Assembly: GCA_001600095.1 (NCBI GenBank)
Contig: BCIX01000001.1
Coordinates: forward strand, 4,861,198 to 4,925,197
DNA from: Bullera alba
Lineage: Eukaryota; Basidiomycota; Tremellomycetes; Tremellales; Bulleraceae
Length of the DNA stretch: 64,000 nucleotides
Direction of reading: 5' to 3'
Position numbers and translations under genes: made by a program. Shown here one piece after another: positions 1 to 64,000 of the stretch (within the stretch, counting starts at the first letter, position 1; each line of letters opens with the position of its first letter). The notes below the pieces were generated by a model. That model saw only the letters and a list, made by a program, of their open reading frames with translations, did not search any database and was not told the origin of the DNA.

Positions 1-1292
<1,292 letters not shown>

Positions 1293-2292
1293 AGTTTCTT
1301 CATTAGACGTTTCATATACAGTTTCCGTTACATCTTCACGATTTGCCTGCCGGCCATGTATACTATGTGCATTATTTGACGGGGATCAGTTTACTTGTGA
1401 GCTTTGGACCTGAAGCCTGATGATCCTGCTGTGACCTGCTTCACGCTCCACTACTTCATGCTCATGGTTCAACTTCACTCCACTCAGCAGAACGCGAGCG
1501 AGTATCAGCCTGTATCAGCCCGCCTATTCTGGATTCTGGCGGTCCTGAAGTAATGGCAATCGTCGGCCTACCTGATGCATTTGAAACTAGGCGCCTCAAA
1601 ACACTCCGTTCTGCGTGATTGTAGGAACAGGCAAAAACGGCCTAAGTCGTCCGATCTCTAGGAATCTATCTGCCGGCAGATGGATGATGCTTGGACTACG
1701 AGCTAGATCGAGGGAGAGAGACGGTGGGACCTACATAGCCTTCGCCCGTAAGCTACTGTATGTTGGAAACCCCTTGCTGGACTACTTTTGGGACAGGATT
1801 ATACCAAGAGGTGAAGAGATGCCTAATATCAGCCCCGTTGCACAAAAGCCACTCACCCTTCAGTCGTTCTGATCACCTAGGCGTCCGAAAATTCTCTGTG
1901 CGAACATCAGCATCGTGGTGGATCCGACGCGCCGTCTCACGTCTGTCCTCATCTGCTACGCAACCACTTTGACGGAAACATACGAGGGGATTCAATAGAG
2001 CCTAACTTCTGGGATGAGGGTCCCATTGCCATTAGGCACCCAACGATCAGTGTCTTCTGGGATGTGTGTAAATCAGTCCTGTGGAGGAGGGCTTCCCGAG
2101 GTACCTAATCGAGCTCCGCGCCTTGCCAATCGAAATGTCTCAAAGGCGACCTGAGGTTGATCCTTGTGGGCGAGGCTTCCGTAGTATAGTGTTGGGCGAC
2201 CGCGTCACGTCAGTGAAGTCAAACTTGTGTGCGTTGTTGCGACATCAGCGTGCCGCTGATCATAAGGCGCGTCAGCAATGTATTAGTCCACA
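1293..2292. other. intergenic stretch, nothing recognised
   Basis: About 1 kb between MET3 and the next likely gene. Short open frames exist (for example plus strand 1615-1872 and 2081-2491) but none has recognisable motifs or a coherent splice structure. It should hold the MET3 3' UTR and terminator and the promoter of the small gene that follows. Confidence 0.5.
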
Positions 2293-2753
2293 ATGTCCCA
2301 TTCCCAACCCATTCTTTGTGACTCGCTGCATGCAGACTGAACGAGACTACTGGCCGAGATATGCTAGATCCAATCCATGTGTCGATCTTGTGTGCGAATT
2401 ATGGTGTCCGAGAAGCGTATGTACAAGTACTTCGAGGCGATATCGAAACGACGGAAGCGAAACGGGAGGAGAAGAATCGAAACGATGCTGAGAAAGTGAA
2501 GTCGCTAAAGGGCAAACAGTCGAACGATGCGTTTGTTGACGTGAAGGTGAATCGTGCCGAGTTGGATCCTGTGAGACATGCTGATCGTGATGCCGTTGAT
2601 CTAGGTGCAAATACAAGAGGCGAGATCGTGCTTGAGTGGGGTATACGATTGCCGGTATGTTTACACTTGGGTATCCTGCCTTTCAAATGCCAGTTTGTGA
2701 ATCACTTTTGCTAGTACCCGAAACCTAGATCGATCCATCCAGAACACCTCTGA
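2293..2753 (+). CDS. possible small gene, unknown function
   Basis: A three-exon model, 2293-2317, 2368-2654 and 2715-2753, gives 116 residues starting [13 protein letters not shown]. Both introns have usual signals (GTGACT...GCTAG, 50 nt; GTATGT...GCTAG, 60 nt) and the phases fit (1, then 0). The middle is charged and lysine-rich ([17 protein letters not shown]), as in a soluble protein, and the end reads [14 protein letters not shown] do not recognise a family. The last exon overlaps, on the opposite strand, the final 29 nt of the phosphatase gene. The model rests on splice logic alone; the start codon could lie further upstream. Confidence 0.4.
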
Positions 2754-4801
2754 TATCCTCAACCGTGGCGAGATCGGTCAAGAATGGGCAGAGATCAGTC
2801 AACTCGGTGTCGTGAGGGTCGTTAAACCAAGTCGATACGGGGACCGCGTTCGTAGGGTGGAAGATGTACGACGCTGGAGAGTTGTCGATGATGATGCAAC
2901 CTTCCATGTCTCGGCCCAATTGCGAGAGGTCCTGAAGCGAACAGTCAGTCACAGCTATTGGAAACGTTGTCGTGTCTATACTTACCTTTACGTAGTTTCC
3001 TTTGTGGTTGTAACAACTCTCCCTAAACAGTCGGTGTCTGACAACTCTTGTAGTATCCAGCATATCCAGCACAGGATCGGCGTACTAGATCCGCCTGTTA
3101 GCAGATTACAATGCGTGAACCGAAACGAGGGCCCACCTTGGACAGGGATGCAGTGAACACGACAATCTCGTAGATCTTGCCCATTTCTATCAGGAAACGG
3201 TCGACACCAGGACGCTTGATGACGTAGACGTTGTGCGTTTGCGATTCGATCTCGACAGGAACGATGTAATCAGCAGTGGGGAGCATCTGAAGGCTGGTTC
3301 AGCCACGCGCTAGCCCCCAGGTCTGACAATGTTCTACTCACCTTGAAACTACTATGCAACAACGTCTCGTCGAGATCGAGGACTAGGCATTTCCTGCCGT
3401 GATGGACTTTATCCATAGGAGGGAGCAGTGGAGCAGGGTTGCCGTTCTGCAAACGTCAGTACACGATATTGTTAAAATAGCTCCCCCATTACTCACCTCA
3501 TCGAGGGGGATACCCATGCCACCTTGCGCTATCAGCTTGTCCTCCTCATCCTCGTACTCCTCCTCCAACACGTATTCCTCCTCCTGTTGCGAGGTGCTGG
3601 TGACACCCTCGTCGCCTCTTTGGTCCGACTCGGAGATGTCGGTGTATCCGCCGCTCGTCTCTGTCCTGTCCATCTCCGCAGACGAGGTTGGCCCTGCAGA
3701 TGGAGATGGGTCGGATGCATTGTCAGAGTCGCGCCGTATGCCATGTGGGCGGGACGGCGTAGTGAGCAGAGTAGAGCCAGATCCGGGGGGTTGAACAGCG
3801 GCAGATGTAAGTCCAGCGGTCTAAAAGTATCGTCAGAACTTCCTCAGATATCTTCAGCTATGACTCACCTCCTCCACTGGCGGTGTGACGGGCTCGACTG
3901 GTGCGATGACGACAGCTTCTCGACTTCGCGGCTCGGCTTCGGCGGCATTAGAGATACCCTTGTCGCTCTCGACGGGGGCTGCAATTGCCGGGGTCGCCTT
4001 CCCATCGGTACTCGTGACAGCGCCGGTTGATCGAGGCTCCTCGATCTTCGACTCGACGGCGGGTTTAGGAGGTGTCGTGGTGGCAGTGACAGGTTTGGTG
4101 GCACTGGTCGTGTTTGGCTTCTGTGCCATCTCCGCCCTAGCAGCAGGAGCCTTCTTCTTGTCCTCATCCTCAAAGTCGTTTGCCGACAGACATCCTAGGG
4201 ACAGCAAGAGGCCCGCCAATCCCTTTCTCTTCTTCTTCTTCTTTTGCGGGGTCGATCTAGACGTTGATGCTGGGGCTGGTTTCGATGCAGGGACAGTGGG
4301 AGCGGCTTTGCTGGCGGGAGTCGAAGTGGATGTAGAAGCTGCAGTGGTAGATGTCTGCGGCAGAGGAGCAGGGGCGGTAGTTGCGTTGTTCGGCACGGCA
4401 GAGGCGTTTGACGTTGTTGTCTCGGCATTGGGTTGAGCGGGCGACTTTCCTGTAGATGCTTTGTTGGAAAGTTTTCGTTGCAGCGTCTCAAGAGGTGACG
4501 TCCTTCCCGTCGAGGCGGCAGTCGCAGCGGACACTGGTGCTTGAGCGGCCGTTGATGGCCCAGACGCGTGCACACCTTCCTGTCCTTTCTCCGTCGATTG
4601 ATTCAACAAAGCGGTCTCTGAGTCGGTTGGGTTTCCTGTCTTCTCCTTCATCTCGCCGGATGTCGTGGTGGTCGGTGCTGCGAGACTATTGCCCAAGGTG
4701 CTGGACTGATCAACCTCTGGTGAAGCCTGAGTGATGGTTACGCTAGGAGCCTGTGTCGTGTCGATGTCGTTTGTGGGACGAACTGTTGTTGATTCCGCCA
4801 T
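2725..4801 (-). CDS. NLI/CTD-type phosphatase (Psr1/Psr2-like, HAD superfamily)
   Basis: Six predicted exons: 3869-4801, 3497-3820, 3342-3446, 3137-3286, 2986-3084 and 2725-2931, all joined in phase 0, giving 605 residues. The first 400 residues are low-complexity (Thr, Ala, Pro, Ser) with a basic patch ([15 protein letters not shown]) and an acidic stretch ([16 protein letters not shown]). The catalytic FCP1-like domain follows: [17 protein letters not shown] carries the DxDxT/E nucleophile motif, then [17 protein letters not shown], and [20 protein letters not shown] near the end. In yeast, Psr1/Psr2 are plasma-membrane phosphatases for the sodium-stress and general stress response. This protein lacks their Cys-rich lipidated amino terminus in the model, so the membrane location is inference only. 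It could equally be an SCP-type CTD Ser5 phosphatase. Confidence 0.9.
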
Positions 4802-5049
4802 TCTACTCTTCGTCGAGCTCTACCTATGCTTTACTCTTCCTTGAGATTCGATCAAGTCAAGGACCTACGAAGCCCCGGGTTGGATGATATTCCCTTGCTC
4901 GGCGTTGCTGGGTTGCGGGGACGAGTGCGATGGAATGGGTGTATAATCTGAAACTGGAATCGGTAGGACCAGAGTCAAAACACGGGTGAAAGAGGCTGGC
5001 TCGAGCGTTTGAAAAAGAGGGAACGGCGGTCTGAGTGTCCCCGACGCGT

Positions 5050-5428
5050 CTATCGATCCAAACGTCCCCGGTATGACTCGTTCTGCAGCGAGCTGGAAGG
5101 TACTTGATCGAAGAGGCCGAGTGTGAGATGAACGTACATGAGCGAGTCTGTTCGAGCGACAGCTAAGATACCCAGACTCGACTCCTCGAGCTGCCGTCTG
5201 TGTTCGAGACGCCAGGAGCTTTCCAGGCTGCCCTTTCGTATTTCCCTTTGTTGCTTCTCAAAAGGCAAAAGAGACAGCGTGCCCTGGGCGTCAGGGTCAT
5301 CGGCGTACGCCGCTGGCAGAGCCAAGCTCTCCTCGTGCGCCTCACTCTCTCCCCTTACGCAATCCCGAGATTCGCTCGTTCCTAGGCACGGGCTCACACG
5401 GGTTTGTTTGTTTCCCGCCAAATGACAT
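5050..5428 (-). CDS. doubtful small open frame
   Basis: An open frame between the phosphatase start and the transporter end. A two-exon reading starts at ATG 5426-5428 (MSFGGKQTNP), has a GTGTGA...GAGAG intron (5327-5399) and continues through LSLLPFEKQQREIRKGSLE and ESSLGILAVARTDSLMY to a stop at 5050. Composition is protein-like (charged helix in the middle), but there is no recognised family. A possible GTACGT donor inside the SLMY codons could change the end. The intron has no clear branch site. It may be a real small gene or chance. Confidence 0.25.
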
Positions 5429-5621
5429 GAGAGGACTACTAAAAGTGGAAATAATCAAGGACGGCATCGTGACAGCAGCTGTGCCAGCACTTCTCGTGGC
5501 CATGAATCCGAATCGTGCATCTCTATATTTATGTCTTGTCTCTGCTTGTGTATCCCGAACAAATGGTCAATATGATTCACAGCACGGGAACAACGCTCAT
5601 CGTGCTGATTCCTCCTTCCTC

Positions 5622-7585
5622 TTACTGCTTCTTTCGGTGCTCCTGCGCCACATGGTCAGCACATTCGCGATACAATGACCCAGTGCCTGCTTCGCCAGGC
5701 TTCGCCCCCACTCACCGGCTTGTGATCCACCTCGTGATCCACGTGGATGAAACACCTATCGACGTCGGGCAGAGCTTCAATCTGGTCTTGCAGCTCTTGC
5801 GCGATATCGTGAGCTCGCCACAGCGGCATTTCGGGGTCAAGGACAATGTCAACTTCGACAAAGTATCGGGGGCCAGAGTGGTACACTCGGCAGGTGTCGA
5901 TTTGCTTGATCTCGGGTGAGAACGTCATGGCCTGGTATCAAGTCAGCGACATCCCATTGCGCGCTTGGATTACTTGCCTTGTAGGTCACGAGGTTCTGGT
6001 ACTCAGTCGGGGCGGCGATGCCTGCCAGATGGCAAAAGTGTTCTGGACCGATGTCAAATCCTGTCTCCACGATTTGCACACTACTTCACTTCGCTCACCT
6101 CGCAGGGTGATGATCCAGACAATGATGATTGTCGTAGCAATGATCATAGCGCCCATCGGGTCAATCTTGAGAGTCATGAGTCCGGGATCCCCGTTCTGAA
6201 ACCACATTTACTCACCCACCACCGTAGCTTGGATCCTCCAGCAGAAGTGAGGATACCGAAGCCATTACTGTTGGAGCGAGGTCAGCCTGTAGCGTGCATG
6301 CGGCCTGACCGAAGGATACCCACGTCAAGAGATCGTTTCGGTGGTCCTCCCACAAGACTTGAACTTGCGATGACGACTTTCGGATAGCGTAGCAGTAGAG
6401 GAACAAGGAGAGCTTGGTTCCAAAGGCAATACCAACCGCGATAATCGAAGGGAGGTGGAAGTTGTTCACCTCTCGGCCATCGTGCGTGATGAACGACTGA
6501 ATGGATTGAACCTATCGATAACCTAGTCAGTGACTGATTTTACGACCAGTCGTCGGCACCGATTCTTACGATGAGGATGAGATTGACAGCGGCCATGATG
6601 AACGAATAGACTTTTTTCTAGGTTAGCATGATTGTACCGACAGGGATAGAAGCTCTGGTCTGACTCACTGATGTTACCACTGTATAGCGCGTCGCAGTGA
6701 GTACCCAAGCAACTCGCATCCATGTTGAAACACTCACACTAAACCTCGTCAGCTTCGTGATCGTCTACACAGATGAGCCACAGGGTGCTCACTCGATTCG
6801 AAACGGGATCCGCCAGAGGGCCACTTCTTCTCCTCTGCCCTGGCTGACGCCCTATGCGCGAGCCAAAGAATGAGATTTGCCAGCGGGTCAACTTCAGGCC
6901 TCGGTTAGCATGGCAACGCTGGACACATAGAGTGTAAGCTCACAGACTGTGAGGAAGGAGCATCTCGTTAGTATCTATCACAGGATGATCCGCAAAGCCA
7001 GTCTGACTCGCCTGAATCGATCATCGTGGCGAATAGTGCCAGAGAGCCACTGCTGATGGCGGCATAGAGCTGCAGGACAGCAAGAACGATGTTCGCTCCA
7101 AACGAGATGTTAATCGCCAGCTTGACTTTGAGAGCATTGTCCCTCGCATCCTGCTCTCCTTCGGCCGATAAAGTGGAGAGGGGCTTGAGCATATCAAGGA
7201 TATGGTCATTCTGCGCTGTGTAAAAGGTCGCAATGCGGCGTCCTTTGCGTCGTCTACGCGGGAGATCTTATCAGTGCCTTCCCTTCCAAAGCTGCTGATA
7301 TCGTAGCATCTGACGCTAGCACTCGCTAGCCGGGAAGGCTGGCAAGTTTGCTCACTTTCGTAGACCCTCTAGAGCCTCTTCACTGATCACTTTGTCCCGC
7401 AAGAGTAGTGGGTCTCGCTCTCCCGCCTCTCTGCTAATCACAGTGTCCAGCCTCATCAACTCAATGTCATCCGGCGCTTCATTTCCCGCCGTAGTCGCTG
7501 CGTTGGTGGATCCCTCTCCGACCTTGGGGACGCTATTGCGCGTAGCTATCTCGGCGCCCGCTGCCGCTATCCTTGAGACACTCAT
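5622..7585 (-). CDS. cation diffusion facilitator (CDF) transporter with microexons
   Basis: A membrane transporter moving divalent metal ions out of the cytosol in exchange for protons (family knowledge; the metal cannot be told here). Predicted exons: 7356-7585, 7012-7253, 6944-6946, 6793-6891, 6738, 6669-6679, 6570-6610, 6324-6511, 6216-6267, 6099-6165, 5978-6060, 5716-5931 and 5622-5642. They sum to 1254 nt, 417 residues. Family motifs come in order: NISFGANIVLAVLQLYAAIS (TM1), DSVFDPLANLILW (metal-site DxxxD), KKWPSGGSRFESIGNIIYSF, WEDHRNDLLTNGFGIL (HxxxD), DPMGAMIIA, and the C-terminal domain YFVEVDIVLDPEMPLWRAHD...HVDHEVDHKPEHRKKQ. Exons of 1, 3 and 11 nt are required to keep frame through conserved motifs. 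Two introns use GC donors (5977 and 7011 sides) and one is only 38 nt (6061-6098). The amino terminus is soluble and acidic. The 38-nt intron is the least certain join. Confidence 0.88.
6738..6738 (-). other. predicted 1-nt microexon of the CDF gene
   Basis: On the minus strand the sequence around this base reads GAGGTTTAG, then T, then GTGAGTG. The single T lies between an acceptor (intron 6739-6792, 54 nt, CTGAC branch) and a donor (intron 6680-6737, 58 nt). The Ile codon of RFES-I-GNI is then A|T|T, split over three exons. Leaving the T out shifts the frame and destroys the following GNIIYSF motif. Confidence 0.7.
6944..6946 (-). other. predicted 3-nt microexon of the CDF gene
   Basis: Minus strand: acceptor CCTCACAG, then TCT, then donor GTGAGC. 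Joining the flanking exons through these three bases gives GAT TCA GTC TTT GAC CCG, which is DSVFDP, the expected metal-site motif. Without them the motif would be DSV/L-DP with one residue missing but still in frame. The neighbouring introns are 52 nt (6892-6943) and 65 nt (6947-7011, GC donor). Confidence 0.65.
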
Positions 7586-8067
7586 GTTGGAAGTTTGATG
7601 CCCGATTTCTCGTCTGTGGGGCAGCCAGTGACGATGTGGACGTTTCGAAGTTGACTCGATAACAAGTGGAACCGCCGTCCTACGAATAGAGTAGACGTTG
7701 GCGATTTACGATAGACTGTGGTCGATAGAAGGCGTAGAGCAATATTTTCGAGTCACTATACGAGTTGCTGCGTGCGCCGTGCTGTGTCGAGCTGCTGCTG
7801 TCTCTAAGCTGAAGCGCCGATTTCGGGTCGAGTCGGCGATCGCCGCGACGGCCTCCACTTGATCACACCGCACAGTTGTCCGGCCACTGCTCCAAGCGAT
7901 GACATCGTTGGGATGGATCGCTAGGAAGCCAGGAATAGAGTGGATGGAAACGCGCACCATTCTCCAGCACAATACACTCACTACAGGTAATGCGAGGACA
8001 GCTAGGACAAGCAATCAGATCAACACAATCACTCAGAGCACCCACCACTGCAGCTGGAACAATCAGG
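7586..8067. promoter_or_regulatory. divergent promoter region, CDF gene / GLO1
   Basis: 482 bases between the two start codons. It should contain both promoters and 5' UTRs. Short open frames in it (such as minus strand 7706-8014) show no family motif. No specific factor site can be claimed. Confidence 0.5.
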
Positions 8068-8776
8068 ATGGCGTCCACGACATCCAACCCCGCTACTTAC
8101 AAGGTAGGCCAGTTCGCTAACGATGTGAGAGCCATTTGAGCCTGACGTTCTCTAGTTCAACCACACTATGTTCAGGATCAAAGACCCCAAGGTGTCTCTG
8201 CCATGGTACGAGAAGGTTCTCGGAATGGAGGTCGGTCTTGTTGAGCTAAGATGACACACCGTAGATGAATTGACACTTGTTGTTAGATGTTCAGAGAAGG
8301 ACCCGGAAGCGACTTCACCAACTTCTTCCTCGCCTTCCCCAGTGGATTCCCTTCTGACGCCACTACCAAGGAGCAGAAGCAGGCCGCTCAGGCTGGCCGG
8401 GAGGGAATCCTCGAGCTATGCTGGAACCATGGCACTGAGAAGGACGATTCGTTCAAGGGTTACTCTAGCGGTAACGAGGAGCCAGGAAGAGGTTTCGGCC
8501 ATATCTGCATCTCGGTTGACGACCTCGATGCCGCCTGTAAGCGATTTGACGACCTTGGCGTCAAGTTCAAGAAGAGGCCAGAGGAGGGTCGAATGAGGGT
8601 CAGTCATGGCGATGACACCGCATTATAGCCGATCCGCTGACACTACTGCCAACGATAGAACATCGCTTTCATCCTTGACCCGGATGGTAAGTCATGCGAA
8701 CGCCGGCCGAACGACTTTCGCTGAACCTCTCTCAGGTTACTGGGTCGAGATCATTGCTCACGGAAAGAGCGCATAA
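8068..8776 (+). CDS. GLO1: glyoxalase I (lactoylglutathione lyase)
   Basis: Converts the hemithioacetal of methylglyoxal and glutathione to S-lactoylglutathione; cytosolic, zinc-dependent. Exons 8068-8103, 8156-8230, 8287-8598, 8659-8686 and 8736-8776 give 163 residues, about the length of a single-domain enzyme (human-like) rather than the doubled yeast form. The expected metal ligands are visible: His in KFNHTMFRIKD, Glu in ILELCWNHGTE, His in GRGFGHICISVDD and Glu in GYWVEIIAHGKSA. The start at ATG 8068 (MASTTSNPATYK) is the only one that splices into the first beta strand. Ends 156 bases from the convergent KU70 stop. Confidence 0.95.
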
Positions 8777-8932
8777 AGTAAGACACCCGCCTTATGATCA
8801 GGGTACCACCAGTATCTGTCGGTCGGTCCATAAAGCCCAATAGTATATAGTGCATGCAAGTCGTCAATCGTGTTGGCTCCGTCAAGCACTTGCACCTGCT
8901 AGCAGCGCTTCTTTTCGAACACCCCCATCCCA

Positions 8933-11808
8933 TCACGCCGTCTTGCGGCTTTTGCCTGCCTTGGCCTGACTCTTGAAGTGATTCGAGACCAGCTCTATCA
9001 AGTCGGCCTTCTTCGTTTTGCCGTCTAGACCAATCTTCTTGACCTTCAGGAAGTCCTTCAGTTCCACTACCTTCAATTTGGCCATCGTTTCACGGGTGTA
9101 CGCGCCCTCCACGTCTGCCAGATCTGACTCCTGGACCGGCGGCTTCACTCCCTGTCAGCCCTGTCCCCTGTGCTATCGACGCAGTCGTGAAAAAACCGCT
9201 CACGTCATCAAAGTATCGCTTGCCAGCGGTCCCTTTCGCTGTTAGCGTTCCGGTCGACCTTTCGTCGTCATCAATTGCGTTGTTCCACTCCGCCATGAAT
9301 TCGCCTGCGGCCTTGTGCATCCCATCATGCTTTGGGAACGTCTTGTCGATTTCGTCGATCTTTTGAGCGAGATCAAAGTCTTCTTGAAACGCTACTGCCT
9401 GCAGCTGGGCATAGTGGTATTGAAGTGCTACGTCGAGTCAGCTGGCTTAGAGCTTAGGAAGTGCAGGCCACTGACCGGGATTGGGGTAAACTTCCGATCG
9501 GTATTTAGCTGCTTTGCTCCTCAGTCTCTTGACGATGTTGCCCATTAGCTTGGACTGCCTCTCATTGGCTGTGACCGAGGTCGTTAGCTCAGCCTTGCTG
9601 GAGAGGAAGACATACTCACCGACGAGATTGTCCGTTATGTTCTTTGGAGGAGCGCGAATGTCATCAACATATGGCTGCGGAACAACGTGAAACCCGGGAG
9701 GCATGTCCTGTCCCCCTCCATCGATGAGGACCTCCTCTTGCGGGATAAGGATTGCGAACTCCGGTATACTGTTCTTTTTGAAGCGGCACAAGGCTAAGGC
9801 GTGTCGGTCATACTTGAGGCAAGACTTCAGTAGTGCGGCAAAAGTCCGAGTGGAACCTGTGTAGCTCTACAGTTTCGTGAGCTTTATACGGGTCCAATTC
9901 GCGTAAGGCAGCTTACGTCCTCATCAGGATATATGAAGTAAGAATGCTTGATGTTATCCTCGACGTTCATATTGTTGGGCGACTGGAAGCCCAGAATCTT
10001 GATCTCTGTACTATGTATCAGCTGGGGTCCTGTCAAAGCTAGAGACCTCATGCTCACGAGGCGTCAGGCCCATTGACTTAAACTCGGCAACTTCTTCTTT
10101 TGAGAATTGTAGCTACAACGCAGCTTAGCATTTGACGTACACCTCACCAGCCGCACTCACTCTTGTTCTTGCATTGACTCTTCGCTTTTGACCTTCCTGA
10201 AGCGCTGGTTTGGCATCCTCCTCCATGTCTAGCCCTCTCATCTCTTCGTCGCCATCCTCGCCTCGCTCTGCCCGGCGCTGACGTTGCTCCTGGTCTCTCC
10301 TCAGCAACTCGTTTGCGAGCTCTCGCTGTTCCCGTAGCTGATCGGATGACTCCCACCAGTTCGGGTCAAGGATATTGCGGACGGTGCCTTCGTTTCCGAA
10401 TTGATACGCCAGGCCGATCTCGTCCTCCTTGAGGTCTGCGCCGGTCTCCTAAAGGCATGAAGCAGATCAACGCCACGCAAATGCACGAGCTTGCTCTCAC
10501 TCACAACAGAGGTATATTGCGTCTTTGTGATGACTTGCTCAATCACTGGACCCCTCATTCTGACGTATTTTGGTTGTCCTTTCCCCTGCTCTGAGACCAA
10601 GGAGTATCCGGCGACCCCAATCTCGATATCACCATCCTTGCCTCCGAACCGTAAGGGGATGGTGAATTGCACTCTTTTGGGAGCATTCCGTATCGCCAAG
10701 TCGGTCAACAGATCCGCCAGTTTGTCGAGTCCCTCGGGCTCGGGTGCTTCAGATGTTGGAGCATCATCAGTGTCCTCTCTGCCGAGTATATCCTGGATGA
10801 AAATTCAGCCAGTTCCGTATAGCAGCTTACGCAGCTTGGCCAGCTCACATTCCAGTATAGTGTAGGATTGAACCTATGACCGGCTCTGTCCACGAAGAAG
10901 GTGTTGATCGTAATGCCATACGTTAAGAGGTCCTGTGTATAGGGCGTCAGCCGAGTGCTGAAAGAGATTTGCCCGTACGCACTGTGTAGACGGTCCTTGC
11001 GGGTGCTCTATTGGATGTACTACCAACGGGTTCGTCGTTGTCCGTGATCAAGAAGATTCGCTTGTTTCCAGCTATCTTGGTACCTCTGAAGCGACCATCA
11101 GCTACAATGGAGCCCACTGGCCGATAGTACTTCACTCACGCATCTCGAAAGAGGAAATTACAGGTCACCAGTACATCCGCCACATTCAACTCGTCGCCCT
11201 CTTTACAGGATGGGAACGCCTCGCTCAAAATCGATGGCTGGACTGTGTCTCCAGCTTGTGAATCGTACTCTTCTTGTGCTGACTCTGCCAGGCCGATGAT
11301 CTTCTTCATGACCTCGGCGTTGATGGTGCGCAATGGTTGATAAACGATTGTACCTGGCTTGTAATTGCTAGAACCCGAGGCTGACGGTTTGCTGGGCTGA
11401 ACCATATGATCAGCGGCGTCTCGGCACAGGTGTATACGCCAGACCTACATCTGTGTTCCAGAACATCACTCCTACGCTGTCTGAGGGACCTGTGATGACT
11501 TTTTTCCTCTGTAGTTCCACCACCGCTTCCAAGACCTGCTGTAGTGCCGATTTGCCCTTGATCACGCCTCCGGGGTTGGTGACGTCCGGTCTTGGTGTCT
11601 GCATTGATTTGGAGGCGTCGATGCAGAATAGCACATGGTCCCGAGCTGCGTAGGCGTACTACCATGGGTCACTACTGTCAGCCTCCTTCCCCTAGCGAAT
11701 CTGATGTGTGCTCACCTCAGAGGTATCCACTACATCATCTTCGTCCTGCTGCTCAAATTGATCCCAAGAAGGAACATTACCAGGCCTGCCACCATAGTAC
11801 GAGCTCAT
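8933..11808 (-). CDS. KU70: Ku70 subunit of the Ku DNA end-binding heterodimer
   Basis: With Ku80 it rings broken DNA ends and starts non-homologous end joining; it also acts at telomeres. Thirteen predicted exons (11716-11808, 11449-11658, 11140-11396, 10983-11085, 10849-10932, 10505-10792, 10161-10448, 10058-10112, 9917-10005, 9620-9866, 9476-9568, 9204-9427 and 8933-9151) sum to 2250 nt, 749 residues. The vWA-like domain is seen in YAYAARDHVLFCIDASKSMQ and NKRIFLITDNDEPVG. The beta-barrel core follows, with PKRVQFTIPLRFGGKDGDIE and TRTFAALLKSCLKYDRHAL; then the helical arm (KAAGEFMAEWNNAI). A C-terminal SAP DNA-binding domain ends it (MAKLKVVELKDFLKVKKIG...KADLIELVSNHF). The start MSSYYGGRPGNVPSWDQFE is followed by an acidic run, usual for the family. 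All introns are 48-59 nt. Confidence 0.95.
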
Positions 11809-12160
11809 GCTGGTATTTTTGCGAGCTCAAGCTCTAGTTGATACGCGATTGTAGGTATAAGATGTTCAGATCTACACGCCATCACCACAGCAACCCTAAG
11901 CGGTTCAAGCTTTTGCGCAAGCTGGACATTGGACATGCCTCCACCAGGAAGCCAGGACGCGAGGCTACCTGACACGTTCAAGTCAACCCCGCACCACGTG
12001 ACCTTTCATATCAGGCTCGCTGACTCGAGCTCTCACTTCCGGTTCGTCCACTCTCCGGGCACATCACCCAGCTATGAGCGATTTAGGCCTTACATAGGTC
12101 TGCTGTGGCTACGAGTGCATCTCACTACTCAGATCTCAGATTCGTCCTCAACAGCGCAAC
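11809..12160. promoter_or_regulatory. divergent promoter region, KU70 / PFKFB
   Basis: 352 bases between the two start codons, expected to carry both promoters. No factor site is claimed. Confidence 0.5.
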
Positions 12161-14942
<2,782 letters not shown>

Positions 14943-14951
<9 letters not shown>

Positions 14952-14980
14952 TATGCTTTGTGATTTATAGTATGCTTTGT
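14943..14980 (+). repeat. 19-bp perfect tandem duplication at the PFKFB stop codon
   Basis: The unit gatttatagtatgctttgt occurs twice back to back, 14943-14961 and 14962-14980. The stop codon TAG of the PFKFB gene (14949-14951) lies in the first copy, so the second copy is a spare stop and start of the 3' UTR. Confidence 0.9.
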
Positions 14981-16335
14981 ATGACACCTGGATGCGACGA
15001 TACTCATGGCGAGGGCTCATTTTCTGACGATCTCTGCAAGCTTATCTGCCCAAGTTTCAGGTGGGAGATGGCAGGACGAGTGTCTGCGGCTCTCCGCGCA
15101 ATGCACACCATGTCGAGCACTGACATGGCAATGTGGTCTGCCTTGTGTCTGCCACGCAAACATGCACAGACTGACCCAGCGGTCACCTGGACTCTACCTA
15201 CCCTCCTCGTAAGGCCTTCGCAGCTGTCCACAGGCGTGCGTCGTCATACAGTTGGGGTACAACCTCGCAAGCAGAATCAGCAACGCCGGGTGACCAACGG
15301 CAATAAGGAGTGGCAAACGTCAGCGATCTCCCCGAGTCTTAAGTCTCAACTCCACAGACCACGCTTACTTGTGCTATCATTGACTTAGATGATTGATTGT
15401 CCAATGTCAGATGTACACCGAGCAGAAGGTTCCCAAGGGGGACCTAGTGGTCTGTAGAGCAGAGCCGCGAACGGGGGTGTTGCAGACGCCTCGATTAGCC
15501 AATGCGCTCAATCTCACTTCTCAGTGATCATCAAAGCTTGATCGTTACTCCAGCTCCACAGTCCCAAGTCCCACTCCCAGTGCGGCCAAATACACAGTAT
15601 CGGTGACCGTAGCCAGTCACCACTCCTAAGTCTCTGAAGTCAGGCACCCTCCAACTCGTGCTGGGCTCAATCCTTACCTTATGGCTTATGCTTTCGAAGT
15701 CGAAGGCAGGAGTCAGTAGTTACTACTAAGGTTGCTGGAATCGCTTCGCCTGACGTTCGTTGAGCGGTCTTGGGCGAGCTTGAGTAGTTACAGTAGCTCC
15801 GACCTCGGCAGTGCGGGACAGGCTTATGCAGTACTCTTGAGAGGCTCTGGTGCTACTGAGGGCTACGGATACACCTACCCCAGGTGAACTTGAGATTGGC
15901 TTGCATCCGCGGCCCGAACTATGTACTCGTAGTACTGTGAAAGTATGCATGTCACATGGCAGCGATGCGTTTGAGCGCGTACCACATACTGTAGACCCAA
16001 CAGGATCCAACTGAAGCTGGCGTCTCCGCGGCGCGGCAGCATCGAGCAGCTCCAACCCCAATGACGGCGAAGTCGATCTCGACTGATGACCGAGAGCCAG
16101 GTGATCGCCTCATGCCCGAACCATCAAAACGTCACTCTTCGGCCTCCGAGGTTCCCTAGCCGCCATGGCTGACAGACTGATCACTACTTGGGATTTGGGG
16201 CATAAAGGAGAGAGCTTTGTACTCGTGCCCCTCGTGAAGAACAACACGCTGCACCTTGCCTTGCTACACACTACAGCCTAAGCAAACACATCCGCCTTGG
16301 TCCAGCTCAATTGCCTGAATCGTGCCCTCTAAACC
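14952..16335. other. intergenic stretch, no gene recognised
   Basis: Nearly 1.4 kb apart from the tandem repeat at its left edge. Open frames on both strands (for example plus 14960-15388 and minus 15726-16061) have no motif, no consistent splice pattern and Cys/Ser/Arg-rich chance composition. It should hold the PFKFB 3' end and the promoter of the DUF1772 gene. Confidence 0.5.
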
Positions 16336-16842
16336 ATGTCTCTTTCACTCCTTGCCGTCAAAGCCGTTTCAATCGCGGCGCCGGTCTGCGCTTTAACCAC
16401 TTCAACCATGATCCTCGGATTCTCCATCCTTCAGACACCAATCCTCATCTCCACCACCTCGCAGTCCTCCCCCTCTCTGGCGCTGCGACAACTACGACCA
16501 TACTTTGAAACGGGAAAGTATATCTTCCCTCCAATGTCGCTCGTCTCTGCGGTACTATTCGGCATTTTGTCCTATCATCAGCCCGAGAAACTCGCCTCGT
16601 ACGCCCTGGCCATCGGTGGTTGCTTGAGCATCCTCCCTTTCACATCACTCTACATGATTCCGCAGGTCAACAACCGGATTCTCGAGCTCGACGACAAGAC
16701 GCTGGCTGGGGAGAAGGAAAACGTGGACGCTCATCGAAAGGAGATCAAGACGCTGCTGGAGCGATTTGCCAGGCAGAACCTGGTCCGAGGAGGGATGTTC
16801 TGGCTAGGGAGCGTGTATGGTCTATGGACGATCCTCTCATGA
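16336..16842 (+). CDS. DUF1772 (anthrone-oxygenase-like) membrane protein
   Basis: An intronless gene of 168 residues, unusual in this intron-dense region. Four likely membrane segments: SIAAPVCALTTSTMILGFSI, MSLVSAVLFGILSYH, ASYALAIGGCLSILPFTSLY and MFWLGSVYGLWTILS at the end. The pattern TSLYMIPQVNNRILELDDK followed by a charged helix and FARQNLVRGGMFW matches DUF1772, a family that includes fungal anthrone oxygenases as well as many members of unknown role. No secondary-metabolite genes lie nearby, so a housekeeping membrane role is as likely. Confidence 0.8.
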   Translation: MSLSLLAVKAVSIAAPVCALTTSTMILGFSILQTPILISTTSQSSPSLALRQLRPYFETGKYIFPPMSLVSAVLFGILSYHQPEKLASYALAIGGCLSILPFTSLYMIPQVNNRILELDDKTLAGEKENVDAHRKEIKTLLERFARQNLVRGGMFWLGSVYGLWTILS

Positions 16843-17983
16843 AGGGTGACTACGGAAGGTATCGAAGAGGAGTGTCAGCTCGCTCTGCCCGGAGCCGGAG
16901 GCACCTATAGCTTGGATTCATCCGTACCCATCCGTACTCCGTAGATCCATGTCATCGTGTCGTTGTCCGGTCGCCAAGGATACAAGGATCCGCGGTCTTT
17001 CAGATCTCAGACTCTGTCACAAGGTCCCCTCCAGCCCGCCCAGGTTTGGCCAAATGCGGGACTGATAGCACTGCGCTCTAATGCGGGTATTATCCCATTC
17101 CGCCCAGGCCCGGCCTCGCGGACCAATACAGCGTCGACGGAGCGAATCTCGCTCACCTCGGAACAACGAGGGCTGTTGGTTCCAGCTCTTCGAAAATGAG
17201 AGGATCAGATTCGAATTACCCGTCAGATCCAATGAGCCATTCGAAAACAAATTGAGACGAGACTGCGCGAGACCCAATCCGGAGCGCGTCATTTACCATT
17301 CCGGGCCTGGACGACTGGCGTTCCCGGAGCCAGAAGCAGCCGCCGGAAGGTGAGCGGAGCCTTCCACCGCCGCGAGAGCCCCGCTTAACGCGGCTCAGCA
17401 TGCCTAAAATCATCAGTTTGTGCGCCTAGTTTGCCATCGGACGCAATGACCGACTTAAACCGATGGTTGATTGCACTGTCGGGACTATCGGACCATCGTT
17501 TTCGAATCGTCGTCGCGGTTCGGAACATCCCATGTTGCGATTCACTATGGTCACTAGGTCACCAGGCCTAGCTGTTCCGGCAGCTGCATGTATAAGTAGA
17601 CAGACTCCCCTGACAGCCATGTAGCAGTCCCCAACAGCTGTCTCGCATCCTCTCCAGATCACTCACCTCTCTGTGAACACTCCTCGAAACCCGTTTCACT
17701 CGACGTCAAGCACACCTGATACAGTGAGTCACCGCGTCTGGTCTGCCACCGGCAGTGGTTCATAACCGGTGTGTCCATCACCAGGTCGTGTGATCACGAT
17801 CACCCAAAAGGCATCCTTTGTCGTGCATCATTCCTGTGTTACCAGACCTCCTGCTCCAGCACCCCGTCTCCACCACCACTGCCACCTGACAATAGCAATC
17901 TGTTGGTGCATACGCACATGTAAAGCAACATGACTGACTTATCTGCCAGTAGTACCTACCTCGTACCCGAACAATCACACACA
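16843..17983. promoter_or_regulatory. PEPCK upstream region with a possible 5' UTR intron
   Basis: 1.1 kb without a coding gene. A plausible non-coding intron runs from the GTGAGTC donor at 17724 to the CTGCCAG acceptor at 17949, with CATGACTGAC just before the acceptor. It would join a leader to the 34 bases before the PEPCK start. The rest shows no recognised feature; carbon-source control is expected for this gene but no factor site is claimed. Confidence 0.45.
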
Positions 17984-19801
17984 ATGGCTCCCAGACAACA
18001 CCACCACGACGAGTTTGAGGCCAACCAGTTCTTGGGCAAGGAGCTCAAGAACTTCTCCCAGGCTGGTTTCGACTTGGATAGGATCCACATCAAGGTGAGC
18101 GTCCAGTCAGCCGCGCCGCCATGAAATTAGGCTTACCTCGCTCATAGCGTAACGCCCCCATTGCCTCCCTGTACGAAGATGCCATTCTGAACGAAGGCGC
18201 CGTCATCTCATCGAGCGGAGCCCTGATCAACTTCTCGGGAAAGAAGACCGGTAGATCGCCCAAAGACAAGCGAATCGTGTACGAAGATGGAAGTAAAGAC
18301 GATGTCTGGTGGGGTCCTGTCAACATCAAAATGGAGTGAGTGGGCTTGTTCGCAACGTACTAGCGCAAAGCTGACAACGCAACCAGCGAGCACACCTTTG
18401 AGATCAACAGAGAACGAGCCATCGACTACCTGAACACCCGAGAGAACGTCTACGTCTTCGATGGTTACGCCGGTTGGGACCCAAAATACAGGATCAAGGT
18501 CCGAGTCATTGCCTCGCGAGCATACCACGCTTTGTTCATGGTGAGTTGACTGGGACGCCCTTTGCGACAGCTCGCTCATTCTGCCTCAGCACAACATGTT
18601 GATCCGACCTACGCCGGAAGAGCTTGCCGACTTCGGAGAGCCAGACTTCATCATCTACAACGCCGGTCAATTCCCTGCCAACCGATTCACCACTGGTATG
18701 ACATCAACAACATCCGTCGAGATCAACTTCAAGCGAATGGAGATGGTCATCCTCGGTACCGAGTACGCCGGTGAGATGAAGAAGGGTATCTTCAGTGTCA
18801 TGCACTACCTCCAACCCGTCAAATTCGGCACCCTCTCCCTCCACTCGTCCGCCAACCAGGCCAAATCCGCCGATGGAGACAGCGGCGACGTCACTCTGTT
18901 CTTCGGTCTCAGTGGTACCGGAAAGACGACACTCTCTGCCGACCCCAATAGGTTGCTCATTGGTGACGATGAGCACGTCTGGAGTGATACCGGTGTTTTC
19001 AACATTGAGGGTGGTTGTTACGCCAAGACCATCAACCTCTCTGCTGAGAAAGAGCCCGAGATCTACGGCGCCATCAAGTTCGGTTCCATCCTCGAGAACG
19101 TGGTCTACAACCCTGCCGACCGAGCGCCCGACTACGACGACGTCTCGATCACGGAGAACACTCGATGTGCCTACCCAATCGACTACATCCCCAACGCCAA
19201 GATCCCATGTGTTTCGTCGAGACAACCCAGCAATATCATCATGCTATGTTGCGACGCCTTTGGTGTTCTCCCACCAGTCTCCCGACTCACCCCTGAACAG
19301 GCTTCCTACCACTTCATCGCTGGTTACACCTCCAAGACGCCTGGTACAGAGGACGGTATCGTCGAGCCATCGCCCACTTTTTCGACCTGCTACGGCCAGC
19401 CATTCATCGTCCTCCACCCAGGTCGATACGCCAAGATGCTCGCCGAGAAGATGGACAAGGAGAAGGTCAACTGCTGGTTGATCAACACTGGTTGGACTGG
19501 TGGTAAATTCGGTACCGGAAAGCGATGCCCCCTCAAGTACACCCGTGCGATCGTCGACGCTATCCACAACGGCTCGTTGGCCAAGGCCGAGTTCGAGAAC
19601 TTCCCAATCTTCAACCTGTCCATTCCCAAAGCCATCGAGGGTGTTCCCAGCGAGATTCTCAACCCTGTCAAGGTCTGGCCCAACGAGAAGGACTTCCAGA
19701 CCGAGGTCGAGAAGCTTGGTGGCATGTTCCAAAAGGCGTTCGCCAAGTACGAGCAGGATGTCGACGCCAAGGTCAAGGCTGCGGGTCCTGTCTTCGCATA
19801 G
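17984..19801 (+). CDS. PCK1: phosphoenolpyruvate carboxykinase (ATP type)
   Basis: Turns oxaloacetate into phosphoenolpyruvate, the committing step of gluconeogenesis; cytosolic. Exons 17984-18094, 18148-18335, 18387-18540 and 18590-19801 give 554 residues, the normal length of the ATP-dependent enzyme. Seen in order: [33 protein letters not shown] (substrate binding), the P-loop [25 protein letters not shown] (kinase 2), [15 protein letters not shown], and the adenine-binding [20 protein letters not shown]. The first codons include a His run ([10 protein letters not shown]) not usual for the family core. The gene ends 258 bases before the helicase fragment on the other strand. Confidence 0.97.
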
Positions 19802-20059
19802 GAGCAGGAAGATGAAGTAGGAGGGACAATGCGCCTGGCTTTGCTTTGGGGTTGTTTGTAACAAATAGATTGTACTGTTATCGCCTCATCACTTGATACA
19901 AGACCCGTTGCATGTATACGCTACAGTTTGAATTACTTGTCGATATCCCAGCAGCTTTGAGTTCCAAAGGAGACTCACTGGTCCACGGTCCACCCTGACC
20001 TACCCATGGGACTGGGGCCGTGACTGCCCGTGAGCGTCTAGGTCTGCTCGATCCGCTTC

Positions 20060-21004
20060 TCACGCATGGTCCCTTATCCATCTCATCTCCGCCGCCTTGT
20101 TGGCTCTCTTCGCCGGTGCCGACTCCTGTCCAAACTTGAGGTAAGACTTGAGGCAAACTAAACAGCATCGTTCAGGACATATTGGTGATTTCCACTCGTC
20201 GTTGATCCTAGCCTTTTCAGCGGAGGTCATTTGGGTCGACGCCTGTCGGAGGAAGAGTCGTATACAGCCGTCGGCTGGAAGATTGCACAATTGATGAAGC
20301 TCGGGCGTGCGTCTGTTGCGGTCGTTTCGAAAATTAAGCGCGGCGGCCGTAACGATCGGAGGCTGTTCTGTCACGTCGTGTATCATCGGGGAAGAGGTTG
20401 AGGGTGGTTTTCTGAGCGGACCGAAACTTGTGTCCGAGGTGAACCAAACACAGCGGCATTTGACAGCGCTGGGACCCCGGCCTCCTGCTCCCCAGCGCTG
20501 TTCGAGGCCTTCAAAGCTGGGTGGGTCTCCCCACTGGACGACATGGTCGATGTTTGGTATACCACAGTGGTCTATATCGAGCGCCTCCGTGGCGAACAGA
20601 TACCGTACGGTTTGTCCGTCCTTCATCCTCTCAATGATCTCCTGTTGGTCGCCGACGGGGGTCATATCGTTGTAGACCCCAATCATGTGGTGGAGCTGAG
20701 GAGGAAGTAGCCGACTCATGGCATATTGAGCGTCCATACATTCTTGTCCATCACGAACGAAGCAGATCATGAGGGGCAGTAATTTGAGCGCATTTGCGGG
20801 TTGGATCGACTTGACTTTAGGGGGATGTATGGGCATGTTGTCACTGTCCAAGCCCGTAGGCAAGAACAGAAGAGGGATGAAGATGGCCAGATCGACATAA
20901 AATCTCTTGTCGTGTTTGAACGGGCGGATTTCGAAGCAAAGGTTACTCCGTTGACTGAGCGGATCTACACCGACCGCGGGGTGATGTGAGATTGGACGCT
21001 CCGC
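20060..21004 (-). pseudogene. RecQ-type helicase fragment (C-terminal half only)
   Basis: One open stretch of about 314 cod codons without a clear start. The first ATG inside it is well into the domain. It covers helicase motifs IV to VI: KALKLLPLMICFVRDG-like region, MTPVGDQQEIIERMKDGQ, RYLFATEALDIDHCGIPNID and VVQWGDPPSFEGLEQRWGAG. Cys residues of a RecQ-type zinc region come later (PERCCLVCLKSYLKFGQ). The DEAD-box ATP-binding half (motifs I-III) is missing upstream, where a stop lies at 21005 and no related frame is seen. Motif VI reads QRWGAGGRG instead of the usual QRxGRxGR, so an arginine finger seems lost. It looks like a relic of the repeated RecQ-like helicases found in many basidiomycetes, some of them telomere-linked. 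Confidence 0.6.
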
Positions 21005-21615
21005 CTAGCTCTGGCGCCTGTGATGACAGCATCGTTGCGTGAAACGGAATAGTACAATCTCAGGGCTGTGCGGCGGATTGTTGCTTTGACCCGTACGTCG
21101 AGGTGCTGTACTCGTAATTCAAGGTAATTCACTGGTCAGGAGAAGCTACATTCTGAAACTTGGAACATGAACGCGTCTCTAATATCCTGAAACTTGCGCG
21201 TGCAGCAGGGTTTCCATCGCGTTACTGCTCTGCCACACCGTGTGATATCAATGCATCAGCGACCGAGGAAGCCTTCGACAGTTGTCGGCTGTCGCATCCA
21301 AGTCGCATCAGTCGCCGCCTGTCACTTCTGGAAGCGCTCAAAGGAGAGCGTGGTGGCTAGGCTGAGCAATATGGAGATAGACAGACGGTGGGGCAATGCC
21401 CTCATGCTGCTCAGTGCTCTCCACCGAGTTTGCCGCTATCGCCATCGACCCTCCTCTCTGGCCGTACCGAGTAGTGTAGCTAGTCTTCAGTTTGTCCCGG
21501 TTGCCGCTACCTGACTCGCCACACTCCGTCCGTTCCGCATACCATTTACATACATGCGCGCATTCGAGATGTATCAGAGTCGACGAGTCACCAAGTACCC
21601 CATTCTCTCTGGCAC
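21005..21615. other. intergenic stretch, nothing recognised
   Basis: About 600 bases between the helicase relic and the SDA1 stop. No helicase ATP-binding half was found on either strand. A short direct repeat CTGAAACTTG occurs at 21152 and about 35 bases later, probably by chance. Confidence 0.45.
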
Positions 21616-24600
21616 CTAGCGGATCTGCTTCTTGCGTTTGTCGATAGCAGCCCGCAGTTTGATCTGTTTGTCCCGCAAACTCTGCTTCTTCTTCTGCATG
21701 ACCGAATTCGAGCTGGAGACGGTTCGTCAGTCATCGCCACGGAGGTTTGATGCCCGTCTGCTACTCACTGTAGAGCCATCATGATGGGCTTGTTCCTCTT
21801 CTTCTGCCTGTTGGTCGAACTGCTCTCCCTCTCCTTCATCTTCTTTCCCTTCAGACTTCCGAATTTTTCTCTACCCTCTCGGCCCTTCTTTATGCTCTCC
21901 ATTCGCTCCTCGTAATCGGCCTTCTGCTTCTTTCGAGGACCGAGAATATCGGCTTCAGCCAGGAACTTGTCGGCGTCGTCGCCGTCCCCAACGTGCTTCT
22001 TGGACGCCTCGAGAGCAGCAAGCTTCCTCTTGGCAGAGGTTGAGGAGGTGGTGTTGACGAGATCCTGTGCAGCCTTCAACCGCAACTCGTTAAGCAAAGC
22101 AAAATCCGCTGGCGTAAGGATCTGAAGGTATTCGTCAGCATTCGGCAACCATTAAACCTCAGGGGTGATCCGATCCGCACTCACTTTCTGTTGAGCAAGC
22201 AACGACAACTTCTTCGTGGCCATGGACAGATCCGTTGGAGCGGCAGAGACGACCGACTTGGCGTCATCCATATCTTCGTCCTCGTCTCCGGCCACATCTG
22301 CCTTCTTGTCATCTTCCTCGTCATCACTCCCGGCGACATCCTTGCCCTTCCTTATCTGTCGTCTCTTCTTACTATCCTCCCGCTTCTCCTTCCGCACATG
22401 TGCCTCGTCCTCACTGTCGCTGATCTCAAAGTCCTCGCCCTCGGAGCTGACGTTCTCCCAGTCGCCTTCGTCCTCGTTAGAGGCTTCCGACTCGGCCTCC
22501 CAGTCTGACCATCCGGCATCTTCATCCTCGTCTCCATTCTCCATATCGACGTCGGAGTCAGACTCGCCACCATTAGCTTCTTTTCGCAGAGCCGCGAAGT
22601 GCTCCTCCAGCAGCTGCGACTGCGTCAGTGCCGCCTACACGAAGAAGACCCTCCGACCACTCACCTCGAGACCCTCGATGCCTTGCTTCGCTTCTCTGAG
22701 ATGACCGAAGGCTGGTGCTTGACCATCTGTCTCGCCCATTGTGGCGGCTTTTCCCTAAAAGTTGGATCAGTACTGTAAACCATCCCCGGTCCCGTACTAC
22801 TCACTCTCTCTCGCTTCTTGAGCATACCGGGGTTGACCTCTCGGAACAGTTGCAACAGACCTCTACTGGCTGTGACCACACCCTTGTCCTTGCTCTTCCT
22901 GTACTCGATCAGATCACTGAGCAGGTCCTCCTCCATACACCAGGGTTGTCTCCTGGACACCTCTCTGATAGAGTTGATACCAGCGGCAATAACTTCTGAA
23001 CCGACACCAGGGTGTACGAATTCCTGAGCGATTTTGCGAATGACAGGAGTCAGAACATCGGGTGGCGTGAGCTCGTGCACAGATTGCGCAAGTGATACCA
23101 GGATTAAAGTGACTTGAAGCTGGTGATAGGTGAGGTACCTGTATACTGATCAGCCGCGATTTCCTACAGCTGTGAGCTATACTCACTTGATGATGTAAGA
23201 ATAGAATCCCAGGACACAGAGCTTGTGCGAACCCATCACTCGAGAGAGTAGCTGCATGATCAAGATCTTGTGATCGAGCGAGTAGTGTTTGTCTGTTCAA
23301 TGTCAGAAACACATCATGGGATATATCGACGCAACTCACCATGTCTATGCAGGTTGTCGTATAACTTCTCGCCGAATGTCTGAGGGTCATGCAGCAACTC
23401 CAAGGCCGGGAAGTTGGGTGTCACGGCTGTTCCCGCGGCTTTGGCCTTTCGTCTCTGCGAGTATGTTAGTTCACACTTGTTAAGCCAATGATGCCACCTA
23501 CCCTGTTGTGCTCCTTTTTCAGAGCGGCCAATGTCTCTTCCTTCTTCCTAGCGCTCTTGCCCACTTTCATTCGGTGCTCCATCTTCTTGACATCTTTCCT
23601 GGCGGATCTGATGCCGTCACCCTCCTCATCCGACTCGTCGGCGCCCTCTCCATCATATTCCGATCCGAGGAAGAAATGCAGGGCAGCGGACTGAACCTTT
23701 GTGTTGGGGTGGAAGGTCGCAAGTGCAACGATGGACACAGTTTTCGCGTCGGTCCTGTTACCAAAACGAGTCATTAGTACAGCTCGCACCTGAGGTTCTA
23801 GTGGATGCCTCACCAGACACCCTTCTTCCATAGCTCTTTGACCATCATGACAGCCCACATGGCTTCTCCGCCTTGAACCTTGTTTTTGTTCTTTCCTTTG
23901 CCCTTGTCGCCGACGACTTCGCCCTGCATGCCCGACTCCACCATGCCGAACAAGAGTCCCTGCACGACTCGATTTAATCGATGGTTCTTGGTCTTCTGGT
24001 TGGATGTCTTCAGGTCGGTAAGGATGGTCTGTCGGATAGTTGCTCGAAGCGAGGCTGGTACGTGCGGCAGGAGAGGCAGTAGGATTTGCAGCAGTCTAAA
24101 GCGCAGTAGGCATGGTATCAGACTCCGCACACAGCACTTTGCGCCAGTGACTCACTCGATGGAATCGATGATATCCTTGTTCCTCAACATGACCAAGTTC
24201 TTGACGATGGTCCTCCTGACCTCTCCACTGACTACTCCGCTTCCGACCGCGTTCGAGCCCTCGCTTCCCAGCAGCAGACTCTTCATCTGCGCGGAAAGCT
24301 CCTTGGTCCTATTTGGGTAGCATTGCGCAACTTGACAGATAAAGGTGATCAAGTCGCAGAACAAGTCATCGGATTTTGAATCGGATGTCGCAGTCGTTCC
24401 GGCGGATGAGGAAGGCGACAAGGTGTAAATCCGGAGCAAAGATAGGTAGTGATTGTACTGCGTCAAAAACTCCTCCTTGTATCCAGTCGGATCACGCTGC
24501 GATCCGGGGTCAGCTCGACTAGTCAGAGGTGGAAACATTGATGAACTCACCTTGATCAGGTTCTGGAGTTGAGGCAGATTCGATGTGAGGAGGATTCCTC

Positions 24601-24622
24601 TCCCAGCACGAGATTTGACCAT
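21616..24622 (-). CDS. SDA1: SDA1, 60S ribosomal subunit biogenesis and export factor
   Basis: A nucleolar protein needed for maturation and export of pre-60S particles. Eleven exons (24551-24622, 24156-24496, 23814-24095, 23502-23754, 23340-23454, 23187-23292, 22805-23138, 22665-22754, 22185-22619, 21769-22121 and 21616-21712) sum to 2478 nt, 825 residues. Visible: SRAGRGILLTSNLPQLQNLI, RDPTGYKEEFLTQYNHYLSL, the NUC130/SDA1 helical repeats, HHxLDHK-like KHYSLDHKILIMQLLSRVMG, then an acidic region (SDSDVDMENGDEDEDAGWSD) and a Lys/Arg-rich tail ending AIDKRKKQIR. One intron (22620-22664) has two in-frame acceptors, giving a length of 45 or 30 nt; the 45-nt choice has a CTGAC branch. Acidic and basic tails fit a nucleolar assembly factor. 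Confidence 0.93.
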
Positions 24623-24978
24623 ACTGCAGTGGTCTCAGGTTATGATGACAGCTGTCGTTAGTGTAAGATGGCTCTTGGAACAGAGCTAGATAGAGAGCAG
24701 ATCACCACTATGTAAGAACGAAGTCCAGCCGAAAACCTTTCCTGGTCGAAAAATCAACATCCCGGCCTGGACCTCCACACCCGCATTACGTTATATCGCT
24801 GGGTGGCAAACAGCTGAGCTGGCCAGGGCTGGCCTCAGCGTCGGCCCTGCGGAGCCCTGCGGCCGCCAGCGAGCAACTCCGTGCCACCCTGACAGTCTAG
24901 AAGATGTCTAGCAACGAAGGAGATCACATCGACGAGCATATACATGAGATCATACAATCCTGGACTCCTTCTGGAACA
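24623..24978. other. SDA1 promoter region
   Basis: 356 bases between the SDA1 start and the stop of the dioxygenase gene, both on the minus strand. It holds the dioxygenase 3' end and the SDA1 promoter; no specific element is claimed. Confidence 0.45.
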
Positions 24979-26192
24979 CTACTGGTGCCATCGCCACATG
25001 CCCCATCCAAATTTATCGATAACATCGACGAACACCTCCTGCAGCTCATCCGACTCATCGCTGGCACCCACTGCAACTGGCAGTGGTAGCAGATGCTCTG
25101 GAGTGGGATGCGCAGACTTGAAGAGAGGGTGCTTAAACAGCCCTAGCGTGCCATCGACTGGCTGCGACGAGGACAGCGCTGAGGAGATAGCGTCAAGGAA
25201 TGGCTGAGAGTATGGCGTAGCTGCTCCTGAGACTATTGAGGTCTGAATCAGCACCGAGGAGACAGACTCGGCGCAAGCTCTTACGCACACAGATCTCGGA
25301 GGTTGTGGACTGCGTGTCCGGTTCCAATGATAGTGTAGCCGTCATCTCTGCGTATGACCCGTCAGTCAGACGGCTTGAGGTGGAAGAGTTGAACACAGAC
25401 TCACCTCAAAGTCGACAGCGCTCGGCCCAGCTTGATAGCCGTTGAAGGACTCTCATCCCCCGGTAATGAGATCTGTATGATGGGTATATCTGTCTTGTCG
25501 GTCAGAGCAACACGTAAGGGTACTGTGCGATCGGGTCAGCCCTGGCCTCACTGGTGACACGCTGGATGAACCCAACTCACCCCATACACCGTGATCGAAG
25601 CCCCGTTTCTCCTCGGTGAAATTGATACTCCCCGCCTTGAGCGCAGAGCGGACCTTGCCCAGGATCTCGGGGTTGCTACTCGACTCGAACTTCTGCTCGT
25701 AGTAGTGCTTGGGGAAGTTGTAGAAGTCGTAGACCAAAGGGTTCGAGTGATCCACTCCAACTGGCGGTACAGGTAAGCTCTTCATCTCGAAGGCAATCAC
25801 CGATAGCACTCACTGATGACATCTGGGGATCCACTGAGGTTATCCCAATGAGCAGAGACCACCACCAGGCCTTTCGGGTCTAACGCTCGGATGTAATCGC
25901 CATACTTCTTCCATGCGGCGTAAGGCTTGGACTCGGTCTCGAATGCGGAATTAGGTCCACCATGAGAGAGGAAGTATACCTCTCCTCTCTTGTGGCCGTT
26001 GTGTTCCGTGGCTACTGGGGCGATTGTCATGATGATGTCCAGAGATGGCGCGGCAAGCTGAATATGTTTGTGAAGGAAGGATCTGAGCGAGCTGGCGACA
26101 GGGGTTGTGATGTCAAGCGAGCGAGGTGAGAATATGAAGGCGAGCAAAATGACTGTTATGCCCAAAGTCAAGCGAGTTGCAGTCCTGATCAT
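24979..26192 (-). CDS. extradiol ring-cleavage dioxygenase, DODA/LigB type
   Basis: Non-heme iron enzyme family that opens catechol-type rings (4,5-DOPA dioxygenase group). Exons 25814-26192, 25581-25760, 25405-25522, 25289-25347 and 24979-25232 give 329 residues. Family motifs: EVYFLSHGGPN with the metal-binding His, LVVVSAHWD with the second His, DFYNFPKHYYEQK, GFDHGVWVPLRVALTDKTDI (the FDHGVW motif), IQISLPGDESPSTAIKLGRA and TIIGTGHAVHNLRDL. The protein begins with a hydrophobic segment (TRLTLGITVILLAFIF), so it may be a membrane-anchored or secreted form, which is unusual for this soluble family. A shorter cytosolic form could start at MTIAPVATEHNGHKRGE. The last residues (GWGMWRWHQ) depend on no further intron being present. 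The substrate is unknown. Confidence 0.88.
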
Positions 26193-26702
26193 GAATGGCG
26201 ATGTTAAGACACCATCGCGCCGACGTATTTATACCTTCCTTCGACGTCACAGCGTCGGGGTCAGGGCTCACCGGGCTCACCGGGAGATCTGCAGTGACTG
26301 GCGACTAGCTACTGAAGATAATGCCCGAAGCCAGCCAAAGCCCGGTGCATAGAGTAAGATGTCCCACGGATTTGTCAGCTTGCCCATGCCTCAAAGGCTC
26401 AAAGCCTCAAGGACCAATTTAGATCTCGAGTTGGCCCGCGGATTAGCCGATCGAGATCTGCCACAATCTGATAACCAATCGCTGAGAACGCTTGGTCATC
26501 ATGCATCCACGGCTAGTTCACCTCCGACGGATGCTCATTAAGATCGTCTACCAGCTGTCGTACTTGATACAGACAGGGCCCCTTGCAATGCTATGATATG
26601 ATGTCAATGGAGATATGTACAACGAACCCTCAAACTCGAATCTAATCCTTCGGATGCCCCAAAATAAATGCGATGCCTGATCCCCTCCGTTGACAGCCCG
26701 CC
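26193..26702. other. intergenic region upstream of the dioxygenase gene
   Basis: 510 bases between two minus-strand genes. TATTTATACC around 26224-26233 (plus strand GTATTTATACCTT) lies about 35 bases before the dioxygenase start and is a TATA-like sequence when read on either strand. Nothing else is recognised. Confidence 0.4.
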
Positions 26703-28732
26703 CTATGCCTGGCTGAGAGATGGACCACTCCGCTTCAGGAAGCCAAAGCGCTTGGTCCCCATGACCGATCGTGACTCTGTCTCGGAAGAATCCTTCTCGG
26801 TGGTCGCAGCCAGAGTCTCCCTGACGGATCGATTACAGAACGGGCAGTTGCCTGACCCCTTAAGCAACCATTCGTCGATACAATTGGTCTAAGATACGCC
26901 TGTCAACTGAAGTCCAGACTAGTCGATAGCTGCGTTCACTTACGTGGAAGATATGTCCGCACCCCAATTGACGTAACGGCTCTGCCTTCAGCAGGATCGT
27001 TTTGGCCTCTCTCGGTTCGACATAGTTCTCCTGGCAGATCACACATGTGGCGTGATGCAAGGTCAGGTAGACGGGCGGATACGCCAACCGACTCCTATCG
27101 ATGGACCGACGAGATACAGTGGGGGGATTCGTGACGTCGAGAATACCTTCGGATTTGCCTTCGTCGCTCGGCGTGGCGACGACTGTGCTCGGGGTGTCGG
27201 CAGGAGATTCGTTCGGGTCTGGAAGGTAGACGACCAACTTGAGCCTCGATAGTTCTTCCGGAGTTAGTACCTCAGACTGAGGGGCTCTCGGCGCTTCAGG
27301 TGCAGGTGGAGGAGGAATCACTCCGACTCGTCGTAATAAGACCTGAGAATCTGTCAGCGGAAGCGCTACGTGACCTTTTCGCGGCTTCTATCTACTCACG
27401 ATGATAGCCTGACCGCCCAGGCCAACGACGAACACCACAACAAAGAGTTGTAAGAGCAAGAACCATCCGACACCGGTCACGGTCATGACGCCCCACCACA
27501 GCATGGGTGCAGAGTGGTAACAGGTGTCGTTTTTGGCGGGGTTTGGGTAGAAGACTAATACGTTTCCGAGAACGAAGAGCACCGACGATATAGCGCCGAG
27601 AGCCTTCTGCATCCTGCGAACCGCCGTCAGTCATCGATCGACCAGACAACCAGCTAACACTCACGGCAAAGCACATCGATCCAATACACCAGCGAACCCA
27701 GAGGCGCGCTCAACTTCTTCATTCTCTTCTTCGCTTCTACCCTGGTGCATCGCTCTTGCAGCTCGCAGATTCTCTCTCGCGGCCGAGCTCTGCTGTCCTT
27801 GAGGTATCCGTGCCTGATGGTACTCGTGCACAGAGCGACTCAAGTCCTCCTGTGTCGCCGAGGCAATTGAATCGAGACCACTAGCGGCGGAATTTAGTCG
27901 CTGGTGAGAGGTGTCCGGCTTTTCGTTCATCGCATATGTAGCGAGAGCGTCAAGGGAACCAGAGGAGCCCATGGTCGAATTGTATATTGTGGATGGTGAC
28001 ACGGGAAGGCTGGAGCCCGCGCTCGACATGTTTGCGACAGTCGTCGATGAACCGGACGAGGACGAGTGCGAAAGCGAGGGAATATCATCGGTCGACATCA
28101 GTGTGATCCTGGGACTGAGGACCGGTAGCGTGAGTAAGGTGGACGGAAGCAAGGGCTCAGAGACTGTCAACTCACCTTTGAGAGATTCCGGGTTCCTGAC
28201 TGCGAATGTCTGCTGCGTCCTCCTCTCCACGTGACGAGCTTCGACCGCTGGTCTGCCTTCGAGCGTCCGCTCTCTGCGCTCGAATGCACATCCAGCAGCT
28301 GACAAACCAGCACACGGTCAACCTCACGATCTGGACCGCCATCCAAGCGACGTATAGTTGCGGTCGAGGGCATGTTGGCGATGGCGTGGCCTGCTTTTGT
28401 CTGCTGTATAAGGGCGATGACAGGGCATGGGATAATGCGAGTAGGACGATGAGGACAGTGACCTAAATGATAAAAAGAGCATAAGTCTTGCAGTATAGCT
28501 GAATCGGCGCGTTATTCAAACTCACCTGTCCGAGACCAATACTCGCTTTTAATATCATGATGCTGACCCAGCTCTGCTTGAAGCGGTTGATGCCTCCCAC
28601 TGCAACGGCAACCAGAGCCCTGCGAGTGGGTGGTGCTTCGCCTGCCTCATTTCCCGCAGTATCTCTCGCTCCTCCATTTGAGGTCAATTCTACTGTGGGC
28701 GGCATCTGGGCGAAGTGTGCGGTGTCTGACAT
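26703..28732 (-). CDS. RING-H2 zinc-finger membrane protein (likely E3 ubiquitin ligase)
   Basis: Six exons (28526-28732, 28176-28462, 27665-28108, 27400-27613, 26944-27342 and 26703-26888) give 578 residues. Membrane segments: VTVLIVLLALSHALSS, YVAWMAVQIVRLTVCWFVSCW, and a hydrophobic pair in KALGAISSVLFVLGNVLVFY and VTGVGWFLLLQLFVVVFVV. The RING-H2 domain near the end reads CVICQENYVEPREA...LRQLGCGHIFHTNCIDEWL...NCPFCN, with the C3H2C3 ligands. RING proteins of this kind recruit E2 enzymes, so membrane-protein ubiquitination is the likely role. The start used (MSDTAHFAQMPPTVEL) is the first ATG in frame. In exon 3 a second open frame (about 27667-27800) also looks protein-like (KKLSAPLGSLVYWIDVLC), but it does not join in phase with exon 4, so the chosen frame is preferred. 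Confidence 0.85.
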
Positions 28733-30155
28733 GCCAGATCTCACAATCGCGAATTGAACGGCCTTATTTCCTTCCAAAATCGACAGTCATTGTAGTTTGC
28801 TGATCGAAGCGGGCGTTCTTCGAGGAAAGGCACTGGCGTCTTGTCGACCAGGGTGTGCTGATCTGCAAATGCGACTTCCTGGATCTGCACACGGGTCGCA
28901 AAGCCTGAAGTGGTACAGGGACTGTTCCAGCCAGTCGAAACGCTTCTAGCTCGTTTTGCAACTACAGCTATGACGACGGAACGGTCTCGGGTGGGCTGCG
29001 ATGTTGGTCACGGGGCGAATTGTTTGGTTTGAAGCGTGTAGAGGAGTAGAGGAGTGTCGAGTCCTCAGAACGGATCGAGGGCGATGTCCAGACTGGCGAG
29101 ATGTGCCTTTTCGAGCCAGGTCGACTGGCCGTCACTGGCGGACTGGCGGTTGGGTGAATGAGCCGAAGGTTCAAGACATGTCGATGGATCTGTGAAGCGC
29201 CAATGCCAAAGTTGTCGAAACCAGTACGACACCACCCTACGACACCCCGTTTCAAGGTCTAGGTAGGTCCAGGTCCACGTTCCAGGGTACTACCAGATGC
29301 ACAATTGCAAAGTTGATGTTCACTTTCGCTGTGAACGATCCCTTCTTTTGATCCTCAGCAGCGGCCGCGAACGATGATCGATGAGTGAGCGCCAAATGAG
29401 CGCTGAGCTGTGGCTGTTCGGGTCCTGTCGTTGTGATCTCCTCGTGCAGCCTCGTGCCTCCTCGTGCGATCCTCGTGCCAGTCGGAGTAGACAGGAACAG
29501 ACACCCCAAAGTCGACCCTGGTATAGCCTGGTGTAGCAGACTGCCAGACTCTAGCAGACTCTCCTTGCCCGAACGTGTGCCGAACGTTGAACGTTGAACG
29601 CTGAGCGCTGAACTATGACCAAGCCTCGGCCCTCCTCAGCCTCACCAAGCCTCATCACGTCTGCTCACGACCCTTCACCCCTCGCAGTCGCACCACCGCC
29701 ATGAAAATCGCTCGGCTCGAGCAGGCTCGAGCGCGGGCATGTTCGAGACGGAGGCGTCTGGGGGTTGTCACAGCAGGAGACAGGAGGTCAAGGCGGCACG
29801 GGGAGAGACCTGGAGAGACGACGAGACAGGGCGACAAAAGCCAAAGAAGCTTCGTGGTCGTGCCTGGTACCTGATCTCCCTGAAACGGTGCCTGACGAAT
29901 TAGCCTGGACCTCCGGCCTCGGCCTAGCTCGGGCAAGCGATCAGAGCGGGGTTATCTGCCAAATTCCCGTAAGTATTCCCCGATGTGGCAGGATCGCGGA
30001 GTTGCGATGAAAGTCCGCTTGATTCGAGACTTCAACGATCCACGAGCGAAGTTGCAAACTGGTGAATGTTGAAGATCAATTGAAGATCGACGTAGCAGTG
30101 GATCTCATCAATCTCGCACGCAATGTTCGGAGCTTTCAGAGCGACGTCACCCGTA
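28733..30155. other. long intergenic stretch with short repeated words
   Basis: About 1.4 kb upstream of the RING gene with no recognised gene. Around 29440-29480 the word CTCGTGC recurs five times in some 40 bases, and at 29575-29612 there is a run built from GAACGTT/GAACGCT words. These are decayed short tandem repeats. The rest holds only chance open frames. Confidence 0.5.
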
Positions 30156-30530
30156 TCAGGGGGTCTGTTATGGTAGGTGAAAGCCACCGCCACCCGAAAA
30201 GTAACAGCAGATACTTACCGCAAACCATCGCAGGAAGATCCCTTGGAAATTGTCGGTGACGAGGAAGGCGAACCAAAGAAGGAGGTTGCAGATGGTAGAC
30301 CAGGTCATCGCGACGGTAGCGGAATCGGGAGTAGAAAGCCGGTCGTTGACGCAAGCTTTGGCTCTGCCTAAAGAGCATGAGATGCTGTCAAAGGGTGTGT
30401 CATGGTCGTTTACGGGCAGTAAAAAGTCTAGGCTGATCACTGCTCGATTAGACAAGTATACAGTGTATAGCCCAAAGTCGAAAGGCTATAGAAAGGGAAT
30501 ACATAAGGTGCCAAAGTTCACCAGAGTGAG
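30156..30530 (-). CDS. poorly resolved small membrane-protein gene
   Basis: A minus-strand stretch reads SLGRAKACVNDRLSTPDSAT, then VAMTWSTICNLLLWFAFLVT DNFQGIFLRWFA, ending at a GTAAGTATC donor (intron 30165-30218) that joins a 9-nt exon ACC CCC TGA (30156-30164). The Trp/Leu/Phe-rich helix followed by DNFQ looks like the last segment of a multipass protein. Upstream, several frames are open and the joins (around 30300-30530) cannot be settled: one reading gives FPFYSLSTLGYTLISCSLG. No start codon is assigned. Plus-strand splice-like signals also occur here (GTGAGTGCC at 30525, CCGCAG at 30585), so a transcript from the other strand is possible. Confidence 0.3.
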
Positions 30531-30743
30531 TGCCGGCCGTTGAGTATGGTCAAGGAACTACATGCTGACCAGAATTACCCCGCAGCTCACGATGAGGAAC
30601 AATCCAAAGGGTTTCTAAACACTGCATATACATCATTCGGCCACATTGTCAAGCTTTCATTACCTGCATGTATCATTACAATCGTCACGTTCAACATCTC
30701 AGTCTCCCTCGCCGTATCGGGATGACCTGCATTCGTCCGGCGC

Positions 30744-33700
30744 TCATCTCATTCCTCCCCACCCATAGCCAGAGTACCAGTCACTCATTCCAGGTGTCGG
30801 AGTCCCGCCATATGGAGTTGGTGAGAAAGCTCGTTGATCCGTTCCCCCGGACCAGGTGTTGTATCCTCCAGGAAAGGGCGGCGGACTGGTCATTCCCATG
30901 GGCCCATGGTGGCCCATGCCCGCCATACCCATGCTGCCGTGACCCGTCGCGTCATAGTATCCAGGCAAACCATATCCGCCATTCATCCCAAACTCGCCAA
31001 GGCCAGGAGAAATCGGTGACGAATATCCACCGTAAGGGTTGTGCGCCTGGCCTTGATAAGAATGATGGGGATTTTGGTTTGGGAGTTGTAGTGGGAAATA
31101 CTCTGTGGATTCGCGTTGAGATCGGGAAGCGTGCAAAAGGTGGGCTTGCGGGACATGTGGCGCTGTGGGGAACACTCTGACATCCTCTCTCACATGTCCA
31201 CTTCGAGATGGCTGGCTGCTGAGGTCTTGGTGCTCGTGGTGGTCCCCATGGCGAGGGCGCTAAAAATATCAGTCCATTGCCCTTGAAAGCAGGTTGTGCA
31301 GACAACTGACCTCGTCGACCGACCGAACGATCCAAGCGACCAGAGATTGCATCACATTTGGATCTCGCTGCTTGCGGTCAATCACTGGGCTGACTTGACA
31401 TTTGGTGTAGTTGGCATTCTGGTGTTGTCAGCTTCTACTCGACCGTGGGAGGATACACCAATTGATGGATATGGAGGACTCCTATACTTACAAAGTAGCC
31501 AAAGACCCATTGTTTCGTATTCGTCACTACGAAGAAGTAGACCTGATTCTGAACGCAGGAATCGTAAACCTGGTACTCCGCTCAGCTCTGCCCAATCTTC
31601 ACTTGGACGCCAATCGACCTACCTGCGCTTGCAGCAAGTTTGCCTGTCCAATCTCGCCAACGGAATACTGCCCAGGGAGATGCCACCAGCCCTCCCGACG
31701 ACCGTCTTTTGCAAACTCTCTCATGACATGAGAATCGACAATCGAGGGCGGTCTGACCTCGATCACCAATGCCCGATCCACGTCATTCGCCTTGTTGACA
31801 AGAGCCAATGATCCGAATCCGTCCCAAAGGACGTGATTGCTCTTGGGGTCATTGGGATCTAGGTTGTGATGGGGCGGAGGAGACGATGGGATCAAATGGA
31901 ATGTGAATGGCGAAGACGAGTATCTGAGCATGTGCAGTGCCGAAGTCGCCGTTTGCAAGACCTGGAAATGTCAGTGTGATATCCATCTGTCAAACGAGCC
32001 CGTGACTTACCGAGCCCGTCAGCCAGCTGAGAAGACCCAGGTCTTCCGTTTTGTGTGCAGCCTCGTCAAAGAACTCAAGCGAGTCATATCCTTCAGCTGG
32101 AAGGGCGAAGATCCTGCCCCCGCCTATAAGCTGACTTGTCACACCGGGCTTTGATTTGACTTACTGATTACCCCATCTGTTCTCAGGATCGATCTGTCCC
32201 GCAGGCACGTTATCATCAAGCCCTATACTGGATCAGTACACTTCTATCAGAAGGAAAAAAATACACTCACAGTCCAATACACCCTTCTCCCAACCTCGAC
32301 TGCTTTCCCAAACCATCATGCTCCTCCCCACCTCCCTACCCACTTCAGCACTACGGAAGGCTTGATGCCACGCCCACGGCATCGCTTCAAAACCTTTATT
32401 CCTCGCCCCGCCTGCAGACCAATTTGAGCTTAGAGAACCGAATATCGACCTTCGATTTGGCGCCTCAAGATCCTTATCCCCCGGCCATGACGACCATTGC
32501 GGGACGTGAACAGCGCGAAGATAGTCGTATAGGTTGTCGGCGGGGTGTATGATGTGTAAGCTTCGCTTAGACGAGCCTCGTCCTCTTGAAAATGGTGGTC
32601 GAGGTGGGAAGCCACCACCTCGTTCCTCATCGTTTCGTTCTGGAATCGCTCGACCTCTTGCTCGTTCTGATGCCGATGGAGCGGGGTCGAGAGTCAGAGC
32701 GGACCAGAATGATCGAAGTCCCCCAAGGGCACCAACACCAGAGGACGGAGCTTGATCGTAGGACATTGATCGCTGATGACCGGGTCGATGCGCGGTACCA
32801 TATTGACTATGTTCTTGGTTGTAGACCCTGACAAATGATGGTGTGAGGAGGGAGCTCGGTGTCGAGTCCACGGGAACAATGTAAGACGCTGGCCGGGTTG
32901 GAAGCGGTTTGTCTCTGGCGCGCCACAGTCCAGCCATGGGCCCTTCCCCCGATCTTGTTGCGGCTTCTCTCAAACTGGCAGTGGAAGGTTCTCTCGAGCG
33001 CAAGGCCGGCTTGAGCAAGTTTGCCGCATACTTCCTGTGTCTGGGCTCCTTCCTCCCGAGGCCAATCACCTCGATAGCCTCTCCGACCGGTCCTATACCT
33101 CTGGCTGCGCCAAAATGAGGTTCGTAAGGTCCAATCGTCGCTGCGTCGCTGTCGTCACCACCATCCTCGCTGGGACTTGATTGACCTCCGCGACCAGATA
33201 CCCCGGATCGGTTCGAGTTGACACTATTGGACCGATTTCTAGTCCTCCTAGATGAGTGTGGCGTGGGGACTCTCCGATGGACTGGATTGTTGGCTCGCTC
33301 CCTCTTGAACGCATCTCGGGCAGTACCTGGATCTGGGTATATGATCTCGGTGGACGACATCCTTCGCGCAAGCTTCGGAGAAACAATCTGCACCGTCTGA
33401 CCGTCTCTGTTCTTCTTTTTCTTCTTGTGACTGGACCTCGACGCACCGACCGGCTCCGCTTCTCGTTCGGTACCAGGGTTATTGGCAAGAGTTGGCTCTG
33501 GCTCGTCCCGAACCTCTGGTTCGATCGACTGACGCATGCTGCTGCTCTCTCGACGATGCTTCGATTGCGGCTCGGTCGTCGCCATGCCGTCTTTCTCCAC
33601 GGGATCCTGATCGATATTGACCGTCTAGTGAGTTTCGGGATGTCCTACCGCGTTCGTCCTGAACTGAGAGATATCGACTGTCCGGGGAGTTTCGACTGGA

Positions 33701-34486
33701 GTGATGATCGTGATGGTGATGATGATGATGCCCCAAGGACTGAGATCGCTGCCTGTTCAGATGGCCTGGAGAGGGAATGTGTCTTCTTGAAGATTGCTGG
33801 TCGTACTCCAGTAGACTCGGCCTGCGGGAGAACTCCTCTCTGATCGATTCGCTTGTCCTACCGTCTCCTCTAGCCAGATTGGGATTCAGGAAAAAGCCGT
33901 GCTGCTGAGAAAATCCCTGCGAGGCGAATCGAGGTAGCGTAGGTGGCGAGGGGAACGGTACAGTGGCCACAGGCGGAGGGGGATATGTCGTGTAGGCGTT
34001 CAAGGGGACTGTAGGCGGGGAGCTGACGTAGGTGAGGTATTGAGGTCGGGGCTGTACGATGATGGGGTTAAAGACTGGGGGCAGTATCGGTCCTGGATAT
34101 ACACCTGCAGGAGGAAATCAGCTCAGGGCAGACTGCACAAGAAGGTATTGAGAGAGAAGGGGGAAAGAGAAGGGGGCGGCGTGGTAGCGCGAGTGATCGG
34201 CACCCCCAAGTCGTGTTTTCTGCGTGCTCAACTGCGCATCCACAAACCCGCCCAGGGCGGGATAACCCCCAACACTCGCTCTCGTACCAGACAACGCCTC
34301 ACTCACGACTCGAGTTGTAGCGATAGCGATCGCAGGCTATACAGCAATAGCAGCAATCGCAAGCACAGCAGTCATCATCACAGCAGTTGTCGGAGTAAAG
34401 AAAGTACGAGTAGTATGGCTGAGTTATCCGTCAGCTGATGATCACTTGATGGAGTTGGCACTCACGCTTGAGCAACAGATTCCCAT
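30744..34486 (-). CDS. 1029-residue protein with MGICCSS acylation-type amino terminus; unknown function
   Basis: Ten predicted exons: 34466-34486, 34307-34418, 33665-34104, 32271-33606, 32165-32222, 32011-32113, 31623-31961, 31492-31548, 31311-31418 and 30744-31259. They sum to 3090 nt. The first exon encodes just MGICCSS; the second a very Cys-rich segment (CCDDDCCACDCCYCC, then IACDRYRYNSS). Gly2 with Ser6 fits N-myristoylation and the cysteines fit palmitoylation, so a membrane-attached protein is inferred. A long disordered part follows, with a His run (LGHHHHHHHDHHSS) and a basic patch (SSHKKKKKNRDG). A more ordered domain spans about residues 560-840 (GFEAMPWAWHQAFRSAEVGR, NRWGNQIFALPAEGYDSLEF, ALVIEVRPPSIVDSHVM, NQVYFFVVTNTKQWVFGYFN). 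The tail is Gly/Met/Tyr-rich. I recognise no family. The 33607-33664 intron uses a weak GTTCAG donor. Confidence 0.75.
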
Positions 34487-34782
34487 CAAGCCGATATGGT
34501 CGGGGGAACAGTTTGAGTGTTTGAGAGTAAGTGTCAGCAAGGTCTTGAGTTGATGTAAGACGCTCTTTGTCCGTCTTCAGGTGATCAAGCAGTACATGTG
34601 TTCCGATACCTGGACAATAAGCGTTGAAATGGGAACTTGAAGAGACCTGAAAGAGGGGTTGAGTGAAGATATCCATCCACACAGTTTCGGAACATTCGAA
34701 ATCCTCTTTTGATCGTTCCTGACTCGAGTTGGCAACAACAATTGATAGCATGCATTCCATCTCCGAACCATACCGGCAAGGT

Positions 34783-37700
34783 CTAGTATGGAATACCGCT
34801 AAACTGTCGTCAGCTGGCATCACTCGTTGGGGAGCGATCACTCACTTCTGCATCTTCTGGAATCCATCATACACGTTGCTCCTGTAGTTCTCGTGCGCGT
34901 TCCTGATCACGCCCATCATGTAATCGCCCGCGGCGCGCTCGTTGAGTTGGAGCTGGAATCGGTCCTTTAGTCGCTTGATCGTAGGCTCTCCCTTGAACGA
35001 GGGCAATTCCGTGCCGAGCATCAAGTGACAAGCATCGCAGAGTTGCTCTGCGTGAGGTCGGATGGCAAGGAACGCTTTGACGGTGAGCTCGCAGAACATC
35101 TTGTAGCCTTGCGAATCTCGACCGCCCATAAGAACGACCATCTCGTGGTTGAGCTTGAACGAGTTTGGTTCGAATTTGACACCCTAAACATGGTCATCAG
35201 CTGTGAGCCCACTAGACCATTCAGGGCGCAAGTGACTCACTCCGGGACGTATCATCATCAAAAGTCGCAATGTCAGCTTGGCAGCAGATCGCATGTCCCG
35301 AAACACTCATCTATGTCAAAGAGGAAACCAAAGTCTAGTATCCACGTCAGCACTGGATACACACAATATGAGTGCCCGTCAGATTCACCGATATGCACAA
35401 TGTGTCCGTCTCCATCTATCATGATGTTTCCGTTATGTCTGTCTTTGATTTGCAAGATGTAGCAAGCCACTGAGTATGCCGCCATTGATTGGATGAAGTT
35501 GAGTCTCGCTTTTTGGAATGCAACAGTGTCCACACCGCCATACTTGTCGACGAAGTAGCCGAAAAGGTCATTGATCTTTGCTCTACCCATCTCATCTCGA
35601 GAGGTGGCATTTGGAACGACATCGATCACACCGCACTGAGAATCAGGTCATCAGCACGAACGATTGAAATTCTTCAACACCGAGACTCACTCCTGGTGCA
35701 GTCGCCGTGACCCGGTATGGGAAGAGGTAGAGAACCAAGCCGGTCTGATTGAAGACGTTCTTGAACATTGCAATTATCTGCAATGCCAACACGTCCTGTC
35801 TGCAGTCGTCGCCGACCTTGAAGATGGCAGATTGCCAGACATCATATTTCGTCTTGACCATCTTGGCTTCGTCCGCGACCTCAATGTTGGAATCGGAGGG
35901 CAGCTCCAGCTTTTCCTTTTGTACCTTGAACGTAGCCATGAACGGCGCCTGTCATTTATCAGTAAAAAGTCTGTGATAGCAGATGAGACCCACTTTTGCG
36001 TGACTTTGAAGTGGTCGTCCGGACTTTCGATCGAGGTCGATCACAATCCCATCTGGATTACTGGGCAAGTAGACACCGACCGTCACCTTGATCTTCAGCA
36101 TCTCCTCGTCAATTTTTGCCTATTGTAACCAGGCTATCAGCACTTTCGAAGCCTAGTCCCGTCTTTACTACGGACCTTCTTCTCCGGCTTGGACTTCTTG
36201 ATGTACGGCTTCAGCTTTCCAGAAATCGAGGTGACAGCATCGAAGAAGTCAAACTCGAGGTCATAGAAGCTCCTTGCCTTTCCGGATAGACCGGCGACGA
36301 TCATCTCAATCATGCGATCCAATGTGGGTTTCATCGGATCGGCCTGAGACTGAAAAATTGTAAGCAAAGTAACCCATCACCCTGTCCTAAGGTTACTCAC
36401 CGCGTCATCGTCCCGATAAGTATTAGCCTTCATGTTCCAGATGATTTGGTGACAGAATAGCTGAGAGATCTTGGACGTCTCGAAGATGAACCGGGCCACG
36501 TAACCGAGTCCATCCACCCTCAGCGCCTGGACGACTTGTGGCACGAAGAAGAACGTGAGTTCGACGGGGTGCTCCTCCAGCACTCTCATCGCGTATTGAA
36601 GAATCAATGGGTGATTTCCATATCGAGGCTGGAAGTACACCAGCGCCGTGACAGGAGGTACAGCAGCCCACAGCGGCAGCCACTTCAGTCACAATTGTGA
36701 GCAGACTGGCAATATTGTGGACCATGGGGGACTTACCTTGAGGAGTGACCTGGACTCCGTGTCGAGGCGGTCCCCGAGGAGGAAGTGCAAAGCCTCGGCA
36801 ACATCGATGACTGCCTTTGGATCGGCTCGCACCAATCTTGAGAGCTCGGTCTGCACTGGTAGCTGCTTGAACCGTTCTGCCATGTGAACAGCCATGGCGG
36901 GAGAAAGCTTCCATGCTCGTTGCAGCAGTCGGGTCCACTCATCCTGCAGAGCGGTCAGCAGGGGACAGGATTTATCGGCCCAAAAGTCACTCACGTTTGT
37001 AACGGCCTTCTCTAGGTTGTTAGGAGTGGCCATGGATCGACCTTGCTCGTTCAATGGGTTGCACCAGACTCCCAGCCGAGTGATCTCGTTCTCCACCAGA
37101 AGCTGCAGGATCTTGACCCTATCTCTATGCTGGACAGTGTAATCATGCAGCGATGTGAAGCCTACAGACAAATTCAGTAGTGCCCATCAAGGCAGCCTTT
37201 CTGTACGACTCACCGTTGATCAGGAACGCGGGGCTTCTATCGCTCATGCTTGACGTGGCGTGATCGCCTCTGACGTGATCATCGCTGATAGCAACAATAA
37301 ACTCTTGCAGGAGCTTGATTTCCGCCCCGACTTGAATTCGATCACTGCCGAACGACCATTGTGGACGAACAGAGAACCAAGCGAATGCCGCCGAGTAGAG
37401 CATGTCTCGGAATCTCAGCTCGAGCAAGGCTTCCATTCTCGATGAGGCCAAGATTTGGAATCCAAATAGCAGAAGTGAGAACCGGACTTCTCGAGCAAGA
37501 GGATGTGTGCTAAACGTCGCCATCAGCACCGCTCGTATGTGTATCAATGTGATCTACGTCACTCACCTCATATGCTTAGCAGCGGCTAAAGATCGCATCA
37601 TGAGCCTGGTGAGGGATACCATGACGCCGGATTCCCGGTATTTGATAGCTTGGAACTGACTCGATAGGACTTGTACGAGCAGCAAGTGCGGTTTCAGCAT

Positions 37701-40700
37701 GCGGCGAGCTTTGGCCAATTCGAGGTCTAAGATTTTCTTGTCGCTTGGAGAGTATTCCACGGGCATTTCGAAAGGATCTCGGTAGCTGTGACAGTCAGCA
37801 TCGCTACGGGCGAGCCTACTTTCTTGCTCGACTTACTTCATGCTGGTGCTGAAGAGACCTTTCTCCGCTTTGATTGTTTCGAGCCATCCTGCCGAGATTT
37901 CTCCTATCAGAGCGATCTCCGCTTCGGGCCGCTGGCGCAACAGCCACGTCCAGGCGTCGACACCAGCCGCGATAGCTAGAGGGGTGAAAGCAGCCATGGG
38001 CAGCTCGACCAGGTAATGAATGATATCGCTATCCATCTGAAAGATCTCAGCGGTTGACTCTGCCCATATGCGAGTGATCGGCGTACCTGTCGCGAAGATG
38101 CAAGTACCGAAGATGCTCTTAGCAAGATCCGCCTGATGTCTGGCACCGAGTATGGTGCAGTCCTGCTTCGAATCTTTGCAACCGCCTCTGCCATCTGAGA
38201 CTTGAACGCGACGAGCTCAGCATCCGAAGACTCGGTCGGCGAGCCTTTCTGCAAGTCTTTGAGACCTTCAGATCGTGTCAGCACAGGCAATTCTCCTTTG
38301 TTGGCCACATACCCTGGCCCAAGACTAAACGCGCTCCGCTGAGCTCTCCGTAGTGATAATTCTTCGAAGCAAATTGACTGGCTACCAAGTTGGAGCTGTC
38401 TGCCGGCCAGCCACCGATATTTGGCATCAGAGCTACAGTCACATTAGAACTTGAGCGCAGTAATAGACGAGGGATCAACTCACATTCCTGCCTGTCGAGC
38501 TTGGAGATGGCCTTGGAGAAGTGCAGCGCCAAACCCGCACCCATCTCCACGCTGTCAATGAGAAGGACATCCCTCGACTCGTTGAGGTACGCCTGCACGA
38601 GCAAGAGTCAGAGAACAAGTCTGCCTATCATGGGTCATGAGGCGTCACTTACCTGCAGAGTCGACTGCACTTCAATGGGCGCCCTGGAGATGGCGAAAGT
38701 GAGCCACCTGCGGGACACAGAGTACAGCTGGGAAGCGATCTCGTTCCGAACGGCGTAATCGTCTGTGAGATGTAGCGTAAGATCCATCTTGTCGGACTTG
38801 AAGTCGTATACCGGCGAGTACTGGCCAAAGTCAGCTCAATGACAAACCTCCTTCACCATCTTATTCACCTCGTCTGTATATTGCAGCTCACAACTTCGCC
38901 TCAACAGGGTCAAAATTTCCAGCAGGGTGAAAACCACTTTGCGGTCGCACAACAGAGCAGAGAAGGTTTCGAGAATCTGTTTGGCGTAGTTGAGGGCGAC
39001 CTCCCGGACCTTTCGATATCGATGGGTACAGGAAATGAGAATGCTACAGACATCATCGGCCACACTACCCGGGAGGGTATGCACAACCGCCTGTCTGCTC
39101 ATTTGCTTCAGGAACGCTGACAGGATCTATGTAGACAATCAGATATTGCACCTTTCGGTGACGCTTCAATCTCACCTTGTTCGCGATGGCTTCCAACGAC
39201 GGCAACAGGGTGCTAGAGTTGACCGACTCGTTGCAGAAGTACTGCAGGATGACGGACGGCTGGTATTGCAGCGTACGGGCTTCCTCGAGGTCATATGTCG
39301 CCATGAGCAAAGTCGTCTGTGCTGTTGTCATGTTGCGGATATCATGGGCGTATGCTTGATTTGGGAGGTACTCTGCGAGTGCCGACCGCTGCTTGGACTG
39401 GATCTAAGCAAATCGTCAGCTTTGTCCCTCATAGCGAGTATGCAAGTCTCACCGATCCAGCGAAGTCTTTCCGCAAGACGGAATTGTACTCCAAGTCACT
39501 GGCCACATAGTCATTCGCACCCTCGGTCACCAATGCCGGCGTCTTGCCAGCTATGATGTTGAGAGCCATGCTCTGATGCTCGGATAGCTTTTTCTTGCCG
39601 GCTTGTCCGCTGATACCGAATACAACGCACAGGAACCAGAGATTGCGGAAATGTCCAACCAGTTCCGGAGCAGCGGCATGATGTGGGTTGTATAATTCGT
39701 GGGAAAGCAAGGCGGAAATCGGAATGAGTAATGCCGACAACCAGGCTTTCATGTCGGCGACTCTGATCTCAGAGTCTTGTCGGAGATGGGACAGCTTCTC
39801 CTTGTCCCGCGAGTCGTAACCTGAAGGAGCCATAGCCACCATCTGGGTCTGGGTCCCTTTGTCGGCGAAGAGGGTCAACAGCTCGACCAGATAGCCATCG
39901 GCGCAGTCCAAGCGACCAGCCATGCCTTTGGCCAATTTGGTCTGAGCCGCCAATACAGCGTTTGACGATTTTCGTGGATCTTCTGGATGTGCTGATCGCG
40001 AGATTTGAGAAAGGGCCCTGTACACCTCAACGATGTCTGTGTTTGAAGCGGCAAGGGCGAGGGGCACTAGGTTGGTGACAATGGTGGCCTCTGTAGCGAG
40101 ATCGACGCCCCGTAGTCGTTGCAGAAGAAGGGATATGCTCAAGTGAATGATCTAAACGTCCGTCAATTATAGTCATTTGCTGTACGCGAGCTGTACCCAC
40201 GTCATCTCGCTCTGTCTCCAGAGCAAGCTGAGCAACGACTTCTACGGCGGTGACCGCAACGAGCCTGCGATGGTCCTCAGATTTCTTGCACGAGTTGTTG
40301 GTACCCAACGTCAAGCTGTCGCCGCCGTGGCCGTGAGCGTGTTGGGAACGCATGGACATGGCAGCACCTGGAGCGATAGTCGACCCTCCGTGGGACAAGG
40401 TGTTCAAGAGCGAGTACAACGTAGAGGAAATCAAGTCGTCATTTGCGGACACCTAATGAGACCGTCAGGGGGCGGGCGTCGGACAACTTGGTAAGCTCCT
40501 TCCAGATCACTCACCTCGATACAGATAGCCAGACACTTGGAAGCCGCAACGACCGTAGCGGGGATGGCGCCTCCGTGGCTCGCAAGCTCGCCGTCAAAGC
40601 CAGCAAGTGGTGTCATCAATAGGCGACGGATGTGGTGTACCATGGATGTGCCAAGGTGGTCATGACTGTTCGCTCTCGTTAGTATTTCCGGTGGCTTCAT

Positions 40701-42263
40701 TCGAACTTCACACATACTTGCGGACCAAAATCGAGGTGCACACGAATGCTGCTTCGAGAATGCGAGCATCTGCAACGCTAGACTCCTCTGACAGGAGTAG
40801 TCTCAATCTAGCCAGGTAAGACTGCTCAGGCTCGATCATGTGTAGACTGAGCACGTTGAACAGGTGCTTTGGCATACGATCAGCTCATGTTGGGCAAAAC
40901 AAGTAGGGGCAACCTACCAGGACTGCCACGGTGAGCTCGATCTCTTCGTCTCCGTTGCCATCGCCCATACTGAGCAAGCTGTTTTGCCTTCCTCCATCGA
41001 AAGCCGACGCGCCATCGGACCGTGGATCGGTCAGGTCGTCCCACCATCTCAGCGCAGTGAGTGCCAAGTCCTGAAGCACGTTGTTTCCGGTGGCGGTGGA
41101 GCTGAGTTGTCTGTCTCGATCCTGAGGGAGAGGCTCTGCCAGAAGTAGCTTGATCTGCTGCGCTTGGATAGATCTGACCGAGCTAGTACCGCCAGAAATG
41201 GAGGCACCCTGATCAGGCACTACATCTGGCAGGAGTGCGCCGGCCAAGAGCACGTTGATCACCTCGGAAACGATCATGACGACCTCGCCAGGGCTTTGTG
41301 GCTGACATGGGGACCTCGGGTCAAAGTGTTGGTGAGATGCCGGCGAGTGATGGGAGTTAGATCGTCGGACGAACTTCACAAGATTTGCTGGTGAAGCGAA
41401 CTCGTTCAGGTGTGCGACTGCTTTGGACAGCTTTTCCAATGGTAGGCTGGGCAGGACACAAGTTGAGAGAACGCTGTGAACTGACTTGAGGATGACAAGT
41501 GGGAAGCCTAGATATCTTGTCAGCATGTGTAGCTTCGTAGATCTATGTAGCCTTGTAGACCTATGTAACTCACTGATTGACCGTTTGTCACCTAGAAGCG
41601 TCACGAGATGCGCGAAGAGACCAACGAGTTCAGACGCGACTTCGTCCCGCGCCTCTGGAGAGGTCCAGCTGATCCAAATGAAAGCTTTGACGAGTCCTTC
41701 ACACAGCTGAGCATGCACAGTGTTGCTCGAGCTACCACCGGGGTATACGTTGGCAGAGGAGGAAGCCGACGAGCCGACGTTGGCCGTTTTGCCTTGGGCC
41801 AACAATCCAGATAGAAGTGATCGTAGGCGGGGCAGCGTGGATGGCAGCTGCGGCGCTGATAAGGGTAGGGACGTGACATAGTGGGTGTAGGAGATCGCAT
41901 GATTCAACTCGAAGCGGTCCTGTGTACCGTCAGTCATAGATCAGATGCTGGCTTGGGCTAGGCAAAACACCTACCCATTCATCCTCCTCCTCATCGCTTT
42001 CCCCCTCTCGAGATGCACCGATCTCCGCGGGAAGGCCTTTGAGCAGGATAGCAAGATTGTCATCGTCCCTGATCGCAACGGCTGAATCTCCAGAAGCCTC
42101 GTCAGAACCCGGTGATGTGGGCGTGGGATATTTGCCCAAGCTGGACGCGATAGACGTGAGGATCTGCAAATGCAGAGGCTCGTCGAGGCTGGAGAAGGTT
42201 ACAGATGTGATAAGCTTTTGCCGAATCCAGTTATCATCCCTTCCTGATCACTCACGAGTCCAT
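34783..42263 (-). CDS. STT4: phosphatidylinositol 4-kinase III alpha (Stt4 type)
   Basis: Makes phosphatidylinositol 4-phosphate at the plasma membrane. The gene has more than 20 exons. The first coding exon is only 8 nt (42256-42263, ATG GAC TC) and joins to give [21 protein letters not shown] long helical-repeat region follows. Near the end are the lipid-kinase unique region and PI3/4 kinase domain: [40 protein letters not shown], the catalytic loop [28 protein letters not shown], and [20 protein letters not shown]. The tail, [16 protein letters not shown], depends on a last intron ending at 34799 and a 16-nt final exon (34783-34798). The NGIPY ending is typical of PI4K alpha. The upstream neighbour on the plus strand starts 283 bases away. 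Confidence 0.95.
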
Positions 42264-42545
42264 CGTGCGTTCTGCGCTCTTGTCCAGGTAGCACGAAAGT
42301 GATGTATTGGTGGATGGAGGGAACAGGAGTTGAACAGGAGGCAAGATGCAGGATGGACGTCACCACCGCCGGTGCGCTCGAAGGCGAATTACGTAACTTC
42401 GAGGAGGACTAACAACAAACGTCCTCGCTCGCGCACGGTCAAGCTTTAAAGTAGTGTTCGCCAATCATTCGACTTCGCGCCTTATCTCCTGCACTCAGTC
42501 CACCACACGGCATCTGTACTGTTACTTCAATTCCATTCGCCCGCA

Positions 42546-43621
42546 ATGTCTGCGCAAGCAGGTCCGTCCAGGATCACAGCCTCTACAGCGCCCAGTCCAT
42601 CGGCCTCATCGGGCTCTGGGAAACCGGACAGACTATTTGTCGGCAACTTGTCGCCAACAGTGGACGAATACGCTCTCGTCCAGGTATTTGGCAAGTTCGG
42701 CAAGATCACCAAGATGGACTTCATGTTTCACAAGTCCGGAGTGCTCAAGGGCAAGCCTAGAGGCTACGCCTTTATCGAATTCTCGAATAAGGACGTGCGT
42801 AAATAGACCCATCAAATGAGGTTTCCAAGCTGACGTGACGGGACAGGACGCATTAAAAGCCATGGTCAAGTTGCATGATCGACTTCTGCGAGGTCGCAAG
42901 CTCGTTGTCACGTATGCCAATTCGGTGCGTGTGGATGCCTTCTTAACGTGATCCGAGCTCACCATCATAGGCACCTATTTCGGACTTGCCACTTCCGACC
43001 AAAGGCCGTCGTCACACCGAACCCGCCAAACCCACCCATTTATCCCTTCTCAAGCGTTCCAAGCATCCCAAGAGGTACATCTAGCTGCGCTCGGTGTCCA
43101 AGTCACAATCAAGCTGACCTTGACACAGTGCTTCTGCTCAGATAGCTGCCATGGAGGCAAAGTTAGCCACGATGGCAAAGAAGAAACCCTCTGACGAGGA
43201 TTATGTTCCTGGTTCTCTGGCGTATCCCCTTCTCTCCACACCCGGTGGCTCTGGCACGTCATCACCTGCTCCCGAAGGCTACGACAGCTCCGCTGGCGAG
43301 CTGGAAGAGGACATCAGACCAGATCTGCTTCAAGAAGAGGAGCTAGGAATGGCTGGTGCAGAGCAAGCCGCCAATGACCTCGAGCTGGAGATGGAAGCGG
43401 AATTGAACAAGGACGCACTTCCTGCTGAGGAGAAAGAAGCATCGCCAAATCAGGAATTCGGTCAAGCGCCAATAACGCCTGCAGCACCTGGTCTCTCGCT
43501 TCCGCCAAAGCCGGTCACGTCTCTACCACCGGCAAGTGAACCACAAGCCCGACCTGGGAGTGCTCGAGAAGAGGCGTTCAAGAAGGGCCTCGCTGGACTG
43601 CCGAAGAAACCGGTCTTTTAG
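42546..43621 (+). CDS. RRM protein, RBM18-like
   Basis: Four exons (42546-42794, 42847-42924, 42971-43074 and 43129-43621) give 307 residues. A single RNA-recognition motif lies near the amino terminus: RNP2 is RLFVGNLSP and RNP1 is KPRGYAFIEF, with the helix DALKAMVKLHDRLLRGRKLV and strand VTYANS. The arrangement, with one short RRM, KLHDRLLRGRKLVV and a basic patch right after it (THLSLLKRSKHPKR), resembles RBM18. The C-terminal half is acidic, low-complexity and Pro/Glu-rich. Function of RBM18-type proteins in fungi is not established; RNA binding is inferred from the motif. Confidence 0.85.
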
Positions 43622-43717
43622 GTTTGAAAGGCGTCCCACTGGAGCATTAATATTGTATGTTTGTGATTGAATCGTAATGGCATGATTGGTGTGAAGAGCG
43701 CAACCCATTTCAACTTC

Positions 43718-46700
43718 CTACCAGAAATCGTCGTTCTCGCCGCCCGCGGCCTTCTTTCCTCCTGCCGTTACCTGTTTCTGGTAAAACTCGCTCACCTTGG
43801 GCAAATCATCAGCCTTCGCTCTTTGCCAACGGGCCAAACCCACTTGTTCTGCTGATGTCGCCTCGTCCGCGTTCTTGTCGTCCCGAACTTTAAGGAAACG
43901 AGGGAAACGGAGTGAGATACCCCTGCTGTCCACCTGAAACGACCCGAATCAGCCGCCTGCTGTCACCAGACCTATATGACACTCACCAGACCATGAGCGG
44001 CAGTGTAGACCGGACTCAAACTGAGATCCGCGGTGAGTACCTCCCAGACGATCTTTGGCTCAAACCAGACATCGGGTTTTGCTCCACCGACTTCAATGTC
44101 GCTCCGGGCGCCGCTTTGCAATTCCAAAGGTTTCAATAGATCGTAAAAGGATTGTAAGACTTCCTCTGAGAATCCGGTGCCGATCTTGCATATCGTCTGG
44201 AAGTTTTCCGAATCGGGGTCGTAGCACGCCAATAGGAAAGCACCGTAGACGTTGGTACGTTTTCCTTTGCCGTGGTAGGCGCCCACTACGACGAGATCGA
44301 GTGAGTCTCCAACGCCGGATAGGTAGTCTTTCTTCAGCTGTGACAACAATTAGCAGCGAACTTTCAGGCAAGAATCGTGCTCACCTTCAGCCAGTTCATC
44401 GACCGCCGACTGGGCTCATACGTCGAATTGGTGGTAGTGAGCATTTTGACCATCAAACCCTCACAGCCATCCTTGACACTTTCCTCCAGGAACGTCTGGA
44501 TCTCCTCCGTCGTGCTGCCATCCGAAGATTTGGCTAAGCCAAACTCTCCTTCAACCAACTTGAAGTTCTCGTAGAGCAAGCGTCTTCGCTCCTTCAGTTC
44601 CAACGTGAGGAGACTCTGAGACCAAGATCAGACGGGTCACTCTGAGCGACGAATGAGACTCACCTCGCCGTTGAGATACAAAAGGTCGAATGCGAACAAG
44701 TGGACACGAACTGTGATATCCTCGGTTCGCACGTCTTTCCGTTTACGGCGAGAAAGATCTTGGAATGGCAAGAGCTTTTTGGTTTCCAGATCATAGGCTA
44801 CCGCTTCTGAGTCGATCACAAAGCTCTTGACGTTTGGCGTCAAGCACTAAGATCGTGATCAGCTTCAGTACGGATATCCTCGAAGCCTCATCGACCCACT
44901 CTTGGCACCTGCTCCACCAGATCTGGGTATTTCGCACTCATATTCTCCGAATTTCGACTGAAGACCGCAATCTCGCCTCCCTCCAGCATATGCACTTGGG
45001 CTCGCTCTCCATCGTACTTGTACTCGCAAGTGAACTCTTTGCCTTCAAATCTATCCAATACCTCGCCAATGGCTTTGGTAGGTTTCGCCAACATGGGTTT
45101 CAAGGGCACACCTAGACACCAAATAGGGATCAGTCACAGCAAGGGGACCAATTTTCTGCACATACCCGGCGTCAACTTGCAGTGCTCTTTCAGACCGTCG
45201 ACACCGCCCTTCAGAAGTGCCGGAATGACCCGATCGTAATTTGGCAATTCGCTGTGTGCGAAGTCAGCTAGGGAATGTGCTATCCTCCAATAGCTGACAG
45301 CTTACCTATAGACCGACTTGACGGCCTCTGCGCCGGCTTCAAGCGCCGCGGTAAGTTTTTCTTGAGGAAGCTTTTTATCTCCTATTCCGAGGTCAGTCCC
45401 GGTGGAGTGATGGAAGTAAGTGAACTCACCAATGTTCTTCAGCACAATCGCGTGGGCGATGGCCACAACTAGCGTCTTGTCTGCCAGACCTATTCGCAAT
45501 TTCCCCTCCAGTGATCTGACCACGAACTTTGCCTCATTGCCCTGGCAGGCTGCTAAGAGCTTCTTGATGATGCCGACTTTCTTGGCTTGAGACTGTGACG
45601 CAGATGTAAGCCTTCATCGGGTGTGCATGCCGAATCGGACTCACCTGGTTTCCCGAGGCTTTCGCGATCTCGGTCAGATCCTTGAAGACTCCAGTCACAG
45701 TAAGAGCCTTGGGTTTGAACATTGTAGGCTGGGTGTTTCTCGACATCTACACCCGCTCAGCATTGAGACTGTATGAACTGATGCGACTCACCATGGCCAC
45801 CTTCCCCAAGTCACCTTCCTTCCTCAGATCTTCCCTGATTTTCGGCACAGCTCGACCTGTACTCTCGGCTATGGCTTTGACCAGCAGTGATTCTCCTATT
45901 CCCAGCTCGATGCCCATATAATCGGGACATAATCGGTTGATGCAAAGGTACACGACTTTGAGGAGATCTGAGTCTTTGGCATTCGTCGACTTGTCTCGCA
46001 TCGCCACGACCAGAAGAAATTGGGTAAGGAGATTCAGGATTTCTAAACGTTTCGTCGTTGCCTCGATCTTCTCGAATGTTGCTACTAAAGCGGCATAGGG
46101 GACCCTATGATGCAGTCAGCACACAACCGACAATGGCAGGGAAGCTGCTCTCACGCTTCTCCTTCCTTCCAACCTTTATCTGCTACCGGTACAGCGGCAT
46201 GATTTTTGGTGAATATTGACGCGCTGATGATGTCAGTGTACGGACATACTGGGACACATACAGCTTGACTGCCGCTTTTCCTTCTTGTTCTTCCTCTTCT
46301 TCGTCATCAAGCTCATCCTCTCCTTCCTCGTCGCCATCCTTGGCCGATGCCTTCTCTTCATTGTAAGCGTCCTCGTCCTCCTGAGCTGCTTTTGCGCTCG
46401 TCTTTACAGGCTTCGGTGCAGGCTTGGCGAATATCGAAGCCAATGGCTTCTTTGCGTCCTTGCCGTTGGTCTGCTTTGCTTCGCTTGGGGCAGTACTGGA
46501 TTTGGTTGGACTTGGTTGACGGGGCTTCGAAGGTCCAGCATCTTGTGACGTGGATGGCGGCGGAATAGCCTTGGATGGAGATGCAAATATCGAAGCTATA
46601 GGGACGTCTGGCTTCGGTTTCTTGGTGGCAGGTGGACTGTCACTTGGTTTCTGGTCATCTTCGTCGTCTGAATCGACGATCCGTTTCTTTTTGCTTTTCG

Positions 46701-46786
46701 CTAGCATTTTTACCGGGGAGTCGATGTCTGGTAGAGTCACACAGTCAGTAGCATCCCCAGAATTCGCAGTGAGACCTACCACTCAT
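43718..46786 (-). CDS. CDC9: DNA ligase I (ATP-dependent)
   Basis: Seals nicks in replication (Okazaki fragments) and repair. The first coding exon is only 7 nt (46780-46786, ATGAGTG); exon 2 is 46262-46727, giving [19 protein letters not shown] long acidic/basic disordered leader ([13 protein letters not shown], then [13 protein letters not shown] repeats) includes an Ala-Ser-Ile-Phe word used three times; ASIFxK-like words are candidates for short interaction motifs. The DNA-binding domain follows ([20 protein letters not shown]). The adenylation core has the nucleophile lysine in [33 protein letters not shown] and [11 protein letters not shown]. The end is [22 protein letters not shown]-type, after the OB-fold with [12 protein letters not shown] (minus-strand reading [19 protein letters not shown]). 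Intron 46224-46261 is only 38 nt. The gene is convergent with the RRM gene, 96 bases apart. Confidence 0.95.
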
Positions 46787-47144
46787 GACCGCCAGCGTGT
46801 TTCAAGGACGTGTTCTAGAAAATCAATGTTCGACCTGTTCGCTGAATGATTTCCATCTGAAGACGCGTCTGGCTGATCGCGATCGCGCATCGGCTAAAGT
46901 TTACGTCATCCGCCAGAAAGAGGAGGACCGAATAAGGATGATCTACGCATCGACCACGAGCTGCTGCTTCCTCGAGATCGCTTCCTCTTTCTTTTGTGCA
47001 CCGGTGGGTAGGGTGACCTGTCTTCAAAACAGCATAGACTTATTGTCTGAGAGGCTCATCCAGGGATCAGGTAGACGCATTCTCTGTGCCTGTAGCAGTA
47101 GCATCGTCATCATCGCATTGTAACATCAAAGCCCGCATAGCACC
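46787..47144. promoter_or_regulatory. divergent promoter region, CDC9 / zinc-finger gene
   Basis: 358 bases between two start codons. No factor site is claimed; an MCB-like ACGCGT occurs at 46863-46868 (AGACGCGTCT), which in yeasts is a G1/S promoter element and would fit a DNA ligase gene, but one copy is weak evidence. Confidence 0.4.
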
Positions 47145-50070
47145 ATGGATCGATCTTCCGCTCACCAATCCCAGAGGACGGACCGGATATCTCGTTCGCC
47201 GTATAGACGGCCAGAAGAGAAGGGTCTTACCAAGTCCGCCTCTTCTACCGTGAGTGATAACATAACGGACCATAAGGGCAGACAGTTTCTGACGCCTCTC
47301 ATTGCAGGCGCTATCCACAGTACGAAACATGGTATCCTACGCATTCTCTCCGCTTTTTAGGTCCACCTCCTCCAGAGATTTGACGCTGCCGACTACGAGA
47401 TCAGATCTGCCAGAGGAGAAGGACGACGAGATGTCGATATCAGGATCGGAAGATGGTTGGAATGGCGAACCTCCAGCGGTCATGAACGGGCAGGACGTGT
47501 ATGATCTGGCTGGTGCCGCCGGGCGACAGGGAAGGGAGTTCGAGGAGAGAGCAGAACGTTACCGAGGTCAAGCGCAGATTGGCCCCTCCAACAAAGAAGC
47601 GCAACCCGCACCTCGCATAACGCAGTCCATGTTCGTCAAGCGACCTCGTTCGCCTCAGTTGGGCGAATCTAGCAAGACACCCGTTAGCCAATTTCAATTC
47701 GCCCCTTATGGCCAAGCTGCTCCACGGGTTGAGAACCAATCTCCCCCATCAGCGACATCAGCAGCAATTTCAGCGTTCATTGAGGCCAAGCGGGGCCAGA
47801 AATGGACGCCAGACGACTTTGAGACTATGGACCACCTTACCAACCACCTCAAAGCCGAGAACGGTGCTACGCCCAGCAAGGCAGAGATGCGACTCGGTGG
47901 ATGGAGTGCTGGCGAAATGACTCCAAGTCGGTCCATCAAAGGGCTTTCTGCTTCGATGAGCACCCCCAACGGCTTCTCCACTCCAGCTCGACCCGACGCC
48001 CCATTCGGATCTGCCAACTCATCCTTCTCTTTCAGCGCCATGAACTCGCCCAGCGCCAAGACATATAAGCAGCACTATTTCGGTCCCGGCATGTCGCCTC
48101 GCCGGTTGCTGAAGGAGAAAGGCTCGAGAGGTGGTCTCAAGCCGTTGTTCAACTTCAATACATCAGACGCAGACGAACAAACGGCGAAGAAGAGGAAGGT
48201 TGCGCTGGATGATGAGCCAATGAAGGAGAGCGAGAGTCAAGTGGACGATGACAACTCTGGCATAGCTTCGATGTCGTCCTCAACCCCTATACGAGAATCA
48301 AGTAGCCGATCCGCTTTCCCGACAGCTCGACCCCATCCTCTCAGTCAATCCACCACTGCCGAGAAGAAGCTATCCTCGCCAAAGCCCCAAACCGACGCAG
48401 AGGCCGTAGGCAAGAAACGAGCCGCAGATATAATGAAGGAACTCATCGAGACGGAGCTGGGAATCATTCCGCCATCGCCCGCAAATTCGAATTCTACCCC
48501 AGCTGCGCCTGTCGTCAAGACCGATGACGAAGGCTTCTTGCTCATCAACCCTTATGACCGGTCCCCAGTGAATGCCAAAGGCTCGACGCCGCAAAGATCC
48601 CCCTCCGCCTTTGACAGTCCCCGCAGAAGTGCTCTGAAGTCGAGCATCAGGAAGACGCCAGCTCGTGGAGCAGCTGCCAAATTGGAGGCGAATAGGAGCT
48701 CTCGACCCCTCACGCCTCTGGAGAGGATCACGGGCGTCAAGCCAGTAAGTTCTACCTCCCGTCTTGCGTTGGGAGATATGACTGTGCTAACTGGACCGCA
48801 GTGGGAAACGCAAAATGGACATGCAGACCAACTAGCGCACAAGCACGTTCGCATCGAAACTCCTACGCACGAGAAAGATAACATGGAGGTGGATTTTCTC
48901 ATATCTGAAAGTCCTTCGAAACCGTCGTCTTCTGGGGGCCCAGCGTCGCTTATCTCGGTCAACGGAAAGGCCTCAACACAAAACGAAGAGGACACAGAGG
49001 ACACGGCAAAGGAGACTGCTAAGAAGACATTGACAGTCAAGGCAGCAGAGCCAGAACCTCAACCATTCGCCCCTATCGAGGTGCCGGTTCTGGAGACGAC
49101 ACAAAGGCCTATTCCCTCGTTCCGAGTAAACTCGACTTACGACTCGCCCATGTCGCAACAGAAGATGTCATTCGAGACATCCTCAAAGACACCTGTCCCC
49201 ACCTTCTCGCTATCGAAAGCTGTGCCGGCTCAGAAATCGGTTGACGAGGATTATGCTCTGGACATCCGACCGTCGAAGCCCAAAGAAGCAGCATTCGACC
49301 CGAAGAAGATCTACTTCACTGCGCAGGAGACAGCTATGCAAGTGGACACATCGGCTCTACCATTCTTCACCTTCAGCCTTGCCAAATCATCAGCCGACGA
49401 TAATCACCAGGAGGCGAAGATTGAAGCGCTCAAGTCTGTGATGGAGGAGTACACCTTCACCATGCCGGAGAAACCCAAAGCAAATGGCACAACGGCTACC
49501 TCGGCGCCTTGGACTTGCTCATTGTGCATGCTCAGCAATCCGGCCATCGCAACGGAAAAGTGTACCATCTGCGAGGCTCCCAAACCCGCGCCTGCAACAG
49601 CGAAGCCCGCCGCGACTGCCGCGCCATGGACTTGCTCGTTGTGTATGCTCAGCAATCCTGCTACAGCGACGGAGAAGTGTCAAATATGCGAGGCCCCAAA
49701 ACCCGTGCAATCGACAAGCAAACCCTCCTCAGCATCCGCACCGACACCGGCACCGTTCAAAATAATGACTTTCGCTGGTCCTCCCAAGGTAGCTGGAGAA
49801 TGGTCATGCGGAGAATGTGGATTGAAGAACCCTGCAACTGCCACAGAACAGTGTACCATCTGCGAGGCGAAAAGGGATCATTCGACCGCACCTGCATCGA
49901 CCGCGCCTACAATGGCGCCTGCAGCCCAATGGACCTGTGATCTATGCTCGCTGGTGAATCCAGCAACTGCTACTGAAAAGTGCGGCGTCTGCGAGGCGCC
50001 CAAGCCAGCTACGAATACCACTGCCCCGACCACCTCATCGTTCAACTGGGCTGCCGCGAGAGGACAGTAG
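47145..50070 (+). CDS. protein with four RanBP2-type zinc fingers, candidate nucleoporin
   Basis: Exon 1 (47145-47249) encodes MDRSSAHQSQRTDRISRS and joins exon 2 at 47308. A further intron at 48745-48801 has ideal signals (GTAAGT, CTAAC, GCAG) but is 57 nt long with no stop, so retention would add 19 residues. With it removed the protein has 936 residues. Most of it is disordered and Ser/Pro-rich. The C-terminal third has four zinc fingers of the W-x-C-x2-C-x10-C-x2-C type, at about 49510-49572, 49630-49692, 49801-49863 and 49930-49992 (for example WTCSLCMLSNPAIATEKC). The first two are near copies. Such fingers bind Ran-GDP in Nup153 and RanBP2, and the short FSLSK/FTFSLAK/FAPYG words suggest a pore protein. 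Ubiquitin or RNA binding are alternatives for this finger class. Confidence 0.8.
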
Positions 50071-50442
50071 AGTTTTGCAGGGCTTTTGGGATATAGCCAG
50101 TAACAGCAGTTCAGATACAATGATTCGGACATGATACACCTGTACAATACACATCCACATTGGCATGAATGCTCCAGCATGGACAACACTTTAGAGGTGC
50201 GAGCTCACTGTCAGACGATTCAGCCTAGTGCGAGAAGAGCAGGTGATTAGATCTGGAACCGGTTCGGAGCGCCGAGATTAGCGCAGCTTCGGATGAGCAA
50301 AGTGGAGGTCGACCCGGTCGGATCTCCTCGTGTTGGCCAGCTCTTCCCGGTCGACTTTCGAACTGCTCTTGCCTCCTGTTGTCCGGCTTTCTTGTCTCGC
50401 AGCGCTGCTCGTGTCTCCCTGTAGATCGCGGCGAAATCAGCC
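50071..50442. promoter_or_regulatory. region upstream of THI6
   Basis: 372 bases holding the zinc-finger gene 3' end and the THI6 promoter. No thiamine-pyrophosphate riboswitch core could be recognised in it. Confidence 0.4.
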
Positions 50443-52751
50443 ATGCCAAAGCCAACAATCGATTACTCGCTCTACCTGGTCACCGGCAGAGAGCTCCTTC
50501 CGTCCGGGAAGGTGAGTCTAGCATCACCAGTCACAGTTGAACCGAAGCTGATGATGATTATCGTTCCAAGGACTATTATGAGAGTCTGGAAGAGGTCAGT
50601 AGTCTATCGCTGCTCCGTTACGGTACTGATCGATCAGGATAGTCTCTGCAAGGCGGAGTTACACTCGTTCAGGTGCGAGAAAAGACGATAGATACTGGCG
50701 AGGTGAGTATGAGCCTTCGCCATATTAACAATGCTGCTGTCTGACTTTGATCAGTTTATCGAGATCGCTAGACGGACGAAAGAAATTTGCGACAAGGTAA
50801 GTGCTTTCTCTCCAAACGCAGATCTCCTGACTGAAGGGCGGGATCAGTACCAGGTCCCGGTGCTCATCAATGACCGTATTGATGTACACCTTGCAGTCGG
50901 TGAGACTCACGCTCTACCGTCACTCGGAACGCATGCTAATATCGCTATAAGGTACTGCTGGTATACATATTGGTCAGACGGACACACCCCTGCCTCTCGC
51001 CCGCAAGCTCTTGGGTCCTGATGCCATTATCGGACAATCTACTGGTTCGGTAGAGGAAGCCAAGCGAGCCATTGAGCAGGGAGCCGACTACATCGGCATC
51101 GGCGCGGTATGGTATACCACCAGTAAAGATCTCAAGGGAAAGCTAGCTATGGGACCCGAGGGAGTTGGTGCTATACTTGATGTAACGGCAGGTACGGGGG
51201 TACAAGCGGTGGCTATAGGTCAGTCTTCAGCCATGATTTACGCATGTCCTCGAGTCTGACGCATAGTAGGTGGGATACATCTACCGAACCTGCCACACCT
51301 TCTACACGCCTCTGTTTCTCCCAACAAGAGGAACCATCTGGATGGTGTGGCTCTGATATCGGATATTGTCGCCTCGCAGTCGCCAAAAGACGCCGCCACT
51401 CCTCTGCGCAAGATCATTGACTCTTTCAAGCGGTCCCGCGACATCATCGGATCCTATGGTAGTATATTTGGTGATTGTGATCGAGAGCCACTGAGCAGGG
51501 AATCCCTTTTGCGATCGGTGGGAAAATTGATGGATGTCGTTCGAAAAGAGACGCCGATGATTCATCAGGTGAGCCAGCTCGCTTGACAGACGACTGACAA
51601 GGGATGAGCTGACTTCCTCAGATCACCAACAACGTTGTCATCAACGATTCGGCGAACGCTACTCTTGCCGTTGGCGCATCTCCTATCATGGCAACACAGC
51701 CAAGCGACGTCAAGGACCTGAGTCCTGCTATTGGCGCTCTGCTCGTCAATTTCGGGTGGGATCTAGCTCGCTTCATCATCTGATTTTTGCACGCTGATAT
51801 GAGACGCAGCACAATTTCAGATAAAGCTGGAATGCTAGTGGCAGGTGGGTCCTATCAGATATGGCACCTAACTTTGGCTGACATACTATAGGTCGTGAGG
51901 CTAATGTGAACAAGAAACCCTTGGTGTTCGACCCAGTTGCTGTCGGAGCCACTAGTTACAGGCGGATCACCTCAAAGGGTGAGTTTCAATCCGGCACAGC
52001 AGAAGGGCCATCGTACTCAATTCCCGCCGCAGAGCTTCTGTCACATTGGCAGCCAACTGTGATCAAGGGAAACGCGGCCGAGATTGGTGCTCTAGCCGAG
52101 TCGACCGAGGTAGCAAGCAGAGGAGTCGATTCCACTGGATCCGGATTCTCCGACCCCGCTGCAGTAGTCAAGGCTCTTTCGAGGAAGCGAGGTGAGCGTC
52201 CCTGCTGATCCCGTCTAGCATCGCTAACTGGGAACTGTAGCTGCGATCATTGTGCTCACGGGCGTTGATGACTATATCTCGGATGGTCAAGCGGTCTTGA
52301 AAGTGTCCAATGGGCACCCACTGGTGAGTTCAGGTTGAGGAAGAGACTCTCAGGCAGCCTTGGTGCATAGCTGATCTGGACGATCTTAGCTGGGAAACAT
52401 TACAGGATCAGGCTGTATGACCGGGACGCTCGTCGCGACGTATTGTGCGGCTGCTAGGCTGCACCTGCTGTCCCGTGCGGAGCCATTCGAGGTCGACAGT
52501 CAGCTTGTCCAAGGAGACATGCTCGTTGGAGCGCTAGCAGGGTGAGCAGCTCCAGCCAACGGACGGGTTATAAAGGCTGACCACTTTACAGTGTATTGGT
52601 GATGACGGTCGCAGCTGAGATAGCAGCGGCGAGAGACGACGTCAGAGGTCCTGGAACATTCAGAGCTGCTTTACTGGACGAACTTTATAATCTGAAGCCC
52701 GAAGACATCTTGAGGCTGGCCAAAGTCGAGATTTTCGATGGGGCATGGTGA
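50443..52751 (+). CDS. THI6: bifunctional thiamine-phosphate synthase / hydroxyethylthiazole kinase
   Basis: Joins the pyrimidine and thiazole halves of thiamine, and phosphorylates the thiazole. The gene has about a dozen exons; exon 1 is 50443-50511 (MPKPTIDYSLYLVTGRELLP). The synthase half shows SLQGGVTLVQVREKTIDTGE, YQVPVLINDRIDVHLAV, GIHIGQTDTPLPLARKLLGP, IIGQSTGSVEEAKRAIEQGA and DYIGIGAVWYTTSK. The kinase half shows ITNNVVINDSANATLAVGAS, SPIMATQPSDVKDL, PLVFDPVAVGATSYRR, PTVIKGNAAEIGALA and LGNITGSGCMTGTLVATYCA with its catalytic Cys. It ends VEIFDGAW. The order, synthase then kinase, is the usual fungal fusion. It ends 153 bases from the convergent ABC transporter gene. Confidence 0.95.
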
Positions 52752-52904
52752 TTCACGAAAACTAGACGATAGACAGGCAACAAGCAGACATACATGCATA
52801 TCATATCAGCAATCAGCTATCTATGCACAATCATCCCAAAGCTCTCATCTACGCTTGCAAACGAAGGTCTATGACTAGGATCGCGGTCCGAAGTCGTGAG
52901 TGGA

Positions 52905-55900
52905 TCAGTCGAGGAGACCTTTATCGTTCTTCCCAGAGTACTTCTCCGCCAAGGATACGAGGTGGTTGTACTCCTCCATACCGGCAGCTTTGCACAAAGT
53001 CTGGAACTTGCCGCCGTCCTCTTTGATCAGTTCCGCCGGTGAGCCTTGTTGCACCAAATTGCCCTTGTCCATGACCAGGATCTTGCTGCACGGCATGATG
53101 GTCTGACATGAATGTCAGTCAAGGCCTTGCCTGAACCCGTGTCAACACTCACTCTGAGTCGATGGGCAATAATGAGCACGGTGACGCCGATGAACTCCTC
53201 ATGAACGACTCTGCTGATTTCAGCATCAGTAGCAGAGTCAATGCTGGCTGTGGCTTCATCGAGGATGAGTATCTTCTGTTGCTTCAGTAACGCTCTTGCA
53301 AGGACCACGAGCTGTTTCTGGCCAGCCGACAGGCTAGAAGAACCAAGTTGTCAGATTTGTCGTTCCACAACGTGTCAGGCTGCTGAACTCACTTTTCACC
53401 TCCAGACTTGATTTCGCTGTCGAGGTTGGAAAAGATGTTCTGCTGGGCGGCTTCTTCACCCACAACAGTGACGCTACTGGAAGCGGAGGACGATGCGTCA
53501 GAATCGACCCGTTTGAGGAGTTGCACCTGTCGGAGCGCATCGTAAAGCTGCTCGTCAGAGTACTTGCTGTCGAGATCGAGGTTCAGTCGGAGGGATCCAC
53601 TGAGCAAAATCGGGTCTTGAGCGATAATACCGAGAGTAGAGCGGACTTGACCCAATGGAATATCTGCGATGTCTGGCACTCGTCAGCCTGACTGTATGCA
53701 GCCTTTATGCAACACGACTCACCTTTGCCGTCGATCTCGATCTTTCCACCTGTCACATCGACGAACGAGAAGAAAGCCTTGGCCAGAGTGGACTTGCCAC
53801 CTCCGGTGGCCCCAACGATACCGACTCTCTGGCCGCCTTGTACATCGAAGGATACACCGTGAAGGATATTCGGTAGGTCGGGTCCGTAGCTGGCTTGGAG
53901 GTTCTTTACCTGGATGGACCCATGCGTAGGCCAAGAGGTAGTTTGCGTCTCGTCGTCAGAAATGTAGCCTTCACCGTGGGGATTCAAGACTTGTCCATCT
54001 TCTTTCTCCAATAGTCGGTATTCTGAAGTTCTCTCAAGAGAAACTCCTTTCAGCTCAAATTGTCGCAAGTTTATTAGCATCCAATTGACGTTCCATGTGA
54101 TCGCTCCAGCAAAGACGAGGATGAAGCCCGCGGCAGCGCCGCTAATGCCTGGTCGAGTGAGAATCAGGAACAGGGCAGTGGAGACCACGATGAGATCTAA
54201 CCCCCTGAGGGAAACTAAAGATTGTCAGTACTTGTCGGGTCTGTTGTATGCGTGAGATGGCATTTGGAGATACTCACTGAATAGCCACCTTCCGATGTAG
54301 ATCGTCCATGCTCGGACATTGATCTTCATGTTGAGGTTTCTTACCAAGTCTGAGCAAGATCAGCCCGGACGTCTGTATCAGTGTTTACGTTTTCCGACGT
54401 ACCCTCGACAAAGATGGACTGAACACCAAAAGCACGGATAACAGCAGTACCAGCGACAGTCTCGCCGTAAATGGCATTGATCGGACCAGGGATGATAGCC
54501 TCCAGCCGCCTTACTTGTCGAGAAGCGGATCGGTACCATTGTCCCTGCTGCTTATCAGCTGCGGCTACTTTGGTGATCAAGACGGCAGAACCACTCACTG
54601 GCTTCCAGATGGCGACAAGCAGGATGCAAGTAACGACACCAAAGGGCCAACCACCCGTCACAGTCACAGTCAAAATGTTAACGAAGACTGGTAGAGACTG
54701 AGCTAACACCAAGTAGAAGGAAGGAGGGCTCACTGTGAAGGGCTCCTTCGCCCAGACTTCCGAATAATTCTGAGCATTCCAGCACGTCGTTCTGAAGATC
54801 AGCAAAAGGTAATACGTGAATAACTCACCAAGTCCTCGCCGAATCGCTGAATGATTGACCCTGCTCGAGTTTTGGAGAAGAACACCATTTTGGCTCGCAA
54901 GACTGATTCCAGCATTTGGGAATGAATCTATGTGTGTTAGCTCAATACGTCTAGTCGATCTCATTCGTTGTGGCCCACCCTCTTAGCTGCTCGTAGACCG
55001 CCGTAGAACCGACAAAGCCCAAAGGCCGTGTCGAAAAGCACAGCTCCCACAGCGAGCTAAGTCGTAGTAAATGGCTACACCGAACACGAGCTACAGCCTG
55101 GACTTACAGCGGAGTAAAGGATCACCCAGAACATGATATCCTTGGGATCGAGAATCGTCTTCGCGCCGTGTGTCCAAAGCCTGATTGGCGGTCAGCATAG
55201 CTCAGATGAGGAAGAGTAGTTAACTCACTCGAGGACCCTTCGTTCTGCAACTGGTGCCAAAGCCGCAAGCAGGAGCATAGTGATGAGCAGTGACCAGAAG
55301 AACGTAGCGCCGTTGAATCTCTTGAGATCTCGCCAGTGATGGAGATCGACGGCGCCTTTGGCCCTTTGCTCCTCAATGATGAGTTGTTTCGGAGTCTTGG
55401 GTACAGCTTCTTTGAGGCCAAAGTCCAGGTTGGAGTCCTTGTTGACGGACTGTCGTCTCTCCTTGATAGCCTCTGGCTCTGGCTCTGGCTCAGACAGCTT
55501 GTGCGACTCGGTTTTCAAGTGGTTCATGTGTTCGGATTCCAGTAGTTCGGGTCCAGTTCCTGTCCAAATAGCTTTGCCGTCATCGAGGAACACAGAGTGA
55601 CCGGCCAAGGGAGCAAGAGCTTCTACGGCGTGCGAGGCAATGATGATGGTACGGTCAGCCATGAGAGGAGAGTTGAAGCAGTTTTCGACAATGTGCTTCG
55701 ATGTCTCGGCGTCCACAGCGGAGATGACGTCGTCGAGAAGAAGCACGGACGCCCGAGAGTACACAGCTCGGGCAAGGGATACTATACGCGGTGTCAGTAC
55801 TGACTGAGTCTTTGTACGACGTTCACACCCGAACTCACCTCTTGCCTTTTGACCTCCGGAAAGGATTTTACCCCTAAAACGGTCAGCGATCTTGATTGTT

Positions 55901-58900
55901 TACGAACTGACGGGAAGCATATTCACCTTTCACCAATTTCAGTGAGATCAGCATCGTCGAGGATCTCCAAGTCTGGCATCAGTCCAACAGACTTGTATTT
56001 GTCAGCGTCGTCCAAGCATTTCATTCCGGGTTTGACTCACGAAAATGACAGCCCTGTATCTCTCAAGGTCCATCGGAAGGCCGAATAGAATGTTGTCCCT
56101 GTACATACCGGTCAGCGTTCTCGACGATTGGCCCCGGTCGAAGCTTAATCACCTAATACTTTGACTTTGCAACCAAGGGGTCTGAACGACGATCTTTCAG
56201 CAATTGTTAATCTGCGAGATAGGGGATTCCTACTCACCTGAGGCACATAGGCTACTCCAGCCCTGATAAGCGACCAGTCAGGGATCTTGGCTGCTTTCGG
56301 GTCCATGAGCGGGGAGATCAAGTACGATATCTTTCCGTCCAAAAGCCTTGCTTCACCAAGAAGAGCGAGGAGCAGTAGTGATTTGCCTGAACCAAATTTA
56401 CCGGCGACCAAGGTCAAGGTGCCTCTAGGGAAGTCGATGTCGACTTCTCTAAGCTTGAAAACCGGGTTGACAACATTGACCGAGTCGGGGTCGGGATTCG
56501 CAGGTGGTATATCCCAGGTAACGGTTCCGTGGACATAGAGCTTATCGGCTTCGGGTACCGCCTCGCCGTTAATTGTGGACTCAAGAAGATAATCCACGTC
56601 TCGAGCACTCAAGAATCGACCTATTCGCTTGGCTGATAGGATCTCCTGGAGTAATTGGGCGAAAGAGGTGGGCAACTCAGTGAGTGCGGGCCGGAGCTCT
56701 GTAACAAATGGTCAGTGTTGTTTTGCCAGTCACCACATTTACGTACCGTCGAATACGGCGATGGATGTCTATTGGTTCAATGTGTCTGTCAGCCGAAGCC
56801 CTATTCCCTCGACACGGTGGATCACGAAAGCCACTCACGAAGGCGATAGTAGCCGTCAACTTTTGCTTGGCGACCAAGGTGTAATGGGCAAACGCCACGA
56901 TGACGATGAGTGTTGGTGTAACAGCACTGAGTGAATGAGATCAGCTCTCGTCAGCTCAGAGCCGGGACAGCTAGACTCACTACAAGAAGCCCGATACGAA
57001 GCCCAGCAGTCTAGCCTGGGTCAATCTCTTGAACTCGCGGTCTCGGACCTCGTTGATCCTGCCAAACCAGAATCGCTCTGCGGCCATCATCTTGATCATG
57101 GAAATGGCCTGGACAGCCTCTTGCATCAACGAAATCTTCTCGTCTTTCACCGCCAATCTCTTCTCGAATATGTTGTACTCGAGCTTGGTGATGAAGTAAG
57201 CGGGAGGCAAGGTTAGAATCAAGGTCGCGAGTCCCACAAAGCCCGAGGGGCCTTTGCTCCATGATCAGCCTCGTAACTCATCATCAACATCACTCCACCT
57301 ACCGAGTAAAATCCAAACGTAGGAGCACCCAAGGAACAGCTCGACTATCGCCCTGAAGAGGTTGATGCCGGTCCATCCTATTCGACTCAGAGCGCTTGTG
57401 TCAGAGGAGATCAAGTTGAGGATATCAGCTTTTGTGTGAACAGTCTTATCCGTTCCTTTTTTGGGTGCTTCAGGCGTGGCGTAACAATTCCTGGTCATAA
57501 TTTTCCTGAAGATGGCCACCTGTAAGCGGGGATCGACTCTGCAAGCATGTCGCTCGGAACGTACTGGTAGAGGAGGTAGCAGCTGTGCGCTGTAATCCGA
57601 GGATTCACGAAGGTCGAAGTGCTGGATGTCAGCACCGCGTTCGAATATTGCGAACTTACATATTGAGCTGTTGCAGCAAGATGACGAGGTTACCGACTCG
57701 CGCCAGGACAAGCAAAACTGCAAAAGCGACGGCCGCTCGCTTGTCGCCGGGACTGTCCAGAACGTAGAGAATTTGCTGAAGACAGATATGAGGAATATAC
57801 CACATTGGGCACAGTAGCACCATGTACCCCAGACCTAAGAATGTATCAGATAATGCGATATGCCACCCACGCTCACCTTTAAGCACATTCTTCCACTCTG
57901 GTCCCCAAACCGTCCAAAGTAAGGATACTGTCGGTCCAAAAGACGTCCTCAAACCGCTGTTGTCGTTCGCTGTGACCGAGTCTCTCAGTATGTTTTGGGT
58001 TCTGAAATACTCTTGAGGCGCCGGCAGATCCTGGATATCGACTTGGTCCAATGCGGAAGACTTGGAGATCATCGGGTAAACGAAGGTGAAGGCTAAGCGA
58101 CCAAAGATGGAAGCCGAGACCTCTTCACAGAGGTTAGCTTTGTGATCAGCTTCCGAAAAGTCTTCCTCTTGCGTCTCCTTGTCGAGCTTGGCCGTGACGG
58201 CCTTGTTGTATAGCTCCTTGAGGTCTTGGTACAATGGTGGACCCAAAGAGATGAGACCACTCTGAACGAAGATGGCCGTGATCGTGGCAAAAATGGCAAA
58301 TTCTGTCCAGTGGACAGTGATATAGTAATTGATGGCGAGGTACTGACCCAGTGTGGACAAATACCAGTGTAGGAACGACATGGCTGAGATACCACAGATA
58401 TGTTGGGTGAGTGAGCTGTGAGCGGGTACAGTTTGGATCAAGACGTAGGAAGACGAGGCAATCACCAGGTGTGCCGTGGACATGAACTGGGCGACCAGCT
58501 TGACAATTGTCCAAGCCATGGTGCTAAGATGGGTCTCTTTGTGAAGGACGACATTGGCGATCTGGAAGCCAAGACTGGCGAGACAGAGGGTCAGAACGAC
58601 CCAACGTTTGTAGATGACCTGTGTCGTCGTCAAAGGAGCTCAAAAACAAAGCAGGGTCAACAGACTCACGTTTCTCCAGAATGCAGTCGTGTTGACCGGA
58701 TGGCCATTCTCCTTGTGCTCGGTGTCGAGGTGGGAGAGGAGTGTGGCACTGAAGACGCCTTTTCTCAAATGAGCAGCACTAAACGGATCGTTGGGTAGCT
58801 TGACTCGCCTGGACCCGAATTTACGCTGGAGGTAGGGAATACCCAAGAGCAAGGCAGATAAGAGGGTGAAGAGGATCAAGATAATAGAAGAGCCGATTTG

Positions 58901-58954
58901 AGTGACTTCTAGCCATAGCGGCTTGGCCACCGAGAGCTCTATGTTGTCAGCCAT
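52905..58954 (-). CDS. full-size ABC transporter, ABCC/MRP family
   Basis: A single long gene with many exons running from ATG 58952-58954 (MADNIELSVAKPLWLEVTQI) to a stop at 52905. It starts with a hydrophobic TMD0-type region (SSIILILFTLLSALLLGIPY, VVLTLCLASLGFQIANVVL), then two transporter halves. The first nucleotide-binding domain has Walker A AGKFGSGKSLLLLALLGEA and Walker B SVLLLDDVISAVDAET, with Asp in place of the catalytic Glu as is normal for ABCC NBD1. The second has GIVGATGGGKSTLAKAFFSF, the signature LSAGQKQLVVLARALL, Walker B ILILDEATASIDSATD and the switch IIAHRLR. The linker after NBD1 carries an EPEPEPE run. Family members move glutathione conjugates, bile acids or drugs, in fungi often into the vacuole (Ycf1, Bpt1, Ybt1). 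The substrate cannot be told. Confidence 0.93.
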
Positions 58955-59299
58955 TGGAGGGGAGGCTTACTGGGATGAGGGATATCATAGCGATGAGTCA
59001 GTTCGTCCACCTTATATTCTCAAGCGATTGTGGTGAGCCCGGGTCCGAAGTGATCTTCGAGTAGGTGAGTCAAAGGAGACGACACAAAGGGTGAATGATG
59101 TGACGCGAGCGACGATGCGACAGCTGATGCGACGTGTTTTGTCCTTTCTTCTCGCCGATCCTTTCGGCGACTACCCCGTTTATCGTCTCGCAGCGGGTCT
59201 AGCTTGCCGGTTATTTGGTCGCAGGGTTGACTCGACCGAAACTCGTTTGGCGTGGTTCTCCTCTTTGCGCTGTATTACCCGCCTATTGTCCATCTCAGC
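58955..59299. promoter_or_regulatory. divergent promoter region, ABCC gene / membrane protein gene
   Basis: 345 bases between the two start codons; GTGACGCGAGCGACG around 59099-59113 is CG-rich but no factor site is claimed. Confidence 0.4.
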
Positions 59300-60796
59300 A
59301 TGCCATCAGAGAGCCGAGAGCGAAGTTCAGGCAGTCGAAGTAGCAGGGAAAAGTCGACAAAAGCAAAAGCCGTCGATGCGAAGGACAAGGCGGTGAAAGC
59401 CAGTACCAAGGCGGCAGCCGCTGTCAAAACGGCCAGCAAGACCGTTGGATCTGCTGTGGAGAGCGCGGCCGATGCTCTTGGAGGCGTGAGTGAGACGACT
59501 CCTGAAAGTGTCCTAAGCTGACACTTACTAGTGGCGCTCTTTGGACAAGTATGTCCGCCAGTACAACCCGACTTTCCACGACTTTGTCGAGAAGTCATTC
59601 CTGAAAAAGATGTCTGCGACCAGTAGATCGAGCAAGTTCTTGGTCTGCCTGATAGGTCTGGGAATCGTACAATCGTCAGTCATAGTCTTACAATGACTGC
59701 GATGTCGCTAACCAGCACTTGCCAGCACATTGCCTTTGTTTGCCTGGCCGCTCGACTTCTTTGCAAGGCTCCTCTCCTTCGTCTTCCTGTACAATTCCGG
59801 AGTCGAGGAGCTGAGATCGGGGTTCGGGACTTCCGACTCCAAGGCTCACAAGGTGAAATCGCTACTCACCGTGTTTTTGTTGGTCTCACTGCTCGAGTTG
59901 ATCCCTCAATTCGCCTTTGACACGACTTATCACTTCGGAGCTCTGTGGACATTCTTGTTGCCTGTCTTGTTCTTCGTCACTCCTGATCCCAAGAAACCCA
60001 AGGAGACTGTCGCGATCTGGATCGCCGACTCGATCATGGGCCAAGTCTCCAATGTGATCGATAGTGTGGTTCCAGATGCGTTTGTCGTGAGTGCCGCAGT
60101 TTCCAAGATCCTTGTTGACGAGATAGGGTTCCGATCAAACGACGACCTTTATTGGTGCCGGTATCCTAGGTCTCTTGCTGTGAGTGGATTGCCTTCATGC
60201 ACGTCCGGGAAGCCGCTGAGTCTCCAATCAGCTGGAGCGGGGTTCTTGGGGCCACCGGCTCATACATCTCCGTATACGTCTTCCTCTTTGTCACTACCAC
60301 TCACCATATCGGCAAATCGTATATCAAGCCCGACGGAAGCTCTTCCGGTTTCACCAAGCAGATGACCATCTGGCACAATCTCATGGCAATTTGGTTATGG
60401 CGATATCTCATCTCCGCGATAGAAGGCCTCTCGATCCCCGGCGTGATCTCGGTTCTTGGTTGGATAACGTACCACCTTCCCAGCTATTCCTTGTGGATTG
60501 CTGGAGTGTTTTTCACCATGTTGCTCACGAAGAAGACGGCCAGCGGCAGTGGAGTGAGTGATGACGTGCGGTTTAGCTGCCCACTAGACCTTGTACTGAC
60601 ACTGTACTGACCCGTTGCCCCTTAGAAGGCAAACACCTGGTATGCGAATTGGCTGGTGGGTAAATTCGGCGCAAAGTCATCTTCATCGTCCTCGTCTCGA
60701 GCGGAAGCGTCGTCAGCGAGGTCCTCTTCCCGTCCAGCAGGTTCATCCTCTAGACCATCGGGCAGTAGCAGTAGCAGTAAGAAGCCTAAGAAGTGA
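59300..60796 (+). CDS. multipass membrane protein, family not recognised
   Basis: Six exons (59300-59485, 59532-59674, 59726-60086, 60127-60179, 60232-60553 and 60626-60796) give 411 residues. The amino terminus is a basic Lys/Ala-rich helix (KAVKASTKAAAAVKTASKTV). Membrane segments: FLVCLIGLGIVQSTLPLFAW, FFARLLSFVFLY, LLTVFLLVSLLELIPQFAF, ALWTFLLPVLFFV, FIGAGILGLLWSGVLGATG, YISVYVFLFVTTTHHIG, and two more near WLWRYLISAIEG and LWIAGVFFTMLLT. The loop DPKKPKETVAIWIAD is polar. The tail is Ser-rich and ends KKPKK, a possible ER-retrieval or nuclear-envelope signal. I cannot assign a function; an ER-membrane role is a guess from the dilysine end. Confidence 0.8.
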
Positions 60797-61287
60797 GGAC
60801 AGCAATGTCGAGAATGGAAGCATGGCCATGCATCTGCCTGCATCTGCAGATTCTGCACGTGCGAGGCGATGAATCAGCTGTGTTACGTAAAAGGCTGAGC
60901 TGAACCCTGAATTAATCCCGAGCAGCGTTCTGCTGCTCTCGGCCGTGTTTTGAGTGGGACCACCGTAGTCGATCCATGTCATCCATACCGTCGATACCTT
61001 GTTGTCTTCACGAACCCGTCCTCTTACCTACTCGCCTACATCGACCCTAGCCTGCAGGAGACACACCAATCTGGAGACCGACACATAAATCACGTAGACG
61101 GTCAGATGGCTCACGACCAGGTTTTCGTCTGATCAACACATCGCCTTGTCTCACCCTCCTTTGTCGCTCAGACTCCACGAGTCTCAACCCCAGACAAGGA
61201 TTTTCAGGCCAGCAATCTCTCATCCAGAGTCGCGATAGATGGCATAAGGGATTCATCACCGTAATCTGCCGTTGCAAATATACCTCG
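60797..61287. other. intergenic region upstream of the TMEM41-like gene
   Basis: 491 bases between two plus-strand genes. It holds one 3' end and one promoter; nothing specific is recognised. Confidence 0.4.
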
Positions 61288-63288
61288 ATGTCACCTAGGA
61301 CGACATCGCCTCCGTGTTACTTCAGCACGGCCTCGGCGACTACTCAGTCACACCATCAGACAATACGATCGTCCCCGCCTACTTTCCGTCAACGCAAGTC
61401 AGCAACAATCATTCCTATCTCGTCTCCAGTAGATGCGTCCATCTCCCCCAGCACTTCACCAGTCAGACCCATCGCGATGATATCGTCCAATGCTTCGGCA
61501 TCTAGCTCGAGGGCCGAGTCATCAAGCAGATCCGTGGCCGAATACAGTGATGATACCCGGCCATCGATTGCATCATCGCCTCCAAGCTTCAAGAGTGTAG
61601 ACTCGCCGAGACTTGGTCGGGAGACCTCAGCGCCCGGATCTCCACCTGATACCCCTCAATCAGGGCAACACGATCTCAGCGGGATTCCCAGTCACCTTCG
61701 ACTGGAGCGAAGATTCTCAAACTCGTCTTCTGCGGCAGAAGAGGGAGAGTCGACGTTGCTCTTATCCGAGGATGGACAAATCAAGCCGGAATGGTACAAG
61801 GCGCCCATCTACGTTGCCGGTGTCAAGTTCTCACTCCTCTTCGTTGTGTGTGCAAGTGTTGTCATCGCCACGTTCTGGTTCGGCATGCCGGTCCTCGAAC
61901 CGTGAGTCGTAGATCTCTTACGCCAAGCATTCTTCTGACCAACGATTGCAGTGAGGACAAAAGCACGATCAAACTACCACGGTCATTCGCAGATCTGCAG
62001 GCTCTGAAGTGAGTGATCTGACTGCCAGCATCGCATTCCGTACTGACTGCCCTTAGCGAACTATTCCAAAAGTACAAGCGTGAATATCCTTATGGAGTGT
62101 TAGCGTGCGGTGTTGTGACTTATCTCTTGTGAGTGGCTCGATCTGTCCATTGGAACCTCAGCTCATTCTCGTTCATCCAGCATCCAAATGTTCACTCTTC
62201 CTGGATCCATGTACCTGTCGATCCTCTTCGGTGCTGCGTATGGCATCATGCGAGGCCTCCTCTTGTCATGTCTCGTGAGTACTGTCAAAGTGTGGCTACT
62301 TTCAGGCTGACCCAATCTACCAGTGCGAGTCCGCTGGGTCTGTCCTGTGTTATTGCTTGTCGGCAATCTGTGCTCCACCTCTCCTCACCCTGCCATTCTA
62401 CCGCGCTCGTGTCGAGACTTGGCGGATAAAGATTATGGGAGACCCAAAGAGTGGCAAGCAAGTGTCTTGGGGAGATGTCTTCGCTTTCCTTGTGGTACTT
62501 CGAATTGCGCCGTTTCCACCTCATTGGATCGCCAACTTCGTTGCTCCACATCTAGGCATTGGACCTGGTCTGTTCTGGCTCAGTTGCTTCATCGGTAAGT
62601 CAAGCATTGGGTGCGTGAAGGAAAGGGCTGACCTGAGTTTTTCTTAGGGATCGCTCCTGTTACGATCATCCACGTTACTATCGGTTCTTCCCTAGACCAG
62701 ATGACTTCAGCTGCCGACTTCCACTTGCTCTCGCTGCGAAATATTCTCGGCCTGATCGCAGTGGTCGTCGCGGTCCTCATTCCAGTTGGCTTGAAGCGGG
62801 TCTTCAAGAAGGATCTCGGAGATTTGGATGAAGCGGAAGAGGTCATCGAGTCGACTGATGTAAACACGACTATCATCGACGTTCCACCCGTTGGTGACCA
62901 GCACAGTACGAGGCGATACCAAGCTGTAGATTCTGGTGTTGTCCTTGCTGGACCCAGTCAGGGAGACGACTCGCTGGACATGACCCCCGGAGCTGGCAAC
63001 AGTAAAGGAAAGTCGAGGCGGATGGAGGTCATAGTGGATGTGGATGAGGACGAGGAGGAACACAGTCGACACCAGGTGTTTTACCAGCAACAAGAGGCTC
63101 GAGCCGCCCATGTGGCCTATATCCTCGCCAATGGCAAGAGTGAGAAATCGCCCGGCGGCTCGGTGACCAGGTACGATCAACCATCGCAGAAGATCAAGGG
63201 GTATGGAACTATCGCCCCAGTGGAGAGGGTTCGAGAGGAGCCGGTCGAGAGGGACAATATGGGCGCTTGGTGGCCTTTCGCTCGTTAA
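61288..63288 (+). CDS. VTT-domain (TMEM41/VMP1/DedA-type) ER membrane protein
   Basis: Exons 61288-61901, 61952-62008, 62057-62128, 62181-62274, 62324-62594 and 62648-63288 give 582 residues. A 180-residue Ser/Pro-rich cytosolic leader precedes the membrane part. Family motifs: FIQMFTLPGSMYLSILFGAA, YGIMRGLLLSCL, ESAGSVLCYCLSAICAPPLL, LRIAPFPPHWIANFVAPHLG and GIAPVTIIHVTIGSSLDQM. This matches TMEM41 (known in animals as a lipid scramblase of the ER needed for lipid mobilisation and autophagosome formation) better than Tvp38. The C-terminal 190 residues are acidic and polar (VIVDVDEDEEEHSRHQVFYQ) and longer than in the animal protein. Confidence 0.9.
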
Positions 63289-63444
63289 GTTTCGGGTGTG
63301 TGGCCCAGATCGAGGGACTATCCTGGTGATAATGTAATCAGTCTTGTGCAATAGAGAAATCAGTTCTCGGGTGTATCAGTAGTGAGATGTATCGAGTTTC
63401 GCTCGAGCTGTGTCCTGATGTGAAAGTAGCATACTCTAGTGTAT

Positions 63445-64000
63445 TTAGATGACTTGAGCATGACCATCGTTTAGTCGCAACACCTTACCCCTGCCTTTCT
63501 TCCAGGGCACTTCGTCGTCGTAATGACTGACCACTATGACTGCCTGGTCGGGGTATCTCTGCCATTCTTCGTGCAGCACCTGACAGCATTTCGTCCATAT
63601 AGCTTCGTCCATTCCTTGACTAGGTTCGTCCAAGATGAGCAATGGCGGCTTACCCACTAACGCCCTGAGGAAGAGCAGAAGCACTTGTTGCGGTGGGGTG
63701 AAATGTGCAAAGGGTCGTCTGGATATCTCTTCCCTGCTTTGGCCGGAGTTCGTGCGCAATAGGGGGACGAACGGGTCGAGCAGTTGATGAACCCTTTCTT
63801 TCTGTTCGGCGGTGAGATTGCGCCTCGAGAAGATACCTTCGTAGCCCGTACCAATGGCCTCGCTAGCCGTCAAGCCCATTCCTCGAGGAAACGAAGCGAA
63901 TATTTCGGGCGAGGTGTGCCCGATCATGGAGCGAAGTGTGATGGTGGGTGTGGACCGCCGTGGTTTGTAAAATAAGGTGAGAGATTCAGCTGGTAACGAG
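63445..64000 (-). CDS. ABC ATPase of the YDR061W type, 5' part outside the window
   Basis: The visible part is one open exon from the right edge to a stop at 63445, about 184 residues. It reads SLPAESLTLFYKPRRSTPTI, TLRSMIGHTSPEIFASFPRG, then the degenerate signature region (EISRRPFAHFTPPQQVLLLF) where the ABC signature LSGGQ is replaced by FTPPQQ. Walker B is PPLLILDEPSQGMDEAIW, and the switch His is in AVIVVSHYDDEVPW. The RSTPTI, IGHTSPEIF and WKKGRG words are typical of the soluble, two-ATPase fungal protein YDR061W, whose role is poorly known. It has no membrane segment in the visible part. Confidence 0.85.
   Translation of the reverse strand, partial: SLPAESLTLFYKPRRSTPTITLRSMIGHTSPEIFASFPRGMGLTASEAIGTGYEGIFSRRNLTAEQKERVHQLLDPFVPLLRTNSGQSREEISRRPFAHFTPPQQVLLLFLRALVGKPPLLILDEPSQGMDEAIWTKCCQVLHEEWQRYPDQAVIVVSHYDDEVPWKKGRGKVLRLNDGHAQVI

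What the first reader, a model, noticed from the sequence alone, without database searches (positions are those of the whole stretch)
6680..6792. A single-nucleotide exon in a CDF transporter gene
On the minus strand a single T (6738) lies between a TTTAG acceptor and a GTGAGT donor. The two flanking introns (54 and 58 nt) have ordinary length and branch-like CTGAC or CTCAC words. Removing both introns but keeping the T gives RFESIGNIIYSF, a motif expected in fungal CDF proteins, with Ile codon A|T|T split across three exons. Skipping the T as one 113-nt intron puts the rest of the protein out of frame. Exon definition cannot work on one base, so intron definition or recursive splicing (first one half, then the other) must operate. 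One-base exons are known only as rarities.
Basis: partly seen in the sequence, partly recalled or inferred. Interest (0 to 1): 0.9.

Follow-up and report, generated by a model that had tools for sequence, protein, structure and literature searches.

The report
One-nucleotide exon in fungal metal transporter
A fungal metal-transporter gene likely has an exon of one letter, a single T between two short introns, and public protein records of related fungi, Cryptococcus among them, depart from the expected sequence at this same spot, which suggests that the tiny exon is ancient and that annotation software misses it.

Summary
Confirmed and extended. The minus-strand gene 7585-5622 encodes a 411-aa cation diffusion facilitator in 13 exons. 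T6738 lies between a 54-nt and a 58-nt GT-AG intron. P0001, a 99% identical protein, is encoded on a 1457-nt public contig, too short to hold the introns (so probably cDNA), and reads RFESIGNIIYSF. Enumeration leaves only two canonical models for that peptide, both with a one-nucleotide T exon; no single intron of any ends can replace the pair. The gene also has a 3-nt exon (6946-6944, in the DxxxD motif) and an 11-nt exon (6679-6669). Proteins from named Tremellomycetes lack the motif here in 34 of 37, other named fungi in 1 of 84, unnamed contig proteins in 0 of 26. In 17 of the 34 the wrong residues are what misreading around a donor after the A, or after the T, would give. So the exon is probably shared by three orders of Tremellomycetes. 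One-nucleotide nuclear exons are published for Arabidopsis APC11 and Fusarium CYP621A; this is a new, apparently older member. No reads and no DNA of relatives could be examined.

The parts
5622..7585 (-). CDF (cation diffusion facilitator) gene, ATG to stop, 13 exons, 411 aa
   Evidence: one open frame after removal of 12 introns; Pfam Cation_efflux 90.2 bits and ZT_dimer 47.5 bits; 99% identical protein P0001
6793..6891 (-). 99-nt exon upstream, ends in the A of the split Ile codon
6739..6792 (-). intron 4, 54 nt, GTGAGC...TTTAG, branch-like CTGAC
6738..6738 (-). predicted one-nucleotide exon, T, middle base of the Ile codon A|T|T
   Evidence: only base with good splice sites on both sides that gives the peptide of P0001
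6680..6737 (-). intron 5, 58 nt, GTGAGT...TACAG, branch-like CTCAC
6669..6679 (-). 11-nt exon TGGTAACATCA
   Evidence: residues GNI and the first base of the next Ile, present in P0001
6611..6668 (-). intron 6, 58 nt, GTGAGT...AAAAG, branch-like CTAAC
6947..7011 (-). intron 2, 65 nt, GC-AG
6944..6946 (-). 3-nt exon TCT, completes V and F of DSVFD
   Evidence: only canonical solution for DSVFDP; F present in P0001
6892..6943 (-). intron 3, 52 nt, GTGAGC...TGAAG
6732..6732 (-). alternative one-nucleotide T exon that would give the same mRNA, with a poor donor (GTTTCA) and a poor acceptor (GTGAG)
   Evidence: second model; U1 pairing -1.8 kcal/mol

Best explanation
In this cation diffusion facilitator gene of a tremellomycete fungus, T6738 is predicted to be a one-nucleotide exon that supplies the middle base of an Ile codon and is kept while the 54-nt and 58-nt introns beside it are likely spliced out one after the other by ordinary intron definition. 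Shown by calls: the sequence anatomy; that no other canonical model (save T6732) and no single intron of any ends gives the peptide; and that a 99% identical protein is encoded without the introns on a 1457-nt contig. Inferred: that this contig is cDNA, that T6738 rather than T6732 is the base used, and that removal is sequential. Each intron has its own donor, branch word and acceptor and a length near the peak for this window. Removing either one first leaves a normal site for the other: a donor GAT|GTGAGT (U1 pairing -7.4 kcal/mol), or an acceptor TTTAG|T joined to the 11-nt exon. The exon is probably ancestral to Tremellales, Trichosporonales and Filobasidiales, and constitutive, because dropping it alone shifts the frame.
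For: P0001: 99% identity, 399 aa on a contig of 1457 nt while the gene spans 1964 nt, reads SVFDP and RFESIGNIIYSF. Canonical models for the peptide: 0 with one, two or four introns, 2 with three introns, both with a 1-nt T exon; 0 two-intron models with any dinucleotides. Shuffles 28 of 20,000, with branch words 4 of 20,000. Intron lengths peak at 45-64 nt. No other copy of the gene found in the genome. Motif lacking in 34 of 37 proteins of named Tremellomycetes, in 1 of 84 of other named fungi, 0 of 26 unnamed. Of the 34, 11 have SD/SN for I (donor taken 4 nt downstream, GTRA|GT), 5 read on into a GT donor right after the A, 1 reads A-T-GTGCGT. P0017 and P0025, both C. deuterogattii, differ only by F and by I against SD; P0040, 96% identical to P0025, has F and I. 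P0018 and P0019, both Kwoniella pini, differ at the same junction.
Against: No RNA reads were mapped and the DNA of P0001 was not seen; it is from another strain or species (99%, not 100%), and 'lgn' is not explained by the tool. The class-wide reading rests on protein records: the 11 that drop 12 nt in frame fit a single 12-nt exon as well, 6 of the 34 are unexplained (P0003, P0007, P0008, P0033, P0043, P0045), and 8 of the 11 SD/SN records are near-identical C. gattii-complex strains. 3 of 37 have the motif (P0017, P0034, P0037); whether by a modelled 1-nt exon or by intron loss is unknown. P0121 and P0122, neighbours of the window gene in the tree, seem to lack introns here. T6732 gives the same mRNA.
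Confidence: 0.9

Rival explanations
1. One 113-nt intron plus a base lost from the assembly, or from this strain, at the start of the 11-nt exon; the AG-T-GTGAGT inside the intron is accidental.
For: P0001 would look the same, since it shows only the protein. The gene does hold one intron of 102 nt.
Against: Accidental match in 28 of 20,000 shuffles, 4 of 20,000 with branch words; two halves of 54 and 58 nt sit near the length peak. SD/SN footprints in Cryptococcus and Naganishia imply a base missing from both exons there too, which one assembly slip cannot explain.
Confidence: 0.05
2. The one-nucleotide exon is T6732, not T6738: introns of 60 nt (6792-6733) and 52 nt (6731-6680).
For: Gives the same mRNA with GT-AG introns.
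Against: Donor GTTTCA pairs with U1 at only -1.8 kcal/mol against -8.4 for GTGAGT; acceptor GTGAG has no pyrimidine before AG.
Confidence: 0.03
3. The main message skips both the 1-nt and the 11-nt exon, in frame, giving RFESIYSF (407 aa).
For: The skip keeps the frame, and 11 of 37 named Tremellomycetes proteins are annotated so.
Against: P0001 and the other 25 of 26 unnamed proteins keep the motif, as do 83 of 84 other named fungi; the skip needs a 182-nt intron. A minor skipping isoform is not excluded.
Confidence: 0.02

Closest known systems
One-nucleotide exon of Fusarium CYP621A (PMC12940212; abstract, Results and Discussion read)
   Same: Fungal nuclear gene, one base between two short introns, middle base of a codon in a conserved motif, supported by transcripts and by an intron-free relative.
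   Different: Ascomycete P450 found in one genus and its kin, base G, 139-nt total in F. graminearum. Here a basidiomycete metal transporter, base T, 113 nt total, beside a 3-nt and an 11-nt exon, with footprints in three orders.
Single-nucleotide exon of Arabidopsis APC11 (PMC4674806; abstract and Discussion read)
   Same: Constitutive one-base exon between two introns; the authors favour intron definition combined with stepwise removal.
   Different: Plant gene, tested there with reporter constructs; here evidence is sequence, one cDNA-like contig and comparison.
Stwintrons, nested spliceosomal twin introns of fungi (PMC9024468, PMC12403724 and others; listing with abstract starts only)
   Same: Two neighbouring short introns that are removed in consecutive reactions.
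   Different: In a stwintron an inner intron interrupts a splice element of the outer one; here both introns are complete and a coding base stays between them.
Placozoan mitochondrial cox1 one-base exon (PMC5436844; listing only)
   Same: An exon of one base.
   Different: Mitochondrial gene; not a spliceosomal case (recalled). Two fungal mitochondrial papers with the term (PMC12308204, PMC8208691) were listed and not read.

Membership tests
One-nucleotide spliceosomal exon | exactly one base between an AG acceptor and a GT donor, each with a full intron on its other side | tested here: met
One-nucleotide spliceosomal exon | the base is needed for the reading frame and no other junction gives the protein | tested here: met
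   T6732 is the only other candidate base
One-nucleotide spliceosomal exon | the base is present in spliced RNA | tested here: inconclusive
   P0001 shows the protein from a contig too short for introns; its nucleotides and reads were not available
CDF transporter family | Cation_efflux and ZT_dimer domains over their cut-offs | tested here: met
   90.2 bits (cut-off 26.6) and 47.5 bits (cut-off 26.7); DSVFD aligns with DSLVD of FieF
Stwintron | an internal intron interrupts the donor, branch or acceptor of an external intron | tested here: not met
   both introns have uninterrupted donor, branch-like word and acceptor; nested models were not enumerated

The most novel reading that the evidence does not exclude
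The one-base exon is an ancient fixed feature of Tremellomycetes: it arose before Tremellales, Trichosporonales and Filobasidiales parted, more than 200 million years ago, has been spliced constitutively in most lineages since, and has gone unseen because annotation programs cannot model it. Intron-dense basidiomycete genomes would then hide more such exons, and under intron definition an exon needs hardly any length to persist.
Probability: 0.68. Interest if true: 0.82.

Novelty: new member of a known kind. Interest (0 to 1): 0.72.

Why it matters
If true, the smallest possible exon can be stable over very long evolutionary time, which bears on how short an exon the spliceosome tolerates and on the order in which introns are removed. 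It also means that 34 of the 37 protein records of named Tremellomycetes examined here, Cryptococcus among them, are probably wrong at the IGN motif, and 28 of 37 lack a residue of the DxxxD motif (recalled as a metal site of the family) through the neighbouring 3-nt exon. It gives annotators a test case below the limit of present software, with natural replicates in many species.

Tried and rejected
Single intron with non-canonical ends: 0 models with any dinucleotides. Joint skipping of the 1-nt and 11-nt exons as main message: against P0001 and the intact proteins. Intronless copy as source of P0001: a search of the genome with the full protein found 8 matches, all exons of this locus (the tool scores only its best candidates). 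Fungal DNA in viral contigs: 4 stretches matched a pattern, none confirmed. Rfam and tRNA scans of the window: 0. The other CDF loci were not studied. Paper searches gave no report of this exon. My first junction patterns failed on many proteins outside Tremellomycetes and were replaced.

What the counts hold: 148 proteins = 37 named Tremellomycetes + 84 other named + 26 unnamed + 1 set aside before counting (P0129, taken as a C. bacillisporus paralogue). 37 proteins are not 37 species. Groups were made by me from the names; the name of P0120, put with the 84, was cut off before the organism. Six taxonomy look-ups confirm class and order for six species only. The test accepts Ile, Val or Ala before G; P0121 has Ala. 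Of the 26 unnamed, 16 were put in the tree and 12 of these fell with Tremellomycetes; not all 26 are cDNA-like contigs (lengths up to 57,894 nt). The lists are the best 120 of 2044 and 58. Of the shuffle control, the broadest pattern (AG-T-GT anywhere) arose in 2010 of 20,000, so that pattern alone would not be remarkable.

Full report
On the minus strand the exon ending CGTTTCGAATCGA (6793) is followed by a 54-nt intron (6792-6739), a single T (6738), a 58-nt intron (6737-6680), an 11-nt exon (6679-6669) and a further 58-nt intron. I read the whole gene through: ATG at 7585, stop at 5622, 13 exons, 12 introns, 411 aa, one open frame. It carries Cation_efflux (90.2 bits) and ZT_dimer (47.5 bits). 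Ten introns are GT-AG, two (introns 2 and 11) GC-AG. Besides the 1-nt exon there is a 3-nt exon (6946-6944) and the 11-nt exon, all within 278 nt.

The strongest support is a nearly identical protein. P0001 is 99% identical over 97% of the query, 399 aa, on a contig of 1457 nt. The genomic gene spans 1964 nt, so this contig cannot hold the introns; I infer that it is cDNA (the source code 'lgn' is not explained by the tool; I take it to be assembled public reads). It reads DSVFDPLANL and RFESIGNIIYSF. Which models of the window give that peptide? With GT-AG, GC-AG and AT-AC introns of 20-400 nt there are none with one, two or four introns and two with three, both containing a one-nucleotide T exon: T6738 or, with a poor donor, T6732. 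With any dinucleotides at intron ends there is no two-intron model. The 3-nt exon is the only canonical solution for DSVFDP; without the F, one 120-nt intron would do. A search of the whole genome with the full protein gave 8 matches, all exons of this locus, so no second, intronless copy was seen.

Chance. In 20,000 dinucleotide-preserving shuffles of the 113 nt, YAG-T-GTRAG[TC] with at least 40 nt on both sides arose 28 times, with a branch word in both halves 4 times; the bare AG-T-GT arose 2010 times. The count over window stretches of 113 nt (5 of 18,254) may be the site itself, sampled every 7 nt. Intron-like stretches in the window peak at 45-64 nt, 98 against 15.3 expected, with 11 against 8.0 at 105-114 nt. 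Loosely defined introns lie one base apart at two places in the 64 kb: here and at 14479.

Relatives. Of 148 proteins from two searches, 37 come from named Tremellomycetes, 84 from other named sources, 26 are unnamed, and 1 paralogue was set aside. The motif at this junction is lacking in 34 of 37, in 1 of 84 (a chytrid protein with another sequence, RRFETAGIIVF) and in 0 of 26. The F of the DxxxD motif is lacking in 28 of 37. The 34 fall into kinds: 11 join RFET directly to I/M and Y/F, an in-frame loss of 12 nt; 11 have SD or SN in place of I (10 SD, 1 SN); 5 have S followed by residues that read on into a GT donor (SEW, SEC, SEP, SMF, SIS); 1 (P0016) reads MCV, that is A-T-GTGCGT by back-translation; 6 are unexplained. 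SD and SN are informative: A + GTGA (or GTAA) + T-GGN keeps frame only if the next exon starts one base before GGN, so one base of the Ile codon lies in neither exon. Eight of the 11 are C. gattii-complex strains; the others are C. depauperatus, C. wingfieldii and Naganishia albida. The 12-nt kind cannot tell 1 + 11 nt from a single 12-nt exon. The window's own retention products show the same footprints: keeping intron 4 gives RFES-SE, keeping intron 5 gives RFES-M. Two C. deuterogattii records, P0017 and P0025, differ only at these two sites, and P0040, an unnamed protein 96% identical to P0025, has F and I. The discriminating footprints occur in Tremellales (Cryptococcus, Kockovaella, Kwoniella), Trichosporonales (Vanrija, Cryptotrichosporon) and Filobasidiales (Naganishia); orders were looked up for six species.

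Unnamed proteins. Five short contigs (P0001, P0002, P0035, P0038, P0039; 951-1630 nt) encode 288-452 aa in one frame with the motif intact. In the tree P0038 stands beside Filobasidium and P0035 in the same group of seven (100/99), P0002 and P0039 near Saitozyma (86/79), and the window gene with P0001 (100/100) near Kockovaella (94/86). Twelve of the 16 unnamed proteins in the tree fall with Tremellomycetes; eleven of these read I and one (P0121) Ala before GN. P0121 and P0122, the next neighbours of the window gene (97/77), appear to be genomic frames without introns in this stretch, which suggests intron loss there.

Age. A 2026 paper gives about 221 million years (95% range 160-284) for the split of Naemateliaceae and Tremellaceae within Tremellales (PMC13085929, passages). 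The split between orders must be older; I did not see its figure. So the class-wide reading, which rests on protein footprints and not on DNA, would mean more than 200 million years.

Mechanism (inferred). Modelled U1 pairing is -4.6 kcal/mol for the donor of intron 4 and -8.4 for intron 5 (-7.4 after intron 4 is gone); the gene's 12 donors range from -4.4 to -12.0. Both introns have ordinary signals. The two sites around the T are too close to be bound at once (recalled), but removal of either intron first leaves a normal substrate for the other. This is the route proposed for APC11 (PMC4674806, Discussion). Skipping the T alone ends the protein after 223 aa, skipping the 11 nt alone after 268 aa, skipping both is in frame with 407 aa, skipping the 3 nt in frame with 410 aa. 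The 3-nt exon lies in DSVFD, which aligns with DSLVD of the bacterial pump FieF; that this DxxxD binds metal is recalled.

Known cases. Searches listed Arabidopsis APC11 and Fusarium CYP621A as papers on nuclear one-nucleotide exons, a placozoan mitochondrial cox1 case, and others not read. The Fusarium paper calls its case the second example and the first in a fungal gene (abstract). Plant catalogues of 1-15 nt exons (PMC12409088, PMC8831610, listings) may hold more. Searches listed nothing that I could recognise as such an exon in a basidiomycete; this holds for this library, and of these listings I looked into PMC3990503 and PMC8022950 (passages) and PMC12940212. The kind is known; the member, its phylum and its apparent depth of conservation look new.

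Noticed in passing
window 6946-6944 (-): A 3-nt exon (TCT) in the same gene; 28 of 37 protein records of named Tremellomycetes lack the F it helps to encode, so it too is probably conserved and missed.
   Followed up: partly
window 14479 (-): The only other place in the 64 kb where two loosely defined introns lie one base apart (GTGAGC 67 nt, A, GCAAGG 57 nt); probably chance.
   Followed up: no
window 7355-7254 (-): Intron 1 of the gene is 102 nt, about twice the usual length; P0001 shows no residue hidden in it.
   Followed up: no
window 8287-8628 (+): Open frame with a Glyoxalase domain (PF00903, 36.7 bits).
   Followed up: partly
window 8933-9866 (-): Frames with a Ku beta-barrel match (9447-9866, 42.9 bits) and a SAP/HeH-like match (8933-9154, just under cut-off): probably a Ku70 gene.
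   Followed up: partly
P0018 and P0019 (Kwoniella pini records): Two records of one species differ at the one-nucleotide exon junction (RFETMYGS against RFETSISFTFATVYGS).
   Followed up: no
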